A stretch of 64,000 nt of DNA from assembly GCF_947504145.1 (NCBI RefSeq), contig NZ_CANNGQ010000002.1:496001-560000 (forward strand), read 5' to 3'. Positions within the stretch are counted from its first letter, which is position 1; every line of letters begins with the position of its first letter. The DNA comes from an uncultured Microbulbifer sp. (GTDB lineage: Bacteria > Pseudomonadota > Gammaproteobacteria > Pseudomonadales > Cellvibrionaceae). The notes under the pieces are model-generated. The model ran no database searches, was not told the origin of the DNA, and worked only from the letters and a program-made list of their open reading frames with translations. Positions 1 through 64,000 of this stretch are shown in pieces. The position numbers and the translations under genes are program-made.

Positions 1-1
1 C

Positions 2-1660
2 AGCGCGAATCCGTTCGACCACAAGGTGGAAAACGATGTGTTAGACGGTGGCGAATCCCGCTCCATGTCTTCCATCAATGCCAAACTGACCCACACCTTC
101 AGCGATGCTTGGCGCATGAAGTGGGTATCCAACTACCGCGAGTGGGAAACCCACAACCGCGAGGAAGAAGACGGCACCGCGGATATCACCCGCTACCTGG
201 ATACCAACAACACCTTCGATTCCGACATCGGCTACCACGAAGTGCAGTTCAACTTTACCGGCGACCGCCTGAGCGCGGTGATGGGTGCCAACTACTCCCG
301 TGAAGACATCTACCAGCGCACGGATGTGACCGCTTCTGCCGAGTCTGTTTCCCGTCTGGTGACGTCTCAGATCGTGAACGACCCGATGTTGCGCGGAATG
401 ATCGAAGGCTCGGCAGGTGAGATGGGACTGGCGATGCTGGACAGCGTCGACCACCTGTGGGAAGCCGACGACTGGGCGACCTTCACGACGCTGGTAGCAC
501 CGGCGGTGGGTGCGCAGGGTCCCTTCCCTCAGGACGGTCTCTACTATGACCTGGTGGGCCAGGGCCTGGGTATTGGCGGCATGCTGTTTGGCCCCGAATA
601 CGCCGGTCAATGGTGGACCGAGTCGGTGGAAAACACCGGTGACTTCACCAACTACGGTATCTACGCTGACTTCGATTACACCGTGACTGACCGCCTGAGC
701 GTGCTCGCCGGTCTGCGTTACAGTAGCGACGAAAAGACCTTCACCTGGCTGACGCCGGGCACCAGCTTCGAGCGCGACGGTGTGGAAGAAGTGATCTTTG
801 CCGCCGGTGACAGCTATAACGTGGGTGAGGGTGTGCGCCGCGCGTCCGATGAGTGGAGCGCGACTACCGGCCGTATTGTCGGTCAGTACGACCTCACCAA
901 CGACATCATGACCTACCTATCCTACTCCACCGGCTACAAGTCTGGCGGCTTTGACTCCCTCAATCTGCTTACCGCCGACAATCCGATCGAGCCGGAAGAA
1001 GTGGACAACATCGAACTCGGTATCAAGGGTGACCTGCTGGAAAACCTGCGGGTTCAGCTGAGCTATTTCGACATGACCGTCGACAACCGCCAGCGCGGTG
1101 TCGAGAGCCTGCGTGAAGGTTCTGACGTCGCTCTGCCCACGGTGATCAATGGTGACCAGCAGATCGACGGCGTGGAAATTACCCTTGATTGGGCGATGAC
1201 CGAGTCCACCCGCCTGGGCCTCGTGACCACCCTGCGTGATGTGGAATCCCAGTGGCAGCCGTACTTCGATGCCGAGGGTGTGGAGCAGGTTGACGGCGAC
1301 AAGTCTTCTACTGACACCGCCTACACCGTCACCTTTGACTGGGCGCCGGAAATTTCCGTAGGCGATCTGAACCTGCACCTGAACTACATCTTTGCCGAGA
1401 ACAGCGACGGAAGTCAGCCGGGCTTTGTGGCTAGCTTCGCCGACATCCCGGGTGTGGGTGCAGACGACGAGCGCCTGAACGGACGTATGGCGTGGATCAG
1501 TGACAGTGGCCAGTACGAACTGGCGTTGTGGGGACGCAACCTGCTGGACAACGAGCGCACCTCTGTTCCCAGCGGTCGTTCCATGGCCTACTTCGGCACC
1601 CCCTACACTTCCGTATCCGAACCGCGCACCTACGGTGCCGAGGTCCGCTACAACTTCTAA
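2..1660 (+). CDS. TonB-dependent outer-membrane receptor, C-terminal part (cut by window edge)
   Basis: The reading frame is open from base 2, so the gene begins before the window; an in-frame GTG at 26 is not a convincing start. What is visible is the beta-barrel half of a TonB-dependent receptor: alternating amphipathic strands, loops rich in Asp and Gly, a long extracellular loop in the first third, and a C-terminus ending Tyr-Asn-Phe, the terminal aromatic typical of outer-membrane barrels recognised by the Bam machinery. Signal peptide, TonB box and plug are not in the window, so the substrate cannot be named. A strong hairpin terminator follows about 55 bases after the stop. Confidence 0.93.
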   Translation, partial: SANPFDHKVENDVLDGGESRSMSSINAKLTHTFSDAWRMKWVSNYREWETHNREEEDGTADITRYLDTNNTFDSDIGYHEVQFNFTGDRLSAVMGANYSREDIYQRTDVTASAESVSRLVTSQIVNDPMLRGMIEGSAGEMGLAMLDSVDHLWEADDWATFTTLVAPAVGAQGPFPQDGLYYDLVGQGLGIGGMLFGPEYAGQWWTESVENTGDFTNYGIYADFDYTVTDRLSVLAGLRYSSDEKTFTWLTPGTSFERDGVEEVIFAAGDSYNVGEGVRRASDEWSATTGRIVGQYDLTNDIMTYLSYSTGYKSGGFDSLNLLTADNPIEPEEVDNIELGIKGDLLENLRVQLSYFDMTVDNRQRGVESLREGSDVALPTVINGDQQIDGVEITLDWAMTESTRLGLVTTLRDVESQWQPYFDAEGVEQVDGDKSSTDTAYTVTFDWAPEISVGDLNLHLNYIFAENSDGSQPGFVASFADIPGVGADDERLNGRMAWISDSGQYELALWGRNLLDNERTSVPSGRSMAYFGTPYTSVSEPRTYGAEVRYNF

Positions 1661-1716
1661 GGGCTTCGGCCCCAATGGTTGCGGGCTCAGCCCGCGACCT
1701 GGAAGTGACAGAAGTG

Positions 1717-1753
1717 AAAAAACGCCGTCCGTTTCGCGGGCGGCGTTTTTTTG
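1717..1753. terminator. Rho-independent terminator between TonB receptor and Nudix gene
   Basis: A GC-rich stem (cgccgtccg ... cgggcggcg) is flanked by a run of A on the left and T on the right, so it can end transcription from both sides. It lies between the receptor stop at 1660 and the stop of the convergent Nudix gene at 1757. Confidence 0.88.
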
Positions 1754-1756
1754 TAT

Positions 1757-2341
1757 TCAGCGCTCAGGCACCGAAGGCTCGGTTTTTACCGGGTCCGGTG
1801 GCGTCTGTCGCGGCGGCCGCCGCGCTGCCAGATAGCGCTTGATATAGGGTTTATGGGTGTAGATTACGTCGTCTGGCAGGTTGTGCAGTTCGAAGAATCG
1901 GTAGCCGTAAATTTCCCCGTCGCGGATTGCCACCTGCTTGTCCTTGAGGCGCCCGCGGATGGCGATATTGATGATTCCGGAGCGCGGCACCTTGTTGACC
2001 TCCAGCACCTCAAAATCATCAATCTTGATATCCAGCTCCTCGCGCAGTTCTCGCCGTGCGGATTCTTCAAAAGACTCATTGCGCTCCACCCAGCCCCCGG
2101 GTAGCGCCCACTTGTCCTGGTACGAGTGACGCACCAGCAGCAGCTGATTATCCCGCTCCACGAAATACACCATCCCCGCGACGAACTTGTCGGTGAGTGC
2201 ATAGGAGATGTTCCAGCGGATTTTCGGTGGCAGCTTGCGGTAGAGTTCATACTTGAGCCCGGGGAAGGCCACAAACGCCAGCGCCACCGGCACTGCAAGC
2301 GCCAGTAACAGGAAGATGGCTTTTTTCAGAAATGATCGCAT
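1757..2341 (-). CDS. Membrane-anchored Nudix hydrolase
   Basis: Nudix proteins hydrolyse nucleoside-diphosphate-linked substrates; the substrate here is unknown. Using the ATG at 2341 (194 aa), the protein opens with a basic stretch and one hydrophobic helix (about residues 8-27), then a Nudix fold. The Nudix box occupies about residues 83-105, with Gly83, Glu89 and the REL-x-EE core (Arg97, Glu98, Glu101, Glu102) intact, but the Gly near the end of the box is Asp104. An upstream GTG at 2398 would add 19 residues without helping the membrane segment. The C-terminal tail is rich in Pro and Arg. It stands alone, convergent with the preceding receptor and divergent from the beta-lactamase gene. 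Confidence 0.85.
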   Translation of the reverse strand: MRSFLKKAIFLLLALAVPVALAFVAFPGLKYELYRKLPPKIRWNISYALTDKFVAGMVYFVERDNQLLLVRHSYQDKWALPGGWVERNESFEESARRELREELDIKIDDFEVLEVNKVPRSGIINIAIRGRLKDKQVAIRDGEIYGYRFFELHNLPDDVIYTHKPYIKRYLAARRPPRQTPPDPVKTEPSVPER

Positions 2342-2527
2342 GGGCCCGGAACTGCTTTCACTGCAAACGAGGGATTCCTTAAAGTGTATCCGAGGCACGG
2401 CGCGGCTTTCGAGTACTCTTTTACTGTGGTGAAGTGAACCGGTACTGATATTGCACTAATCAACCCGCTCACAGTCATACCCAACGTAAGACACAGACAA
2501 TAATCAACAGTTTCACAGGGACGCCCA

Positions 2528-3766
2528 ATGCTGCCATCTTCTGTCGTACATCGCCCAAAGAACAAGTCGTTACTGGGGATGATTCTGCTGTCCTGTACCT
2601 GGTTGTGGATAACCGCGCCGGTGGTGGCGCGCGCGAACACACTCACTTCGGAGCAGCTGGAAGCGGCAGTGATTGACGCCATCCAGCCAGTCGTTGAAAA
2701 ACACCGGATACCGGGGATGGCCCTGGCGCTTACCATCGGCGGCGAGCCCTACTTCTTCAACCTGGGGGAGACCGCACTGGACGGTGGCGAGCCGGTGACG
2801 GAGCACACCCTGTTCGAGATCGGCTCGGTCAGTAAAACGTTTACCGCCACCCTGGCCGCTTATGCAGAGGCGAAGGGCGCGCTGGATTTCACCAAGCCAG
2901 TTAGTGCTTACTTGCCGCCACTGCGGGGCAGCGCCATGGATTCGGTTTCGATACTGAACCTCGCCACCCACACGGCCGGGCATTTTCCGTTGCAGGTGCC
3001 TGAGGAGATACGCGACGAAAAAGCATTGCTGACCTATTTCCGCAACTGGGATCCCCAGTACGCGCCGGGCAGCAAACGCACTTATGCCAATCCCGGCAGC
3101 GGCCTGCTTGGCGTAGTGGCCGCGCGCAGCCTGAACCAACCATTCGCGAAGGCCATGCAGGAATTCGTATTTCGCGGTCTCGGTCTGTCGGATACCTTCG
3201 TCGAGGTGCCGCCAGAGAAAATGGCCAGCTATGCGGAAGGACACAACAGCAAGCACCAGCCGGTGAGAGTGAATATCGGCCTGCTGGGGGCGGAAGCTTA
3301 CGGAGTCCGCTCCAGTGCAGCGGACCTGACCCGGTTTCTGGCCGCGCAGATGGCGTTGGTCAAGGTGACCCCGGAAATGCAGCAGGCGCTACAGACCACC
3401 CGTCAGGGTTATTTCCGCACGGATTACTATGTGCAGGATATGGTGTGGGAGCAGTACACATTGCCGGTGAGTAAGGCCCGTGTGCTTGCGGGCAATTCGC
3501 GAAAAATGATCAGCGGTGATCATCCGGTCACGGCAATCTCACCAGCGCTGCCACCACAGCGCAATGTGCTGATCAATAAAACCGGATCGACCGATGGATT
3601 CTCCACCTATGTGGCATTTATCCCCGAGAAAAAGTTTGGCTTTGTGCTGCTGGCAAACAAGTATTTTCCCAACGACGAACGGGTAGTGATGTTGTACCGA
3701 ATCCTTGAGCAGATTCTTCCTGAGGCAGTTTCTACCGCGGAGCCGGTGCAGAAACATGCCGATTGA
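2528..3766 (+). CDS. ampC: Class C (AmpC-type) serine beta-lactamase
   Basis: Periplasmic serine hydrolase expected to open beta-lactam rings. The N-terminus carries a hydrophobic export segment (about residues 15-34). The three active-site motifs of class C enzymes are present: Ser100-x-x-Lys103 (SVSK) with the acylated serine, Tyr187-Ala-Asn189 (YAN), and Lys352-Thr-Gly354 (KTG). The mature length fits AmpC. The start is ATG at 2528 with AGGGA seven bases upstream. No ampR-like regulator lies next to it, so AmpR-type induction is not supported locally. The 3' end overlaps the phosphopantetheinyl transferase gene. A peptidase or esterase of the same fold is the alternative, but the YAN motif favours a beta-lactamase. 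Confidence 0.9.
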   Translation: MLPSSVVHRPKNKSLLGMILLSCTWLWITAPVVARANTLTSEQLEAAVIDAIQPVVEKHRIPGMALALTIGGEPYFFNLGETALDGGEPVTEHTLFEIGSVSKTFTATLAAYAEAKGALDFTKPVSAYLPPLRGSAMDSVSILNLATHTAGHFPLQVPEEIRDEKALLTYFRNWDPQYAPGSKRTYANPGSGLLGVVAARSLNQPFAKAMQEFVFRGLGLSDTFVEVPPEKMASYAEGHNSKHQPVRVNIGLLGAEAYGVRSSAADLTRFLAAQMALVKVTPEMQQALQTTRQGYFRTDYYVQDMVWEQYTLPVSKARVLAGNSRKMISGDHPVTAISPALPPQRNVLINKTGSTDGFSTYVAFIPEKKFGFVLLANKYFPNDERVVMLYRILEQILPEAVSTAEPVQKHAD

Positions 3767-4487
3767 GAATGCGTTCATCGGCAGGGTGCACTCCGAGGCA
3801 CACGAGAAAACCGGTGCGCGTCTGGTCAGTTGCGAGTTCGATTCGGCCAACTATCAACCGGCGCTGTATCGGGAGTTGGGGGTGTCCATGCCCGACTCCA
3901 TCGCCCGCTCGGTGCCCAGGCGCCAGGCAGAATTTCTTGCCGGCCGCTACGTAGCAGCGCAGGCTCTGCGCGATCTGATGCCGGCCGCGTATCACCCTGA
4001 ACAGGTCGGTATCGGACCTGATCGCAACCCGATCTGGCCCGATGGTGTGATCGGTTCCATATCCCATGAGGATGGGGTTGCAGTGTGCGCGCTCAGCGGT
4101 AACCGGGAATTGGATTACCTGGGTATTGATGTGGCCGCGCCGATGTCAGCGACGGTCTGCAGAGAGGTGGGTGCAGTGGTGGCCAGTCCCCGGGAGCGGG
4201 CCTTGCTCGATTCTGCCGGCCTGCCGGAGCAGATAGCCCTCACCTTGACCTTCTCGGCCAAAGAAAGCCTGTTCAAGGCGCTGTACCCTTGGGTGCATGA
4301 ATATTTCGGGTTTGAGGTCGCCGAGGCCACGGCGCTGCATCTCGATGCGGGGACCTTGTCGCTGCGTCTGACCGAGCACTTTGCCGCGAAGCACAAGTTG
4401 CCGCGGGACTACGAATGCCAGTTCACCCAGGGCGAACACTGGATACAGTCGGTCACCAGCGGGAAGTTTCCAGCGGCGCGAACTTGA
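3756..4487 (+). CDS. EntD-type 4'-phosphopantetheinyl transferase
   Basis: Transfers phosphopantetheine from CoA to a serine of carrier proteins. With ATG at 3756 the protein is 244 aa, normal for the EntD/Sfp class. Family motifs are clear: GSISH (residues 100-104), GIDVA with the metal-binding Asp125, and FSAKESLFKALYP (166-178) with Glu170 as second metal ligand. The gene overlaps the end of ampC by 11 bases, so translation is probably coupled. No NRPS or PKS gene is in the window; its carrier protein must be encoded elsewhere. A longer frame from 3705 lies wholly inside ampC and is less likely. Confidence 0.9.
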   Translation: MPIENAFIGRVHSEAHEKTGARLVSCEFDSANYQPALYRELGVSMPDSIARSVPRRQAEFLAGRYVAAQALRDLMPAAYHPEQVGIGPDRNPIWPDGVIGSISHEDGVAVCALSGNRELDYLGIDVAAPMSATVCREVGAVVASPRERALLDSAGLPEQIALTLTFSAKESLFKALYPWVHEYFGFEVAEATALHLDAGTLSLRLTEHFAAKHKLPRDYECQFTQGEHWIQSVTSGKFPAART

Positions 4488-4830
4488 AAGATCGACTGAG
4501 CCGATGGCGGTTATTCTGTGATTTGGGGGCGCAAATTCCGCAGGAAATAGCGGGAGCAATTCGGCGCTATCGCTGTCTCAGGATACCGGTGATCGTCGTG
4601 GGCCCCTTTAGCGAGGGCCGCATGACGCACGCAGGCCAAATTGCTCGTCGGCTTCGCGCAGAAGCTGTGGAATGGGAAATGTGAACAGGGAGCCACAAAC
4701 AAGGATTTGTACGACAAAACGGCCGGTGTGTGTGCACAACTTGTACGATTGACCAATAATTGACCGTTGTATAGGGTGCGCCATTCGTTTCCCTGTGCTC
4801 TGTACCTAATACTTGTCTGAGGCAATCAAC
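4488..4830. other. Intergenic region upstream of the tetR-like gene
   Basis: No convincing gene. The octamer ttgtacga occurs twice (4707-4714 and 4741-4748), the first inside a small palindrome ttgt-acg-acaa; these could be operator half-sites for the downstream regulator. An AT-richer stretch with ttgacc and a downstream tataggg (about 4749-4776) may be the promoter. An 89-codon open frame ending at 4684 has no recognisable features. Confidence 0.4.
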
Positions 4831-5520
4831 ATGGTAACCAGCATCGGCGCTGGCAAAAACGCTCCCGGGAGTGCATCCCGTGAACCCGCTGCGGTCAACA
4901 AGAAGGCCGAAAAGCGCGAGATTGCCAAGGCCAAGATCCTCAATGCCACCCTGAATATCATCGCGGACAAGGGGCTTGCCGCTTTGTCCCACCGCTCTAT
5001 TGCCAGCACCGCCGGCGTGCAGCTGGCGATGACGACCTATTATTTCGGCACTATCGACAACATCCTGGTGGCCGCTTTCCGCGAATTCAGTAAATCCATG
5101 GAGCCGGTCAATGCGGATCTGGAGAGCAAAGGCAAAGCGCTGTTGGCCCGGTCACAGGGCGCCGACGGTGAGTTGAGGAGCTGCGAGCAATACATAGAAG
5201 GTGTGGCCGAGATTTTCGCGGGGATGATCGATGCTGGGCCAAGCGCCCGTTTGCGTCAGCTGAGGATCGAGAGCCAGTACCTGTTTGAGCAGCACACGTC
5301 GGAGGCCCTGGCGGAGGAAATTCAGTCCTATAGCGACTGGCTCGCGAGTATCGCGCTGAAGTTTATCCAACCGATCGGAAGTGATAATCCAGATCTGGAT
5401 GCGCAGCTATTCCTGTGGACGGTACAGTGTCTGGAGTTTTCACACGTCAGTAGCTTCACGGTGAAGGGGGCATCCAGCCGGGAAGTATTATTGCGCCTGT
5501 TGCGCGGATTCTGCCGCTGA
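4831..5520 (+). CDS. TetR-family transcriptional regulator
   Basis: One-component repressor with an N-terminal helix-turn-helix (about residues 30-80, including the typical LSHRSIASTAGV and TTYYFGT segments) and a variable ligand-binding C-terminal domain of about 140 residues. ATG at 4831 is chosen because GAGG lies upstream at good distance; an in-frame TTG at 4813 would only add six residues. The length, 229 aa, is normal. It is followed after about 90 bases by an iron-dependent alcohol dehydrogenase and a thioesterase on the same strand, which are its likely targets. The ligand cannot be read from sequence; an aldehyde, alcohol or acyl-CoA fits the neighbours. Confidence 0.88.
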   Translation: MVTSIGAGKNAPGSASREPAAVNKKAEKREIAKAKILNATLNIIADKGLAALSHRSIASTAGVQLAMTTYYFGTIDNILVAAFREFSKSMEPVNADLESKGKALLARSQGADGELRSCEQYIEGVAEIFAGMIDAGPSARLRQLRIESQYLFEQHTSEALAEEIQSYSDWLASIALKFIQPIGSDNPDLDAQLFLWTVQCLEFSHVSSFTVKGASSREVLLRLLRGFCR

Positions 5521-5609
5521 GCATAAGCCATTACTTGGGCCAGAAGTCCGAGGTAATGGCCAACCCACTGCTCCGGGCCGTTCAATGGTTTCTCTGAAAA
5601 GGGGGCCAT

Positions 5610-6773
5610 ATGCGAGATTTCACTTTTTCCACTACCAGAACCGTCGTTTGTGAAGCCGGTGCGGCGTCCCGCCTGGCCGGCCACTGCCGTACTGCCGGTG
5701 CCAGCCGGGTCATGCTGGTGACTGACAATGGCATTCTCAATGCCGGCCTGCTGGATGCGGTACTGCCGGGGTTTGACTGCACCGACCTGCGCCTGGGTAT
5801 CTTCGACCGGGTCGAAGCCGATCCCAAAACGGCAACCGTGGAGGCCGCAGTACACGCTGCACGGGCTCTGGATGCGGAGATGGTTGTGGGGTTCGGCGGC
5901 GGCAGCTCCATGGATGTGGCCAAAGTGGTTGCGGTGCTGGCGCACCCGGATTGCCGTCAGTCACTCGGCGAGCTGTACGGTGTCGGCAACGTGCTCGGCC
6001 CACGCCTGCCCCTGTTACAGGTGCCCACCACCGCCGGTACCGGTTCTGAAGTAACCCCCATCGCCATCGTCACCACCGGCAAAACTACCAAGGTCGGTAT
6101 CGTCTCCCCGCATCTGCAGCCGGATACCGCACTGCTGGATGCGAAGCTTACCCTCGGCCTGCCCACACAGGTCACCGCGGCTACGGGAATCGACGCTATG
6201 GTGCACGCCATCGAGGCTTACACCTCGGCGCACAAAAAGAACCCGGTCTCCGACATGCTGGCCCGCGAGGCCCTGCGTCTGCTCGCCAGCAATATTGCCA
6301 CCGCCACTCACACCGGCAGCGATCTCACGGCGCGGAGCAATATGCTGCTGGGTGCACTGTACGCGGGGCAGGCCTTTGCCAATGCGCCGGTGGCCGCGGT
6401 GCATGCGCTCGCGTATCCACTGGGTGGCCATTTCCACATTCCTCACGGTCTCAGCAATTCCCTGGTGTTGCCCCAGGTACTGCGCTTCAACGCACCCGCC
6501 GCCGCCCCTCTGTACGCAGAGCTGGCTCCGCATATCATGGGCAACGATTACCGCGGCGGCAGTCTGCAACAGGTGACCGAACAACTGACCTGTTGGCTGG
6601 AAAATCTGATTGGAGAGCTCGGCCTGGCCACTCGCCTGCGGGACTGCGGCGTGACGGCAGAAAGTCTGCCGCGACTAGCGGCGGACGCGATGGAGCAGCA
6701 GCGCCTGCTGGTGAATAACCCCCGGGAAGTCGCCGAAGCCGATGCCCTCGCCATTTACCGCGCGATTTTTTGA
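5610..6773 (+). CDS. Iron-containing (group III) alcohol dehydrogenase
   Basis: NAD(P)-dependent interconversion of an alcohol and an aldehyde or ketone; substrate unknown. The 387 aa match the family length. The nucleotide-binding GGGSSMDVAK (about residues 96-105) and PTTAGTGSE (139-147) are present, and the metal ligands are Asp195, His199, His265 and His279, the last in the IPHG motif. The start is ATG at 5610 after an AAAAGGGGG ribosome-binding stretch. It sits between a TetR regulator and a hotdog thioesterase, which suggests a small cassette for aldehyde or short-chain acyl metabolism. Confidence 0.92.
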   Translation: MRDFTFSTTRTVVCEAGAASRLAGHCRTAGASRVMLVTDNGILNAGLLDAVLPGFDCTDLRLGIFDRVEADPKTATVEAAVHAARALDAEMVVGFGGGSSMDVAKVVAVLAHPDCRQSLGELYGVGNVLGPRLPLLQVPTTAGTGSEVTPIAIVTTGKTTKVGIVSPHLQPDTALLDAKLTLGLPTQVTAATGIDAMVHAIEAYTSAHKKNPVSDMLAREALRLLASNIATATHTGSDLTARSNMLLGALYAGQAFANAPVAAVHALAYPLGGHFHIPHGLSNSLVLPQVLRFNAPAAAPLYAELAPHIMGNDYRGGSLQQVTEQLTCWLENLIGELGLATRLRDCGVTAESLPRLAADAMEQQRLLVNNPREVAEADALAIYRAIF

Positions 6774-6820
6774 TTGGCCGCCAGAGCGAGAAAGAAAAGA
6801 GAAAAAAATAGAGAGGCAGT

Positions 6821-7252
6821 ATGCAGTCAGATGACGTTTTTCACCGGACGCACTATCGGGCTTTCTACCCGATCACCACCCGCTGGCACGACAACGATAT
6901 CTACGGCCACGTCAACAACGTGACGTATTACAGCTACTTTGACAGTGCGGTAAATCGCTACCTGATCGAAGAGGGCGGCCTGGATATCCACAACAGCAAA
7001 ACCGTCGCCTTCGTGGTCAATTCCAGCTGCGATTACCGCGCCCCACTGGCGTATCCCCAGCAACTGGAGGCGGGCATCCGGGTGGAAAAACTGGGCAATA
7101 GCTCCGTGGTGTATCGCGTTGGCATCTTCGCCGCCGGAGAAGTGCAGGCCTCGGCCAGTGGCCGCTTTACCCACGTGTTTGTGGCCCGCGCGGAAAACCG
7201 TTCGGTACCCGTTCCACAGACCATTCGCAGCGCGTTGACTCGGATTGGCTAA
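6821..7252 (+). CDS. Hotdog-fold acyl-CoA thioesterase (YbgC / 4-hydroxybenzoyl-CoA thioesterase type)
   Basis: Probably hydrolyses an acyl-CoA thioester. The 143-residue single hotdog domain carries the family signature RWHDNDIYGHVNN (about residues 21-33) with the acidic catalytic position at Asp24/Asp26, followed by a long helix with TYYSYFDSA. The gene is 47 bases after the alcohol dehydrogenase stop, with a purine-rich leader (gagaggcag) before the ATG, so it is likely the last gene of the tetR-adh-thioesterase unit. Not near tol-pal genes, so the YbgC/Tol role is not supported. Confidence 0.87.
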   Translation: MQSDDVFHRTHYRAFYPITTRWHDNDIYGHVNNVTYYSYFDSAVNRYLIEEGGLDIHNSKTVAFVVNSSCDYRAPLAYPQQLEAGIRVEKLGNSSVVYRVGIFAAGEVQASASGRFTHVFVARAENRSVPVPQTIRSALTRIG

Positions 7253-7329
7253 GCCGGTGTCGTGACCGCGGTAAAGACCGAATTGTGAGGCTACTCTCTG
7301 CCGAAAGACGGGTCAAAGGAGGGAGAAAG

Positions 7330-7584
7330 CTAGTAACCTTCAGGTTGCTCCAACTCTTGAATGATATATCCCACTTCTTCGGCCTTTTCGTTAAACACCT
7401 GCTGCGCGTCGAACAGTCCGCGATTGTAGAAAGCCGGCCCCAGTTCCCGGGCGAAAAAGTCGATCAGAAACTCCGCCTCGAATCCGCCGATATCCTGATT
7501 CAGCTCATCACTAAAGTAAGACTTGATCTTGCCGACCATCCGCTCTTTCTGATCTTTTGAAAACTCGATTTCTTTCACAGTCAT
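7330..7584 (-). CDS. DUF2164 family small protein
   Basis: 84 aa, acidic, no membrane segment or signal peptide. It fits DUF2164 in length and in conserved phrases such as GGFEAEFLIDFFARELGP (about residues 33-50) and FYNRGLFDAQ. No biochemical role is known to me. Its ATG overlaps the stop of the methionine aminopeptidase gene as ATGA, so the two are translationally coupled. It is the last gene of the three-gene minus-strand unit. Confidence 0.85.
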   Translation of the reverse strand: MTVKEIEFSKDQKERMVGKIKSYFSDELNQDIGGFEAEFLIDFFARELGPAFYNRGLFDAQQVFNEKAEEVGYIIQELEQPEGY

Positions 7585-8375
7585 CCCGCTAGATGTTTGC
7601 CATTTTCTTGTTCTTCAGCGCGCAGTGTCAGAACCTCGTAACCATCTGCCGTCACCAGCACCGTATGTTCCCACTGTGCGGACAATTTTTTATCCCGAGT
7701 CACCACCGTCCACCCGTCCTTCAACGTTCTGGTTTTGTGAGTCCCCTGATTGATCATCGGCTCTATGGTGAAGGTCATTCCTTCCCGCAATATCTCACCG
7801 GTGTTGGGGCGCCCGAAGTGGAGGACCTGTGGGGCTTCGTGCATTTCCCGGCCTATACCGTGGCCGCAGTATTCCCGCACCACGCTGTAGCCATATTGTT
7901 CTGCGTGTTGCTGGATGGCGTGCCCGATGTCGCCGAGCCGGGCCCCGGGGGCTACCTTCTGGATTCCTTTCCACATGGCGTCATAGGTGGTCTGAACCAG
8001 TTTGCGGGCAGCGGGCGTGACATCGCCCACCAGGTACATTTTGCTGGAGTCAGAGACAAAGCCATTTTTCTCCAGGGTGATATCCAGATTGACGATATCG
8101 CCGCTTTTCAGCTTGCGCGATGCGCTGGGCATACCGTGGCAAACCACTTCATTGATGGAGCAGTTCAGAGTGTATGGATAGTCGTACTGACCCTTGCTGG
8201 CGGGGCGTGCGTGTAGCGTATTGACGATAAAGTGTTCCACCTGGCGGTCGATTTCGATGGTGGTAACGCCGGGTGCAACAAAGTGATCCAGCATCTCGAA
8301 TACCTGGCTGAGCAACCGGCCTGATTCCCGCATCAGTGCCTGTTCCTGGGGTGTTTTCAGTTGCACCTTATTCAC
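7581..8375 (-). CDS. map: Type I methionine aminopeptidase
   Basis: Removes N-terminal methionine from new proteins. 264 aa, the usual length of the short bacterial type. All five metal ligands can be placed: Asp98, Asp109, His172, Glu205 and Glu236, plus the conserved His80. The start is a GTG at 8375; ATG is absent nearby. It overlaps the end of the ParD-like gene by eight bases and the start of the DUF2164 gene by four, so all three are read as one unit. The segment around Asp109 reads SDSSKMY where many members have GDTS. Whether this is the only map copy cannot be told from the window. Confidence 0.94.
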   Translation of the reverse strand: MNKVQLKTPQEQALMRESGRLLSQVFEMLDHFVAPGVTTIEIDRQVEHFIVNTLHARPASKGQYDYPYTLNCSINEVVCHGMPSASRKLKSGDIVNLDITLEKNGFVSDSSKMYLVGDVTPAARKLVQTTYDAMWKGIQKVAPGARLGDIGHAIQQHAEQYGYSVVREYCGHGIGREMHEAPQVLHFGRPNTGEILREGMTFTIEPMINQGTHKTRTLKDGWTVVTRDKKLSAQWEHTVLVTADGYEVLTLRAEEQENGKHLAG

Positions 8376-8574
8376 GGGTCAGAGTCTCCAGGCTTGGAGC
8401 GGGGTCGCGCAGGAGCTTTTTGCACAACTGGTTGTAGGTCAGGCCGGGATTGAGCTCCGCGAGCATGCCGATACGAATCCAGAATTCTGCCTGGGCGTTG
8501 ATGGAGCGGGACATGACGCTGCTCGCCTGACGGATCTCATCATGCAGTGCGTCGGATATTTTCACGATTCCCAA
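8368..8574 (-). CDS. ParD-like antitoxin-family protein, no toxin partner
   Basis: 68 aa from a TTG start at 8574 with AGGA seven bases upstream; the protein then begins Met-Gly-Ile-Val-Lys-Ile-Ser, as the ParD_like family does. The ribbon-helix-helix-like region covers most of the length (SRSINAQAEFW, residues about 22-32). Longer starts up to 8709 add unrelated sequence. The partner is map, not a ParE toxin: the stop overlaps the map start by eight bases. A regulator of map or of itself is more plausible than a working toxin-antitoxin pair, but this is inference. Confidence 0.75.
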   Translation of the reverse strand: MGIVKISDALHDEIRQASSVMSRSINAQAEFWIRIGMLAELNPGLTYNQLCKKLLRDPAPSLETLTRE

Positions 8575-8737
8575 GGTGTGTTCCTGCGGTGGCGGTCGCT
8601 GATGGCAGCGGGCATGAATATATGGTTCGCATATATATCGTATATTAAGCCCGGATAGCAAGGGGTGGCTGAGGTGGCAGGGTGGGCAACCTTTTTGCTT
8701 GCGGGCCAAATTTGCGTAAGCTTGCAGGAATCTGACG

Positions 8738-9412
8738 TTGTGCCGAGTCCCCGTTTTGCGCCCCTACAATCCCCCGACTGTTCCTTTTCTGGATGTCGTC
8801 TTCAGTGACGCCCATCTGCTGGTGCTCGATAAGCCCAGCGGCCTGCTTACCGTGCCCGGTCGCGACCCCGCGCACAAAGACAGCCTGGCCAGCCGCGCGC
8901 AGGCGGAATACACGGATGCGCTGATCGTACACCGCCTGGATATGGATACTTCTGGGCTGGTGGTGATGGCGTTGGGGGCGGAGGTGCATCGTCAGTTGAG
9001 CAAGCTTTTTCAGGATCGCCAGGTGGATAAAAGCTATCTGGCGCGGGTGTGGGGCGAGCCCGAAGCCGATGAGGGTGAGGTGGATTTGCCACTGATCTGT
9101 GACTGGCCGAACCGGCCCAGGCAGAAGGTGTGTTTCGAGTCTGGCAAGCCGTCGCTGACCCGCTGGCAGAAGCTCGACAGTGACGGCAAAACCAGTCTGT
9201 TGCAGCTGACCCCGGTTACTGGCCGCTCGCACCAGTTGCGGGTGCATATGCAGGCCATGGGGTACCCGATTCTCGGTGACCCTTTTTATGCCCACCCCGA
9301 TGCGCAGGCCGCGGCGCCGCGGCTTCTGTTGCATGCGCAGGAGTTGGCGTTTGAGCACCCTGTTACCGGCAGGGCGTTGAACTTTCTGTGTAATCCGGGG
9401 CTCGACTGGTAA
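8738..9412 (+). CDS. rluA: RluA pseudouridine synthase (23S rRNA / tRNA)
   Basis: Converts uridine to pseudouridine; E. coli RluA acts on 23S U746 and tRNA U32. The 224 aa match RluA (about 219). The catalytic block HRLDMDTSG (65-73) holds Asp68, and the long stretch around LPLICDWPNRPRQKVC and TGRSHQLRVHM is highly characteristic of RluA rather than RluC or RluD. The start is taken as TTG at 8738, with AGGA about eight bases upstream; no ATG lies near, so the exact start is uncertain. It is monocistronic and divergent from the map unit. Confidence 0.9.
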   Translation: MCRVPVLRPYNPPTVPFLDVVFSDAHLLVLDKPSGLLTVPGRDPAHKDSLASRAQAEYTDALIVHRLDMDTSGLVVMALGAEVHRQLSKLFQDRQVDKSYLARVWGEPEADEGEVDLPLICDWPNRPRQKVCFESGKPSLTRWQKLDSDGKTSLLQLTPVTGRSHQLRVHMQAMGYPILGDPFYAHPDAQAAAPRLLLHAQELAFEHPVTGRALNFLCNPGLDW

Positions 9413-9485
9413 GTGGCTGGAACAGCCGTCACAAAAAAACAGTCCCACTGCGCTGGCGGTATCGCAGCCCATGGCTGGAAGCCAA

Positions 9486-11558
9486 TCAGAAGGCCCGGTC
9501 TACGGTTAGCATGATCCTGGCACCTCGCTGCCGTTCGGTGAGCTCAATGGTATCGGCGATACCACTGCGGTCGTTCTCGTAGAGCCAGCGCTCCCACCTC
9601 TGCTTCTCTCCTCCCAGTTGGTCCGCTTCCAGGCGTAGTTTAAGCGCATCGAAAATGGCCGTTTCTACAAACGCTGCCCAGTAGCCGCGGGTATGTAAAT
9701 AGCTGTATTCATTCACGAAGAATTCTTCGCTCTCCTCACGACTTTGATAGCCGACACCCCATGAGAGACTGTGGCGGGATATGTCTTGACGAAAGTTGGC
9801 GCTATACGAAGGGCCGCTGATGTCTGTCAGTTGGCGAACTTTTCCGGTCACCGGGTCTTCAAACTCGGTGTCGATATAGTTTGCGTTCAACGCTAGCTCT
9901 GCATTCGGAATCAGTGCGGATAGTGGCAGGTTCAGCGTTGTATTCAGGCCGTGGCTGATGGCATCACCGGCATTTCCCAGCGCGGATGCGCCGGAAGGTA
10001 GGATGATGCGTTCCAGGACATCGTGATGCCATTCACGATAGAGCGTTACCGCGAGTGCCCCCTTATCTGAGAACCGATAATCCACACTGGTGGCGGCACG
10101 GTATTTTGAATCTGGTCGCAGGCGAGGGTTTCCGGAAAACTGACGGTCGTTGACCAGATCGGCGCTTGCCGCAAAGTCGCTGAAGTCCAGCTGACCTACA
10201 GATCTACGTAGATCGACTCTGAACTGTGTTGATTCACCGGCTTCATAAGCCATGGCGAGTGACGGCTTTAGAAAAAATAGTGACTGTTGATCTTCGCTGT
10301 CTCCGGTAACCGCCAGCTGTGAATATTCTGCCGCTAGCCCGGAATCTAGCGTAACCCCGGACAGCTGAAAGGTCGCGCTTGAGAAGACCTCGCCACGTTG
10401 TTCCTTGGCTTGAGAATATGTGCCGCCAGCAGTTGCCGGTGTGTTCAGAGCGAGATCTCGACTCGACAAGTCGAGCCAGCTTCGCAGGTGGCTATACGCG
10501 GCCTCTACCCCAAACTCGTAGCGGCTAAGTCGCCCGGGGGAGTCTGGTGTGAAGCTCAACAGCGTGCGCAACACATGCTCACCCTTGCGCTCTTCGAAGG
10601 CTAGATTAGATATGCTTGCGGGGCTGCCTAACGGAATTTGCGTAAGCGAATCTGAGTCTACGGTCCAGTTTTGCGCATTATTGATGGAAAGAATGCGCAA
10701 CTGGAGCTGATCGCTCAGGGGCTGTTGCCATTCGAGCCCCACTTCCCCGGTATAGTAGCGGCTGTCTCGGTCATTGCCGAAATACCGTTGTGAAGCGGTG
10801 CTTAACTGTGGATCCTGGGCTTCTTGTCTGGTGGTTTCCGTAAGGTACTGGCTCCAGCCGATACGCCCGTTAACCAGTAGCTGGTTACCATTGGAAAACT
10901 GTCGTTTTGTGTCTCCGGAAAGAAATATCTCATTGAGTGTACTGGGGCGCTCTTCTTTCTGAAGACCTGTCAGTTCTCGACTGTTTGAATAGGTGCGTAT
11001 CTCTGCCGCACGAGGTTGTCGTTCCTGTGTGGCATTCAGCTTGATTGCACTCTCCCAGTCGCCGAATGTATCTGAAATTCCGAACTCCGCATCCGAAGAC
11101 AGATCCTCGCCCTCGGTGCCACCAATAGACAACGTAAGCCGTTTTGCAGAAGTGGAATCTTTTCGTATGACATTGGCGAGGACCGCTTGTCCGGAAGCGT
11201 CAGACAAACCAGACGCGCCTCGAATGATCTCGATTTTTTCCACCAGCCGCGCAGGAATACGTGATAGCGCCTCCTCGATACCACCGGATTTTGTGGTCGG
11301 GCGCCGGCCATCAATCAGTACGTTGCCGGCACCCGCCACAAACCCTCGGACATCATCGTCGGTTTCTTTCAGGGAGAATCCGGGTAGACGTGAAACCATA
11401 TCCAGCGCTGTCTGCGGTGTGTAGCTGGCAAAATACGCCGGTGAGTAAACCTCGCTTTGCGCATCCGATTGTGTATTCGGCTGGGCCTGAGACGGCGAAT
11501 GGAGTAACAGCGCAATGCTCGCGCCAGCGATCCACAAAGGTAAACATTTCGGTTTCAT
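9486..11558 (-). CDS. TonB-dependent receptor of the metallophore locus, distal gene
   Basis: 690-residue outer-membrane receptor with a Sec signal peptide (cleavage near SQAQ, about residue 26), a plug domain (about 40-140, with the IEIIRG motif) and a 22-strand-type barrel ending in Arg-Ala-Phe. The plug is short and the usual TonB-box sequence is not obvious near the N-terminus. It is the last gene of a five-gene minus-strand unit, 30 bases after the second receptor, so co-transcription is likely. A T-rich tract about 40 bases beyond the stop (9437-9443 on the opposite strand) may end the unit. Ligand unknown; context points to a metal chelate. Confidence 0.9.
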   Translation of the reverse strand: MKPKCLPLWIAGASIALLLHSPSQAQPNTQSDAQSEVYSPAYFASYTPQTALDMVSRLPGFSLKETDDDVRGFVAGAGNVLIDGRRPTTKSGGIEEALSRIPARLVEKIEIIRGASGLSDASGQAVLANVIRKDSTSAKRLTLSIGGTEGEDLSSDAEFGISDTFGDWESAIKLNATQERQPRAAEIRTYSNSRELTGLQKEERPSTLNEIFLSGDTKRQFSNGNQLLVNGRIGWSQYLTETTRQEAQDPQLSTASQRYFGNDRDSRYYTGEVGLEWQQPLSDQLQLRILSINNAQNWTVDSDSLTQIPLGSPASISNLAFEERKGEHVLRTLLSFTPDSPGRLSRYEFGVEAAYSHLRSWLDLSSRDLALNTPATAGGTYSQAKEQRGEVFSSATFQLSGVTLDSGLAAEYSQLAVTGDSEDQQSLFFLKPSLAMAYEAGESTQFRVDLRRSVGQLDFSDFAASADLVNDRQFSGNPRLRPDSKYRAATSVDYRFSDKGALAVTLYREWHHDVLERIILPSGASALGNAGDAISHGLNTTLNLPLSALIPNAELALNANYIDTEFEDPVTGKVRQLTDISGPSYSANFRQDISRHSLSWGVGYQSREESEEFFVNEYSYLHTRGYWAAFVETAIFDALKLRLEADQLGGEKQRWERWLYENDRSGIADTIELTERQRGARIMLTVDRAF

Positions 11559-11588
11559 GTCCGTTTCCCGGTTGCTTAGCGAGTCAGC

Positions 11589-13859
11589 TTAAAATTGATA
11601 GTCCAGAACTATCCTGGCGCTGCGAGGTGCGCCGAGCATTAGCTGGTTGGCATAAATGAAACCGGGGTTGTCCTGGTGCAGGTAGAACAGGTCGGACCAG
11701 GACACATAATCTTCGTCGAAAAGGTTATCGATTCGCGCCGTGATCCGGTAGTTTTCCGCACGATAGGCCGCAAACAGGTTGGTGAAGGTATAGCCTTTCA
11801 GCAATACCGTATTGGGGTTGTCGCCATAGCGGTCGTCGATATAGTGCACCGAGCCGCCGACCTCTAATGGCAGGTCCGCGACGTTATCAACACTGGTGAA
11901 CAGGCTTGCAGTCAGCTCGGGGACGTTGGGTGGTGTATTGCCAGCGAAGGTATCGATGTTGGCAGAGCGCTGGAAGGAAGCATTGGTATAGGCCGCATTG
12001 GCACCTACACGCCAGTCATCACTGAGGGTGAAAGAGGTGGAGACCTCGAGGCCTTCGGATTTTCTTCCGCCCACGTTGGTGACACTATCCAGAGAGAAAC
12101 GCTCATAGATATCGTCTCTCTCAATACGGTAAAGCGCGATGGTTGACTCTGCATTTCCCTCAAGCCAATTGGCTTTCAGACCGATTTCTGCTTGAGCGGC
12201 ATCGGTAAGGTCAAAGTCTTGATTGTTATTTACCAGAAATATATTTGAACTAACCGGATCTTTGGCATTGCTGTACTGGGCGTAGGCCATCACATCTTCG
12301 GAAAAACTATAGACCCCGCCGAGGCGCCAGCTCAACCAATCATAATCCCGTGCGAAGCCATTACTTTCCGGTTCTCCTTCCGCATTGAAGTTCTCCCGGT
12401 TGAGGTCCAGAGCCTCGTGACGGATGCCGGTGACAACACTGAGTTTGTCGGTGAGTTGTAGTGCATTGCCAAAAAATACGGCGTAAGTATCGATATCCGT
12501 TGGGCTGACACCGCGGAGCTCCCGTGGGCCGTAGCTACCTGGCTCTGGGTTCCATGGGTCGATTCCGTCGCCCGTTTCCTGGGCGACGCTTCGACGGAAT
12601 CCTCGGGAGCGAACAAAATCCAGCCTGGTATTTTCAACGCCAAATACAGACCGACTTTCGATACCAGTGAATTCCGAATCGATGTTCAGGGTCAGCCGGC
12701 TTCCCAGAACCTCCTGTTCATGGTCTAGGATAAAATAGCCGTAATAACGTTGCACTTCACCCTGCTGGGTACAGGTGCCCACAACATCGGTGCAGTAGAC
12801 ATAGCCCTCGGCATTCTGCCATGCGCGGTCAGCATCAAACTTAAACAGAGTGTGCTGCAGGCGTGTGCTGTCGTTAATTTTCCACTCGCTGTCCAATCGC
12901 AAGAAAAGCTGGTCTGACTTCGCATAGGCATCGGAAACATTGTAATTATTTGTGCGCATCGCACCGTCAATTACTTCATCGCGGTCTGTACGGATCACAC
13001 CGAGAGGGTCGCGCGCGTCTGCACTAGGAACCAGTGGGGTGCCGTAATAACTGCCGGCATCGTCTTTCAAGTAGTCCGCACTCAGTTTGAAGTTGAGGTT
13101 GTCGCTGGCTTTCCAGAATACGCTGCCGGTCAGGTTGTTTGATTCAGCATTGGTACGATCAATAAAGCCTTCTCTGTCGTAGTGGCTCAAATCCAGGGTG
13201 TACCAGAGATCCTCTTTAATCTCCCCCTGGCTACCAACTCCGATGTGCTGGCTATCAAAGCTCCCGTAGCCTAGCTGCAGGTTAGCGCCCTGATCCATAT
13301 CGGCGGATGCCGATTTGGTGATCGCGTTTACCGTGCCGGCCACGGAGCCGATGCCATTCAATACGGATGCCGGGCCCCGCAGAATTTCTACTCGTTGCAA
13401 GTTGAATGTGTTTTGCGGGCGCATCACCATGGTGCTGGGCCCTATCCACAAGCCGTCGCGCAATACCGTAATCTGGCCGCGGGTAAAGCCGCGCATGGAG
13501 AACGTGGAGGGGGCGGAAGGCTGTTCACCGGTTACAACACCCGGCAGGTTTGCCAGCGAATCCGAAAGTTTGGTGTATCCGCGCGCGCGCATCACTTCCG
13601 CATCAATAACCTCAATGGTAGCGGGCGTCTCCATTGCGGTAAGGCCAAGGCGGTTTGATGTGGTGGAAGTTTCATTCAGGCCGAGGTTTCCTACCGGGCT
13701 TCCGAAAACAACCATGTGCTCGACGGGTTTGCTCTCTGTTTGATCTGATGTTTCGACATTTTCTGTCTTCGCTTCGTCCGCTGCCTGAGCATAACCGGCA
13801 AAGACGATGGATGAGATCAGGACACAATAATGCAGGCGTATTCCAGTATTGATATTCAT
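11589..13859 (-). CDS. TonB-dependent siderophore-type receptor of the metallophore locus
   Basis: 756 residues with a signal peptide (cleavage near AQAAD, about residue 26) and a TonB-siderophore-type plug: LPGVVTGEQPS, FSMRGF and the VEILRGPASVLNGIGSVAG region (about residues 105-185), followed by a barrel ending Leu-Asp-Tyr-Gln-Phe. These plug motifs are typical of receptors for ferric siderophores of the FhuE/FpvA type, but family membership does not fix the metal. Its ATG lies 37 bases after the MFS exporter stop, so it is read from the same promoter as the ligase and exporter. The proposed job is re-import of the metal complex of the locus product. Confidence 0.93.
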   Translation of the reverse strand: MNINTGIRLHYCVLISSIVFAGYAQAADEAKTENVETSDQTESKPVEHMVVFGSPVGNLGLNETSTTSNRLGLTAMETPATIEVIDAEVMRARGYTKLSDSLANLPGVVTGEQPSAPSTFSMRGFTRGQITVLRDGLWIGPSTMVMRPQNTFNLQRVEILRGPASVLNGIGSVAGTVNAITKSASADMDQGANLQLGYGSFDSQHIGVGSQGEIKEDLWYTLDLSHYDREGFIDRTNAESNNLTGSVFWKASDNLNFKLSADYLKDDAGSYYGTPLVPSADARDPLGVIRTDRDEVIDGAMRTNNYNVSDAYAKSDQLFLRLDSEWKINDSTRLQHTLFKFDADRAWQNAEGYVYCTDVVGTCTQQGEVQRYYGYFILDHEQEVLGSRLTLNIDSEFTGIESRSVFGVENTRLDFVRSRGFRRSVAQETGDGIDPWNPEPGSYGPRELRGVSPTDIDTYAVFFGNALQLTDKLSVVTGIRHEALDLNRENFNAEGEPESNGFARDYDWLSWRLGGVYSFSEDVMAYAQYSNAKDPVSSNIFLVNNNQDFDLTDAAQAEIGLKANWLEGNAESTIALYRIERDDIYERFSLDSVTNVGGRKSEGLEVSTSFTLSDDWRVGANAAYTNASFQRSANIDTFAGNTPPNVPELTASLFTSVDNVADLPLEVGGSVHYIDDRYGDNPNTVLLKGYTFTNLFAAYRAENYRITARIDNLFDEDYVSWSDLFYLHQDNPGFIYANQLMLGAPRSARIVLDYQF

Positions 13860-13896
13860 GATGGTGAACCAGTTTGTAGTGAGGGTAGAAATTGCG

Positions 13897-15132
13897 CTAA
13901 GCGCTTGCAGTATTTCCGGGAGGGGGATTTACGGTTAGGTTTTTGCCGACCAGCTTAAACAGCAGGAAGGTGCTAATAAGTCCGATAAAGCAGTAGGTTA
14001 CCCAGGGCAGTGCGGAAAGCTGATACACACGGGCGGTGTCAATCAGCATCCCGCCGAGCCAGCTTCCCAGCCCACCACCAACAGCCAGACCCAAAGAGCT
14101 GAAACCCATATAGCTGCCCAGCGCCTTGTCGTTTGCGAGGTTGGCCGTGATGGTTTGCTGCGTGGGGCGCGTCATCAGAACGCCGAAAGTATAAATAGCC
14201 ACCAAGCCCAAAAATAATGGAAAGCTGGTCGTAAACCCGATAGCACCACAGGTCAGAGACATGATGAGAAGGCCTGTAAGAAAGATCTGTAAGGTGCTGA
14301 ACTTCCGCTCTAGTTTCTTTACCAGGTGGTATTGGGCAACCACCGTTATCGCTGCGCTCATGGTATACATGAACCCAACGCTTTCCTGGTGTGTACTCAA
14401 TTTTTCCGCCCAAAGCGGAAAGCTGAGATTAAACTGCACGGATGTAAACCAGTAGCCCATCATGAACGTGGTAAAAAAGACAAACCGCTTGTCGCTGAAT
14501 ACCAATGCCAAGTTGCTGGCGCTTGAATTTCTATTCGCTTCTGGACGACAAGTAGGGATAAATGCGGCGGCAATCAGGCTGTTGGCCAGAAAACATAGTG
14601 CGGCAACGTAGCAAACGATCTCGAAATTAAATTGCAGGAGCGCTATGCCTAAAAGTGGTCCGAGCGCAGTCGCGATACCGCTGACCCAATTGCTCAGCAA
14701 ATAATAGTGGGCTCGGTCTTTTTCTGTCGTGAGTGCCACAATGCTCGCTTGGTAGGGTGCTTCGAACAGGGCGCCACCTAGAGCCGAGAGTATCATTGCC
14801 AGTATTAGCCCGGCAGGATCCGTAGCTGTGGCCAGGACTGCAAAGCCGGAGGCTCGCACCAATACGCCAACGCAAATCATTGGTTTGATGCCGAACTTAT
14901 CACTCAGCAAGCCTCCGACAATGGTCAACCCCTGTTGAACGACTTGTCTGACCGCCAGTGCGATGCCAACGATCGCCGTCGCCATACCCAAGTTACTGAC
15001 GAAGTGCACCGCCACTAGCGGGATGACCATGCTGAAACCGATCACCATGAAAAAAGTGTACACCAGTAACCAGCGTAAGCTGGATCTGTGCAGGCCCGGT
15101 AAATCGTTGTGGAGCTGGTGGTGTTGTGACAT
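13897..15132 (-). CDS. MFS exporter (MdtH-like) of the metallophore locus
   Basis: 411-residue inner-membrane transporter with 12 predicted hydrophobic segments and the MFS loop 2-3 motif in GGLLSDKFGIKP (about residues 74-85). The overall pattern resembles MdtH-type drug exporters; MFS proteins of this kind export siderophores in other clusters. Its ATG is two bases after the stop of the DUF364-like gene, so the two are tightly coupled. Placement between biosynthetic-type genes and TonB receptors argues for export of the locus product rather than general drug efflux. Confidence 0.88.
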   Translation of the reverse strand: MSQHHQLHNDLPGLHRSSLRWLLVYTFFMVIGFSMVIPLVAVHFVSNLGMATAIVGIALAVRQVVQQGLTIVGGLLSDKFGIKPMICVGVLVRASGFAVLATATDPAGLILAMILSALGGALFEAPYQASIVALTTEKDRAHYYLLSNWVSGIATALGPLLGIALLQFNFEIVCYVAALCFLANSLIAAAFIPTCRPEANRNSSASNLALVFSDKRFVFFTTFMMGYWFTSVQFNLSFPLWAEKLSTHQESVGFMYTMSAAITVVAQYHLVKKLERKFSTLQIFLTGLLIMSLTCGAIGFTTSFPLFLGLVAIYTFGVLMTRPTQQTITANLANDKALGSYMGFSSLGLAVGGGLGSWLGGMLIDTARVYQLSALPWVTYCFIGLISTFLLFKLVGKNLTVNPPPGNTASA

Positions 15133-15134
15133 GT

Positions 15135-15956
15135 CTAATCTGCGCGATACAGATAAATAGAACTCGGCTCCGCACTGAACTGTGAATACGGAAATGGCTC
15201 AGCGCAAACAGCGCTTACGCCCTTGCCCAAAAACTGCGGCACAATGGCACTGCCTGTCTGTGCATAGACTAATAGTGGAATATTTCGTTTTTTAGCAGCT
15301 TGTAGGATTGTGTCAAAAGAGCCATTGGAAAGGGTCATACCTGTCACGATCAGCCGATCGGCGCGGCGTAGGACTGAGTCCATATTCCGTGTGACGTTTA
15401 ACCCTGTGCTGGTGCGTTTCATGTTGAAATCGCAAGGTAGACAGTATGCGCCGCGCTTTTCAATCTCTTCCACAATGGGATTGACGACGCCGATAAGCCC
15501 GACATTCTCACCTGCTTTCACAGTTTGCAGGCTGACTATGGCCTGATCCCGGGCGATTGCCCGCTCGTAGGGTGTGCCTTGCGGCAGTTCTACTCTGGTT
15601 GCCTGTGACTGGTTTCGGTGTGGCTGCAGTAGCGCAAAATAGGCATCGAGCGCGGCGATACGCACCGGCAGTATCGGGCACTCCAGGAGGTTGGCCAGAT
15701 TGACTCCGGCAAGCGACTCTGCATTGATGATATCGAGTTGGTCAGGTTCAACGCAGCACCCTCCAAAGACAGATTCCACTCGCAATAGTAGGTAGAAGTT
15801 TCGATACGTATTGTTTGCGCCGGGAAATTTGGTGAACTGCCGAATGGCAAAGGCACCGGCTACGGAGCACTGATGTGCATCTAGTGCAAATTGCCCTTGT
15901 AGAACCTGGGTGATCAGGCTGTCGACGGGTAGCGCTTCCTGCGATTTGATTGTCAT
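15135..15956 (-). CDS. DUF364-like Rossmann-fold protein (putative heavy-metal chelation family)
   Basis: 273 aa, soluble, no signal peptide. The C-terminal half resembles DUF364: a GENVGLIGVV strand-loop near residue 150, then DRLIVTGMTLSNGSFDTIL (about 200-218), the family's most recognisable stretch. The N-terminal half would correspond to the partner DUF4213-like domain. DUF364 is described as a putative heavy-metal chelation family on structural grounds; no reaction is established. The start ATG is three bases downstream of the ATP-grasp stop. Possible roles are intracellular metal handling, release of metal from the imported chelate, or a missing biosynthetic step. Confidence 0.75.
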   Translation of the reverse strand: MTIKSQEALPVDSLITQVLQGQFALDAHQCSVAGAFAIRQFTKFPGANNTYRNFYLLLRVESVFGGCCVEPDQLDIINAESLAGVNLANLLECPILPVRIAALDAYFALLQPHRNQSQATRVELPQGTPYERAIARDQAIVSLQTVKAGENVGLIGVVNPIVEEIEKRGAYCLPCDFNMKRTSTGLNVTRNMDSVLRRADRLIVTGMTLSNGSFDTILQAAKKRNIPLLVYAQTGSAIVPQFLGKGVSAVCAEPFPYSQFSAEPSSIYLYRAD

Positions 15957-15959
15957 GGC

Positions 15960-17228
15960 TCAGGCTTCCGCTTCTTCCTGAATATCAGGAGTGAGTTGCA
16001 TGATTGCCTGTTCTGCGTAGTCGCGGGCTTTCATACCGCTTTCATCATGTGTGATGACAAAACCGAGATAGCAGGCGTTGTCAATCGGTGGGTAGATGTC
16101 CTGTTGCTGGGCATTCTTTAGCGTCCATCGCTGAACGTTTGCACAAGACTTCAGTTGGTCCTCGCCATTGATCGCGATCAGTTTCCCGCGGGATTGCGGG
16201 ATCAAAAATTTGATGGCCGCACTTCCCTGAATATTCTCCAGGCTGGAGAGATCTGGTTGTCTGTCGAGTGCCAGCTCAATGTGCACGTTGAGCAGGTCAA
16301 TGCCGGTCACCCTTTGGATGAGTTCGACAATGTAGTTGCCCCCGGGGCGGGGGTTGATCTCCACCAGCCTCGGTCCTTTGGATGTCAGTTTTACTTCTGT
16401 ATGACTGATTCCGTGATCATGGCCAACGGCTTCCAGCGCTGCACGCGCAAAATCCACAATCTCACGGAATTTTTCTTCCGGTAAATCTGCCGGAAACATA
16501 TGCCCGTCTTCTATGAAATATGGCAGCCCGGTCAGCGATTTGTCCGTTATTCCCAAGACCGATGTCTTCCCTTGATGAGTAATGGCTTCCACGCTTACCT
16601 CCGCGCCATCCATGTACTCTTCAAGCAGGCAGATGGTATCTCTTGGTTGGTCGCGAAAGTTGTGGGTGAACCCCGTCAGCTTGTCATACGCAGCGCGCAA
16701 TTCATCTTCATTGCGTACCAGCTGTACATAGGCGCTGGATGCCAGGTCGGAGGGTTTGGCGATCAAGGGATAGCCAATGTTGGCAGCCGCTTTCCGTGTG
16801 CTGGACCAGTCAGTGCCGGCAATGAACCTGGGATTGGGCAACCCCGCACGCTCAAGCGCTTCACGAACCAAGTGCTTGCGTCGGATGGTTTTGACATTGG
16901 AGGAAAATGACTGGGGTAATTTCAGAGCGCGGGCGACCTGACACACGGTGTCAACATAGTAGTCACAGATTGTTAATACACCGTCGAACTTCAGCGCCTG
17001 GTGCTGAATGGAGAGAAACTCCATTAGTGAGTCGATATCGTTGGTTTCGGCGGTAAGAATATTTTTCGCATAGAAAAATATTGGATGCATCTTCTCAGAC
17101 GTTTCGTCCAGATAATGGCTGGGGTTGCGGGTGATAAATGTGAATGTGTGACCAAGATCACGAATGGCTTTTGGGAAAAGCCTACCAGTACCCTCAACCC
17201 AGTTCTCAATCAGTAGCAAGTGTGCCAT
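15960..17228 (-). CDS. ATP-grasp carboxylate-amine ligase
   Basis: 422 aa from ATG at 17228 (AAAGGGA nine bases upstream). ATP-grasp enzymes activate a carboxylate as an acyl phosphate and join it to an amine or thiol. Visible landmarks are the pre-ATP-grasp domain (1-115), Lys118 in RKHLVRE, the glycine-poor loop KPSDLASSAYV (158-168), LLEEYMDGAEVSVE (201-214) and the metal-binding HTEVK ... LVEINPRPGG (276-297, with Glu290 and Asn292). It resembles amino-acid ligases and the ATP-grasp protein of vibrioferrin clusters in type, not demonstrably in substrate. First gene of the minus-strand unit, directly next to the Zur-like box. Confidence 0.88.
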   Translation of the reverse strand: MAHLLLIENWVEGTGRLFPKAIRDLGHTFTFITRNPSHYLDETSEKMHPIFFYAKNILTAETNDIDSLMEFLSIQHQALKFDGVLTICDYYVDTVCQVARALKLPQSFSSNVKTIRRKHLVREALERAGLPNPRFIAGTDWSSTRKAAANIGYPLIAKPSDLASSAYVQLVRNEDELRAAYDKLTGFTHNFRDQPRDTICLLEEYMDGAEVSVEAITHQGKTSVLGITDKSLTGLPYFIEDGHMFPADLPEEKFREIVDFARAALEAVGHDHGISHTEVKLTSKGPRLVEINPRPGGNYIVELIQRVTGIDLLNVHIELALDRQPDLSSLENIQGSAAIKFLIPQSRGKLIAINGEDQLKSCANVQRWTLKNAQQQDIYPPIDNACYLGFVITHDESGMKARDYAEQAIMQLTPDIQEEAEA

Positions 17229-17290
17229 GGAAATTCCCTTTGTGAGCTCCCAGAAAAATCCTGTTCTGGTTTTAATCGGCTGTTTAGTTG

Positions 17291-17305
17291 TGTTATACCG
17301 TAACA
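17291..17305. promoter_or_regulatory. Zur-box-like operator between the two divergent units
   Basis: The 15-mer TGTTATACCGTAACA has arms TGTTA and TAACA around a five-base centre. Extended to 17289-17307, it agrees at 14 of 19 positions with the gammaproteobacterial Zur consensus as I remember it (AATGTTATAATATAACATT). It is the only clear palindrome in the 128-base gap between the ATP-grasp start (17228) and the kinase start (17357). Read on the minus strand it contains TATAAC, a possible -10 element, so a bound repressor would block the ligase promoter and probably the kinase promoter. Match by eye only. Confidence 0.6.
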
Positions 17306-17356
17306 TTGAGGGGGCGGAGAGGCAACCCGGAATCGACAAGAAGGAACTTGCGCCAA

Positions 17357-18301
17357 ATGCTGAATGAATACCAGGCCAATTTTAATTCCCGGAATAAATA
17401 TATTTCGGGCGAAGGAGCTCTTGAGGGTCGGAAACCATTTGTTGGAGTTTGCCGTGGGGCGCTCGGAGAATTGTTCCAGGGACCGTCGGTCGACGAATCC
17501 GATGAAATCGTGGTGGTTTCGTCACTGATACCAAAATACAGCTGGGCATATTTCACGCCATGTGACACAGGCTTTAGCAGTTTACAGGACCAGAAATTAT
17601 CGGCGCCAGAGCGGGCAAATTCATTTCACGCGCTGGAGCTATTCTGTCGGGATCATGAGATTACCTGGCCGAGCGGTTACTGGTCCTTTAACAGTGATTT
17701 AGAAGTCGCAAGGGGGATGGCCAGTTCTACAGCAGATATTGTGGCTATCTTGCGTTGCGCTGCGAATTGTATCCAGCACCCACTGGCGGTGGATGAGGTG
17801 ATACGGATTCTGGCAAAAATTGAGCGATCCGATGCCGTATTCTTGAATCAGTTGTCCCTTTTTTGTAGTTCAAATCACAAAATCATTCATCAATTCGATA
17901 AGGTTCCTTCCCTATACGCTCTTTACATGCACGAGGCAGCGACTGTAGACACCAAGGGTACCAAGTCACTTTTGGTCGATTTCTACAAAAGTAACTACTT
18001 CCATTATCGGGACCTTTTTCAAAATGCGGAACTTGCGCTCTCGTCGGCGGACGTTAAAGCCATGTGCGATGTGTCGACAAAAAGCGCTGAGCTCTCGAAT
18101 GAAGTGATTCCGAAACCCCACTTCCAATCAATTTTTTGCGCACAGTCTAATTTTTCAGCGGATGGCGTCATAGTGGCGCATACCGGCTCTGTGGTCGGGC
18201 TTCTTTACTGCCAGCCACCTTGTGTTGATGTGTTTGAAAGAGTGGCAAAGTTTTACCGGGAACTCGGCGGTTACTGCCAGTTTGCAGAGATTCGCGCATG
18301 A
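17357..18301 (+). CDS. GHMP-family kinase, L-threonine kinase (PduX)-like
   Basis: 314 aa from ATG at 17357; the frame extends upstream but through the Zur-like box, so the shorter start is chosen. GHMP motifs: GALGELFQGP (34-43), the phosphate-binding EVARGMASSTADIVA (116-130), IERSDAVF near 155-162, and a C-terminal AHTGSVVGLLY. The ASSTADIVA block and the AATVDTKGT stretch resemble PduX, which phosphorylates L-threonine for cobalamin synthesis. No cobalamin genes are here. Its stop overlaps the start of the PLP enzyme as ATGA. I infer it makes O-phospho-serine or O-phospho-threonine for that enzyme. Confidence 0.8.
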   Translation: MLNEYQANFNSRNKYISGEGALEGRKPFVGVCRGALGELFQGPSVDESDEIVVVSSLIPKYSWAYFTPCDTGFSSLQDQKLSAPERANSFHALELFCRDHEITWPSGYWSFNSDLEVARGMASSTADIVAILRCAANCIQHPLAVDEVIRILAKIERSDAVFLNQLSLFCSSNHKIIHQFDKVPSLYALYMHEAATVDTKGTKSLLVDFYKSNYFHYRDLFQNAELALSSADVKAMCDVSTKSAELSNEVIPKPHFQSIFCAQSNFSADGVIVAHTGSVVGLLYCQPPCVDVFERVAKFYRELGGYCQFAEIRA

Positions 18302-19362
18302 TCCACTCCCATATTTCTGAAGCGATAAAAGAGCCCGATCTGATACACCTGAACGGTAACCTCTACTTTGCCCGTTTTGAGTCCATGAAGGTGTATTCAA
18401 CCCTTGCCGCGGTGGAGTACCTGCTTGAAAGCGGAGTTGTGAAGCGGGGGCAAACACTACTGGACAGCTCAAGTGGGATATACGCTTACGCGCTGGCCTT
18501 GGCCTGCCATAAATACGGATTGAATTGTCATATCGTTGCATCGAAAACTGTTGATCCAGCGCTCAAACTGCAGCTTGAGATTCTTGGCGCGACGGTCGAA
18601 CCCGCTGCTTCCGCTCCCAATCTGAAGATGGATCAAAATAACCGCGTGCGGCGTATACAGGAAATTTTACAGCAGCGTGATGATGTACATTGGATGCAGC
18701 AGTACCACGACAGTATTCATTATCTGGGTTATCGGGAGTTTGCCTGTTTACTGGCGAACAAATTCTCCGAGGAAAAACTTACTCTGGTAGGCGGAGTGGG
18801 GTCGGGTTGCTCGACAGGTGCAACAGCAGGATATTTGCGAGAGATGGGGCGGAAGGTTTCCCTGCACGGCGTGCAGCCATTTGGTAGTGTGACATTCAAC
18901 TCTCAGCATGTAGAAGATCCGGATATTATTATCGCAGGCATTGGTAGTTCAATACCATTCATGAATGTGCGTGCGAGCTCATACGATTATATTCACTGGA
19001 TTTCTTTTGATTACAGCCGGCACGGGTCTATTGAGCTATTGAAAAAGTATGCGGCTTTCTCGGGGCTATCGACGGGCTCCTGTTACACCGTGGCGCAATG
19101 GTGCGCGAACATATTCCCGGATGATGGTCCGTGTATTTTTATTGGTGCTGACTTGGGCTATCGGTATCTGGAGCCGGTTTTTTCAACCTATAAAGGCGCC
19201 GAAGATGTGTCGAATTTTCAGCCAAGGGTAATCGAGTCGACAAATGATCTTTCTCTGGACTGGTGCATCATGGACTGGCGGCGTCACGGTGTTTATTGCG
19301 ATCAGGACTCAGGCTCTGGTGCTATAAGAAGAGATCGAACAGCCGACTTGGCGGAGGTATAA
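18298..19362 (+). CDS. PLP-dependent enzyme of the cysteine-synthase fold (SbnA/CysK-like)
   Basis: 354 aa, fold-type II PLP enzyme catalysing beta-replacement or elimination. Lys31 (FESMKVYS) is the likely Schiff-base lysine, and VGSGCSTGATAG (167-178) the cofactor phosphate loop. The substrate carboxylate loop, normally TSGNTG, reads SSSGIYAY (57-64), so the Asn-Thr pair is lost. A C-terminal GADLGYRYL matches the CysK segment before the last strand. SbnA uses O-phosphoserine and glutamate to start diaminopropionate synthesis; the adjacent coupled kinase could supply a phospho-amino acid here. No SbnB-type dehydrogenase follows. Some divergence means that a non-cysteine product is likely. 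Confidence 0.82.
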   Translation: MIHSHISEAIKEPDLIHLNGNLYFARFESMKVYSTLAAVEYLLESGVVKRGQTLLDSSSGIYAYALALACHKYGLNCHIVASKTVDPALKLQLEILGATVEPAASAPNLKMDQNNRVRRIQEILQQRDDVHWMQQYHDSIHYLGYREFACLLANKFSEEKLTLVGGVGSGCSTGATAGYLREMGRKVSLHGVQPFGSVTFNSQHVEDPDIIIAGIGSSIPFMNVRASSYDYIHWISFDYSRHGSIELLKKYAAFSGLSTGSCYTVAQWCANIFPDDGPCIFIGADLGYRYLEPVFSTYKGAEDVSNFQPRVIESTNDLSLDWCIMDWRRHGVYCDQDSGSGAIRRDRTADLAEV

Positions 19363-19364
19363 CA

Positions 19365-20591
19365 ATGTCTGAACAGATACAATCTACAAAAGACCGGGTG
19401 ATTTTGCTCGACGCAATGCGTGGCTTTGCATTGTGCGGGATCATTTTTGCTAACCTGGTGAGCTTCACAGGGTTTTATTCTTTGAGTCTGTCTCAGATTC
19501 AGGCGTTGCTCGGGATTGATCGAGCAATTCTATTCGCCATTGATTTTTTTGTGGAAGGGAAGTTTTACAGCATTTTTGCGATGTTACTTGGTGCCGGTTG
19601 CTGGTTGCAGTACTCAAGATTTCAGCAGCATCAGCGAGGGTTTTCTGTATTCTGGCTGCGACGCATGCTGATTCTGTTTGTACTCGGGATATCGCATATG
19701 TACCTGATATGGCATGGCGATATTCTGACGTTGTACAGTCTTCTTGGTGTCTGTCTTCTGCTGTTTCTCCGGGTTGAGAATCGCCTGCTCATGCCCTGCA
19801 TTCTGGCGCTTCTCACTTTCCCTTTACTTATTCACGTTGTTTTGGCCGTTTCATATACGCATCCCTTTTGGGGCGCGCTGAACTCGGCGGCGGATTCCCT
19901 CAGGCAATGGTTGGGGTATCAGGGGGTAAGTCTATTGGTGCTGCGGGCAGGTGGTGGTGCCGAGGAGGTTTTTTGGGGGAACGTATTGAGTGCGATACCC
20001 CGCGCCATGTCGTATTTGAAGACCGGGCGCCCTTTTCAGGTGCTGGGGCAGTTTTTACTGGGTGTCTATCTGGTGCGTATTTACCTGCAAGGGAATGCAT
20101 CCATTCCCAGTTGGCGCAGTGTCTTCAGCCTGCTGTGCCTGGGGGCGCTATTGAATCTGGGTTATGCGTATATCAAGTATGAAACAGGTAGCCCGTTTTC
20201 CGTGAGCGCTCTCGGGTTGGTTCAGGGTGTGATTTATCACTTGGGGTGCATCGTTCTGGCGTTGGGGTATATGGCGCTGTTCTACCGTTTATGGCACGCA
20301 GGCGCCGGATTCAGAAATTTGGCGAGAATGGGGCGGATGGCTTTGACGATGTATTTGATGCAAAGCATTTTATGTGTGCTGCTTTTTTATGCCTATGGAT
20401 TGGGGTTGATGGGGCGGGTGCCCTTTTATTCGATCGTCGTATTTGGCTCCGGGATTTTACTGATCCAGTTTCTGTTCGCGCGATTCTGGCTGGGCAGGTT
20501 TCAGTTCGGGCCGGTTGAGTATTTGTGGCGTCGCTTGAGCTATTCTGGTGAGCCGAGACCAAGCACCAAGCCCCGATCCGGTATCGCATAA
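19365..20591 (+). CDS. DUF418 family membrane protein
   Basis: 408 aa from ATG at 19365, with GGAGGT eight bases upstream and two bases after the PLP-enzyme stop. About ten hydrophobic segments. The N-terminal LDAMRGFALCGIIFANLV (about residues 14-31) and WHGDILTLYSLLG are the hallmarks of DUF418, a family distantly related to membrane acyltransferases. No catalytic activity is established. As the last gene of the kinase-PLP unit it could modify or move the product, or simply be an envelope protein; it is followed by a strong terminator. Confidence 0.85.
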   Translation: MSEQIQSTKDRVILLDAMRGFALCGIIFANLVSFTGFYSLSLSQIQALLGIDRAILFAIDFFVEGKFYSIFAMLLGAGCWLQYSRFQQHQRGFSVFWLRRMLILFVLGISHMYLIWHGDILTLYSLLGVCLLLFLRVENRLLMPCILALLTFPLLIHVVLAVSYTHPFWGALNSAADSLRQWLGYQGVSLLVLRAGGGAEEVFWGNVLSAIPRAMSYLKTGRPFQVLGQFLLGVYLVRIYLQGNASIPSWRSVFSLLCLGALLNLGYAYIKYETGSPFSVSALGLVQGVIYHLGCIVLALGYMALFYRLWHAGAGFRNLARMGRMALTMYLMQSILCVLLFYAYGLGLMGRVPFYSIVVFGSGILLIQFLFARFWLGRFQFGPVEYLWRRLSYSGEPRPSTKPRSGIA

Positions 20592-20644
20592 AAACGAGCC
20601 GTGAACGGAGCTCGCTTTGTTCATCGCTACTGCCGGGTGTACTC

Positions 20645-20683
20645 ACCAAAAAAATGGGCGGCCATTGGCCGCCCATTTTTTGG
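20645..20683. terminator. Bidirectional terminator between DUF418 gene and tex
   Basis: A near-perfect inverted repeat with stem aatgggcggcc / ggccgcccatt, flanked by seven A on one side and six T on the other. It separates the convergent DUF418 and tex genes and closes the plus-strand half of the metallophore locus. Confidence 0.92.
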
Positions 20684-20701
20684 TTTCTGAAGTGGCAAAA
20701 A

Positions 20702-23056
20702 TTACTTCTTACCCTTCATCGCCGCAGCAAGAATGTCACCCATGCTGCCGCGGCCACCGCCGGCATTGCCGCCGCCCTGTTGCTGACGGCTGCGGTTGTT
20801 GTGGCGCTGGGCTTGTCTGCTCTCGCGGTGGTCGCCTTTCTTGACACCGCCGCTACCCTGTTCACCGGGCTCGTCGCTCATGCGCATGGACAGGCCGATA
20901 CGCTTGCGCGGCACGTCGACTTCCATCACTTTTACCTTGACGATGTCGTTTGCCTTGACCACTTCGTGCGGGTCTTTAACAAACTTCTCGGATAGTGCAG
21001 AGATATGTACCAGGCCGTCCTGGTGTACACCGATATCCACAAACGCGCCGAAGTTGGTGACGTTGGTGACGGTGCCTTCCAGTACCATACCCGGGCGCAG
21101 GTCCTTGATTTCTTCCACGCCGTCTTCGAACTTGGCGGTGCGGAATTCCGGGCGCGGGTCGCGGCCGGGTTTTTCCAGTTCGGCGATGATGTCTTTGATG
21201 GTGGGCAGGCCGAATTTTTCATCGGTGTAATCCGCGGGATTCAGCTTGCGCAGAAAACCGGAGTCGCCGATCAGGCTGTTGATCTCGCGACCGTTTTTCT
21301 CGGCAATGCGCTTGACCACCACATAGGCTTCCGGGTGCACACCGGAACGATCCAGCGGATCTTCGCCGTTGTTGATACGCAGGAAACCGGCGGCCTGTTC
21401 GAATGCCTTGGGCCCAAGGCGCGGTACTTCTTTCAGTTCCTTGCGGCTTTTGAAGGCGCCGTTCTGGTCGCGGTAGGTCACGATATTGTTGGCGATGGAC
21501 GCGCTCAGACCGGATACCCGGGACAGCAGCGGCGCAGAGGCGGAGTTCAGCTCGGCGCCAACGCCGTTTACACAGTCTTCCACTACCGCGTCCAGGGAGC
21601 GCGCCAGCTGGGATTGGGAAACGTCGTGCTGGTACTGGCCCACACCGATGGATTTGGGGTCGATCTTCACCAGCTCGGCCAGTGGGTCTTGTAAGCGGCG
21701 TGCAATGGAGATGGCGCCGCGTATGGTCACGTCCAGATCCGGGAATTCGCGCGCAGCGAATTCGGAAGCGGAGTACACGGAGGCGCCGGCCTCGTTCACC
21801 ATCACTTTCTGCGCGGTGAGTTTGTACTGCTTGATGGTGTCGCCGACAAACTTGTCGGTCTCGCGGCTGGCGGTGCCGTTGCCGATGGCGATCAGGCCCA
21901 CATCGTATTTGTTACAGAAGGCGGCGATGACCGCGGCGGATTCCTGAATGCGGTTTTGCGGCGGGGTGGGGTAGATGGCGGTGTGATCCAGGATCTTGCC
22001 GGTGGCGTCTACCACGGCAACTTTCACCCCGGTGCGAAGGCCCGGGTCCAGGCCGATGGTAGCCTTCTGGCCTGCCGGCGCCGCCAGCAGCAGATCTTTC
22101 AGGTTGCGCGAGAACACCTTGATGGCCTCCTCTTCCGCCATTTCCCGCAGCTGGCCCAGCAGGTCGGTTTCCAGGCTGGTGAGCAGCTTGATGCGCCAGG
22201 TCCAGCGCACCACTTCACTCAGCCACTTGTCCGCAGCGCGACCGTGGTCTTCGATTTCCACGTGGCGGGCGATCATGGCTTCGCAGGGGTGGGCCTGAAG
22301 CGCGGTGCGCTCTTCGTCACCTTCAAGACCTAGATTGATGGCGAGGATGCCTTCATTGCGGCCGCGGAAGATGGCCAGCGCGCGGTGGCTGGGTACTTTG
22401 GAGAAGGGTTCGGCGTACTCGAAGTAGTCGCGGAACTTGGCGCCCTCCTGTTCCTTGCCGTCCAGCAGCTTGGACTTCACCTGACCCTCGCGCTGTAAAT
22501 AGTCGCGAAGCTTACCCAGCAGTTCGGCGTCTTCGGCGAAGCGCTCCATCAGGATGAACTTGGCTCCGTCCAGAGCCCCCTTGGTGTCTTTGACATGCAG
22601 GGCGGCGTCTTCGTTGTCGCTGTTGAGGTACTGCTGTGCCTCTTCCTCCGGATTCAGGGTCGGGTCGGCAAAGAGGGCGTCGGCCAGTGGCTGCAGGCCC
22701 GCTTCGATGGCGATCTGGCCCTTGGTGCGGCGCTTGGGTTTGTAGGGGAGGTAGAGGTCTTCGAGGCGGTTCTTGGTGTCGGCGGCGTTGATCTGGGTGG
22801 CGAGCTCCGGGGTCAGTTTGCCCTGCTCGTCGATGCTCTTGAGGATGGCGGCGCGGCGCTCTTCCATCTCGCGCAGGTAGCGCAGGCGATCTTCCAGGGT
22901 CCGCAGCTGGGTGTCGTCCAGCTCGCCGGTCACCTCTTTCCGGTAGCGGGAGATGAACGGCACGGTGGCGCCCTCGTCCAGCAGGCCTACGGCGGCGGCC
23001 ACCTGTTGGGGGCGCACGTTCAGTTCTTCGGCAATACGGGCGTTGATATCCAGCAT
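20702..23056 (-). CDS. tex: Transcription accessory protein Tex
   Basis: 784-residue cytoplasmic RNA-binding protein with the standard Tex order: N-terminal helical domain with [17 protein letters not shown] (about residues 34-50), YqgF/RuvC-like domain ([17 protein letters not shown] near 337), helix-hairpin-helix region (about 500-570) and an S1 domain ([20 protein letters not shown] near 660-680). The C-terminal tail after about 725 is rich in Gln, Gly, Asn and Arg, a low-complexity extension that is common but variable. Monocistronic between two terminators or divergent promoters. Tex homologues affect transcription and stress tolerance; the molecular role is not settled. Confidence 0.96.
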
Positions 23057-23323
23057 CTTGTTATCTACTTCCTCACAGATTCATATCGAGCGTTTCGTTA
23101 TTCGACGACAGCGCCGGGCGCTTGAAAACGGCGGCCATTATGGGCCATGGAGCGCCGGTGACCAAGATTGAAGCGGCGGCTTATTGTACTTGAGGAGCTG
23201 GCGCGAACTTGCTCACAGCGGCGGTTTGCGGTCAAGCGCATATTGACGCGACGGTCTGCATCCAATGGCAGTTCCAAAGTTGTCCAAGCCCTGTAGAATG
23301 CGCAACTAGTTAAATTTTGATCA

Positions 23324-24598
23324 ATGGAAGTATCTGTGAATCCTTCGAATAAAAGCACCAGTAAAAATAAAATCTTGGGAATCGTGGTTGTGGCCGGCAT
23401 CGCTGCAGTAGCCGCAGTTACTCTTTTGGCACCAAAACCTGAGGAAAAGGTTGCAGAAGTAGCGCTGCCTCCAGTGGCGGATGTGGTTTATGCGGAGCCC
23501 GGCCGCCACACGCTGCTGGTCCCCAGCCAGGGTTCTGTTCACGCTCGCCACGAGATAGAAGTGGTCGCCCGCGTGGGCGGCGTAATCGAGAGTGTGAACG
23601 ACGCTTTTGTTCCCGGTGGCTTCTTCCAGCAGAGCGACTCTCTGATCCAGATCGAGCCGGCGGATTACCGCCACGCCTTGACCCGCGCCGAGTCCCAGGT
23701 GGCTACGGCCGCCGCGACACTGGCGCAGGAGCAGGGTATGGCCAAGCAGGCCCAGCGCGAGTGGCGCGATCTCGGCACCAAAACGGCCAATAACCTGTTC
23801 CTGCGCAAACCGCAGCTGGCGGCGGCGGAAGCCGGGCTGGCGGCGGCGAAAGCCGATCGCGACCAGGCCAAACTGGACCTGGACCGCACCTCGGTCAAGG
23901 CGCCGTTTGCCGGTCGCGTGGTGGAAACCCTGGTGGATATCGGCCAGTACGTGACCCCGGGCACCAAGCTCGCGCGTATTCACAGCACCGGTGTTGCCGA
24001 GGTGCGTCTGCCTCTGACCGATCACCAGCTGTCCCTGCTGGAGCTGCCGCTGGGCACTGCCATCAGCAATGGCCCCGCGGTGCGTGTCACTGCGGACCTG
24101 GCCGGTAAAGAGCGCGAATGGCGCGGTCAGATCGTCCGCACTGAAGCGGCGATCGATCCCAACAGCCGTTTTGTCTACGCCGTCGCCCAGATCCAGAACC
24201 CCTACGCTGGCGAAGCGCCGTTGATCAACGGCCTGTTCGTGGAAGCCCAGATTGCCGGTAAGACCTACGACGACATCAGCGTGCTGCCGCGTCAGGCACT
24301 GCACGAAGGCGATCATATTCTGGTGTTGAATGACGAAAACCAGCTGGGCTTCCGCGATATGCAGCTGCTGCAGGCGGTGGGCGACCAGGTCTGGTTGCGG
24401 GGCGAGCTCGCTACCGGTGAGAAGGTGGTGATTTCCAGTCTCGGCTATTCCCGTGGGGGCATGGTGCTGACCCCGAACCCGCTGAATGAAAAGCCCTCCG
24501 GGCTGATGCTGGGAGAAAAGAACCAAAAGGAACCCGACACTGACGAATCGGCCTCCGGCGCCAACAGCGCCACCGTGTCCGCGCAGGGAGATTACTGA
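23324..24598 (+). CDS. RND efflux periplasmic adaptor (membrane fusion protein)
   Basis: 424 aa, one N-terminal membrane anchor (about residues 18-36), then lipoyl, alpha-hairpin (about 105-180, rich in Ala, Gln and Glu), beta-barrel and membrane-proximal domains typical of HlyD/AcrA-like adaptors. TSVKAPFAGRVVETLVDIGQYV (about 190) is the second lipoyl half. It bridges the RND permease and an outer-membrane channel; no TolC-like gene is next to it. Stop and permease start are separated by two bases. ATG at 23324 is the first in frame. Substrate unknown. Confidence 0.92.
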   Translation: MEVSVNPSNKSTSKNKILGIVVVAGIAAVAAVTLLAPKPEEKVAEVALPPVADVVYAEPGRHTLLVPSQGSVHARHEIEVVARVGGVIESVNDAFVPGGFFQQSDSLIQIEPADYRHALTRAESQVATAAATLAQEQGMAKQAQREWRDLGTKTANNLFLRKPQLAAAEAGLAAAKADRDQAKLDLDRTSVKAPFAGRVVETLVDIGQYVTPGTKLARIHSTGVAEVRLPLTDHQLSLLELPLGTAISNGPAVRVTADLAGKEREWRGQIVRTEAAIDPNSRFVYAVAQIQNPYAGEAPLINGLFVEAQIAGKTYDDISVLPRQALHEGDHILVLNDENQLGFRDMQLLQAVGDQVWLRGELATGEKVVISSLGYSRGGMVLTPNPLNEKPSGLMLGEKNQKEPDTDESASGANSATVSAQGDY

Positions 24599-24600
24599 TC

Positions 24601-27600
24601 ATGCAGGGCATCATCGGATGGTTCGTCCGCAACGGTAAGGCCGCCAACCTGTTGATGATCATGATCATCATCGGCGGGATTTTCGGGATTTCCCATGTGG
24701 GGCGAGAGGTGTTCCCGGCCATCAACCCGGGCATCGTCAAGGTCGATATCAGCTATCCCGGCGCGGGTCCTGCAGAAGTAGAGCAGCAGGTCACCCTGCG
24801 GGTTGAGCAGGCCATCGCCGAAGTGAAGGGCATCAAGGAGATGAACTCCTGGTCCGCCCGTAGCCACAGCACCGTGCGCATCGAAGCGCAGGAAGGCTAC
24901 GACGAACTGCGCCTGCTGAACGACATCAAAGTGCAGGTGGACTCCATCAGCACCTTCCCTGCAGACATCGAGCGTCCGGTGATCGCGCTGGAAGAGTGGG
25001 AACAGCAGATGATGATGATCGCCATCGGCGGTCCCGTGTCTGATCGCCAGCTCAAGCAGACCGCGTTGGACCTCCGTGACAAGCTGATGCTGCTGCCCGG
25101 TGTGCGCCGGGTAGACGTGTGGGGCGATCGCGCGGATGAAGTTTCCATTGAGGTTTCCGAAGTCAATCTGCGCCGCTACAACCTGACCTTTGACGACGTG
25201 GCCAGCGCGGTGCGCCGCTCCTCCCTGGATCTGCCGGCGGGCCGTGTGCGTTCCGACCGCGGTGATATTCAGGTGCAGACCCGCGGCCAGGCGTATACCC
25301 AGGCGGACTTTGAGCGTATTCCGCTTTTGAGCCGTGCCGACGGTACCCAGCTGTTGCTGGGCGATGTGGCTGCCGTCAATGACGGTTTCGAGGAAGAGGG
25401 GTCTATCATCCGCTTCAACGGCGAGTCGGCCATGAACCTGCGGGTGATGCAGGGTGAACCGCTGGACGTGGTGGCCACGGCCGAAGCGATCCGCGAGTTC
25501 ATGAAAGAGGCCCGCGAGACTCTGCCCCCGGGCATGGAGTTCGAGACCTGGTTCGACTTCTCCGAAGCCTACGAAAGCCGCATGAGCATGCTGTTCTGGA
25601 ACGCGGTGACCGGCCTTGCGCTGGTATTCGTGCTGTTGATGCTGTTCCTGCGTCCGGCGCTGGCGGTCTGGGTAACCATCGGTATTTTCACCGCGTTTAT
25701 GGGCGCCTTCTGGTTGCTGCCGACCACCGGTGTGACCCTGAATATGCTGTCGTTGTTCGCCTTCCTGATGATCCTCGGGATCGTGGTGGATGACGCCATT
25801 ATTGTGGGGGAGGCCGTGCATGCGGCCCACGACCGGGGCGAGACCGGGCTGGAAGCGGCGGAAACCGGCGTGAAGACGGTGTCCGCGCCGGTGATCTTCG
25901 CGGTGGTGTCTACCATGGTGTTCTTCGTGCCCATGCTGTTCCTGCCCGGGGTCACCTCGCAGATGATGCTGTCGCTGCCGGTCGTGGTACTGCTGTGTCT
26001 GGCGTTCTCGCTGGTGGAATCCCTGCTGATCCTGCCGGCGCACCTGGTGAACCTGAAACCCGAGAAAAAAGCCACCTCAGGGATTGGTGTGAAGCTGCAG
26101 GCCCTGCGCGGTAAGTTTGCCGGCGCCATGCAGCAGGCCGGTGACAAGTACTATATGCCGCTGCTGGAAAAGTCCCTCAGCAACAGCCGCGCTACCGTAA
26201 TGATCTTCTTTGTCGCCCTGATCCTGTCGTTTGCGGTGTTCAAGGGCGGGTATATCGGCTCGGCATTCTCTCCGCAGGTACCGTCGGACATGCTGGAATT
26301 GCGCACCACCATGGCCCAGGGCGAATCGTTTGAAGAGTCCCGCCGGGTACTGCAGAAATTCGAGCGCGCCGGACAAAAGCTGGCAAAAGATCCCGAGATG
26401 CTGGCGCTGAATGGCGGTGAGCCGTTTGTGGAAAACACCATGGTGTTTCTGTGGCGGGGCAATGTGACCGTGCTGCTGCAGCTCACCGACGGCGAAATGC
26501 GCGATGTGACTTCCGAGCAACTGGCGTTGAAGTGGCGCGAGTATGTGGGCGAACTCCCCGCGAGCGTGGAAGAAATGAAGATCCACCACACCATCAACGA
26601 TGGCGGTGCGGGGATGTCGTTGAACCTGAGCACGTCCTCCGGCGATATGGATGAGCTGCGTCGCGCCGCAGATGCGGTAAAAGAGGCGCTGAACAATTTT
26701 GCCGGTGTGTACGATGTGCGCGATAACCTGGTTGCGGCCCGTCAGGACATTGAAATACAGCTCAAGCCCCACGCCACCAATATGGGCATCGGCCTCGCGG
26801 ATGTGGCCAAGCAGGTGCGCCAGGGCTTCTACGGTGAAGAAGTGCAGCGCATCCCCCGCGGTCGCGAGGATGTACGTGTAATGGTGCGCTACCCACAGGA
26901 GGAGCGTGCCAACGAGGATCAGATCGACCGTATCCGTGTGCGTACCAACGAGGGCGAGGTGCCGTTCAGTGCGGTGGCCGATGCGGTCTATGTGCCGGGC
27001 TACACCACGATCCGTCGCAACGATCGCGAGCGCACGGTGCAGGTCACTGCCGAGTTGATCCCGGGCTCTGCGCCGGCGTTTGAGATGCTGAAGCAGCTGC
27101 GCGACGAGAACCTGAAGCAGTGGGAAGCGAAATTCCCCGGTTTCAGCCTCAAAACGGCGGGTGAAATGCAGGAAGAGGCGGAGTTTGGTACCGCGATTCT
27201 GGCGTTTTTCATTCTGTCACTGTTCGGAATTTATGCGCTACTGGCCATCGCCTTCCGCTCCTATTCGCAGCCGCTGCTGATCCTCACGGCGGTGCCGTTT
27301 GGATTCTTTGGTGCGATCCTGGGGCATCTGTTGATGGGGTACAGCATTAGTATCATGTCGATGCTGGGTTTCCTCGCCGCAGCGGGCGTGGTGGTGAATG
27401 ACAACCTGGTGTTGATGGACCGGATCAATCAGTTGCGGGCGCAGGGGCTGGCGGTGATGGATGCAGTGGTTCAGGCGGGCCGCGATCGTTTCCGTCCGAT
27501 TATCCTGACTTCCATCACCACCTTTATTGGCCTGGTGCCGATCATGTTCGAGCGCTCGATTCAGGCGCAGTTCCTGATTCCGATGGTGGTGAGCCTGGCG

Positions 27601-27765
27601 TTTGGTGTGCTATGTGCGACCTTTGTGACGCTGATTCTGGTGCCGAACCTGTACAAGGTGATCGAGGTGCTGCGGGTCAAGTTGAAAGGCGACAAAGCTA
27701 CTGCGGACAATTTTGTGAGTTTTGAGGCTGATCCGGCTTTGCCGGCGAGCTCTGCGGAAGATTGA
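24601..27765 (+). CDS. RND efflux permease (AcrB/MdtB-like, HAE1-type)
   Basis: 1054 aa, proton-driven inner-membrane pump. Twelve membrane segments in the two-fold repeat arrangement, two large periplasmic loops, and the proton-relay acidic pair in LGIVVDDAIIVGE (near residue 397). The sequence FPAINPGIVKVDISYPGAGPAEVEQQV near residue 40 is typical of this family. Coupled to the adaptor gene two bases upstream, forming an adaptor-permease operon without a channel gene or a local regulator. Antibiotics, solvents or lipids are possible substrates; metal export (CusA type) is not supported because the pattern of Met clusters is missing. Confidence 0.95.
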   Translation: MQGIIGWFVRNGKAANLLMIMIIIGGIFGISHVGREVFPAINPGIVKVDISYPGAGPAEVEQQVTLRVEQAIAEVKGIKEMNSWSARSHSTVRIEAQEGYDELRLLNDIKVQVDSISTFPADIERPVIALEEWEQQMMMIAIGGPVSDRQLKQTALDLRDKLMLLPGVRRVDVWGDRADEVSIEVSEVNLRRYNLTFDDVASAVRRSSLDLPAGRVRSDRGDIQVQTRGQAYTQADFERIPLLSRADGTQLLLGDVAAVNDGFEEEGSIIRFNGESAMNLRVMQGEPLDVVATAEAIREFMKEARETLPPGMEFETWFDFSEAYESRMSMLFWNAVTGLALVFVLLMLFLRPALAVWVTIGIFTAFMGAFWLLPTTGVTLNMLSLFAFLMILGIVVDDAIIVGEAVHAAHDRGETGLEAAETGVKTVSAPVIFAVVSTMVFFVPMLFLPGVTSQMMLSLPVVVLLCLAFSLVESLLILPAHLVNLKPEKKATSGIGVKLQALRGKFAGAMQQAGDKYYMPLLEKSLSNSRATVMIFFVALILSFAVFKGGYIGSAFSPQVPSDMLELRTTMAQGESFEESRRVLQKFERAGQKLAKDPEMLALNGGEPFVENTMVFLWRGNVTVLLQLTDGEMRDVTSEQLALKWREYVGELPASVEEMKIHHTINDGGAGMSLNLSTSSGDMDELRRAADAVKEALNNFAGVYDVRDNLVAARQDIEIQLKPHATNMGIGLADVAKQVRQGFYGEEVQRIPRGREDVRVMVRYPQEERANEDQIDRIRVRTNEGEVPFSAVADAVYVPGYTTIRRNDRERTVQVTAELIPGSAPAFEMLKQLRDENLKQWEAKFPGFSLKTAGEMQEEAEFGTAILAFFILSLFGIYALLAIAFRSYSQPLLILTAVPFGFFGAILGHLLMGYSISIMSMLGFLAAAGVVVNDNLVLMDRINQLRAQGLAVMDAVVQAGRDRFRPIILTSITTFIGLVPIMFERSIQAQFLIPMVVSLAFGVLCATFVTLILVPNLYKVIEVLRVKLKGDKATADNFVSFEADPALPASSAED

Positions 27766-27795
27766 CTGAATGCGGCCGGACTTTGATTGGTCTGG

Positions 27796-28076
27796 TGGCG
27801 CCCCTGATCGGGATGGGGTAATCCAATACTCCATAACCTCATCGGCAATCGTTCCGTATCGGATCACTCCGCCCTGATCAGAGCCGTGTGGCGCTCCCTG
27901 ATCGGGGCGGGGTAATCCGATACCCCACAACCTGACCGGCAATCGTTCCGTATCGGATCACTCCGTCCTGATCAGAGCCGTGTGGCGCTCCCTGATCGGG
28001 GCGGGGTAATCCGATACTCCACAACCTGGCCGGCAATCGTTCCGTATCGAATCACCCCGCCCCGATCAGGGGCTTC
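27796..28076. repeat. Array of three about 94-bp tandem hairpin repeats
   Basis: Three direct copies at 27796-27888, 27889-27982 and 27983-28076 (93, 94 and about 94 bp). Each copy is itself an inverted repeat: arms of 26 bases beginning ctgatc and ending gatac (or aatac) separated by about 26-28 bases, so each can form a long hairpin. In copy 2, three of four arm mismatches are G-U compatible in a plus-strand transcript; copy 3 pairs at 24 of 26. Located between the RND permease and rsmE. No coding function; open frames across it are by-products of the repeat. Confidence 0.88.
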
Positions 28077-28149
28077 GCTTCGGCCCTACAACTTACTTCC
28101 CGCCTGTATTACCCTTCACGCAACTCCGTTCTCTTTTCAGGATCTATCG

Positions 28150-28902
28150 TTGCGTATTCCCCGTATTTTTTCCGCTGAGCCATTGGCGGGTAAATCTGAT
28201 GTTCAGCTGGATGAGGCCGCCTCTCGCCATCTGGTCAAGGTGCTGCGCCTCGGCCCTGGCCGCCCGTTGATTCTGTTTGATGGCAAGGGCGGGGAGTACC
28301 GGGCGGAGCTGCTGGAGGCGGGTAAAAAGGCGCGGGTACGTATTGGTGACTTTTCTGAAGACGATCGTCAGTCGCCCTTGGCGATTACTCTGGCGATCGG
28401 TATTTCCCGTGGTGATCGCTTTGACTGGGTGATCCAGAAGGCCACCGAGCTGGGGGTGACAGACATCCAGCCGTTGTTTACCGAGCGCTGTGAAGTGAAA
28501 CTTTCCGGCGACCGCCTGCAGAAGAAGCTCGGCCAGTGGCAGCAGATTGCCATCGGTGCCTGTGAACAGAGTGCGCGCAACCGTGTGCCGCAGATCCTGC
28601 CGCCGATGAAAATGCCGCAGTTTCTGCAGGAAAGCTTTGATAATGCAGAGAACAGCGGTTCACTGAACCTGGTGCTGCACCATCGTACCGAGGAAACTCT
28701 GGCGCAGTTGGAGCAGGCATTCGGGCGGCCGCAGTCGGCGCTATTATTGGTGGGGCCTGAAGGTGGCCTCTCAGAGGTAGAAATTGAATTGGCCCTGGCG
28801 CGTGGATTTCACGCGATGAGGCTCGGGCCGCGGGTACTACGTACGGAGACTGCGCCGGTCGCTGCACTTTCCGTGTTGCAGTTCCAGTGGGGTGATTTTT
28901 AA
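28150..28902 (+). CDS. rsmE: 16S rRNA m3U1498 methyltransferase
   Basis: SAM-dependent enzyme that methylates N3 of U1498 in 16S rRNA. From a TTG start at 28150 (CAGGA about eight bases upstream) the protein is 250 aa, the family length, and begins Arg-Ile-Pro-Arg-Ile-Phe as expected. The frame stays open 56 codons further upstream, but that part runs through the hairpin repeats. The SPOUT knot is visible at the C-terminus: LLLVGPEGGLSEVEIELA (about 192-209) and LGPRVLRTETAPVAAL (about 220-235). HLVKVLRLGPG near residue 26 is the PUA-like N-terminal domain. Confidence 0.93.
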   Translation: MRIPRIFSAEPLAGKSDVQLDEAASRHLVKVLRLGPGRPLILFDGKGGEYRAELLEAGKKARVRIGDFSEDDRQSPLAITLAIGISRGDRFDWVIQKATELGVTDIQPLFTERCEVKLSGDRLQKKLGQWQQIAIGACEQSARNRVPQILPPMKMPQFLQESFDNAENSGSLNLVLHHRTEETLAQLEQAFGRPQSALLLVGPEGGLSEVEIELALARGFHAMRLGPRVLRTETAPVAALSVLQFQWGDF

Positions 28903-28925
28903 ATTTTTTTTGCAAGGAGCAAAAA

Positions 28926-29288
28926 ATGAAAGCAATAGTCTGGTTGATCGGTGCGGCCATCACCGCCATGTCGGTTCTGGTGATCCTGAAACCGCAAATC
29001 GCGCGGGACATGAGTGAGCGGATGAACCCGCAGATGTTCTATTTTGGCGCCTGGGCACGGATTGTGATCGGCATTGTGTTCCTGCTGATTTCCGATACCC
29101 GCAACTGGGGCACTCTGTTTAACGTGCTGGGTATCTTCCTGGTGGTGATTGGTGCTTACGCCCTGCAGACGGGTTTTGAGCGCACCCGGGAGTTTGTGCT
29201 CGGTATCGTGCACGGCAACGAAAACCTGGTGCGTGTTGCCGGGGGCGTGGGGGTGTTGATCGGGATATTGTTGATCTCCGCCACCTGA
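28926..29288 (+). CDS. Small multi-pass membrane protein, unknown function
   Basis: 120 aa with four hydrophobic segments (about residues 3-20, 42-58, 64-82 and 103-118) and few charged residues outside the first loop, which contains KPQIARDMSERMNP. A good ribosome-binding site (AAGGAG) precedes the ATG at 28926. It lies 23 bases after rsmE and 36 before a HAD phosphatase gene, so co-transcription is plausible. I do not recognise the family; no catalytic motif is visible. Confidence 0.75.
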   Translation: MKAIVWLIGAAITAMSVLVILKPQIARDMSERMNPQMFYFGAWARIVIGIVFLLISDTRNWGTLFNVLGIFLVVIGAYALQTGFERTREFVLGIVHGNENLVRVAGGVGVLIGILLISAT

Positions 29289-29324
29289 TAGCTATTCCAC
29301 AAACAGCGGTATTAAGGACGTTCG

Positions 29325-29984
29325 ATGGATAACCCCTTCGCGGAAACGCGCCTGGTCATCTTTGATTGCGATGGCGTGCTGGTGGACAGCGAGACGATCG
29401 TGTGTCGTGTGCTGGCGGAAGAAATGACCAGACTGGGCATGCCGGCGACAGCGGAGGAGCTGGATGAGCAGTTCAGCGGTCGCCCGTCCAAAGACTGCAT
29501 CCTGGATATCGAAACCCGTTACGGTGGCCCATTGCCGCAGTCCTATTTCAACGCCACCGAGAGTCGCATCCGTGAAGCCTTCCACACTGAGTTGGAAGCG
29601 GTGACGGGCATTCGCGAGGTGTTGGAAAAATTGCAAACTACGGGTCTGCAAACCTGCGTGGCTTCCTCCGGCCCCCATGCCAAGATGCAGATTACGCTGA
29701 ACAAGACCGGTCTGTGGGATTATTTCCACGGGCGAATTTACAGTGCCGATGACGTGGGCCGTGGCAAACCCTGGCCGGATCTGTTCCTGCACAGTGCCGC
29801 GCAGTTTGATGTGGCGCCCGAGCACTGCCTGGTGGTGGAGGATTCCATTGCCGGGGTCAAGGCTGCGGTGGCAGCGGGGATGCCGGTGATCGGCTACAGC
29901 CACAACAGTGTGCGCGCCCGTCAGCTGGAGGCAGAGGGCGCGCGGGTGATCAATGATATGCAGTTATTGGTGGATTATTTATAA
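29325..29984 (+). CDS. HAD-superfamily sugar-phosphate phosphatase / phosphoglucomutase-like
   Basis: 219 aa, subfamily I HAD hydrolase. Motif 1 is FDCDGVLVD with nucleophile Asp14 and Asp16; motif 2 the Ser of VASSGPHAK; motif 3 and 4 around RGKPWPDLFL and VVEDSIAGVKAA. The helical cap inserted after motif 1 is of the beta-phosphoglucomutase/YieH type. Asp16 makes either phosphatase or mutase chemistry possible; the 6-phosphogluconate phosphatase YieH is a reasonable comparator but not proven. Start ATG 29325, with AAGGACG before it. Convergent with the next minus-strand gene. Confidence 0.9.
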   Translation: MDNPFAETRLVIFDCDGVLVDSETIVCRVLAEEMTRLGMPATAEELDEQFSGRPSKDCILDIETRYGGPLPQSYFNATESRIREAFHTELEAVTGIREVLEKLQTTGLQTCVASSGPHAKMQITLNKTGLWDYFHGRIYSADDVGRGKPWPDLFLHSAAQFDVAPEHCLVVEDSIAGVKAAVAAGMPVIGYSHNSVRARQLEAEGARVINDMQLLVDYL

Positions 29985-30001
29985 GCCGGCGGTAATCAAC
30001 G

Positions 30002-30754
30002 CTACTGAGTCAGGCGAATATCCACCGAGGCGCTGCGGCGGGTGTCTTTATCGTCCACAAAGGTGCGGGTATAGCGCACCTGATAAATGCCGTTGCCCAC
30101 CAGTTCATCGACCAGCCCCGGTGGCAGCATGACGGTTTCTTTCAATGTACTTTTCCCTTCTGCCACTAGCGGCTGGGCCACTTCGTACACCACCTTGTCC
30201 CCCACCAGAAACTGACCGCTCTCGGATACGGCACTGATGCTGCCGATATCGCCGTTGAGGTTCCACGACAACATCATCTGCCGGGATTTTCCACTCACTG
30301 TCTGTGACGGCGGGGAGGCCTCGACCTGCGCCAGACGCCCGCTTGCATCCAGGTCAAACAGGATGTGATTGGACAGGCTGCCCGCAGCGCCGGCAAATAC
30401 CCGTCGATAACCCACACGGCGCACACCATTCGCATGCCAGCTGCGGGCCTGTTCAGGAGAGATCTGTACAGTCTCGGTGACTTCGCCGCGGTCGCCGCTG
30501 AATTCCAGAATCTGGTCCACAACCGCCAGTTCTTTATTGTTGTCCAGGTTGACGAAAACACCCCGCGGTGACGCAGCGCCCCCTTTACTGGCCACCCGCC
30601 AGGTGACGGTTTCCTTGTAGCCCTCGCTGGCACTCAACCATCCATCACCCGGATCCACGGTGACGATCTGTTGCGCATTCACCGACGAGCCCATTACCGC
30701 AGCAATCACGATTGCGGCAGCGCCGAGCAGGGTCAGAAGTAACTGTTTGTTCAT
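30002..30754 (-). CDS. Secreted protein of unknown function
   Basis: 250 aa from ATG at 30754, with GGGAG seven bases upstream. A clear Sec signal peptide (LLLTLLGAAAIVIAAVMGSS) ends near Asn-Ala-Gln-Gln (about residue 30). The mature part is beta-rich, Gly- and Val-rich, with two similar halves: each has a KETV element and a stretch ending in VRYTR or VGYRR (YKETVTWRV ... RVGYRRVFA and LKETVMLPP ... QVRYTRTFV). This suggests a duplicated domain. No enzyme motif. Stand-alone gene, divergent from the OmpA-like lipoprotein gene. Confidence 0.75.
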   Translation of the reverse strand: MNKQLLLTLLGAAAIVIAAVMGSSVNAQQIVTVDPGDGWLSASEGYKETVTWRVASKGGAASPRGVFVNLDNNKELAVVDQILEFSGDRGEVTETVQISPEQARSWHANGVRRVGYRRVFAGAAGSLSNHILFDLDASGRLAQVEASPPSQTVSGKSRQMMLSWNLNGDIGSISAVSESGQFLVGDKVVYEVAQPLVAEGKSTLKETVMLPPGLVDELVGNGIYQVRYTRTFVDDKDTRRSASVDIRLTQ

Positions 30755-30969
30755 TGCGGTCTCCCAGGGAGTGCGGGCATCTGTACAGGGTAGGGTCTGA
30801 TGGATCATGTCAGAAACCGCGCGTCGCGCCTACTGCCTGCTAATCGCGTTCCGGAGAATCGGGTTACGGATTGCCGGCAGCGGATCCTAAGATTTCGCGA
30901 ACGCCTGGATTCTGCGGACACCAGCCGTTTCATTTGAAATTCCGTTTGTAATAGAGAGGAGCCGGCCCT

Positions 30970-31617
30970 ATGCCTGCACCCCTTCGTGTATTCCTTGGCG
31001 GCGCCGTTCGAAAATTGGCGATCGGGACACGCCTGCAGTCGGTGCCGCTGCTTGTGCTCGTTCCCACGCTACTTCTTACGGGCTGCCCGGACCCCACCAA
31101 AAAATACACCCTCGACCCGCGCGACTTGGTCAGTAATGGCCTGGGCGAACAGTCTGCCCGTATGGCTGCGCCATTCGGTGACGATATGGTGCGCTACCTT
31201 ATGGGGCAGACCCGCGAAGAGGGCGATGCGTTTGTGCTGGATGTGGACTTCGAGCCCGGTGGCTTTGCTCCGCAGATGGATACCCTGGGCGATGTGGAAG
31301 CGCTGCTGATCATCATGCGCGATTTCCCGGCGCTGAAGATCGTTGTGGAGGGCCACACCGACAACGCGGGCGATCCGAAGAAAAACCGTAAGCTGTCCCA
31401 GTGGCGGGCCAACTGGGTTAAGCAGTTTTTACTGGAGCGCGGTATTGCTGCGGAACGGGTGGAAGCCGCCGGTCTCGGGGACTCGGATCCCATCGCGGAT
31501 AACGATACCCAGCGGGGGCGCGAGAAAAACCGGCGGTTGGTCGTGCGGGTGGCTGATTATGATGGCAGACCGATCAAAGTGCAGATGGGCAAACCCGAAA
31601 AGCCAGGTGACGGATAG
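30970..31617 (+). CDS. OmpA-family lipoprotein
   Basis: 215 aa. The lipobox LLTG-Cys39 follows an unusually long n-region and a hydrophobic stretch, predicting lipid anchoring after signal peptidase II. The C-terminal OmpA domain (about residues 85-200) has the peptidoglycan-contact motif VEGHTDNAGD (about 124-133) and the RREKNRR-like end of the domain (GREKNRRLVV). Such proteins tie the outer membrane to peptidoglycan. RBS AGAGGAG before the ATG at 30970. No Tol/Pal neighbours, so it is a Pal/YiaD-like accessory protein. Confidence 0.88.
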   Translation: MPAPLRVFLGGAVRKLAIGTRLQSVPLLVLVPTLLLTGCPDPTKKYTLDPRDLVSNGLGEQSARMAAPFGDDMVRYLMGQTREEGDAFVLDVDFEPGGFAPQMDTLGDVEALLIIMRDFPALKIVVEGHTDNAGDPKKNRKLSQWRANWVKQFLLERGIAAERVEAAGLGDSDPIADNDTQRGREKNRRLVVRVADYDGRPIKVQMGKPEKPGDG

Positions 31618-31641
31618 GCTGCCGTCAGATAAAACCAACAC

Positions 31642-31663
31642 CCGGTGGCGCTTTCGCCACCGG
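31642..31663. terminator. Hairpin between convergent OmpA-like gene and metF
   Basis: Perfect nine-base stem ccggtggcg with a four-base loop and its complement. No long T-run follows, so it may terminate weakly or mark mRNA ends. It lies in the 59-base gap between two convergent stops. Confidence 0.6.
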
Positions 31664-31676
31664 AGTGGATAGTGAA

Positions 31677-32510
31677 TCAGCCTTTCAGATCCAGCGCATT
31701 CAAAATGGCTGCAGTCGGATTCACCTGGTTCATGGTGTAAAAATGCAGGCCTGGTGCACCGCCTTCCAGCAGGGTTTCGCACAGGTCGGTGATGATCTCC
31801 AGCCCCAGCTTTTTCACATCTTCCGGATCTTTGAAGCTTTCCATACGGTACTTCAGCCAGCGCGGAATTTCTGCGCCGCAATTGCGGGAGAAGCGCGCCA
31901 GGTTGGTGAAGTTGGTGATCGGCATGATGCCCGGGTAGATGGGCTTGTCGATACCGGCCTTCTGGCACTGATCCATAAAATAGAAATAGGCATCCGGATT
32001 GAAGAAGTACTGGGTGAGGCCGCTGTCGGCACCCGCTTCAAACTTGCCTTTTAGGAAGCGAATGTCGTCGTCGTAGCTTTCCGCTTCCGGGTGGATCTCT
32101 GGATAAGCAGCCACTTCTAGATGAAAGTGATCTCCGTGGTGGCGACGAATAAAGGCCACCAGCTCATTGGCATACACCAGCTGCGCCACCGAGCCCATAC
32201 CGGAAGGGATGTCGCCGCGCAGGGCGACGATACGATCGACACCCGCTTCCTTGTAGCGCTCCAGTAATCCCAGCACGGTTTCTTCATTGTCACCGCCAAA
32301 GGACAGATGCGGTGCAATGGAAATACCGTCTTTGCGCAGGCTGGTGACGATATTCGCGGTGGTGTCGCGGGTGGTGCCACCGGCACCATAGGTCAGCGAG
32401 AAAAATTCCGGGTTGAACGCCTGGAGTTGCTCGCGGGTGTTGTACAGTTTTTCCTGGCCCTGTTCGGTTTTGGGCGGAAAAAATTCGAAACTGATACGTA
32501 GCTTGCTCAT
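31677..32510 (-). CDS. metF: 5,10-methylenetetrahydrofolate reductase
   Basis: FAD enzyme that makes 5-methyl-THF for methionine synthesis. 277 aa from ATG at 32510; upstream codons belong to a palindromic repeat and are excluded. Signature elements: SFEFFPPKTE near the N-terminus with the catalytic Glu, TYGAGGTTRD (about residues 40-49), ALRGDIP (about 90-96) and PGIMPITNF (about 190-198). Last gene of the minus-strand SAM-cycle run sahR-metK-ahcY-metF, 100 bases after ahcY, with a BIME-like element in between. Confidence 0.95.
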   Translation of the reverse strand: MSKLRISFEFFPPKTEQGQEKLYNTREQLQAFNPEFFSLTYGAGGTTRDTTANIVTSLRKDGISIAPHLSFGGDNEETVLGLLERYKEAGVDRIVALRGDIPSGMGSVAQLVYANELVAFIRRHHGDHFHLEVAAYPEIHPEAESYDDDIRFLKGKFEAGADSGLTQYFFNPDAYFYFMDQCQKAGIDKPIYPGIMPITNFTNLARFSRNCGAEIPRWLKYRMESFKDPEDVKKLGLEIITDLCETLLEGGAPGLHFYTMNQVNPTAAILNALDLKG

Positions 32511-32535
32511 TGTTCTGTTCCATTCCCTCGGTCTA

Positions 32536-32595
32536 CTGGATCCCGGATCAAGTCCGGGATGACGCTGCGTCATACCGGTACAGGCCGGCATCCAG
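32536..32595. repeat. BIME-like palindromic repeat between ahcY and metF
   Basis: Outer ends ctggat and atccag are complementary; inside are a palindrome cccggatcaagtccggg and a second hairpin around ccggtacaggccgg. This pattern resembles dispersed extragenic palindromes of proteobacterial chromosomes. It gives a meaningless N-terminal extension if metF is read from further upstream. Confidence 0.7.
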
Positions 32596-32610
32596 AACCC
32601 AAGAGCTCAA

Positions 32611-33987
32611 TTAATACTTGTAACTTTCCGGCTTGTAGGGGCCATCCACGGACACGCCAATGTAGCTGGCCTGGTCTTCGGTCATGCGGGTAATCACGCC
32701 GCCAAAACCTTCCACCATATACTTGGCCACTTCTTCGTCCAGATGCTTCGGCAGCACTTTTACGTACAGCGCTGAAACCTTCTGGTCTGCCGGCAGGTCG
32801 GCAAATTTTTCTTTGAAAAGATGGATCTGTGCCAGCACCTGGTTGGCGAAAGAACCGTCCATGATGCGGCTCGGGTGGCCGGTGGCGTTGCCCAGGTTTA
32901 CCAGGCGGCCTTCGGACAGCAGCAGCAGGTGGTCGTTGGTGGCCGCATCGCGCACGATCTTGTGTACCTGCGGTTTAACTTCGAGCCACTCCCAGTTCTC
33001 GCGCATAAACGCGGTGTCGATCTCGTTGTCGAAGTGACCAATATTGGAAACCACGGCGCCGGATTTCAGTGCCTTCAGCATGTTCGCATCGCACACGTTG
33101 ACGTTACCGGTGGTGGTGACGATCAGGTCGGTCTTCGCCAACAGTTCCTTGTCGATGCAGGACTCGCTGCCGTCGTTGACGCCGTTGATGTACGGGGAAA
33201 CCAGCTCGAAGCCGTCCATGCAGGCCTGCATGGCACAGATCGGATCCACTTCGGTGACCTTAACGATCATGCCTTCCTGGCGCAGGGAAGCGGCGGAGCC
33301 TTTGCCCACGTCACCGTAACCGATGACCAGTGCTTTCTTGCCAGACAGCAGGTGGTCGGTACCGCGCTTGATGGCATCGTTCAGGCTGTGACGACAGCCG
33401 TATTTGTTGTCGTTTTTGCTTTTGGTGACCGCGTCGTTCACGTTGATCGCCGGTACTTTCAGAGTGCCCGCTTTCAGCATGTCCTGCAGACGGTGTACGC
33501 CGGTGGTGGTTTCTTCACTGATGCCGTGTACCGCGTCGAGCAGCTCCGGGTATTTGCGGTGCAGTAGTTCGGTGAGGTCGCCGCCGTCGTCCAGAATCAT
33601 ATTCGGCTGCCAGCCGGCAACGTCTGCGCCGATGGTGCGCTCCAGGCACCACTCGTACTCTTCTTCGGTCTCGCCCTTCCACGCGAATACCGGAATACCG
33701 GAAGCGGCGATGGCGGCAGCGGCGTGATCCTGGGTAGAGAAAATATTGCAGGACGACCAGCGCACTTCCGCGCCCAGGGCCACCAGGGTCTCGATCAGTA
33801 CCGCGGTCTGGATGGTCATGTGGATACAGCCCATGATGCGGGCGCCGGCGAGCGGCTGCTCTGCGCGGTATTTTTCTCGCAGTGTGATCAGCGCGGGCAT
33901 CTCGCCTTCGGCAATTTCAATTTCCATACGGCCCCAGTCGGCCAGGGAAATGTCGGCGACTTTGAAGTCTTTGAATTCGGTGCTCAT
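32611..33987 (-). CDS. ahcY: S-adenosylhomocysteine hydrolase
   Basis: Splits SAH into adenosine and homocysteine, relieving inhibition of methyltransferases. 458 aa, with [17 protein letters not shown] (about residues 52-68), the NAD-binding GYGDVGKG (about 220-227) and the C-terminal dimer tail ending KPESYKY. The start ATG at 33987 is well placed. Between metK (upstream) and metF. The metK-ahcY gap has a large inverted repeat rather than an SAH riboswitch. Expected to be under SahR control as part of this run. Confidence 0.97.
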
Positions 33988-34025
33988 GTGTTAAATCCTG
34001 ATTTTGGCGTATTTGTAGTGTCCGT

Positions 34026-34104
34026 AGGATGGGCAAAGCGCAGCGTGCCCATCGGTGGCGGTGTGTTGGGCACGCGTTGCTTTGCCCAACCTACGTCCTA
34101 CTTG
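34026..34104. repeat. Inverted repeat between metK and ahcY
   Basis: Two arms of about 27 bases, each containing tgggcaaagc or its complement gctttgccca with gcgtgccca nearby, are separated by about 14 bases. They form a long imperfect hairpin in the 128-base gap between the metK stop and the ahcY start. Similar tgggcaaagcg/gcgtgccca elements are common in proteobacterial intergenic regions (established in general, not checked for this genome). Confidence 0.7.
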
Positions 34105-34115
34105 TGCATTTCGAA

Positions 34116-35336
34116 TTAAATACCCGCTTGCGCGCGCAGGGTCTCGGCCTTGTCGGTTTTTTCCCACGGGAAGGCGGTAAAGGTTTCCACCTGTTCCTTG
34201 CCGTTGTTGTCCGTCCACTTGTAGCTGTGCTCGAACGGCTCGCGGCCGAAGTGACCGTAGGCGGCGGTGAGCTGATACATGGGGTGCAGCAGGTCCAGCG
34301 CTTTGGAGATCGCGTAGGGGCGCAGGTCGAAGTTTTCGCGCACCAGTTCGATCAGCTTTTCATCGCTGACCTTACCGGTGCCAAAGGTGTTGATGGAAAC
34401 GGAAGTGGGCTCGGCTACACCGATGGCGTAGGAAACCTGAATCTCACAGCGGTTGGCGAGGCCCGCGGCAACAATGTTTTTCGCCACGTAACGACCGGCG
34501 TAGGCCGCAGAGCGATCCACCTTGGACGGGTCCTTACCGGAGAAGGCGCCGCCGCCGTGACGGGCAGAGCCGCCGTAGGTGTCCACAATGATCTTGCGCC
34601 CGGTCAGGCCGCAGTCGCCCACGGGGCCGCCGATCACAAACTTGCCGGTGGGGTTGATGTGATATTTGGTGCCTTCGTGCAGCAGTTCGGCGGGCAGCAC
34701 GTGGTGCACGATCAGTTCCATCACCGCTTCGCGCAGGTCTTCCTGGGAAACTTCTTCGTTGTGCTGGGTGGACAGCACCACCGCGTCGATTGCGCAGGGC
34801 TTGCCGTTTTCGTCATAGCGGAAGGTCACCTGGCTTTTCGCATCCGGGCGCAGCCACGGCAGCAGGCCAGACTTGCGCGCTTCTGCCTGACGCTCCACCA
34901 GACGGTGGGCGTAATAAACAGGGGACGGCATAAAGGTGGCGGTTTCGTCGGTGGCGTAGCCAAACATCAGGCCCTGGTCGCCGGCACCCTGGTCTTCCGG
35001 TTTTACCCGGTCCACACCCTGGGCAATATCCACGGACTGTTTGCCGATGACGTTGATCACACCACAGGTTTCACCGTCGTAACCGACGGCGGAGGAGGTG
35101 TAGCCGATATCGGTAATCACCTTGCGCACCAGGTCTTCCAGGTCCACCCACGCGGAGGTGCTGATCTCACCGGCAATCACCGCGATACCGGTTTTCACCA
35201 GTGTCTCACAGGCAACCCGCGCATTCTTGTCACGCGCCAGCAGCGCGTCCAGAACCGCATCGGAAATCTGATCGGCAATTTTATCCGGATGGCCTTCGGA
35301 GACGGACTCCGAAGTAAAGATGCTGTATTCACTCAT
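34116..35336 (-). CDS. metK: S-adenosylmethionine synthetase
   Basis: Makes SAM from methionine and ATP. 406 aa. Conserved elements: [19 protein letters not shown] near residues 13-31 split over the ATP/metal site, [13 protein letters not shown] (about 120-132), [11 protein letters not shown] (about 236-246) and the phosphate loop [19 protein letters not shown] (about 251-269). Start ATG 35336. It follows sahR after a 50-base gap, and ahcY follows it, so the SAM cycle is organised as one run. No SAM riboswitch fits in the short upstream gap. Confidence 0.97.
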
Positions 35337-35386
35337 GTGATTTCTCCATTTGCGCCGCCGGCGCTCCTTGTTCCACTCTTGCGGAA

Positions 35387-36352
35387 TTAAACTTTCAAAA
35401 ATTCTTGAATCTGAATCTGAAACCCGTTGCGCAGGGCACTGTGTACACTGCGGCCTTTTGTCAGGCCCGCATCAGCGGCCCATTCCACCAACTGTTGTGG
35501 CGCAAACCCAAGCCACAAATCCCCGCAGGCATCCCGCGCCCAGTCCTGCCCGTGGTCGTGCAGCTCGGTAATCAACAACTGCCCACCGGACTTCAGGGAT
35601 TTCTGCAAATCGTGAAAAATCTGCGCAGGCTCCGGGGTGTGGTGCAACACCATATTCACCACAATGCAGTCCGCGCTCTCCGGGCGCGACGCCGCCGCGC
35701 GGGTGTCGTCGCAGACAAATTCGATATTCTGCAGGCCCTTCTCATCGGCGAAGGTCTCCGCTCGCTCCAGCATCGTCTTCGACAGATCCAGCGCCGTTAC
35801 CGTGCCAAAGCGGTTCGCCAGCTCCTGCAGAAACTCCCCCTCACCGGGACCCACTTCCAAAGCGTGACGCCCCGGTTTCAGCAGCTGTGCTACCTGCGGG
35901 CCGTAGACGCTATAACTGGCGATCAACTCCTGTTGCTCGCGGAAGCGGTTGCCGTAATCCGCGAAGAAACGGCGCGAGGCCTCGGCGCGCTCCAGCGCGA
36001 TCTGGGCCACGGTGGCCGCGCGGGAATCCGTCAGCGGCAGTTGATCCAGGCCGCTGAACAGCTGTTGCAGCAGCTCGCTGCCGGCGGTGCGGCGGTAGAA
36101 CAGGTTGTTGCCCTCGCGGCGCTTGCTCACCAGGCCCGCCTGGGCCAGCACCTTCAGGTGGTGCGACAGGGCCGGCTGGCGCAGTTCGAAGATGCGGCAC
36201 AGCTCCAGCACGCTATAGGAGTCCTGGCTCAGCAGGCGCAGTATCTCCAGCCGCAGCGGGTCGCCGGCGGCCTTTAAGGTCGCCGCCAGTTGCGGGATCA
36301 GATCGCCGGCGTCGTTTTGACGGGCGGCAGACGATTGGCTGGAGTCAAGCAT
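35387..36352 (-). CDS. sahR: ArsR-type regulator fused to a SAM-methyltransferase-like domain (SahR)
   Basis: 321 aa from ATG at 36352; a GTG at 36379 would put the operator inside the gene. Residues 22-88 are an ArsR winged helix ([27 protein letters not shown]); residues about 150-300 form a class I methyltransferase-like fold with motif I EVGPGEG (166-172). SahR proteins combine these parts, sense S-adenosylhomocysteine and repress SAM-cycle genes. The next genes are metK, ahcY and metF, which is the known SahR core regulon. No metal-binding cysteine motif of arsenic sensors is seen. Two operator-like palindromes lie upstream. Confidence 0.88.
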
Positions 36353-36383
36353 GGCGCGGAGTCTAGCAGCGCTGCGCACCTAT

Positions 36384-36399
36384 ATCAAAATATTTTGAT
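36384..36399. promoter_or_regulatory. SahR operator candidate 1
   Basis: ATCAAAATATTTTGAT is a perfect 16-base palindrome, extended by near-symmetric acctat / ttaggt flanks to 36378-36405. It lies 32 bases upstream of the chosen sahR start, where an autorepressor would bind, and also faces tkt on the other side. Confidence 0.65.
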
Positions 36400-36407
36400 T
36401 TAGGTGC

Positions 36408-36423
36408 ATCGAAAAACTTTGAT
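36408..36423. promoter_or_regulatory. SahR operator candidate 2
   Basis: ATCGAAAAACTTTGAT shares the ATC-N10-GAT frame and AAA/TTT core of site 1 and is flanked by gc on both sides. Its centre is 24 bases from that of site 1, a little over two helical turns, which would allow two dimers on nearly the same face. Confidence 0.5.
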
Positions 36424-36674
36424 GCAGATGTAACTAGCGCCGGTTGGATGGGCTGGCAAGTGGCAGGATTGCGATTTGTTAGGAAAATGTTGCTGTCATC
36501 GGCAAAGAATTAAACCCGCGGCCTTTGCGCCCGGCGGGGGTTTACGGGAAAATACGCCCCCCGATTTGCCAGTCACAGACAACCGCTGGCAGCGCGGAAT
36601 CGCGGCAAGCTGGCCGTCAGAGCCGGGCCCGCAGCGCATCTGATGAACCGTAGATCCCAAACCGAGAGATCCCT
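36424..36674. other. Leader region upstream of tkt
   Basis: The sahR-tkt gap (36353-36674, 322 bases) holds the two operator-like palindromes at its left end and, in this part, an imperfect hairpin with arms aaacccgc (36512-36519) and gcgggggttt (36534-36543). The hairpin could be an attenuator or transcript-stabilising element for tkt. No gene is supported. Confidence 0.4.
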
Positions 36675-38675
36675 ATGTCTTCTACTCCGTCTCGCACAGA
36701 AAAGGCTAACGCCATTCGCGCCCTCGCCATGGACGCGGTCCAGAAAGCCAAAAGCGGCCACCCGGGCGCCCCAATGGGTATGGCAGATATCGCCGAAGTG
36801 CTGTGGAACGACTATCTGAAACACAATCCGGCCAACCCCGAGTGGGCGGACCGCGACCGCTTCGTGCTGTCCAATGGCCACGGTTCCATGCTGCTGTATT
36901 CGCTGCTGCACCTCACAGGCTACGACCTGTCCATCCACGAGCTGCAGAACTTCCGCCAGTTGCACTCCAAGACCCCGGGCCACCCGGAATATGGCTACGC
37001 CCCGGGTGTTGAAACCACCACCGGCCCCCTTGGGCAGGGCATCACCAACGCCGTGGGCTTCGCCCTGGCCGAGAAAGTCCTCGCCGCCCAGTTCAACCGC
37101 GAAGGCTACGAGCTGGTTGACCACAACACCTACTGCTTCCTGGGTGACGGCTGCCTGATGGAAGGCATCTCCCACGAAGCCTGCTCCCTGGCCGGCACCC
37201 TGGGCCTCGGCAAGCTGATCGCCTTCTACGACGACAACGGCATCTCCATCGACGGTGAAGTGGAAGGCTGGTTCACCGACGACACGCCCAAGCGCTTCGA
37301 ATCCTACGGCTGGCACGTGATTGCCAACGTCGACGGCCACGATCCGGCCGCGGTCAAAGCCGCCATCGAAGAAGCCCGTGCGGAAACCAGCAAGCCCACC
37401 ATCATCTGTTGCAAAACCGTGATCGGTTTTGGCTCCCCCAACAAGCAGGGCCGCGAAGAGTGCCACGGCGCTCCGCTGGGTGACGAAGAGATCGCACTGG
37501 TACGCGAAACCCTCGGCTGGAAACACGAGCCGTTTGTCATTCCCGAAGACCTGTACCACGCCTGGGACGGTCGCGCCAAAGGCGCCGAGCAGGAAGACGA
37601 GTGGAACGACATCTTCGAAGACTACAAAGAAGCCCACCCGGAACTGGCGGAAGAATTTGTGCGCCGCATGAAGGGCGACCTGCCCGCGGACTTCCTCGCC
37701 AAAGCCGACGAATACATCAAACAGTGCCAGGCCGACGGCGAGAAAATTGCCTCCCGCAAAGCCAGCCAGAACAGCCTCAATGCCTACGGCCCGCTGCTGC
37801 CGGAATTCCTCGGTGGCTCTGCCGACCTCGCCGGCTCCAACCTCACCATCTGGTCCGGCTCCAAAGGTGTTTCCGCAGACGACGCATCCGGCAACTACCT
37901 CTACTACGGCGTGCGCGAATTCGGCATGAGCGCCATCATGAACGGCATCGCCCTGCACGGCGGCTTCGTGCCTTACGGCGCGACCTTCCTGATGTTCATG
38001 GAATACGCCCGCAACGCCGTGCGCATGGCCGCGTTGATGAAGCAGAAAGTCATCTTCGTCTATACCCACGACTCCATCGGCCTCGGCGAAGACGGCCCTA
38101 CCCACCAGCCGGTCGAGCAGCTCACCGCCCTGCGTTCCACCCCGAATCTGCAGACCTGGCGCCCCTGTGACGCCACCGAATCCGCCGTGAGCTGGAAAAT
38201 GGCCGTATCCCGTAGCGACGGCCCCAGCGCCCTCATCTTCAGCCGCCAGGGCCTCGCACCACAGGCGCGCACCGATGAGCAGCTGGCCAACGTCGAGAAG
38301 GGTGGATACATCCTGCGCGACTGCGATGGCGAACCCGAAGCCATCATCATCGCCACCGGCTCCGAAGTGGAACTCGCCACCGCCGCCGCCGAACAACTGT
38401 CCGGCCGCAAAGTGCGCGTGGTTTCCATGCCGTGCGCCGAAGCCTTCTCTGCACAGAATGCCGACTACCGCGAATCCGTGCTGCCTTCCAGCGTGCGCGC
38501 CCGCGTCGCCGTGGAAGCCTGCCACAAGGACTACTGGTACAAGTTCGTCGGCTTCGACGGCGCCATCATCGGCATGGACACCTTCGGTGAATCTGCGCCC
38601 GCGGGCGATTTGATGAAGCACTTCGGCATCACTGCTGAGAAGGTTGTGGAAGCGGTTGAAGGACTGCTGAAGTAA
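36675..38675 (+). CDS. tkt: Transketolase
   Basis: Thiamine-diphosphate enzyme of the pentose phosphate pathway. 666 aa, standard length. Visible are [16 protein letters not shown] near the N-terminus, the ThDP/metal motif GDGCLMEG (about residues 155-162) with [11 protein letters not shown] following, and the pyrimidine-domain ThDP site with [13 protein letters not shown] (about 473-485). ATG at 36675 follows GAGATCCCT. It is divergent from sahR and followed by epd, as in the Pseudomonas metK/tkt region (remembered synteny). Confidence 0.97.
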
Positions 38676-38726
38676 AAAAGCTCTGACTGCAAAAGCTCCT
38701 AGCGGAGCATTGCAGCCAGAATTGCA

Positions 38727-38837
38727 GGCCGGGTGCCGGGTACGGGTTTTCAGGAGCGTCGCAAACAGGATGTTTGCGCCGCAGCGCCCAGGGATGGGTT
38801 TACAGCGGTCCTGAAAACCCGTACCCGGCACCCGGCC
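38727..38837. repeat. MITE-like element: perfect 29-bp inverted repeats around a 53-bp core
   Basis: The left arm 38727-38755 (starts ggccgggtgcc) and the right arm 38809-38837 (ends ggcacccggcc) are exact reverse complements. The core holds a smaller hairpin, cgcaaac / gtttgcg. The element sits between tkt and epd, upstream of the epd ribosome-binding site. No target-site duplication is obvious. It could be a non-autonomous repeat or a transcript-processing structure. Confidence 0.85.
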
Positions 38838-38893
38838 GCCACCGCACTGGAAAAGAATCAAACCGAGGGTGGTGGATCAAGCCCGAGGTACGC

Positions 38894-39910
38894 ATGTCCA
38901 ACCCAATAAGACTCGCCATCAACGGCTACGGCCGCATCGGACGCTCTGTCTTGAGAGCCCTGTACGAATCCAACCTGCGCGACCAACTGCAGATCGTCGC
39001 CATCAACGAACTGGCCGACTGCGCCACCATCGCCCACCTCACCAAATACGACACCGTCCACGGCCGCTTTCACGGCAACGTCGAAGTGCACAACGAAATT
39101 CTGCACATCAACAATGACCAGATCGCCGTAACCCATCACCGTGAACTCGAAGACCTCGACTGGCACAAAACCCAGGTCGACATCGTTCTCGAATGCACCG
39201 GCAGCTTCACCGAACGCGAGCGCGCTGAACTGCATTTGAAGGCTGGAGCTAAAAAAGTTGTCTTCTCCCAGCCCGCCACCAGCGACGTCGACGCCACCAT
39301 CGTCTACGGCGTCAACGACACCGCCCTGACCGGCAATGAAACCATCATCTCCGCCGCCTCCTGCACCACCAACTGCAGCATCCCCGTAATAGCGGCCCTA
39401 GAGAATGCCTTCGGCATCGAAGCCGGCGTCATCACCACCATCCACTCCGCAATGAACGACCAACCGGTAAACGACGCCTACCACCATACCGACCTGCGCA
39501 AAACCCGCTCCGCCATCTGCTCCATCATCCCGGTGGATACCGGGCTCGCCCGCGGTATCGAGCGTATACTCCCCGACATGGCCGGCAAATTTGAAGCCCA
39601 GGCCATGCGCGTACCCACCATCAACGTCTCCGCCATCGACCTCTCCGTGCAGCTGAAAAGGCCCGTCACCCAGGCAGAGGTCAACTCCGTTCTCAAAGCG
39701 GCTGCGGAAAGCCGGTTCTCCGGCGTACTCGGCTACAGCGAAGAACCCCTCGCCTCCTGCGACTACAACCACGACCCCCGCTCCGGCATCGTCGACGCCA
39801 GCCAGACTCGCGTCGCCGGTAACAAACTGGTCAAGGTATTGATCTGGTTCGACAACGAATGGGGTTTTGCCAACCGGATGCTCGACGTTACGCGTCAGTT
39901 GCATAACTAA
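38894..39910 (+). CDS. epd: Erythrose-4-phosphate dehydrogenase
   Basis: GAPDH-fold NAD enzyme making 4-phosphoerythronate for pyridoxal phosphate synthesis. 338 aa from ATG at 38894 (GAGG upstream). NAD-binding [18 protein letters not shown] at the N-terminus, catalytic Cys157 in ASCTTNC and His184 in [10 protein letters not shown]. The phrases [16 protein letters not shown] and SIIPVDT are closer to Epd than to glycolytic GapA. It follows tkt, and in related genomes pgk comes next; here pgk is about 19.6 kb away. A weak possibility remains that it serves as glycolytic GAPDH. Confidence 0.9.
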
Positions 39911-40066
39911 ATTAGCCCCAGTCTCAATCTGACCCTCCTTTGCACCATTATTGGTCTTACCAATACCCTAAATCTTGCGGGCAAAACCTGTACTCCCGAA
40001 AGGCTTCGGTATATAACTATTCGGCTATTTTTTACCCATAACAATAATTGTCTGTACGGGGATGAT

Positions 40067-41650
40067 GTGAAAAAGATGACTGCAGTATTGAGGATGTCGG
40101 CGGTATGCCTGCTTGCCACTTTGTTGGCGGCTTGTGGTGGTGGCTCAAGTGGTGGACCGGGTGGGAACGACGGTCCAGTGACTCAAGAAAAGCTGGAACA
40201 GGCTGCTCTTGTGTTTGAGCATGCCGAAGTGGAGTACTACCTCTATGGTGAGATCGGTGAAAATACTCCGACTGGCGGCTCGGGGGAAGGGGCGTTGACT
40301 TTCGGGTCCACTGACGAGAATGTCGCTACGGTGGATACCGCTTCCGGCGAAGTCACCGTGATTGCTGCCGGAGTCACAACAATCGAAGTGACTAAAGCTG
40401 CGGACGATACCTATAAAGAGGCCGCGGCAGAATATCAACTTACGGTCGTAGGGCCGCCAAGTGAATTGGAGGTTGATATTGGCACGCTGGATTCGCAACT
40501 CTCAATCAGCGGGTATTTCACGCCCACCGATTTCTACCGGTATACCAACAGCGACTGCGATATCGAAAGCTACGCAGTATGTACCTTCGGCAACCTTACA
40601 GTGGTCGAGGCAGAAGGCCAGTTGCCCGTTGAAGACGACTATATCGCTATTGATACTCCGGCTTATATTCAACTGAGTAAGGAAGGATTGCGCAGTGAAC
40701 CGGTAAGAGTCAGTGCTGAGCGCCCCCCATTTGTTCGCAGAAGGGGCGCAGCGATGATCAGTTTTAATGGCAAGCTGTTTGTTATTGGTGGCCAGGATAA
40801 TAGTGCTGGCGAATCAGGTAACGACACCTATTCCTATAACGATATCTGGTCCTCTGTAGATGGCGTAAGCTGGGAACTTGAAGCAGAAAATGCAGGATTT
40901 TCTGCGAGAGCGTTTCACCAGATTGTTGAATTTCAAGGCTCTCTGTACCTGATTGGCGGTGAAGAGAGTCTTGGCACCGGTGGCGCAAGCTGGTGGCATC
41001 GGGATGTATGGAAATCGGATGACGGCATTGCCTGGACCAAGGTTGTCGAGGAAGGCCCATTCAATACAGAAGGGCAGAGTATTGTTTTTGACAATAAGAT
41101 CTGGGTGATCGGCGATAGCGCTTTTTCTGGCGAGTCAAAAGTTTACTCTTCCACGGATGGGGTAGCCTGGGATTTGGAGCTGACCGAGTCTCCATTTGGC
41201 TCAAGAGAGCAGATGGCAGTGTTTGCGTGGCAAGGGAAGCTGTTTGTTACCGGAGGCATGGGGTCTACTGGATCTGACGATCTTCTCAACGATGTCTGGT
41301 CCAGCCCGGACGGCCGGGTCTGGACACAAGAAACCACTGATGCAGGCTATGAAGCCCGTGTCGGGATGAGTGTTGCTCCTGTTGGAGACAAGCTGGTGAT
41401 GGTCGGGGGCCATTCGTTTTCTGATGGGCACAATTCTGTGTACGAATCATCAGACGGTGTAACCTGGACATTGCTGGTTGCAGAGCCCTTTAAAAGGATG
41501 AATCAGACTCACTCTCTCGCCGTCCATACTGAAAAACTTTGGGTTTATTCTGGTTTGGTTGATGATTATGTCTGGTTCTCGGAAGACGGTGAAAGCTGGA
41601 AAGCCCCAGCGCGTTTCCCGCTGCAATGGCAGGTGATTCCTCAGGATTAA
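40067..41650 (+). CDS. Lipoprotein with Ig-like domain and six-bladed Kelch/Asp-box-like propeller
   Basis: 527 aa from GTG at 40067. The lipobox LLAA-Cys23 is followed by a Gly/Ser-rich linker. Residues about 45-135 look like a bacterial Ig-like (Big) domain (ALTFGSTDENVATVD, VTVIAAGVTTIEV). From about 225 to the end are six repeats, each with a Kelch-like strand (LFVIGGQ, LYLIGGE, LFVTGGM) and a turn of the form S-x-D-G-x-x-W (SVDGVSW, SDDGIAW, STDGVAW, SPDGRVW, SSDGVTW, SEDGESW). This predicts a six-bladed beta-propeller on the cell surface or outer-membrane inner face. Ligand unknown. Confidence 0.82.
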   Translation: MKKMTAVLRMSAVCLLATLLAACGGGSSGGPGGNDGPVTQEKLEQAALVFEHAEVEYYLYGEIGENTPTGGSGEGALTFGSTDENVATVDTASGEVTVIAAGVTTIEVTKAADDTYKEAAAEYQLTVVGPPSELEVDIGTLDSQLSISGYFTPTDFYRYTNSDCDIESYAVCTFGNLTVVEAEGQLPVEDDYIAIDTPAYIQLSKEGLRSEPVRVSAERPPFVRRRGAAMISFNGKLFVIGGQDNSAGESGNDTYSYNDIWSSVDGVSWELEAENAGFSARAFHQIVEFQGSLYLIGGEESLGTGGASWWHRDVWKSDDGIAWTKVVEEGPFNTEGQSIVFDNKIWVIGDSAFSGESKVYSSTDGVAWDLELTESPFGSREQMAVFAWQGKLFVTGGMGSTGSDDLLNDVWSSPDGRVWTQETTDAGYEARVGMSVAPVGDKLVMVGGHSFSDGHNSVYESSDGVTWTLLVAEPFKRMNQTHSLAVHTEKLWVYSGLVDDYVWFSEDGESWKAPARFPLQWQVIPQD

Positions 41651-41676
41651 ATGCCATTTCTTTTCTAGGCTTCGAT

Positions 41677-41707
41677 CAAAAAAGCACGGCCTCGCCGTGC
41701 TTTTTTG
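41677..41707. terminator. Terminator after the propeller lipoprotein gene
   Basis: Stem gcacggc with a three-base loop, six A before and six T after. It begins 27 bases after the stop at 41650 and reaches the left edge of the DTW reading frame, which supports a downstream start for that gene. Confidence 0.9.
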
Positions 41708-41746
41708 GTTATGCCATTACGCTCAGGAATCCGTAGTAGAACGCAT

Positions 41747-42232
41747 GTGAAAATAGTCCTGCTTACTCACGAAAGGGAGGTAGAACGGCCGACGAATACC
41801 GGCGTCCTGGCGCTGGCCGGAGGGCGTGGCGGTTTGGTCGAGCGCCGGGTCTGGAGTCGTGTAGCCCCTGACCAATCTCTAGCTCAGATGCTGGAGGGTA
41901 ATAACGTAGGCCTTCTCTACCCACTTTCTGAGTCAAGTGAGAGTGACGGTACTGAAGTCGTGCCTATAGAAACCTGTGAACAGTTTGTCTTGCTGGACGC
42001 GACCTGGCAGGAAGCGCGCAAGATGTATAACCGCACTGCCTATCTGCAAAAGGCTCCACGAATCGATCTGGCTCCGTCGCAGGCCTCCCGGTTTCGCCTG
42101 CGACGAAACCAGAAATCTACCGGGTTGTGCACGGTGGAATGTGTGATCGAAATACTGCGTTGCAAAGGTCGGGGAGAGCTTGCCAGCGATATGGAACGGG
42201 CGTTCCTCGCGTTCAATGAGCAGTCAAACTGA
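41747..42232 (+). CDS. DTW-domain protein (tRNA acp3U-transferase family), short form
   Basis: 161 aa from a GTG at 41747; an ATG at 41711 would add 12 residues. DTW proteins such as TapT attach an aminocarboxypropyl group from SAM to tRNA uridine. The block LLDATWQEARKMY (about residues 83-95) is the DTW-like signature, preceded by VLLTHEREVERPTNTG near the start and followed by RNQKSTGLCTVECVIE. The N-terminal zinc-binding CxxC region of E. coli TapT is missing, as in other short family members. Immediately before a convergent minus-strand protease gene. Confidence 0.8.
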   Translation: MKIVLLTHEREVERPTNTGVLALAGGRGGLVERRVWSRVAPDQSLAQMLEGNNVGLLYPLSESSESDGTEVVPIETCEQFVLLDATWQEARKMYNRTAYLQKAPRIDLAPSQASRFRLRRNQKSTGLCTVECVIEILRCKGRGELASDMERAFLAFNEQSN

Positions 42233-42261
42233 AGTGGCGCTCGTACCTGGCCACTACATCA

Positions 42262-43569
42262 TTATCCGCGCTTTACTCCACAGGACCCCAGACGCATCTT
42301 GTAGGGTTGAAACTGATCCAGAAAAGTCGCGTACTCCGCGCGAAAACTGCTGCAGGATTGCGTTGCGTCATCCGATGTACCACAGCATCGGATAATCTCG
42401 CTCAGCGCTCTTTGTGATACTTCGTCAAAGGCGTCCGAATGCCCCGCGCCGTACATGATGCTGTCGGGCCAGGACTTTGCCGGTCGCCAGGAATTATTCC
42501 CGTAGGCGCCGCCGTAATAGCAGCCGGTACCTTCCAGGCAATCAAGACCGATATCCTCTGTGCCCCAGGCCGGTGTGCACTGAGAGCCAAAGTAATCATC
42601 CTCTTTTTCGTCTGACCAGCTGCAACAGGCCACAGTACCGCCATCGGCGGTTGTACATTCACCGGATTCAGTGCGGTTGTGGCTTATACAGGCATCCCTG
42701 CTTTCGAAAGTGTTGCAGGCAGCACTCGCGGAAAGCGTGTATTCGGAGGCGGGCTTGAAGCTGTTGCACCACTTGGCGCAACCGGGGCCATCGAGATTGT
42801 GCCATTCCCGCGAGAGATCGCTGGGCCAGCCGGTAACGGCAGAGCCATCGGCATTGGTGCCTCCGTCGTACAGGTCGGCGAGACCGAAATTGTGTCCGAC
42901 CTCGTGCACAACCAGGTTACGCAGGTTGAACAATGCAGTGTCCGCATCGGGCCAGCGGCCATCGCTACCGAAATAAATCACTTCACCCCCGGAGGCGCCG
43001 TAGCCGGTATCCGCGATCACCACCTTGATAACACCGTGGATATCGTCCACCTCGCACTGTTGCAGAAAGGCCTCATTGACCTTGTTGTTGTCGCAGGCGA
43101 AGGAGGCACCGCTGTTGTTGCCGGTGGCTTCACATCCAAGTTCCTTCGCGTTGGACAGAGCGAGCCGAAAAAAAGCAAAGTTAGGCTCGTAATCCTTGAG
43201 TGGCGCGAGCTCTCGGAACTGGTTGTGAATCGCGTCTTCGACAATTTCATCGAAATAAGGCGCATCTTCCAGATTGGCGAACAGCAGTTTGAACTCGGCA
43301 GTTTCACTGCCGGCGATCAGGGGGCAATCGGGAGTGGCACTGACGCGTGCGTATTCACCTGGCTGGACAGAGACTAGTGATCCAGGCGGTGCCGTTGACG
43401 TATCAGATGAGGCATCTGAGCCATTCTTCGACCCCCCGGGAGCGCTGGCGGGTGGTGGGACCTGAGGGAGTTCGGCTTCCTCACTGGCATTACTGCCTCC
43501 GCCGCCACAGCCGACCGCGAAGGAGAGGATGAACCACAGGCTCGATAGCCAGAAAGTACGGAAGCGCAT
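42262..43569 (-). CDS. Zinc metalloprotease lipoprotein (M6-like zincin), unknown substrate
   Basis: 435 aa from ATG at 43569. Lipobox FAVG-Cys21, then a Gly/Ser/Pro/Ala-rich linker. The zinc site HEVGHNFGLADLYDGG (about residue 222) has the HExxHxxGxxD pattern of metzincin-like enzymes and resembles M6 peptidases (HExGHxLGLPDLYD). About 20 cysteines, many in the region after the zinc site, suggest a disulfide-stabilised exported domain. Earlier in-frame starts at 43611 and 43641 would lengthen the n-region without benefit. No Shine-Dalgarno is clear. Convergent with the DTW gene. Confidence 0.75.
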   Translation of the reverse strand: MRFRTFWLSSLWFILSFAVGCGGGGSNASEEAELPQVPPPASAPGGSKNGSDASSDTSTAPPGSLVSVQPGEYARVSATPDCPLIAGSETAEFKLLFANLEDAPYFDEIVEDAIHNQFRELAPLKDYEPNFAFFRLALSNAKELGCEATGNNSGASFACDNNKVNEAFLQQCEVDDIHGVIKVVIADTGYGASGGEVIYFGSDGRWPDADTALFNLRNLVVHEVGHNFGLADLYDGGTNADGSAVTGWPSDLSREWHNLDGPGCAKWCNSFKPASEYTLSASAACNTFESRDACISHNRTESGECTTADGGTVACCSWSDEKEDDYFGSQCTPAWGTEDIGLDCLEGTGCYYGGAYGNNSWRPAKSWPDSIMYGAGHSDAFDEVSQRALSEIIRCCGTSDDATQSCSSFRAEYATFLDQFQPYKMRLGSCGVKRG

Positions 43570-43832
43570 CTTTATAGGATTGAGGTTGTCTAATCGTGGA
43601 CTCTTGGTCATAGTCCACTGGTTATTGATATAAGAGCTCAATCCTTCGCGCGTCTGTTTCCGGAGCCCCAGTGTCCCTTTCCGGTCAGATTTGTTTTGAC
43701 GTAAAAGTGCGTGATTCTACGGTTAAGAATTGATCGTTTCCACCGATTAAGTCCGACCGCCTTGCGTGAATGATTAGTCAGTTTTTAGCCCGGTTCATAC
43801 CCCAAAAAACCGGAAAAATATGGAGACATGTG

Positions 43833-44351
43833 ATGAGAAAAGTATTCTTGATGTGCGCCCTATTGGCGATTGTATTGCCCGCATCTGCCCTGGAAGTGGG
43901 CGACAAGGCCCCGGAGTTCTCTCTGCAGGCCTCCGATGGCAAGACGTATACGCTGTCCGACTTCAAGGGTAAGCAGGCGGTGGCGATTGCGTGGTATCCA
44001 AAGGCCTTTACCAAGGGCTGCACCATCGAGTGCAAATCCCTGGCGGAAAATGGCCACCTGATCCGGGAATACGATGTAGCCTACTTTATGGCCAGTACTG
44101 ATGAAGTGGAAGACAACAGCAAGTTTGCCGAGGAGATGAAGGCGGACTTCCCCTTGCTGAGTGACCCCACGGGTGAAGTTGCCGAAGCCTATGATGTGAA
44201 AATGCCCGTATTGAACATGGCCAAGCGAGTGACCATCTATATCGGTAAGGATGGTGACGTTCTGAAAATTGACCGCGATATCAAGCCGGCGACAAGTGCT
44301 GAGGATATGGCTGTGACGCTGGGCGAGCTCGGGGTTGCTAAAAACGACTGA
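43833..44351 (+). CDS. Exported peroxiredoxin (AhpC/TSA-Bcp type)
   Basis: 172 aa from ATG at 43833, with GGAG eight bases upstream. A Sec signal peptide (LMCALLAIVLPASA, cleavage before Leu-Glu-Val) places it in the periplasm. Thioredoxin fold with APEFSLQASDGK and AWYPKAFTKGCTIECKS: the peroxidatic cysteine is the first Cys, and a second Cys follows after three residues rather than four as in Bcp. Reduces peroxides with thiol donors. Stand-alone gene. The variant spacing occurs in a recognisable subgroup, so it is probably functional. Confidence 0.87.
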   Translation: MRKVFLMCALLAIVLPASALEVGDKAPEFSLQASDGKTYTLSDFKGKQAVAIAWYPKAFTKGCTIECKSLAENGHLIREYDVAYFMASTDEVEDNSKFAEEMKADFPLLSDPTGEVAEAYDVKMPVLNMAKRVTIYIGKDGDVLKIDRDIKPATSAEDMAVTLGELGVAKND

Positions 44352-44367
44352 GGGAGGCCGCCGCTAT

Positions 44368-44391
44368 AAAAAAAGGCCGCGCTTGCGGCCT
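44368..44391 (-). terminator. Terminator of the DUF2884 gene
   Basis: Stem ggccgc / gcggcc with a four-base loop. On the minus strand it is followed by seven T, so it ends transcription coming from 45303 to 44476; on the plus strand the T-run is missing. Confidence 0.75.
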
Positions 44392-44475
44392 AACACTGGG
44401 GGGCTTTCCCGGACTGCCGGGAAACTCTAAATTCCGATTGGAGGCCTGGAAGTGCATTGCCTCCGAAAACATTTT

Positions 44476-45303
44476 TCAGTTAACGTCAATCAGTTCGAAC
44501 GTCGCCATCGCCGGAATGGATTCCTGAAGCTCGGTTTCGATAGTGTCCATTACGGCCAGGTTATGGCAAAGATTTTCCGCGCGGGATTCCAATAGCAGTG
44601 CTCGTGCCTCGATAACTTCTTCGGCGGCTTCTGCTGCCGCCTCTGCATCGCGTTCAATGCTCATACCTCCTGTAAATACGGCTTTCAGCGCGTGCCAGGC
44701 CAGTTTGCCAGCGGATTCGCGCGCGATGTTTTCGATGCGCGGTTCCAGTTCTCGCTCAATGATTTCTTCGACAGTCTGCTCGATATTTTCTCCCGCTGCT
44801 TCGTCCCAGTTGTCGCCGAGCACGTAGATACCATCCTCGTTCAACAGTCGCTCCCGGGTCGCCTGACGCATTTCATCCGCCGCGAGCCGGAATTCCACGG
44901 CGTCCGGGTGATCGGCGCCAGCCAGAGTTGTCAGAGCGACACCAACACCTTCCATTGCGATATCGACGGCGTCGATGGTGATGTTCGTAACATCCCGGCC
45001 GGATTGTAGTAGGCCCGCGTGGTAGGCCTCCATTTGATTCTGTTGCGCCGCATCCAGTGTAAAGACTTGGTCGTTGATCTTAAGTTGCCGGGGATTCTTC
45101 GCTTCATACAGCAAGGTTTGCTTGTCGTCGTGAGTGACTTCAAAGAAGTCCGCGCTTACTCGCGTGTTGTGATGCAGGCTCATGGAGCAGCTCACTTCTG
45201 TGTGGTGGCTGGGTTTGATCTCCCCGGCTGCCGCTAACGTCGGTGCGACAAGAGTCGATGCGGACAGCGCTGCGACAGATAAGAAATTCAGGACTTTGTT
45301 CAT
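44476..45303 (-). CDS. DUF2884 (YggN-like) periplasmic protein
   Basis: 275 aa from ATG at 45303, Sec signal peptide ending near LAAAG (about residue 27). DUF2884 features: a conserved KINDQVFTLDAAQQNQMEAYHAGL segment (about residues 74-97, shown in part), then long helices rich in Glu, Ala and Arg (RDAEAAAEAAEEVIEARA near 225). Role unknown; the E. coli homologue YggN is an uncharacterised periplasmic protein. Transcribed alone, with its own terminator. It is divergent from the TonB receptor gene at 45589. Confidence 0.82.
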   Translation of the reverse strand: MNKVLNFLSVAALSASTLVAPTLAAAGEIKPSHHTEVSCSMSLHHNTRVSADFFEVTHDDKQTLLYEAKNPRQLKINDQVFTLDAAQQNQMEAYHAGLLQSGRDVTNITIDAVDIAMEGVGVALTTLAGADHPDAVEFRLAADEMRQATRERLLNEDGIYVLGDNWDEAAGENIEQTVEEIIERELEPRIENIARESAGKLAWHALKAVFTGGMSIERDAEAAAEAAEEVIEARALLLESRAENLCHNLAVMDTIETELQESIPAMATFELIDVN

Positions 45304-45588
45304 GGTGATTTCTGCAAATTTCATGTTGATAGCGGTATGACGCACCTAGCTTTCTGGTTGGATGCATTGACGATGAAAAAAAGTTGTTCACCGCACCACA
45401 GGTCTAACTGGCACGCTTATTGCTCTTTCTGAGTTAACGGCAGTCGCGGTTTCTCTGCACCAAAAGTACCCGAAGTAAAAACGAAAAGTTTTATTGCGAA
45501 TCCTCTGTGATACGCAATACGGGCAGTTTTTGCCTCAAAAAAATCTGGTTCTGGCAATTGTTCAAAAGACGAGTGGGGAAAAGAAAGT

Positions 45589-48123
45589 ATGAAGCGTAAA
45601 GCTCTGAGTTGTGCTGTGATGGCGGTCGCCGCCGGGTTTGCTATGGCGCCGGTGACCCCGGTAGTGGCAGAGGAAATTGAAGAGGTAGCGGTTACCGGTA
45701 TGCGGGGGAAGCCGCGTTCGGTGTCTGATTCCCCGGTGCCGGTGGACGTGTTTGGCAGCGAGGCGTTGCAGTCGGTGTCTTATACGGACACCAATGATGT
45801 GCTGAAAACCCTGGTCCCTTCCTACAACGTAAACCGGCAGCCGATCAGCGATGGCGGTACCTTTATCCGCCCGGCCCAGTTGCGCGGGATGCCTACCGAC
45901 AAGACCCTAGTACTGGTGAATTCCAAGCGCCGGCACCGCGCTGCGCTGGTACAGATAGGTGGTTCTGGTACCCAGGGGCCCGATATTGCGACTATCCCAA
46001 GCTCTGCCCTCAAGTCCGTCGAAGTGTTGCGCGACGGTGCGGCGGCGCAGTATGGCTCTGATGCCATCGCCGGTGTGATCAACTTTATTCTGAAAGATAA
46101 TCCTGATGGAGGTTCATTCAGTGTTCGGACCGGCGAATACAGTGAAGGCGATGGATTCCAGACCACCGCGACCGGCAACGTGGGCTTGCCTCTCGGGCAG
46201 GACGGTTTTCTGAGTATTTCAGGTGAGATGGCGCAGGCTGACTTTACCTCGCGCAGCGAGCAGTACTGCGAAAGCTGGTTCTGTCTGGATGACCAGGATC
46301 CGGAATTCATCGAGGCGGCGAAAAACGCCTCCCTGGAGGGAGATGTGGTCCAGCCATGGGGCCAGCCGAACTCTGAGGCAACAAGACTCTTCTTCAATGC
46401 AGGATACGATTTGGGCGGAAGCAAAGAGCTTTACGCGTTCGGTAACTACTCGGAAAGTGAGGCGGACGGTGGTTTCTACTATCGTTATCCGGGCAATGGC
46501 ACCATTGAAGACCTGCGTGAAGAAGATGGCTCCATTTACAGTCCGCTGGAAAAATTTCCAGGCGGGTTCACTCCTCGTTTCGCAGGCGAAGTAACAGATT
46601 ACTCGCTGGTCAGTGGACTAAAAGGGGAAATGGTTTCGGGGCTTCTGTACGACATCAGTGCACGCTACGGCCACAGTGAAGTCGCTTACACCCTGAAAAA
46701 CACCATCAACCCGTCCATGGGGCCGGATAGCCCCACATCGTTCAAGCCGGGCACTCTCGCCAATGAAGAAGTCCAGCTGCAGGCTGACTTCTCTAAAGAG
46801 TTGAGTTTAGGGTTGAGCGCGCCGGTTGTGGCCGCCTTTGGCCTTAGCTATATGGACGAGTCCTACGACCTCAGCGGCGGTGATTTGGATTCGTACGCAG
46901 CCGGCCCCTATGCCACACAAGATCCATGGGGATTCTGCGATGGTGACATGCCCACGGCTGCAGGTCAGGTGGTGATTGCCGGCGGGTCGAGTCTGAACTG
47001 TGCCGACGAAAGTGATCCTGTCTATACCGTTGTAGGTGTGGGGTCCAATGGCTTCCCTGGCTATTCTCCAGAATACTCTGGCAGCTACACCCGCGATTCC
47101 TACGCGGTGTACGGTGACCTGAGCAGCGATGTGACTGATCGCCTGTTTATGCAGGTCGCCATGCGCTTTGAAGACTATTCCGATTTTGACTCCGAGCTGG
47201 TTGGCAAGCTGGCGATGCAGTATGACCTGACGGAAAATATCGGCCTGCGCTCTTCAATGGGCACCGGCTTCCGCGCACCAACACCGGGCCAGCAGGGAAC
47301 CACTAACGTCTCAACACGTTTACCCGACGGCTTCCCGGTCGCGACTGGTCTGTTCCCCGCCAGCAGTTCCGTTGCCCAGGCATTGGGCGCCGAGGCGCTG
47401 AAACCGGAAACCTCCACCAACTTTACATTCGGCTTTACCGCGGATTTCGACAATCTGAGTATGACGGTGGATTTCTATCGTATTGATGTGGATGACCGCA
47501 CCTACGCGATTTCCACTCTGCCGGTTTCACCGGCAAGCGGTAGCGACGGGTACGACAATTATCTTGCATTGGTCGACGCCGGGGTTGTGGGTGCCGAATC
47601 CATCGGTGGTGTTTTCTATTTCACCAATGCTTTCGATACCTCTACCCAGGGTGTCGATGTAGTGGCAACCTACCCGTTGTCCTGGTCTGATACTCAGGTA
47701 ACCAACCTCACGGCATCCGTCAACTATAACAAGTCTGAATTCGCGTCTGATCCCAGTGCTTACCTGAATGAAGAAGACCAGTTCGACTTTGAAAATTTCC
47801 AACCAAAATTGCGTGGCGCGGTCACCGCTATGCACGATATCGGGCCGGTTTCTCTAATGGCGCGTGCCAACTGGTACGGCAGCTACGAGAACTTCAACGC
47901 GGATCAGGTGCAGGAGTTTGACCCGGTTGTACAGGTCGACCTTGAAGGTAAATACCACATTACTGACTCCACCAATGTCAGTCTCGGTGGACGGAATATC
48001 TTCGACGAGTACCCCGAGCTGGATCAGATCGGTGATTACTGTTGTGGCGCCCGTTACCCATCGGATACGGTTGTGGATTGGCAGGGTAGCTTTTATTACA
48101 TGAGCCTGAATCACACTTTCTAA
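45589..48123 (+). CDS. TonB-dependent outer-membrane receptor
   Basis: 844 aa. Signal peptide (cleavage near VVAEE, about residue 28) followed at once by a TonB-box-like EEVAVTG, a plug (LRGMPTDKTLVLVNSKR near 103-119, VEVLRDGAAAQYGSDAIAGVINF near 145-167) and a barrel ending Leu-Asn-His-Thr-Phe. The plug variant with GSDAIAGVINF is common in marine receptors for organic substrates as well as iron. A good ribosome-binding site (GGGGAAAAG) precedes the ATG. Flanked by a terminator; the convergent neighbours are an exported aminotransferase and a TauE permease, which might share a substrate, but this is only proximity. Confidence 0.94.
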   Translation: MKRKALSCAVMAVAAGFAMAPVTPVVAEEIEEVAVTGMRGKPRSVSDSPVPVDVFGSEALQSVSYTDTNDVLKTLVPSYNVNRQPISDGGTFIRPAQLRGMPTDKTLVLVNSKRRHRAALVQIGGSGTQGPDIATIPSSALKSVEVLRDGAAAQYGSDAIAGVINFILKDNPDGGSFSVRTGEYSEGDGFQTTATGNVGLPLGQDGFLSISGEMAQADFTSRSEQYCESWFCLDDQDPEFIEAAKNASLEGDVVQPWGQPNSEATRLFFNAGYDLGGSKELYAFGNYSESEADGGFYYRYPGNGTIEDLREEDGSIYSPLEKFPGGFTPRFAGEVTDYSLVSGLKGEMVSGLLYDISARYGHSEVAYTLKNTINPSMGPDSPTSFKPGTLANEEVQLQADFSKELSLGLSAPVVAAFGLSYMDESYDLSGGDLDSYAAGPYATQDPWGFCDGDMPTAAGQVVIAGGSSLNCADESDPVYTVVGVGSNGFPGYSPEYSGSYTRDSYAVYGDLSSDVTDRLFMQVAMRFEDYSDFDSELVGKLAMQYDLTENIGLRSSMGTGFRAPTPGQQGTTNVSTRLPDGFPVATGLFPASSSVAQALGAEALKPETSTNFTFGFTADFDNLSMTVDFYRIDVDDRTYAISTLPVSPASGSDGYDNYLALVDAGVVGAESIGGVFYFTNAFDTSTQGVDVVATYPLSWSDTQVTNLTASVNYNKSEFASDPSAYLNEEDQFDFENFQPKLRGAVTAMHDIGPVSLMARANWYGSYENFNADQVQEFDPVVQVDLEGKYHITDSTNVSLGGRNIFDEYPELDQIGDYCCGARYPSDTVVDWQGSFYYMSLNHTF

Positions 48124-48148
48124 ACTGCAGTTGTCTTCTGCAATTTTG

Positions 48149-48176
48149 AATCCCCGCCCCGGCGGGGATTTTTTGT
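48149..48176 (+). terminator. Terminator after the TonB receptor gene
   Basis: Stem atccccgcc / ggcggggat followed by six T; 25 bases after the stop at 48123. Confidence 0.9.
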
Positions 48177-48211
48177 GCCCGGTATTTCTCTGTGCAGTTT
48201 TCTCAGGGTAT

Positions 48212-48234
48212 AAAAAAGGCCAGCAAAGCTGGCC
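48212..48234 (-). terminator. Terminator of the aminotransferase gene
   Basis: Stem ggccagc / gctggcc with a short loop, followed on the minus strand by six T. It lies 27 bases beyond the aminotransferase stop. Confidence 0.88.
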
Positions 48235-48260
48235 AGTGGAGCATTTGAATATAGCGTGTA

Positions 48261-49409
48261 TCAGCTCATCCGGTGCAATACCTTGGGCAGTGCGGATGTG
48301 TACTTCTGTACATCTTCCAGATAACCCATGCTGACGCGCGACCAATTGTCGTAGTCCCGATAAATGCCGCGGATCAATACGTTTTCTTTGGCCATTTCCG
48401 CACGGAAGGTGTCTGCATTCAGATCACCGAGATTGACGAACATAAAGTTGGTCACCGATGGCAGAGCGGTCAAGCCATTTTCCTTGACGGCGGCACTCAC
48501 CATTTCCCGCGCTTCTTTCACCTTTACACGGCTGTAGTCCATGAACTTGTGGTCTTCATAGCTGGCAATGGCCGCAGCCAGTCCCGCCTGATTCAGGCCG
48601 TACCAGCCAATACCAAAGCGCTCCATCTCCTGGATCTTCTCCGGCTGTGCAATCAGATAGCCTACGCGCATGCCCGCCAGGCCGTAGATCTTGGAGAAGG
48701 TCCGCGCCACAATGATGTCGTGGCCTTGCTTGATCAATGGGACTACCGTATTGGCATCGCTGTTATCGGTGAGTTCGTTATAGGCTTCATCGGCAAGTAC
48801 AGTGCACTTCTTTGATGCCTTGATACAGAAATTGCGCATGGCGACGGGGTCGATCAACATCCCGGTCGGGTTGTTGGGGTTGGTGACCTGTACCATGGAA
48901 ACGGAATCATCGATTGCCGCATACATGGCATCGAGATCGATGGCGAGGGATTCCAGTTTCGGCAAGCGTTTTATTTCACCGATGTCCTGAATTTCTACTA
49001 CGCGCGATGTGGTATCCCAAAATAGATCCGGCCCGAGGATGTTGCCTTTGTGTCCGGCGACGATCGCCGCAGCGACCAACCCAGCACTGGAGCCCGAGCC
49101 GAGGGCGACGTGCTCGGGTGTGAGGCCGTGGCGCTCGGCAATCATGGTTTTCAGGCGGGTAACACTGTCATAAACGTAGTAGGCCCCTTTCTGGCTCGCT
49201 TCCATCATGGCTTTGAGCGCTGCGGGGCTGGGTCCGTATGGATTTTCGTTGGCATTCAGCTTGGCAACTCCGGGCGGAGGCCCGTAAAGCGGCGTCGGCC
49301 GGGATATTTCTTTTGCTGAGGCGCTACTGGCGAGCCCGCCAATGGTTGCTGCGGAGAAGGCCGCGCCAGTGCCTTGTAAAAACATCCGCCTGCTTAATGA
49401 TTTGTGCAT
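48261..49409 (-). CDS. Tat-exported class I/II aminotransferase (HisC-like)
   Basis: 382 aa from ATG at 49409. The N-terminus reads MHKSLSRRMFLQ with the twin-arginine motif, then a hydrophobic stretch ending near SASAKE, so a folded PLP protein is likely exported to the periplasm. Fold-type I features: LNANENPYGPS substrate segment, NPNNPTG, DEAYNEL, and the PLP lysine in TFSKIYGLAGMRVGY (about residue 239). Closest in type to histidinol-phosphate aminotransferase, but histidine genes are absent and the enzyme is exported, so HisC function is unlikely. Read with the TauE gene 99 bases upstream. Confidence 0.88.
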   Translation of the reverse strand: MHKSLSRRMFLQGTGAAFSAATIGGLASSASAKEISRPTPLYGPPPGVAKLNANENPYGPSPAALKAMMEASQKGAYYVYDSVTRLKTMIAERHGLTPEHVALGSGSSAGLVAAAIVAGHKGNILGPDLFWDTTSRVVEIQDIGEIKRLPKLESLAIDLDAMYAAIDDSVSMVQVTNPNNPTGMLIDPVAMRNFCIKASKKCTVLADEAYNELTDNSDANTVVPLIKQGHDIIVARTFSKIYGLAGMRVGYLIAQPEKIQEMERFGIGWYGLNQAGLAAAIASYEDHKFMDYSRVKVKEAREMVSAAVKENGLTALPSVTNFMFVNLGDLNADTFRAEMAKENVLIRGIYRDYDNWSRVSMGYLEDVQKYTSALPKVLHRMS

Positions 49410-49508
49410 TATTTTATTCTCCCCATTTGAGTGTCGTTTTTCAGTGCGTTGCACTTTTCGTTGAAAGAACCCTTGAAAGAACCGGAATAGGTTGTGAAAT
49501 GAAAAGCA

Positions 49509-50327
49509 TCAAGCCTTGGCAAACATCGCCATGGATACTGCAATCAGGTACACCCCAAACAATCGTTTCAGGTGCAGCTCGTTCATACTGTGTGCCCAGC
49601 GGGCCCCAATTGGGGCGGAAATAATCGAGAAAACAGAAATCGCAACCAGTGCGGGAATATTGATATAGCCGATGGATCCCATGGGCAAATCCGGTGCGTG
49701 GAGCCCCATAATGAGGAACCCGATGGCGCCAGGTAGGCCAATCAGGAATCCGATACCAGAAGCGGTAGCCACAGCCTGATGTGCGGGTCGATTGCACAGC
49801 ACCATGGTCATCACAGTAATGGTGCCGCCGCCTATCCCCAGCAGCGAAGAGAAGCCTCCGAGGAAGCTCGCCAGCCCGGCGCGTGCAAAACCGGTTGGCA
49901 TTTCCAGCTTGCCTTTAAGTCCGTCGAACAGATTGGGAAACAGAAAATAGATGGAATAGAGCAGTACGCCGGCGGCGAACACATATACCAGGCTTTTACT
50001 GTTGGTAAAGGAAGCGATATACAGGCCGGCGCCTACGCCCAGCACAATCCACACCGACCAGTCCCGCAATACCTTGAAATCCACTGCCCCCCGCTTGTTA
50101 TGCGCCTGTACCGAACGCGCGGAAGACACCACGATGGACGCCAGCGAAGTGCCGACTGCTACACGCATCATTTCATCCGATGCGCTATGTAAAAAGGGGA
50201 AGACAGCGAGCAGTGCAGGCACCACCACAAAGCCCCCCCCATTGCCGAATAAGCCGGCAGTGATGCCGGCAATCAGGCCTGCAGCGCACAGCAGCAGGAT
50301 AAAGAGTGAAACTTCTTCAACGCTCAT
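49509..50327 (-). CDS. TauE/SafE-family permease
   Basis: 272 aa with eight hydrophobic segments; family signature GLFGNGGGFVVVPALL in the first half (about residues 25-40) and GIGGGTITVMTMVL in the second (about 160-175), the internal duplication typical of TauE/SafE. These proteins are proposed exporters of sulfite or organosulfonates. Start ATG 50327 with GGGAGAGG upstream. First gene of a two-gene unit with the Tat aminotransferase, so taurine- or sulfonate-type amine chemistry is a possible link, not shown. Confidence 0.88.
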   Translation of the reverse strand: MSVEEVSLFILLLCAAGLIAGITAGLFGNGGGFVVVPALLAVFPFLHSASDEMMRVAVGTSLASIVVSSARSVQAHNKRGAVDFKVLRDWSVWIVLGVGAGLYIASFTNSKSLVYVFAAGVLLYSIYFLFPNLFDGLKGKLEMPTGFARAGLASFLGGFSSLLGIGGGTITVMTMVLCNRPAHQAVATASGIGFLIGLPGAIGFLIMGLHAPDLPMGSIGYINIPALVAISVFSIISAPIGARWAHSMNELHLKRLFGVYLIAVSMAMFAKA

Positions 50328-50608
50328 GGCCTCTCCCGGTGTTCCTCATTGAACACCCTTACAAAAGCATTAACCGTGCCAATGGACGCCCGGAGAATGG
50401 TGCTGAGACAGATGGAAGGTAGGTGACGGTGAAGTGAATACCACGCTGTAATCCGGCGGTATCCTAAATGGTATGTGGCAGCTGCGACGCTGCTTGTTGG
50501 TGCGAGCAACAGGTGCATAGAGGTTTACGGATGAGTGATGGCTGGTTATCTTCGTCGTTATTGCATCAAAACAATTATTTGGCGCTTCGAAGGCGCACCG
50601 GGGGAGAC

Positions 50609-52999
50609 ATGCTAAAAAGAATCATGGTGATGGCGGCGCTGCTGTTCAGTATGAGTACGCAGGCCGAAACGATCAGCAAATTGACCGCGACCATGGACCG
50701 ACAACAGGGGTTGTTCGATTTTTACTGGGATGCAACCAAAGGGCGTGTGCTGCTGGAGGTCGACCAGTTCGACCGGGAGCTGTTATTGCTTTCCGGCCTG
50801 GCCCAGGGGCTTGGCTCCAATCCAGTGGGCCTCGATCGCAACCAGGCTGGCGAAAGCCGCGTGGTGAAGTTTGAGCGCGTAGGGAACAAGGTCTTGATTC
50901 ACCAGGTCAATCTGGATTACCGCGCGCAGTCAGATAACCCCGCGGAGCGGCGCGCGGTAGCAGAGGCATTTGCCACCTCCGTGCTGTGGGGGTTCGAGGT
51001 GATTGCGGAAGAAGGCCACGGGGTACTGATTGATTTCACCCCCTTCCTGCTGAGCGATCAGCACGGTATTGCAAAGCGGTTGGAAAATGCCAAGCAGGGC
51101 AGCTACTCGATTGATGCGAGCAAATCGGCAATCTATCTCCCGCGGACCAAAAGTTTTCCCCGCAACAGCGAGTTTGAGGCCCAGCTGACCTTTGCCGGTA
51201 GTAAACCCGGCGATTATATGAAGGAAGTAGTGCCTACCCCCGAACTCGTCACCCTGCGCCAGCATATTTCCCTGGTGGCCCTGCCAGACGAGGGCTACCA
51301 GCCGCGCCAGTTCCACAGCCGCAGCGGTTACTTCCCACTGAAGTACCGCGACTACGCAACGGCGATTGACCAGCCGATGGATCAGCGCCTGATCTTTCGG
51401 CACCGTCTGCAAAAGAAGCCGGACAGCAATGAAGTGGTGGAGCCCATCGTGTACTACGTGGACGCCGGTGTGCCAGAGCCCGTACGCAGTGCTTTGATCG
51501 ATGGGGCCAGCTGGTGGAACCAGGCATTTGAAGCGGCCGGGTTTGAAAATGCGTTTCAGGTAAAGATATTGCCGGAAGACGCCGATCCGCTGGATGTTCG
51601 CTACAACGTGATTAACTGGGTGCATCGCTCCACCCGAGGCTGGTCCTATGGTTACTCTATTTACGATCCTCGCACCGGTGAAATCCTCAAAGGCAATGTC
51701 ACTCTGGGTTCCCTGCGCGTGCGGCAGGACTTCCTGATCGCTCAGGGCCTGTTGCAGCCTTATGGAGAAAAAGAGGCGGATACAGAAAACCTCAAGGCGA
51801 TGGCGCTCGCGCGTATTCGCCAGCTCTCTGCGCACGAGGTGGGGCATACCCTGGGGCTCGCGCACAACTTTATTGCCAGTACCGAAGATCGCGCGTCGGT
51901 GATGGATTACCCGGCTCCACTGGTATCCCTGAAAGGCCGCAACCTGGAGCTTAACGACGCGTATGCCACGGGTATGGGCGGCTGGGACAAGCTCGCTATT
52001 CGTTATGGGTACGGTATCGCTGAAGGGGACGAATCGGAATATCTTGCTGAAATCATTGAGCAGGCGGAAAAGCAGAAGCTGCGGTTTATTTCCGACCCGG
52101 ATTCCCGCGTGATCAACAATGCCCATGCCGAATCGCACTTGTGGGACAACGGTGAAAATGTGCTGGAGGAGTTCCAGCGCATGACGGACTTGCGCCGCCA
52201 CGCACTGGACAACTTTTCTGTGGCTGCAAATCGGCCGGACGTGGCCCGGTCGTCTCTGGATGAAACTCTGGTGCCGGTATATTACGGCCACCGCTACCAG
52301 GCGGAAGCGGTGGGCAAGCTGATTGGTGGCCTGGATTACAACTACCTTTACAACGATGCCGAGGGCGAGAGTTACACCATGGTGCCCGCCGAAAAGCAGC
52401 AGCAGGCCATTGATAGCCTGGCTGCTACCCTGAAGCCGGCGTTTCTCACCCTACCGGAAAATGTACTGCGGTTACTGCCGCCCAAGTCCTATGGCTATAG
52501 CCGCACCAATGAGAGCTTTCCGGCTTATACCGGTGTTGCCTTCGACAGCATTGCCATGGCAGAGGCCGCTGCAGGCCATACCTTCTCGATATTACTTAAC
52601 CCCCAGCGCGCCGCGCGTTTGCAACAACAGCAGGCACGGCGCGGCGAGAGTCCAGGATTTAACACCCTGCTCGCCCAGTTGACCGAGCAGGCGCTGGATG
52701 GTGATCGCTATGAGGGATTGGAGGCGGCGATCCACCAGCGGGTCAATCATGTGTATATCCATCAATTGATGCTGCTGGCAGGCAACAACAAAGCACCGGA
52801 ATCCGCCCGCGCCCGCGCGAATTTTGAGCTGGCGAAGTTTCAGCACGCGATCGGTGGAATGAAATTATTCGGCGATGATCCCCACGGGTACAACGCGCAC
52901 TATTTCTATGAGGCCAACCGCATCGCGTCTTTTATGGCGGGTGATTTGGAAGTGGAAGCCGGTGACCTCAAATCCATGCCGCCGGGCTCGCCGATCTGA
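50609..52999 (+). CDS. Secreted zinc-dependent metalloprotease (DUF5117/DUF4953 type)
   Basis: 796 aa from ATG at 50609; GGGGGAG precedes it and a Sec signal peptide (MVMAALLFSMSTQA) follows directly, so the longer frame from 50468 is not used. The N-terminal half corresponds to DUF5117 (FDFYWDATKGRVLLEV, then VVKFERVGNKVLIHQVN). The catalytic domain has HEVGHTLGLAHNF near residue 409 and SVMDYP about 20 residues later (the Met-turn), like metzincins. The DUF4953 C-terminus follows. Such proteins are periplasmic or outer-membrane-associated peptidases of unknown substrate. It ends at a large palindrome. Confidence 0.9.
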   Translation: MLKRIMVMAALLFSMSTQAETISKLTATMDRQQGLFDFYWDATKGRVLLEVDQFDRELLLLSGLAQGLGSNPVGLDRNQAGESRVVKFERVGNKVLIHQVNLDYRAQSDNPAERRAVAEAFATSVLWGFEVIAEEGHGVLIDFTPFLLSDQHGIAKRLENAKQGSYSIDASKSAIYLPRTKSFPRNSEFEAQLTFAGSKPGDYMKEVVPTPELVTLRQHISLVALPDEGYQPRQFHSRSGYFPLKYRDYATAIDQPMDQRLIFRHRLQKKPDSNEVVEPIVYYVDAGVPEPVRSALIDGASWWNQAFEAAGFENAFQVKILPEDADPLDVRYNVINWVHRSTRGWSYGYSIYDPRTGEILKGNVTLGSLRVRQDFLIAQGLLQPYGEKEADTENLKAMALARIRQLSAHEVGHTLGLAHNFIASTEDRASVMDYPAPLVSLKGRNLELNDAYATGMGGWDKLAIRYGYGIAEGDESEYLAEIIEQAEKQKLRFISDPDSRVINNAHAESHLWDNGENVLEEFQRMTDLRRHALDNFSVAANRPDVARSSLDETLVPVYYGHRYQAEAVGKLIGGLDYNYLYNDAEGESYTMVPAEKQQQAIDSLAATLKPAFLTLPENVLRLLPPKSYGYSRTNESFPAYTGVAFDSIAMAEAAAGHTFSILLNPQRAARLQQQQARRGESPGFNTLLAQLTEQALDGDRYEGLEAAIHQRVNHVYIHQLMLLAGNNKAPESARARANFELAKFQHAIGGMKLFGDDPHGYNAHYFYEANRIASFMAGDLEVEAGDLKSMPPGSPI

Positions 53000-53006
53000 C
53001 TGTTGC

Positions 53007-53057
53007 CCGCAGAAACGCAAAGGCCGTGCAAATTGCACGGCCTTTGCGTTTCTGCGG
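53007..53057. terminator. Perfect 51-base palindrome between convergent protease genes
   Basis: Two exact 25-base arms (starting ccgcagaaacgc) around a single central A. It lies between the stops of the metalloprotease (52999) and the subtilisin (53068), so it is probably a bidirectional terminator. It lacks a clear T-run, and the arm length is unusual. Confidence 0.8.
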
Positions 53058-53067
53058 ATTGAGAAGG

Positions 53068-55248
53068 TCAGAAGAAGCACTGCCCGCCCCAGCGGAACCG
53101 GCAGGTTGCTGTCACGGCCATCGACACAGAGTGGCTGGCGCCGTCGTTGTCGGTGACGGTCAGAGTGACGGTGTAGGTGCCGTCTTCCGTGTACGCATGG
53201 CTGGGGTTCTGTGCGCTGGAGCTGGTGCCGTCCCCGAAATCCCAGAGCCAACTCTGAATGTTGCCGTCGCTATCGCTGCTGGTATCGGTAAAACTGGCGG
53301 TTGAGCGGGAAACGGAGACTTCGAAGCTTGCTTCCGGGGGCGTATTGCCCGCCGCGTCGCTGACGGTGATTTGCTGGTTGGTGGCGTCGGTGGCACCTTC
53401 GTCATCGGTGACCGTCAGCACCACAGTATAGGTGCCAGCAGCGGCATAGCTGTGTGCGGGATTCTGGGCCGACGAAGTGTTGCCGTCGCCGAAGTCCCAG
53501 CTCCAGGAATCGACGCTGCCGTCACTGTCGCTACTACTATCGGTAAAATTCGCGTCCAGCCCGTCGGTGGTAAATGTGAAACGCGCTTCCGGCGCCGCGT
53601 TTTCTGACGTCCCTGACACGTTGAATGATTGCGTGCTGCTGTCGCTGGCGTTCTGGTCGTCGGTTACCGTCAAGGTTACCTGATAGGTGCCGTCGCTGGC
53701 GTAGGTGTGTTGGGGATTCTGCTGGCTGGATTCATTCCCGTCGCCAAAATCCCATGCCCACTGAGTGATATTGCCGTCGTTATCGCCGCTCTGATCGGTG
53801 CAGCTCAGGGTCAGTTCATTATCGGAGCAGGTGAACTGTGCGTTGGGCGGCTGGTTGCCGTCACTCACTGCATCCAGTGCCGCACGTGCATCGACAATAC
53901 CTGCGCCGCAACCACCACTGCAGCTCCCGGGAACCGGCCGGGCAGTATCCTGCATCGCCTGCAGGACCTGGTCCGGTGTGAGGCCGGGGCTCGCCTGGTG
54001 CAGGAGTGCGGCAACTCCGGCCACATGCGGCGCGGCCATACTGGTGCCTTGATAGTGTCGATAGGTTTCCTGCGCCGGTCCCTGCGTGCCGCTATTCAAT
54101 GTGGAGAGCACGCCGTTGGCCGTGGTGCCGGTTTCACCGCCCGGCGCGCTGACTTCCACGGTATTGCCGTAATTGGAGTAAGGCGCGCGATTGCCCTGGC
54201 GATCCGTTGCTGCCACCGTCACAACGCCATTGCAGTTTGCTGGTGAGAAGTCTGCGCTGTCTGCATTGCTGTTGCCGGCGGAAATGACCACCGTGGCGCC
54301 ATTGGCGCGGGCGGTATCGATGGCGTTCTGCATGGCCGCACTGCAACTGCCCTGACCACCCAGGCTCAGGTTGATGACCTGTGCGGGGTTGGCATTGGCG
54401 GGTACCCCGGACACACTTCCGCCGGACGTCCAAACGATGGCATCGATAATATCCGAGGTGTAACCACCGCATTTACCGAGTACCCGAGCGACGAGCACTT
54501 TTGCGCCTGGCGCGACGCCGGCAACCCCCTGGCCGTTATCGGTCACCGCGGCGATGGTTCCGGCCACATGGGTGCCATGCCAGCTGCTGTTTCTCGGCTG
54601 GGAGGGGTTGAAAAAACCGCATTCCCAGGCGCGCAACCAGTCGCCAGGGTCACTGGGGTCCGCGTCGCGCCCGTCGCCATCGTTGGCAACGGCGGTATCG
54701 TCGATAAAGTCGTATCCGTGGATGATGTTGGCGCTCAGGTCCGAGTGGTCGGTAATTCCGGTGTCGATCACCGCTACCACTACGCCACTGCCATCGTGGG
54801 TGCTCCAGGCGGCCTCCAGGTTGATACCGCCGGTACCCTCGAAATAGTGCCACTGTTCGCTGTAGCGGCTGTCATTGGGTACGGCGGTGTGCTGCATCAT
54901 GCGGTCAGTTTCTACTGACAGCACGCCGGGCTGGCGTTCCAGTACGCGGATCAGTTGTTGCAGGGCCGCGTCAGGCAGTTGATGTTGCAGCCGTACCAGA
55001 TCGAAGCGCCCCCCGGCCAGGCTGCGACGGAAGTGCAGCTCGGTTCCGGTGAGCTGTGAAAGATTGGCGGCGAACTGGCGATGGTCACGCTTTGCCAGCG
55101 GCTCGGCCAGTCTCAGGATCAGTTGCTGTGGCAGCGGATTCGTGTCTTGTAGGGATTGCGCTACGCCGATTGTCGTCATGAGTGAGGCGAGCCAGAAAAA
55201 TAGACCGACTGCCACGAAGCGGGTGTGTGTTGAGCTACGGAAGATCAC
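53068..55248 (-). CDS. Secreted subtilisin-like serine protease (S8) with three PKD domains
   Basis: 726 aa from GTG at 55248, with AAGGA eight bases upstream; a signal peptide follows (FVAVGLFFWLASLMTTIGVAQS). A propeptide region (about 35-125) precedes the S8 domain with the catalytic triad Asp162 (VIDTG), His227 (HGTHVAG) and Ser403 (GTSMAAPHV). After about residue 455 come three PKD-like Ig domains with the WDFGDG signature (WAWDFGDG, WSWDFGDG, WLWDFGDG), probably binding or spacing modules. The end, CRFRWGGQCFF, has two cysteines. Export through type II secretion is plausible for this architecture. Confidence 0.92.
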   Translation of the reverse strand: MIFRSSTHTRFVAVGLFFWLASLMTTIGVAQSLQDTNPLPQQLILRLAEPLAKRDHRQFAANLSQLTGTELHFRRSLAGGRFDLVRLQHQLPDAALQQLIRVLERQPGVLSVETDRMMQHTAVPNDSRYSEQWHYFEGTGGINLEAAWSTHDGSGVVVAVIDTGITDHSDLSANIIHGYDFIDDTAVANDGDGRDADPSDPGDWLRAWECGFFNPSQPRNSSWHGTHVAGTIAAVTDNGQGVAGVAPGAKVLVARVLGKCGGYTSDIIDAIVWTSGGSVSGVPANANPAQVINLSLGGQGSCSAAMQNAIDTARANGATVVISAGNSNADSADFSPANCNGVVTVAATDRQGNRAPYSNYGNTVEVSAPGGETGTTANGVLSTLNSGTQGPAQETYRHYQGTSMAAPHVAGVAALLHQASPGLTPDQVLQAMQDTARPVPGSCSGGCGAGIVDARAALDAVSDGNQPPNAQFTCSDNELTLSCTDQSGDNDGNITQWAWDFGDGNESSQQNPQHTYASDGTYQVTLTVTDDQNASDSSTQSFNVSGTSENAAPEARFTFTTDGLDANFTDSSSDSDGSVDSWSWDFGDGNTSSAQNPAHSYAAAGTYTVVLTVTDDEGATDATNQQITVSDAAGNTPPEASFEVSVSRSTASFTDTSSDSDGNIQSWLWDFGDGTSSSAQNPSHAYTEDGTYTVTLTVTDNDGASHSVSMAVTATCRFRWGGQCFF

Positions 55249-55390
55249 GGATGCGTCCTTGCACTGCAGGCGCAGGGAAAGCGCCAGGGTTAGTCCTTTG
55301 CGCCGTCCTGGCGCCGCTAATTTAAGACTAGCAGCTGAGTTTTGAGTCTGGTTTTGAAGGGGGCTTTTTAATCGGCGAGTGGTGGCGGGC

Positions 55391-56569
55391 TCAGGCGGGA
55401 ATGGGAGACGGGGAGGCCTCATGGTCACTGACGACACAATTGCGGCCATTGGCCTTGGCGCGATACAGCAGGCCGTCCGCGCGGATCAGTGCCTGGAAAA
55501 TATTGTCTCTGCTCGGGCACATGGAGACGAGGCCAAAACTGGCGGTCATTGAAAATTGCCAGAATTTCCCGGTTATCGGCATTAATTCGATGGCGGATTT
55601 CAGGCGCACGAGTATTTGTTTTGCCTCTGATAAATTACTGGCGGTGAACAGAATCGCAAACTCTTCGCCGCCGACGCGCGCGCGGAGGTCATTGCGGCGC
55701 AACTCGTGATTGAGCAGTGCGGAAAAGCGCCGCAGCGCCATATCGCCTGCGGCATGGCCGTAGCGATCATTAATTTTTTTGAAATGATCAATATCGGTCA
55801 GCGCGAGAAAAGCCAACTCATCGTGTCGGCGACAGTTTTCCAGAAAACGGTCCGCGGCTTCAAAAAAACCACGCCGGTTGAGCAGTTCGGTGAGTTGATC
55901 GGTGGTGGCTAAATGCCGCATCCGCACTGAGAGATCGTCGGCAATGATCAACACGGTAAAAAGCCCGAGTCCGCTGAAGACCGCGGGCATGAGTAGCAGG
56001 TTCATCTGTTGATAGATACCGAGCCAGTAGGTATCCAGCTGCGGGCCCTGCATCAGCGCCACAGTGCCGTAGCCGATCTGGGCAATCGCATACAATGTGT
56101 AAATGACAACCACGCCCCATTCAGCAGCGCGCAACGTCTTACCTTTTTTAAACAGGGTGATGACACACAGTACACCCATGATGGCGCCGCAGTATGGGGT
56201 GAACATCATGCGCAACCCCATGTGGTAGTCCACCAGGGTAAACCAGGTAATCGCAATTTCTACGCACAGCAGAAAGCCGATAACCGGTAGGGGAAAGGGA
56301 GATAGCCCTGCACGCACGCGGTAGCCCGCCAGAGTAAGGGCAAGCATGATCAAGGTTGAGGCGTTGACGATGACCCAGTAGATGTTGCGATCGGGGAAGA
56401 GCTCGCGGGTGGCATTCATCAACATGTTGATCGCTGACACCCAGAATACGGCCGACCAGAAAAGCGCGTGCGGTTTTCGCTCGATGGTAAACCAGGTAAT
56501 CAGGAATATGCTGCCCAGCATTGAGCTGGTCAACAGCATGGAGATGAAAATATAGTCCGTTGCCGCCAT
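55391..56569 (-). CDS. Membrane diguanylate cyclase (GGDEF)
   Basis: 392 aa: seven predicted membrane helices (about residues 5-25, 36-52, 66-82, 95-112, 122-140, 152-172, 192-210) and a C-terminal GGDEF domain from about 218. The active site is GGEEF (300-304), and the inhibitory I-site RRND (291-294) sits five residues before it, so c-di-GMP synthesis with product inhibition is expected. DIDHFKKINDRYGHAAGD (259-276) is the nucleotide- and metal-binding stretch. The membrane part does not match a named sensor domain I can identify. Upstream of it on the same strand are the transglutaminase-like and DUF350 genes. Confidence 0.93.
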   Translation of the reverse strand: MAATDYIFISMLLTSSMLGSIFLITWFTIERKPHALFWSAVFWVSAINMLMNATRELFPDRNIYWVIVNASTLIMLALTLAGYRVRAGLSPFPLPVIGFLLCVEIAITWFTLVDYHMGLRMMFTPYCGAIMGVLCVITLFKKGKTLRAAEWGVVVIYTLYAIAQIGYGTVALMQGPQLDTYWLGIYQQMNLLLMPAVFSGLGLFTVLIIADDLSVRMRHLATTDQLTELLNRRGFFEAADRFLENCRRHDELAFLALTDIDHFKKINDRYGHAAGDMALRRFSALLNHELRRNDLRARVGGEEFAILFTASNLSEAKQILVRLKSAIELMPITGKFWQFSMTASFGLVSMCPSRDNIFQALIRADGLLYRAKANGRNCVVSDHEASPSPIPA

Positions 56570-56631
56570 GGCCTTTTCCCTGGGTATTTATATGTTGATC
56601 CAATCAACTGGATCGGCACCCTGTATCGATA

Positions 56632-57447
56632 TTACCCGCGAATAAACTGGGACTTCCTGATCCAGTGCTTTCCGCGGTAGTTGCGTGTGGGAGCCGAGGT
56701 GGTCTTGGCCCAGAAGTAGTTCCGGTTGAACTGAAACTCCACATCGTAACCCTCTGCCAGTGCGGCCAGGGGCATCGCCTGCCAGTTGGACTGGCGGCGT
56801 TTGCTGGTTGCTTCCAGCAGGTATTCAGTGTTGTTCACGATGGCCACCACCCAAGCGTGCCCTTCGCCCTTGTGGGTGCCGAGTGCAACCCGTGCATCCA
56901 CACCCAGATTGATCAGCCAGTCCGCCAGCAGAATCGCGTGGTCCTCACAGTCTCCGCGCTTTTGATAATAGGCCTGACGAGAGGTCTGCCAGATATCCGC
57001 AAGCCCAGCGTATTGCAGGTGGTCGTACTGGTATTCCTTGCGGATGGCGAGGGTGTAGAGCGGTACCCAGAGATCCTTGGTTTCAAATGGCTGGAACCCC
57101 ACCAGGTAGCTGTTGGCGAAGTGGTGCAGCTTATCCAGCCCGCGCGCGGTGGCGGTGACCGATTCCAGGCCTTGCCAGTTCCAGATGGAAATATAACTAC
57201 TCTCGTGCTCGGAGCGCTTGCCCACGGCTCGGTGCACCATGGGCTCCGTCAGCGGTGACTGACTTCCTGTCACCACCACTGTGCCGCGCTGATTATCCTT
57301 TTGTTGAGCAGTGTCAGCGTTGCGGTCTGACGGCCGTTGCTGGGCTTGCAGGATGTATTTGTCCTGCTCCGACTGCTGCCGCTGTTGCAGCAGCTCTGGC
57401 AGCATCAATATGAATCCCAGGAGAATACCAGTCAGTAACAGGCGCAC
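56632..57447 (-). CDS. Transglutaminase-like cysteine peptidase, membrane-anchored
   Basis: 271 aa. An N-terminal hydrophobic helix (about residues 2-20) anchors it, a Gln-rich linker follows, and the transglutaminase-like fold covers about 85-220. The triad can be placed: Cys167 in QKRGDCEDHA, His197 in GEGHAWVV and an acidic residue at Glu212 (LLEATSK). Family members act as periplasmic proteases or amide-bond enzymes. The gene starts 10 bases after the DUF350 gene and precedes the diguanylate cyclase, so a link to c-di-GMP-controlled surface protein processing (as for LapG-type proteases) is worth considering but not shown. Confidence 0.85.
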   Translation of the reverse strand: MRLLLTGILLGFILMLPELLQQRQQSEQDKYILQAQQRPSDRNADTAQQKDNQRGTVVVTGSQSPLTEPMVHRAVGKRSEHESSYISIWNWQGLESVTATARGLDKLHHFANSYLVGFQPFETKDLWVPLYTLAIRKEYQYDHLQYAGLADIWQTSRQAYYQKRGDCEDHAILLADWLINLGVDARVALGTHKGEGHAWVVAIVNNTEYLLEATSKRRQSNWQAMPLAALAEGYDVEFQFNRNYFWAKTTSAPTRNYRGKHWIRKSQFIRG

Positions 57448-57457
57448 GCTGGTTGCC

Positions 57458-57688
57458 TCAGCCCTTGAGGCCGAAGGAAATAATCAGGGCCACAAATACC
57501 AGAATGGTGGAAGCAAATATGGCCACTGCGATGTTGCCGTTTTTCAGCTCCGCCTCAATATCCACGTGCTTGAGTAATTTCTTATCGATGATCAGCAGCG
57601 CCACCATGCCGATCAGCAGTGCCAGCAGGGTGTAAAGCAGGTTCAGCCCAAGATTGAACAGGGTCGCGGTGAAGAATTCAGATTGCAC
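57458..57688 (-). CDS. DUF350 (YjfL-type) small membrane protein
   Basis: 76 aa with two hydrophobic segments (about residues 10-33 and 52-72) joined by a charged loop, DKKLLKHVDIEAELKNGNIAVA. This loop with E-x-x-x-GN is typical of DUF350. Function unknown. First gene of the run DUF350 - transglutaminase-like - diguanylate cyclase; the 10-base spacing to the next gene predicts an operon. Confidence 0.8.
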   Translation of the reverse strand: MQSEFFTATLFNLGLNLLYTLLALLIGMVALLIIDKKLLKHVDIEAELKNGNIAVAIFASTILVFVALIISFGLKG

Positions 57689-58150
57689 GATGATTGATCC
57701 GTTTAAGCCATATGCGCGCGCAATTAGATCATATCGTGTGTGAGTTTTCCGCCAGTTTGTCTCTGCTCCACGCCGGAGCGAACGGCAACCAGCGAAGCCC
57801 TTCTTATGGGAAGTATCGACTTCTTAAGGCAAAAAGGGGGGGGGATTCTGCCTAAGATGTCAGGGCTGACTTTTTGAGTGCTCGAAGTCGGTTGATTGCC
57901 GTGAAAAGCGCGCGAAAGAGGCTCTGGCGGGCTGGAAAATCTTGCCACAAAAAGGTCGGCGGCAGAGGAAACCAGTGCGCATCTGGATGCTTTACGGGAA
58001 GAGCAGCAGTCTGAAATCAAAGGAGAAAAAACGGCTGACCAATAACCCGTGGCGGGTTCTGGAAAGGTAGGATTTTAGCAGATTTTTCTGTGGGGAATGG
58101 CAACGGCGCTGAATAGACTTCCTGACACATTGGGAGATGAGGAGATCATC
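57689..58150. other. 462-base intergenic region without a supported gene
   Basis: A run of nine G lies at 57836-57844. An open frame on the minus strand (57724-58020) has no recognisable features or ribosome-binding site. The region must contain divergent promoters for the DUF350 unit and the secreted-protein gene at 58151, but none stands out by eye. Confidence 0.4.
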
Positions 58151-58537
58151 ATGCGTTATCTGTTACCTGTAGTTCTGTTTTGTTCGCTCTCTGGTGTTGC
58201 CCTGGCGCAGCAACCGATGTCTCAGCTGCCTGCTGGTTCTTCGGAAGTACAGATCCTGGGTAAAACCTATTGGCACAGCGGCGATAACTTCTATCAATTC
58301 AATGAGGAAACCGGCATGTTCTATCAGGTTCCTCAGCCCACTGTACAAGCGCATAAAGACCGTGCATCGCAAGCGCACATGTCTCAGCGCAGTCAGACCC
58401 TGCCGGGTACTGGGCTGACCGGTGACCAGATCGAAGGTTGTCGTAGTGCGGCTGCGGATAAGTCCAACGAGGTACCTAACCGCGGTAGTGAAGTGTATAT
58501 CAATGAGTACAACAGCTGCATTAAAGATCTGCAGTAA
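58151..58537 (+). CDS. Small secreted protein of unknown function
   Basis: 128 aa from ATG at 58151 with GGAG eight bases upstream. Sec signal peptide (LLPVVLFCSLSGVALAQ, cleavage before Gln-Gln). The mature part is polar, with GKTYWHSGDNFYQFNEETG in the middle (about residues 37-55) and two cysteines near the end, in EGCRSA and NSCIKDL, that could pair. I do not recognise a family. A terminator follows about 50 bases downstream, so it is probably expressed alone. Confidence 0.72.
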   Translation: MRYLLPVVLFCSLSGVALAQQPMSQLPAGSSEVQILGKTYWHSGDNFYQFNEETGMFYQVPQPTVQAHKDRASQAHMSQRSQTLPGTGLTGDQIEGCRSAAADKSNEVPNRGSEVYINEYNSCIKDLQ

Positions 58538-58868
58538 GTTGATCTGACCCTTGGCCCCGGCCTGTGGTCGGGACATTAAGTCGGAAAAAATGGTTTGTCA
58601 GCTAGCTGGCAAACCATTTTTTTGTCTGCGCGAAAAATGAGAAAAGACGTCTTTTCGGTTGGGCGCTAACAACTTGATTTCATATGCGATATATCGGGCT
58701 TGCGGGGGGCGTATTGCCCAGTTTCGCTCGACTCAGATAAAAAATCATGCGAGCCGCGCAGGCGTTCACCGATAAAACCGGTATTCCTGCCAGCGAAAGT
58801 CCCGATATCGTTACCCAGGATGCGCGCCCGCTACAGGAAGACAATATTCACGTCTGTGGCGAGCACTC
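58538..58868. other. Intergenic region before the CPXCG gene
   Basis: Apart from the terminator at 58585-58623, no feature is supported. A short plus-strand frame starting at 58747 overlaps the 3' end of the CPXCG gene on the opposite strand and shows no domain. Confidence 0.4.
58585..58623. terminator. Terminator after the small secreted protein gene
   Basis: Stem tggtttgtcagct / agctggcaaacca (one mismatch), with six A before and seven T after; usable from both directions. Confidence 0.9.
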
Positions 58869-59066
58869 TCAAGCGTCGTTTTCGTGCTTGAGCTGTACCT
58901 GCCAGTCCCCCGCCATATCCACGCTCACCAGTACCTGAATCGGGCGGCAGCACACGGTGCAGTCTTCGATATAGTGGCGGCTGCCGCCGGAGGTGTCGAT
59001 CAGCATCAGAATACTCTCGCCGCAGTAGGGGCATTGGTCGGTAAATTCTTCCACACGTGCCTGCAT
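58869..59066 (-). CDS. CPXCG-motif cysteine-rich protein
   Basis: 65 aa from ATG at 59066, with GGAG seven bases upstream; an ATG four codons earlier has no ribosome-binding site. CPYCG near residue 12 and CTVCC near residue 36 make a zinc-ribbon-like pair of cysteine knuckles, the hallmark of the Cys_rich_CPXG family. The acidic middle (SILMLIDTSGG) is also conserved in the family as I remember it. Function unknown. Divergent from pgk. Confidence 0.85.
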   Translation of the reverse strand: MQARVEEFTDQCPYCGESILMLIDTSGGSRHYIEDCTVCCRPIQVLVSVDMAGDWQVQLKHENDA

Positions 59067-59481
59067 CGGTCTCTCCACATCGGTTTATCCTCCGCGCATT
59101 ACCCAATATAGACCTCGCCCCAGCCGGCCCGGAAGCGGGCAAATTCGCGCTGAAGCGATTTTCTTTGCGTTTTTGTAATAATGACAGCGGTGTCAGTGCG
59201 TTATCGGAAGTGTGCGGTAATTCATTTACAAAACGGATTGATATACTCGCGCCTGTTTCAGCCGGCCCAGGGTAGCCAAATTCCGGAGCCCCCGGGCGGT
59301 GACCGCCAGCGGCGCAAAAGCGTATAATCCGCGCCCGCTTTCCCCGCTCTAGCGCTGGGGGCAGCGGTGAGTAAGTATTCAGGGCACCTCTAGTAGAGAT
59401 CGTAGCGAGCGGACGCCGTCAGGCGCCCGCGCAGTAGATTTTCCGAGATGCCCTTCAGTGACCAGCAAAAGAGGATTGAAC
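59067..59481. other. Upstream region of pgk
   Basis: A 415-base gap between the divergent CPXCG gene and pgk. It contains a good promoter candidate (59299-59328) and a GC-rich leader of about 150 bases with inverted repeats (for example ccgct ... agcgg near 59333-59366). No gene is supported. Confidence 0.45.
59299..59328 (+). promoter_or_regulatory. Sigma-70-like promoter candidate for pgk
   Basis: A perfect -10 element TATAAT at 59323-59328 is preceded after 18 bases by GTGACC (59299-59304), four of six matches to TTGACA. Transcription would begin near 59335, giving a leader of about 147 bases. Confidence 0.5.
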
Positions 59482-60645
59482 ATGGCGGTTAAATTGATGA
59501 AGGACCAGGATCTGGCGGGTAAGCGCGTATTGATCCGCGAAGATTTGAACGTACCGGTAAAAGACGGTGCGGTCACCTCCGACGCGCGTATTCGCGCGGC
59601 ACTTCCCACCATCAAGGCCGCCTCGGACGCCGGTGCCAAAGTCCTGCTGATGTCTCATCTGGGTCGCCCCACTGAAGGCGAATACGCCGAAGAGTTTTCC
59701 CTGGCCCCGGTCGCCGCCCACTTGGGCAAGTTGCTGGGTAAAGACGTCCCGGTCATCAAGGACTGGCAGGGCGGCGTGGAACTTGCAGATGGAGATGTGG
59801 CACTGCTGGAAAACGTGCGCTTTAACAAAGGCGAAAAGAAAGACGATGAAGCGCTGGCCAAGCAGTATGCGGCGCTGTGCGACATCTTTGTGATGGATGC
59901 CTTCGGCACCGCACACCGGGCCCAGGCCTCCACCCACGGTGTGGCCAAGTTTGCCCCCGTTGCCTGTGCCGGCCCGCTGCTGGCCACGGAACTGGACGCG
60001 CTGGAGAAGGCCCTGGCGGAACCCGCGCGCCCCATGGTGGCCATCGTCGGTGGCTCCAAGGTTTCCACCAAGCTGACTGTGCTGGAGAGCCTGTCGGACA
60101 AAGTAGACCAGCTGATCGTCGGTGGCGGCATTGCCAACACCTTCCTCGCGGCAGCCGGCAAGCCGGTGGGCAAGTCTTTGTGCGAGCACGATCTGGTTGA
60201 TACCGCCAAGAGCCTGATGGAAAAGTGCGATATCCCGCTGCCTACAGACGTGGTGACCGGCACGGCGTTCAGTGAGTCTGCCGTCGCTGAGACCAAAAAC
60301 GCGGATTCCGTTACCGAGGACGATATGATTTTTGATATCGGCCCAGATTCCTCGGCGGTACTGGCGGAAATCCTCAAGGGCGCCAAGACCATCATCTGGA
60401 ATGGCCCGGTGGGTGTGTTCGAGTTCGACCAGTTCGGTGGCGGTACCGAGCGTCTTTCCCGGGCGATTGCCGACAGCGACGCCTTCTCTATTGCCGGCGG
60501 CGGCGACACCCTGGCAGCGGTCGACAAATACGGCATTGCCGAGCAGGTTTCCTATATTTCTACTGGGGGTGGCGCTTTCCTCGAGTATGTGGAAGGCAAG
60601 GTGCTGCCGGCAGTCGCGATGCTGGAAAGCCGCGCCGGCGAGTAA
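59482..60645 (+). CDS. pgk: Phosphoglycerate kinase
   Basis: Glycolytic transfer of phosphate from 1,3-bisphosphoglycerate to ADP. 387 aa from ATG at 59482, with GAGGA upstream. Conserved pieces are [15 protein letters not shown] (about residues 16-30), SHLGRPTEG (about 57-65), the GGSKVSTK hinge (about 192-199) and the C-terminal [15 protein letters not shown]. The gene is followed after 192 bases by fba. In relatives pgk directly follows epd; here the pair tkt-epd is some 19.6 kb upstream. Confidence 0.97.
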
Positions 60646-60710
60646 GTCTTTGCGCGACGCGCCGGCGTTTGATGTCCGCGCGCGTCGCTTAGCTGTTTCA
60701 ATGTTTTTCC

Positions 60711-60735
60711 GATGTAGATACAGATGTAGATACAG
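60711..60735. repeat. Two-copy 12-base tandem repeat between pgk and fba
   Basis: The unit gatgtagataca is present twice in a row, with one extra base. It lies in the pgk-fba gap and may reflect slippage; no regulatory meaning is apparent. Confidence 0.6.
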
Positions 60736-60837
60736 AAGTACCCAGATTAAAAAAATAGATGCGACCGGGCCCGGCTCAGGAATCGCACACAAGCAGTACC
60801 AAATACCAATTTAATTTCGACGAGAAAGGGTTTTTCC

Positions 60838-61902
60838 ATGGCTTTAATCAGCTTGCGTCAGCTGCTGGACCACGCCGCCGAACACGGCTACGGCGTGCCG
60901 GCGTTCAACGTCAACAATCTGGAGCAGATGCGCGCGATCATGGAGGCGGCCGACGAGTCCGACTCTCCGGTGATCGTTCAGGCCTCTGCCGGTGCCCGCA
61001 AATACGCTGGCGCGCCTTTCCTGCGCCACCTGATCCTGGCGGCAGTGGAAGAGTTTCCGCACATCCCTGTGGTCATGCACCAGGATCACGGCACCAGCCC
61101 GGCGGTGTGTCAGCGCTCTCTGCAACTGGGCTTCAGCTCAGTAATGATGGACGGCTCACTGATGCAAGACGGCAAGACGCCGGCGTCTTACGAGTACAAC
61201 GTAGACGTGACCAAGCGCGCGGTCGAAATGGCCCACGCCTGTGGCGCCTCGGTAGAAGGCGAGCTGGGCTGCCTGGGTTCTCTGGAAACCGGTATGGCCG
61301 GAGAGGAAGACGGCGTGGGTGCCGAGGGCAAGCTGTCTCACGACCAGCTGCTGACCGATCCGGAAGAGGCCGCTGACTTCGTTAAGCAGACTCAGGTCGA
61401 CGCCCTGGCCATCGCCTGCGGCACCAGCCACGGCGCTTATAAGTTCACCCGTCCACCCACCGGTGACATCCTCGCCATCGACCGCATCAAGGAAATCCAC
61501 GCGCGCATTCCGGATACACATCTGGTCATGCACGGTTCCTCCTCGGTACCCCAGGAGTGGCTAAAGGTCATCAACGAGTTTGGCGGTGAGATTCCCGAAA
61601 CCTACGGTGTGCCGGTCGAGCAGATCTGCGAAGGCATCAAGCACGGTGTGCGCAAGGTGAATATCGATACCGACCTGCGCCTCGCCAGCACCGGTGCGGT
61701 GCGTCGCTTCCTGGCCCAGAACCCGGCCGAGTTTGACCCGCGTAAATTCCTCAAGGTCACTACCCAGGCCATGAAGGAAATCTGCCTGGCCCGCTATGAG
61801 GCCTTCGGTACCGCTGGCAATGCCAGCAAAATCAAGCCCATCAGCCTGGAGACTATGTACCAGCGCTATGAGAAGGGTGAACTGGTTCCCAAGATCAATT
61901 GA
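60838..61902 (+). CDS. fba: Class II fructose-bisphosphate aldolase
   Basis: Zinc-dependent aldolase cleaving fructose 1,6-bisphosphate. 354 aa, matching the Calvin-cycle-type subgroup of class II. Zinc ligands are in the PVVMHQDHG region (about residues 77-85), and later His residues in TSHGAYKFT and [10 protein letters not shown]; the catalytic and phosphate sites are in [13 protein letters not shown] at 60838 with GAGAAAGGG upstream. Second gene after pgk, with a strong terminator 28 bases after its stop. Confidence 0.96.
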
Positions 61903-61929
61903 TCGCTACTGGAATCAGAACGGGTGAGT

Positions 61930-61960
61930 AAAAAGGGCGAACTTCAGTTCGCCCTTTTTC
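61930..61960. terminator. Terminator after fba
   Basis: Stem aaagggcgaac / gttcgcccttt with a short loop; five A before and a T-rich tract after. It closes the pgk-fba unit before the hydrolase gene. Confidence 0.93.
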
Positions 61961-61986
61961 GTTTTAAAATGCAGTACCATTAAGTC

Positions 61987-62967
61987 ATGGATCTGCTGAA
62001 AGAATTCAACGCTGTCGACCCCAGCCCGGTGATCCGCCGGCCAGACTATTCCGCACTGCGCAAGGAATTGCCCGAGCTGGACTTCGCCTGCGATCAGCCC
62101 CTTCCCGAGTCGGTAGCGTCTTACCGCAACTACTATCGCCTCAATTTCGGCGAAGCATTCGGTACCGGCATCGGCACCTTCAGGGCCACGGGCTTTGAGC
62201 TTGTCGCCCAGTACTGGCAGGTTGCCCGGCCCAAGGGCACCCTGTTTATTTGTCACGGCTATTTCGATCACACCGGTATTTACGGCGCGGCCATCCGCTT
62301 TGGGTTGGAGCGCGGTTTCAATGTGGTCGCAGTGGATTTTCCCGGCCATGGACTCTCCAGCGGCGAGCCGGTGGCCATCGATACGTTTCTGCAATATCGG
62401 GAAGTGCTGGAAGCGCTGCTGCGGCGGGCGCGGGGCAAAGTGCCGGAGCCGTGGCATGGCCTGGGGCAGAGTACCGGCGGTGCTACTCTGTTGAGCTATC
62501 TGCAGTTCAGCCTGTGGCAGCCCTTCGACAAGGTGATGCTGCTGGCACCACTGGTACGTCCGGCCAACTGGCATCTGCGTAAGTGGATGTTCTACCTCGG
62601 GCGCTATCTGATGCCGCATCCCAGCCGCGGGTTCAATATCAACACCCACGATGCCGAGTTCGCGCGCCGCCAGGCACACCGGGATCCGCTGCAGTCTCCA
62701 GTGATGTCGATCCGCTGGCTGGGGGCAATGGTGGACTGGCTCAAGGTATTTCCCAAAACCAGCCGTAATCCCAAGCCGATCCTGGTGATTCAGGGGACTG
62801 ACGACAAAACCGTGGACTGGCGTTACAACATGCGCGCCATTCACGGTCGCTTCCCCAACAGCAAGCGCGTGATTATCCGCGGCGCCCGCCACCAGATGAT
62901 CAATGAGACCCAGCCCTACCGGCAGCAGATTATTGCCGCCCTGGACGAGTGGCTGGAACAGCCCTGA
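61987..62967 (+). CDS. Alpha/beta hydrolase (monoglyceride lipase / S33 aminopeptidase type)
   Basis: 326 aa, cytoplasmic by lack of a signal peptide. Oxyanion-side motif FICHGYFDH (about residues 87-95), the cap-side VVAVDFPGHGLSSG (113-126) and nucleophile Ser162 in GLGQSTGGA. The acid is probably the Asp in QGTDDKTVDW and the base His in RGARHQMINE. This arrangement resembles lysophospholipase or monoglyceride lipases; a specific substrate is not deducible. Starts 27 bases after the fba terminator, with its own promoter expected. Its stop lies in a 22-base sequence repeated again at the end of rarD. Confidence 0.88.
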   Translation: MDLLKEFNAVDPSPVIRRPDYSALRKELPELDFACDQPLPESVASYRNYYRLNFGEAFGTGIGTFRATGFELVAQYWQVARPKGTLFICHGYFDHTGIYGAAIRFGLERGFNVVAVDFPGHGLSSGEPVAIDTFLQYREVLEALLRRARGKVPEPWHGLGQSTGGATLLSYLQFSLWQPFDKVMLLAPLVRPANWHLRKWMFYLGRYLMPHPSRGFNINTHDAEFARRQAHRDPLQSPVMSIRWLGAMVDWLKVFPKTSRNPKPILVIQGTDDKTVDWRYNMRAIHGRFPNSKRVIIRGARHQMINETQPYRQQIIAALDEWLEQP

Positions 62968-63008
62968 GCGTCCCTTCTAGATGGTAGCCCTGAGCGTCCC
63001 TTCTAGAT
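62961..63008. repeat. Two copies of a 22-base sequence spanning both gene ends
   Basis: The sequence gccctgagcgtcccttctag plus at occurs at 62961-62982 and 62987-63008 (period 26). The first copy covers the stop of the hydrolase gene, the second the stop of rarD, consistent with a recent tandem duplication in the convergent gap. Confidence 0.85.
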
Positions 63009-63929
63009 AGCCTTGTTCCTCAGCACCCGCCGTTTGCGCCGCAGTATCAGCGCGTCCGCTGAATAAAAGCCCAGCGCTATCCACACAAAGATAAACGTCA
63101 CCAGTTTGGTTTTATCGAACGGCTCGTTGTACAGCACCACCGCGAGGAAAAACATCAATGTCGGCCCAAGGTATTGCAGGAATCCCAGGGTGGACAGGTT
63201 CAGCCGGCGCGCGGCGATATTGAACAGGAGCAGTGGTGTCAGTGTCACCGGGCCAGCCAGCATCAGCAGGCTATTCAGTTGCCACGAATTATTCAGCAGG
63301 TCGCTGGTGGGGCTGCTGGTCCAGAACAGGAAACCCACCGCCAGCGGCAGCAGGAACAGGGTTTCCACGGTGAGCCCGGTGAGGCTGTCCACCGGTGTCT
63401 GCTTGCGCACCAGTCCGTAGAACCCGAACGTGATCGCGACGCCCAGGGCTACCAGCGGCAGACGGCCAAACTGCCACAGCTCGTAGGTGATACCCACCGT
63501 CGCCAGCGCCACTGCAATCCACTGCAGCGGGCGCAAGCGTTCCCCGAGCACCACCACACCCAGCAATACGCTGAGCAGGGGGTTGATGTAGTAACCCAGG
63601 CTCGCATCCAGCAGGTGCCCATTGGTCACCGCCCAGATGAAGATCAGCCAGTTGGTACTGATCAGGGCAGTGGAGACAAGGAGTGCGAGCATAGTTTTGC
63701 GGGAGGCAAATATCGAGCGCAGCCCGCGCAACTTGCCTAGCAGTGCCAGTAAAATCAGCGCCAGTAACAGCGACCAGATACTGCGGTGGGCGAGAATCTC
63801 GGGGGCAGAAAGGTCGCTCAGTAGCTTGAAATAGAGCGGCGCAAATCCCCAGATGAGGTAGGCGCCGAGGCCGGCCAGCAAACCGGTGGCGGCGTCGGAA
63901 TTTTGGTTTTCTACAGCCTGGTTGTGCAC
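63003..63929 (-). CDS. rarD: RarD-like EamA-family transporter
   Basis: 308 aa, ten hydrophobic segments in two five-helix EamA repeats. GAYLIWGFAPLYFKLL near the N-terminus (about residues 22-37) and HRSIWSLLLAL are characteristic of RarD, known as a predicted chloramphenicol-sensitivity protein in E. coli. The real substrate is unknown. The start is taken as GTG at 63929, since no ATG is in frame before the first helix; the Shine-Dalgarno is weak. It is convergent with the hydrolase gene. Confidence 0.9.
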   Translation of the reverse strand: MHNQAVENQNSDAATGLLAGLGAYLIWGFAPLYFKLLSDLSAPEILAHRSIWSLLLALILLALLGKLRGLRSIFASRKTMLALLVSTALISTNWLIFIWAVTNGHLLDASLGYYINPLLSVLLGVVVLGERLRPLQWIAVALATVGITYELWQFGRLPLVALGVAITFGFYGLVRKQTPVDSLTGLTVETLFLLPLAVGFLFWTSSPTSDLLNNSWQLNSLLMLAGPVTLTPLLLFNIAARRLNLSTLGFLQYLGPTLMFFLAVVLYNEPFDKTKLVTFIFVWIALGFYSADALILRRKRRVLRNKAI

Positions 63930-63965
63930 GTGGGAAGCCGCTTAATCGCAAAGACAGGAAAAAAG

Positions 63966-63999
63966 AAACCCGGACAGCGCATTAGGCTGGTCCGGGTTT
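63966..63999 (-). terminator. Terminator of a minus-strand gene beyond the right edge
   Basis: Stem aaacccggac / gtccgggttt with a 14-base loop. On the minus strand it is followed by a T-rich tract (ttcttttttcc), so it likely ends a gene lying past base 64000 rather than rarD. Confidence 0.75.
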
Positions 64000-64000
64000 C

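Follow-up and report, generated by a model that had tools for sequence, protein, structure and literature searches.

A conserved DUF364 gene cassette proposed to make, export and recover a zinc chelator

What do the eight clustered genes of this uncultured Microbulbifer locus make, and for which metal? The initial annotation had read them as a metallophore system with its own synthesis, export and uptake genes. Here we propose, with a probability of roughly three in four, that under Zur control the cassette produces a small zinc chelator of the amino-polycarboxylate type (a zincophore), releases it and takes it up again. The computed basis of this proposal is gene order, co-conservation, folds and Zur-type boxes in relatives.

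Organization of the locus

The window, the whole 64-kb stretch of DNA that was analysed, carried eight intact reading frames in two divergent packs that flank a 128-bp spacer (Table 1), in agreement with the gene set first described. The enzyme, MFS and DUF418 junctions had gaps of 3 bp (ATP-grasp/DUF364) and 2 bp (DUF364/MFS, and PLP/DUF418 with the ATG at 19365 as DUF418 start) and a 4-bp overlap of the kinase and PLP genes. The receptors followed after 37 bp (MFS/receptor) and 30 bp (receptor/receptor). The length of the spacer follows from the most likely starts, an ATG ending at 17228 for the ATP-grasp ligase and an ATG at 17357 for the kinase. A TTG at 17339 was rejected as ATP-grasp start, since the orthologues align from the ATG ending at 17228. 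An Rfam scan of the 64-kb window gave 0 matches.

Table 1. Features of the cassette, with positions counted in the window.
Feature	Coordinates	Strand	Basis
TBDR1, TonB-dependent receptor	9486..11558	-	Pfam: Plug domain only; orthologues after TBDR2 in related loci L013, L025
TBDR2, siderophore-type TonB-dependent receptor	11589..13859	-	TIGR01783 over its cut-off
MFS transporter, presumed exporter	13897..15132	-	Family profiles; MFS gene in 78/80 related loci
DUF364 protein, enolase-N-like + Rossmann-like fold	15135..15956	-	PF04016; predicted structure
ATP-grasp ligase, L-amino-acid-ligase type	15960..17228	-	ATP-grasp and LAL_C2 profiles
Divergent promoter spacer, 128 bp	17229..17356	.	
Zur-box-like palindrome TGTTATACCGTAACA	17291..17305	.	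12/14 match to TGTTATANTATAACA
GHMP-fold kinase, PduX-like	17357..18301	+	PF00288; predicted structure with GHMP folds in PDB
SbnA-like PLP enzyme	18298..19362	+	PALP profile; best PDB match SbnA
DUF418 (YeiB-like) membrane protein	19365..20591	+	Family profiles; orthologues in related loci L013, L014, L025

Family and fold assignment

The DUF364 protein matched PF04016 at 40.9 bits (cut-off 23), and its predicted model (pLDDT 94.3) had 3npg and 3l5o as the nearest solved folds, with a Foldseek TM of 0.59–0.63 to 3l5o. The kinase matched PF00288 (GHMP) at 35 bits (cut-off 22.3), and its model (pLDDT 90.8) found GHMP folds in the PDB. For the PLP enzyme the best NCBIfam match was SbnA (TIGR03945) at 110.9 bits, below the equivalog cut-off of 349.95, and the nearest PDB match was again SbnA (E 1.1e-47); by these profiles it is a relative of SbnA, not SbnA proper. 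The ATP-grasp protein was nearest to L-amino-acid ligase (E 1.4e-46), with dipeptide-making ligases including BacD closest, and TBDR2 scored 256.7 bits against TIGR01783 (cut-off 223.5). Family scans of the eight proteins gave no match to NRPS modules, to an NIS synthetase (IucA/IucC type) or to an opine dehydrogenase, which bears out the initial annotation, and none to a nicotianamine synthase; an SbnB-like match was likewise not found among them.

Conservation of the cassette

A scan of one species-level genome set with DUF364 found at least 554 relatives. Gene content was counted in the best 80 of these, which are the most similar ones; plasmid DUF364 records (9 found, 5 examined, L008–L012) were counted apart from the 80. 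Among these best 80 of at least 554 loci, the MFS exporter was present in 78, the SbnA-like PLP enzyme in 77, the PduX-like kinase in 54 (absent in 26) and the ATP-grasp ligase, to which the initial annotation had given the central place, in only 25 (absent in 55). An uptake system adjoined the cassette in 68 of the 80. Gram-negative loci have TonB receptors for this, and Gram-positive ones have ABC importers of the iron-siderophore or nickel/peptide type.

The PLP enzyme, DUF364 and MFS genes were thus kept together across phyla, and a lack of co-conservation, named beforehand as a ground for dropping the idea, was not what we observed. Because the set recurs in many genomes, it stands above chance. 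Within 369 genomes of the class only the source genome matched the DUF364 subfamily. A description of such a cassette was not found among the papers listed from the literature searched, which held no preprints and few subscription journals.

The label PduX-like has only indirect support, from the two other matches to the cassette kinase among 299 genomes of the phylum, which lie beside cobalamin-type frames that we take to be CobD and CobB/CbiA. Such neighbours would fit genes serving an unrelated task, for example cobalamin or amino-acid metabolism. Unlike the cassette kinase, those relatives have no PLP or DUF364 gene with them, and the cassette keeps its genes for export and import beside it, which makes this explanation highly improbable. 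A plain PduX/cobalamin role was rejected for the kinase, as it accompanies the SbnA-like enzyme in 54 of the best 80 loci and the L005 and L006 kinases do not.

Metal control at the cassette

The palindrome TGTTATACCGTAACA was picked out by eye before the scan with the published gammaproteobacterial box. It was the only site with at least 11 matching positions in the 64-kb window, and the 4.36-Mb own genome has just 2 sites, this one included, that differ from the box by no more than 2 mismatches. Among 27 sequences scanned, the box occurred at the cassette spacer only in the window and in related loci L013, L014 and L025; L014 and L025 also had matches outside the spacer. The L013 spacer matched at 13 of 14 positions, so that the window is the weaker case, and its palindrome is best called a candidate Zur box at the promoter. 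Genome-wide counts of the motif were rejected as evidence, as totals lay below the reversed controls: 20 sites against 44 in the own genome (at most 3 mismatches, without enrichment) and, with at most 2 mismatches, 7 against 16 in one relative and 18 against 78 in another. The own genome encodes a Zur-like gene (L145) that is 43% identical to its Aliikangiella counterpart; its znuA spacer matched the box at best at 10 of 14 positions.

Relatives also link the cassette with zinc genes. In Exilibacterium, boxes of a similar type lie in the zur/znuA spacer and in that of the cassette. The order in Aliikangiella is cassette, box, ZigA (693.6 bits, cut-off 600), DUF1826, ZrgA, Zur-like regulator and MerC; ZigA had no match in the own genome.

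Actinobacterial loci were scanned with the Streptomyces Zur motif given in the accessible text of PMC5472717. The 54 loci are those among the best 80 of at least 554, with genus labels assigned by hand. At 32 of the 54 loci the box preceded cassette genes, compared with a mean of 0.03 and a maximum of 1 in permuted controls. Under a 400-nt rule it was found in 34 of 54, covering 8 of 13 genus labels, and a strong box was absent in 20, both Amycolatopsis loci included. Only two of the five plasmid DUF364 loci had it upstream. Several lineages gave no Zur-box match at the cassette.

A metallophore that chiefly serves iron, or else nickel, cobalt or copper, and is under zinc control in some lineages only, would agree with other observations. 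All five Massilia loci aligned had a conserved Fur-like operator before the kinase, and in L021 the receptor/ABC spacer holds a weaker repeat of it; FecCD-type importers occurred in 33 of the best 80 of at least 554 loci; L038 had a nickel-binding-protein-like SBP; and the larger receptor of the window is of siderophore type. Yet an IdeR consensus gave 0 sites upstream of cassette genes and 6 elsewhere in the 54 actinobacterial loci. In the L021 genome the Massilia operator gave 3 sites, of which 2 lay within the cassette, while its reversed control gave 2 and 1; three sites would be few for a general iron regulator. Nickel (Nur) control was rejected because the Nur motif had no consistent place. 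The Zur boxes and zinc-gene neighbours argue that the metal is probably zinc, and we consider a metallophore mainly for another metal quite unlikely.

Related modules with argininosuccinate lyase

L148 and L149 carry homologues of the kinase, PLP enzyme and ATP-grasp ligase in the same order together with an argininosuccinate lyase and without DUF364, and L135 has a fused form of such a module. The friulimicin Dab genes form a module of this type. A search of the window and L001–L092 (93 sequences) turned up no frame resembling argininosuccinate lyase, and the window accordingly lacks the arrangement of a Dab/Dap supply module, with this lyase beside kinase and PLP enzyme. The lyase thus stands in the one group and DUF364 in the other, neither frame being found on the other side.

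The kinase and PLP families of the cassette also occur inside NRPS clusters (L135, L149). This, and an ATP-grasp protein closest to BacD and other dipeptide ligases, would suit an exported antimetabolite or antibiotic of amino-acid type, to which receptors and zinc control are incidental. That product is very unlikely in view of the uptake systems adjoining 68 of the best 80 of at least 554 loci and the promoter Zur boxes at many cassette loci; moreover, five Streptomyces plasmid loci with the PLP enzyme and without DUF364 had no strong Zur box at the module start. L135, though, has two 10/11 Zur-box matches, which fall within coding frames or on their margins.

Proposed pathway and its meaning

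For the zincophore, we infer six steps. The GHMP kinase would form O-phospho-L-serine or O-phospho-L-threonine, and the SbnA-like enzyme would displace the phosphate with another amino acid, joined through its amine. Aspartate is the likeliest choice here, and the result would be an amino-polycarboxylate. To this the ATP-grasp ligase would couple one more amino acid by an amide linkage. DUF364 may finish the scaffold in place of the argininosuccinate lyase of the related modules; we propose that the carboxylates therefore remain as metal ligands. The MFS protein would export the chelator, whose loaded form would come back through TonB receptors or, in Gram-positive loci, through ABC importers of the FecCD or nickel/peptide type.

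Co-conservation, Zur boxes and zinc neighbours support and strengthen the metallophore interpretation of the initial annotation, while the metal, the molecule, the enzyme steps and an induction by metal limitation are what we infer. The wider claim, a cross-phylum zincophore pathway marked by a DUF364 enzyme where related modules have the lyase, which would divert a kinase/PLP/ATP-grasp route for non-protein amino acids to a new amino-polycarboxylate zinc chelator, is an even bet. If true, it would be a zinc-acquisition route in hundreds of genomes and, given the 554 or more relatives found in a single species-level set, among the commoner non-NRPS zincophore systems. Judging from EDDS, new amino-polycarboxylates could be degradable chelators and would be of practical interest as such.

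Comparison with known systems

O-phosphoserine is the precursor of EDDS. Compared by description only, EDDS (aes genes, Amycolatopsis japonicum) and EDHA share with the cassette the absence of NRPS and NIS enzymes, and amino-polycarboxylate chemistry is proposed for the cassette too. The cassette might then be the EDDS or EDHA (aes) pathway under other gene names, as EDDS is Zur-controlled and of neither typical NRPS nor NIS origin (accessible text of PMC9252823 and PMC4993170), and the cassette is present in two genomes of Amycolatopsis (L054, L083). Both of these cassettes, however, are without a strong Zur box. EDDS, to our knowledge, contains no amide or methyl group, which also speaks against the identity. 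EDHA, in the accessible text of PMC10702961, is iron-responsive and reported from Corynebacterium, Nocardia, Streptomyces and Burkholderia, of which only Streptomyces was among the matches listed (80 loci and 9 plasmid records). We therefore judge this identity unlikely.

The opine-type zincophores (staphylopine, pseudopaline; cnt) also combine a small exported chelator, return through TonB or ABC systems and zinc control, but they need an opine dehydrogenase and a nicotianamine-synthase-like enzyme, neither of which was matched by a cassette protein. In the staphyloferrin B (sbn) route, the kinase SbnI feeds SbnA, the nearest relative of the cassette PLP enzyme. The positions of SbnA Arg132 and Tyr152, which we take to be functional, are kept, whereas that of Ser185 is Gly in the cassette enzyme. 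Conservation columns were drawn up without L001–L007.

The DUF364 structures 3l5o and 3npg have the same two-domain fold with 12–15% identity in the structural alignment, and unlike them the cassette protein belongs to a subfamily found in the company of an SbnA-like enzyme. A role of DUF364 in heavy-metal chelation was proposed from genome context in 2010 (accessible text of PMC2954201) and has been a proposal since; if the zincophore reading is true, the family would gain a named function.

Gene content and origin of the cassette

The initial annotation had described two divergent gene packs, and the proposed metallophore cassette does comprise eight genes, all intact, on either side of a 128-bp spacer. 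Its G+C content was 51.7%, compared with 57.8% for the remainder of the window, and its PLP enzyme gave no match at E 1e-20 in 57 other genomes, among which 36 belong to the same genus; because of these two features the cassette looks acquired. The flanking frames, which we take to be Tex-like and pseudouridine-synthase-like, look ordinary.

Genes of the cassette with window positions
Gene	Position	Strand	Basis
ATP-grasp	15960-17228	-	family match
DUF364 protein	15135-15956	-	family match
MFS transporter	13897-15132	-	family match
TonB receptor	11589-13859	-	family match
TonB receptor	9486-11558	-	family match
GHMP kinase	17357-18301	+	family match
SbnA-like PLP enzyme	18298-19362	+	family match
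DUF418 membrane protein	19365-20591	+	family match

Distribution and phylogeny

The DUF364 protein, searched against 72,556 plasmids, matched nine records, every one with an actinobacterial name; the five inspected (L008-L012) each had a nearby PLP gene, MFS gene, and ABC importer. A scan of genome contigs gave at least 554 relatives. Neighbour profiles were seeded from the window and plasmid loci L008, L009, and L011, later also from L038. Among the best 80 of these relatives, i.e., the most similar, the conserved neighbourhood that the initial annotation proposed to look for was found: a PLP enzyme in 77, MFS in 78, kinase in 54, ATP-grasp in 25, and an uptake system in 68 (TonB receptor 21, FecCD-type ABC 33, nickel/peptide-type ABC 14). 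The PLP-less loci were L035, L073, and L082, the first two being short stretches. All eight genes, in the order of the window, were present in Exilibacterium (L013) and Aliikangiella (L025), and L014 showed seven before its contig stopped within a receptor. The DUF364 subfamily is rare in the window's class, occurring in 1 of 369 genomes, the window's own.

In the DUF364 tree the window was sister to Exilibacterium (support 96/97), and the pair was nested in a 27-row group (100/100) of 22 Pseudomonadota, two Chloroflexota, one Acidobacteriota, one row labelled Bacillota, and the window. The cassette of a record named Bacillus sp. 2B10 is near-identical to that of a Sphingomonas MAG (L034 and L032), which casts doubt on the name or assembly of the Bacillus record.

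Proposed biosynthetic enzymes and related modules

The nearest solved structure to the PLP enzyme was SbnA of staphyloferrin B synthesis (E 1.1e-47), followed by CmnB. The Schiff-base-aligned lysine and the equivalents of SbnA Arg132 and Tyr152, presumably the O-phosphoserine contacts, were conserved in ≥95% of the 83 sequences, and Gly stands where SbnA has Ser185 (positions counted by hand on the alignment). SbnA is fed by the kinase SbnI. The kinase model showed a GHMP fold (pLDDT 90.8); its relatives outside the cassette adjoin what we read as cobalamin genes, which fits the threonine kinase PduX. No kinase was seen in 26 of the best 80 of at least 554 loci; a PhyH-type oxygenase lay near PLP and DUF364 in nine of these 26 and in none of the 54 kinase-bearing ones (example: L038 8868-9962, with similar loci). 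The ATP-grasp protein was closest to L-amino-acid ligases and to the ATP-grasp part of an argininosuccinate lyase fusion (PRK02186). Vibrio intestinalis (L046 7659-13091) carries PLP, ATP-grasp, DUF364, and MFS without kinase; its next frame, of 349 aa, had no Pfam match at 0.01.

Related modules carry a lyase. Sulfuriferula (L148) and Streptomyces ITFR-16 (L149) showed the order kinase-PLP-ATP-grasp-argininosuccinate lyase, and S. globosus (L135) a lyase, a kinase, and a fused PLP-ATP-grasp protein. The window and L001-L092 showed no argininosuccinate-lyase-like frame, and the nine loci without a DUF364 cassette (L131-L136, L147-L149) showed no DUF364. DUF364 would occupy the place that the lyase has in the related modules, and the carboxylate arms would thereby be retained. 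The DUF364 model (pLDDT 94.3) shares its fold with 3l5o and 3npg; a role in metal chelation was suggested for these in 2010 (PMC2954201). The proposed order and chemistry of the steps is about an even bet.

On the Sulfuriferula nivalis plasmid (L148 7003-16984), a single run of genes comprises a kinase, a PLP enzyme, two ATP-grasp genes, argH, an MFS gene, a PhzF-like gene, and further genes; this cluster looks undescribed. On a Streptomyces clavifer plasmid (L132 2220-13251), near metE and a ferric-reductase-like gene, kinase, PLP, ATP-grasp, MFS, and methyltransferase genes form a set that lacks DUF364 and is possibly a sister system.

Zur boxes in actinobacterial loci

The S. coelicolor Zur motif is published as TGANNATSATNNTCA (PMC5472717). 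At 10/11 or better it lay upstream of cassette genes in 32 of the 54 actinobacterial loci, counts in which same-genus loci are not independent. Its density was 0.76 per kb upstream of the cassette vs 0.013 per kb in the rest of the loci, and 100 permuted palindromes gave a mean of 0.03 loci (maximum 1). Under a 400-nt rule the motif was present in 34/54 loci and 8/13 genus labels; in one of the 34, L071, the box precedes an ABC gene of doubtful cassette membership. An iron-box consensus occurred zero times upstream and six times elsewhere. Only 2/5 DUF364 plasmid loci (L009, L011) had a 10/11 upstream box, which counts against zinc. The Streptomyces plasmid loci L131-L135, with the PLP family and without DUF364, showed no strong Zur box at the module start; L135 had two 10/11 matches, lying inside coding frames or at their edge.

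Zur boxes and zinc genes in Gammaproteobacteria

The gammaproteobacterial Zur box is published as AATGTTATANTATAACATT (PMC2706843; similar in PMC3516566). The spacer palindrome was spotted by eye before the scan with this box, in which TGTTATACCGTAACA in the divergent spacer was the sole match of at least 11/14 within the 64-kb window. The cassette spacers of L013, L014, and L025 also carried the box, L014 and L025 with further matches elsewhere; among the other 23 sequences scanned it matched only in Vibrio L046, away from the cassette start. The own 4.36-Mb genome had two sites at ≤2 mismatches, one being the cassette spacer; post hoc arithmetic from this genome rate gives a chance of about 6 per 100,000 for a given 128-bp spacer.

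Exilibacterium (7.2 Mb) had seven such sites: the zur/znuA spacer and the cassette spacer held one each, a third lay 23 bp upstream of a TonB receptor, and three fell within frames, one of them a doubtful frame. The seventh, a Zur-type box at 1501, directly precedes a DUF418 gene other than that of the cassette (L122 136-1482), which suggests that some DUF418 proteins are part of zinc starvation. In Aliikangiella the last receptor is directly followed by a gene for ZigA (NF038288, 693.6 bits, cut-off 600), presumably a COG0523 GTPase, with a box before it; then come DUF1826, ZrgA (PF10986, above cut-off), a Zur-like regulator (best NCBIfam match Zur, 86.3 bits, below the cut-off of 167), and MerC. 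Two further loci, L058 and L071, also had a ZigA-type GTPase, and L059 and L085 gave weaker CobW-type matches. COG0523 GTPases are listed among Zur-regulated genes (PMC6103462).

Other results speak against zinc. Genome-wide, the gamma motif was not enriched over its reversed control in the own genome (20 vs 44 at ≤3 mismatches), Exilibacterium (7 vs 16 at ≤2), or Aliikangiella (18 vs 78 at ≤2). The best gamma-box match in the own znuA spacer was only 10/14. This spacer holds a palindrome, GGGTGCGATATAATCACACCC (L110 ~2187-2207), that differs from the usual gamma Zur box. In Massilia, a Fur-like operator was conserved upstream of the kinase in 5/5 aligned loci. In one of these, L021, the operator stands in both promoter spacers of the cassette, as AATGATAATCAATTATCGTT (6674-6693) and as a weaker copy (2527-2546); its 7.6-Mb genome had three sites at ≤3 mismatches, two in the cassette (reversed control 2 and 1). 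A search of the four remaining Massilia loci with a rough pattern did not reveal this second copy. No clear box was seen in the Herpetosiphon and Acidobacteria loci, and the Lysobacter operons extend beyond the upstream end of the stretches scanned.

Comparison with known metallophores

The metallophore interpretation of the initial annotation is supported and can be narrowed to a likely Zur-controlled zincophore. We give a metallophore system with zinc as its main metal a probability of roughly three in four. Among the papers listed in literature searches, none presented a DUF364 metallophore cassette. We propose that the cassette is of the same kind as EDDS and EDHA, amino-polycarboxylate metallophores, compared by their published descriptions; opine zincophores are another known kind. 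Both EDDS, which is Zur-controlled, and EDHA have been described (PMC4993170, PMC9252823, PMC8914351, PMC10702961), and one of the antiSMASH 7 rules covers amino-polycarboxylic acid metallophores (PMC10320115). Part of the cassette gene set may be shared with the aes genes of these known systems.
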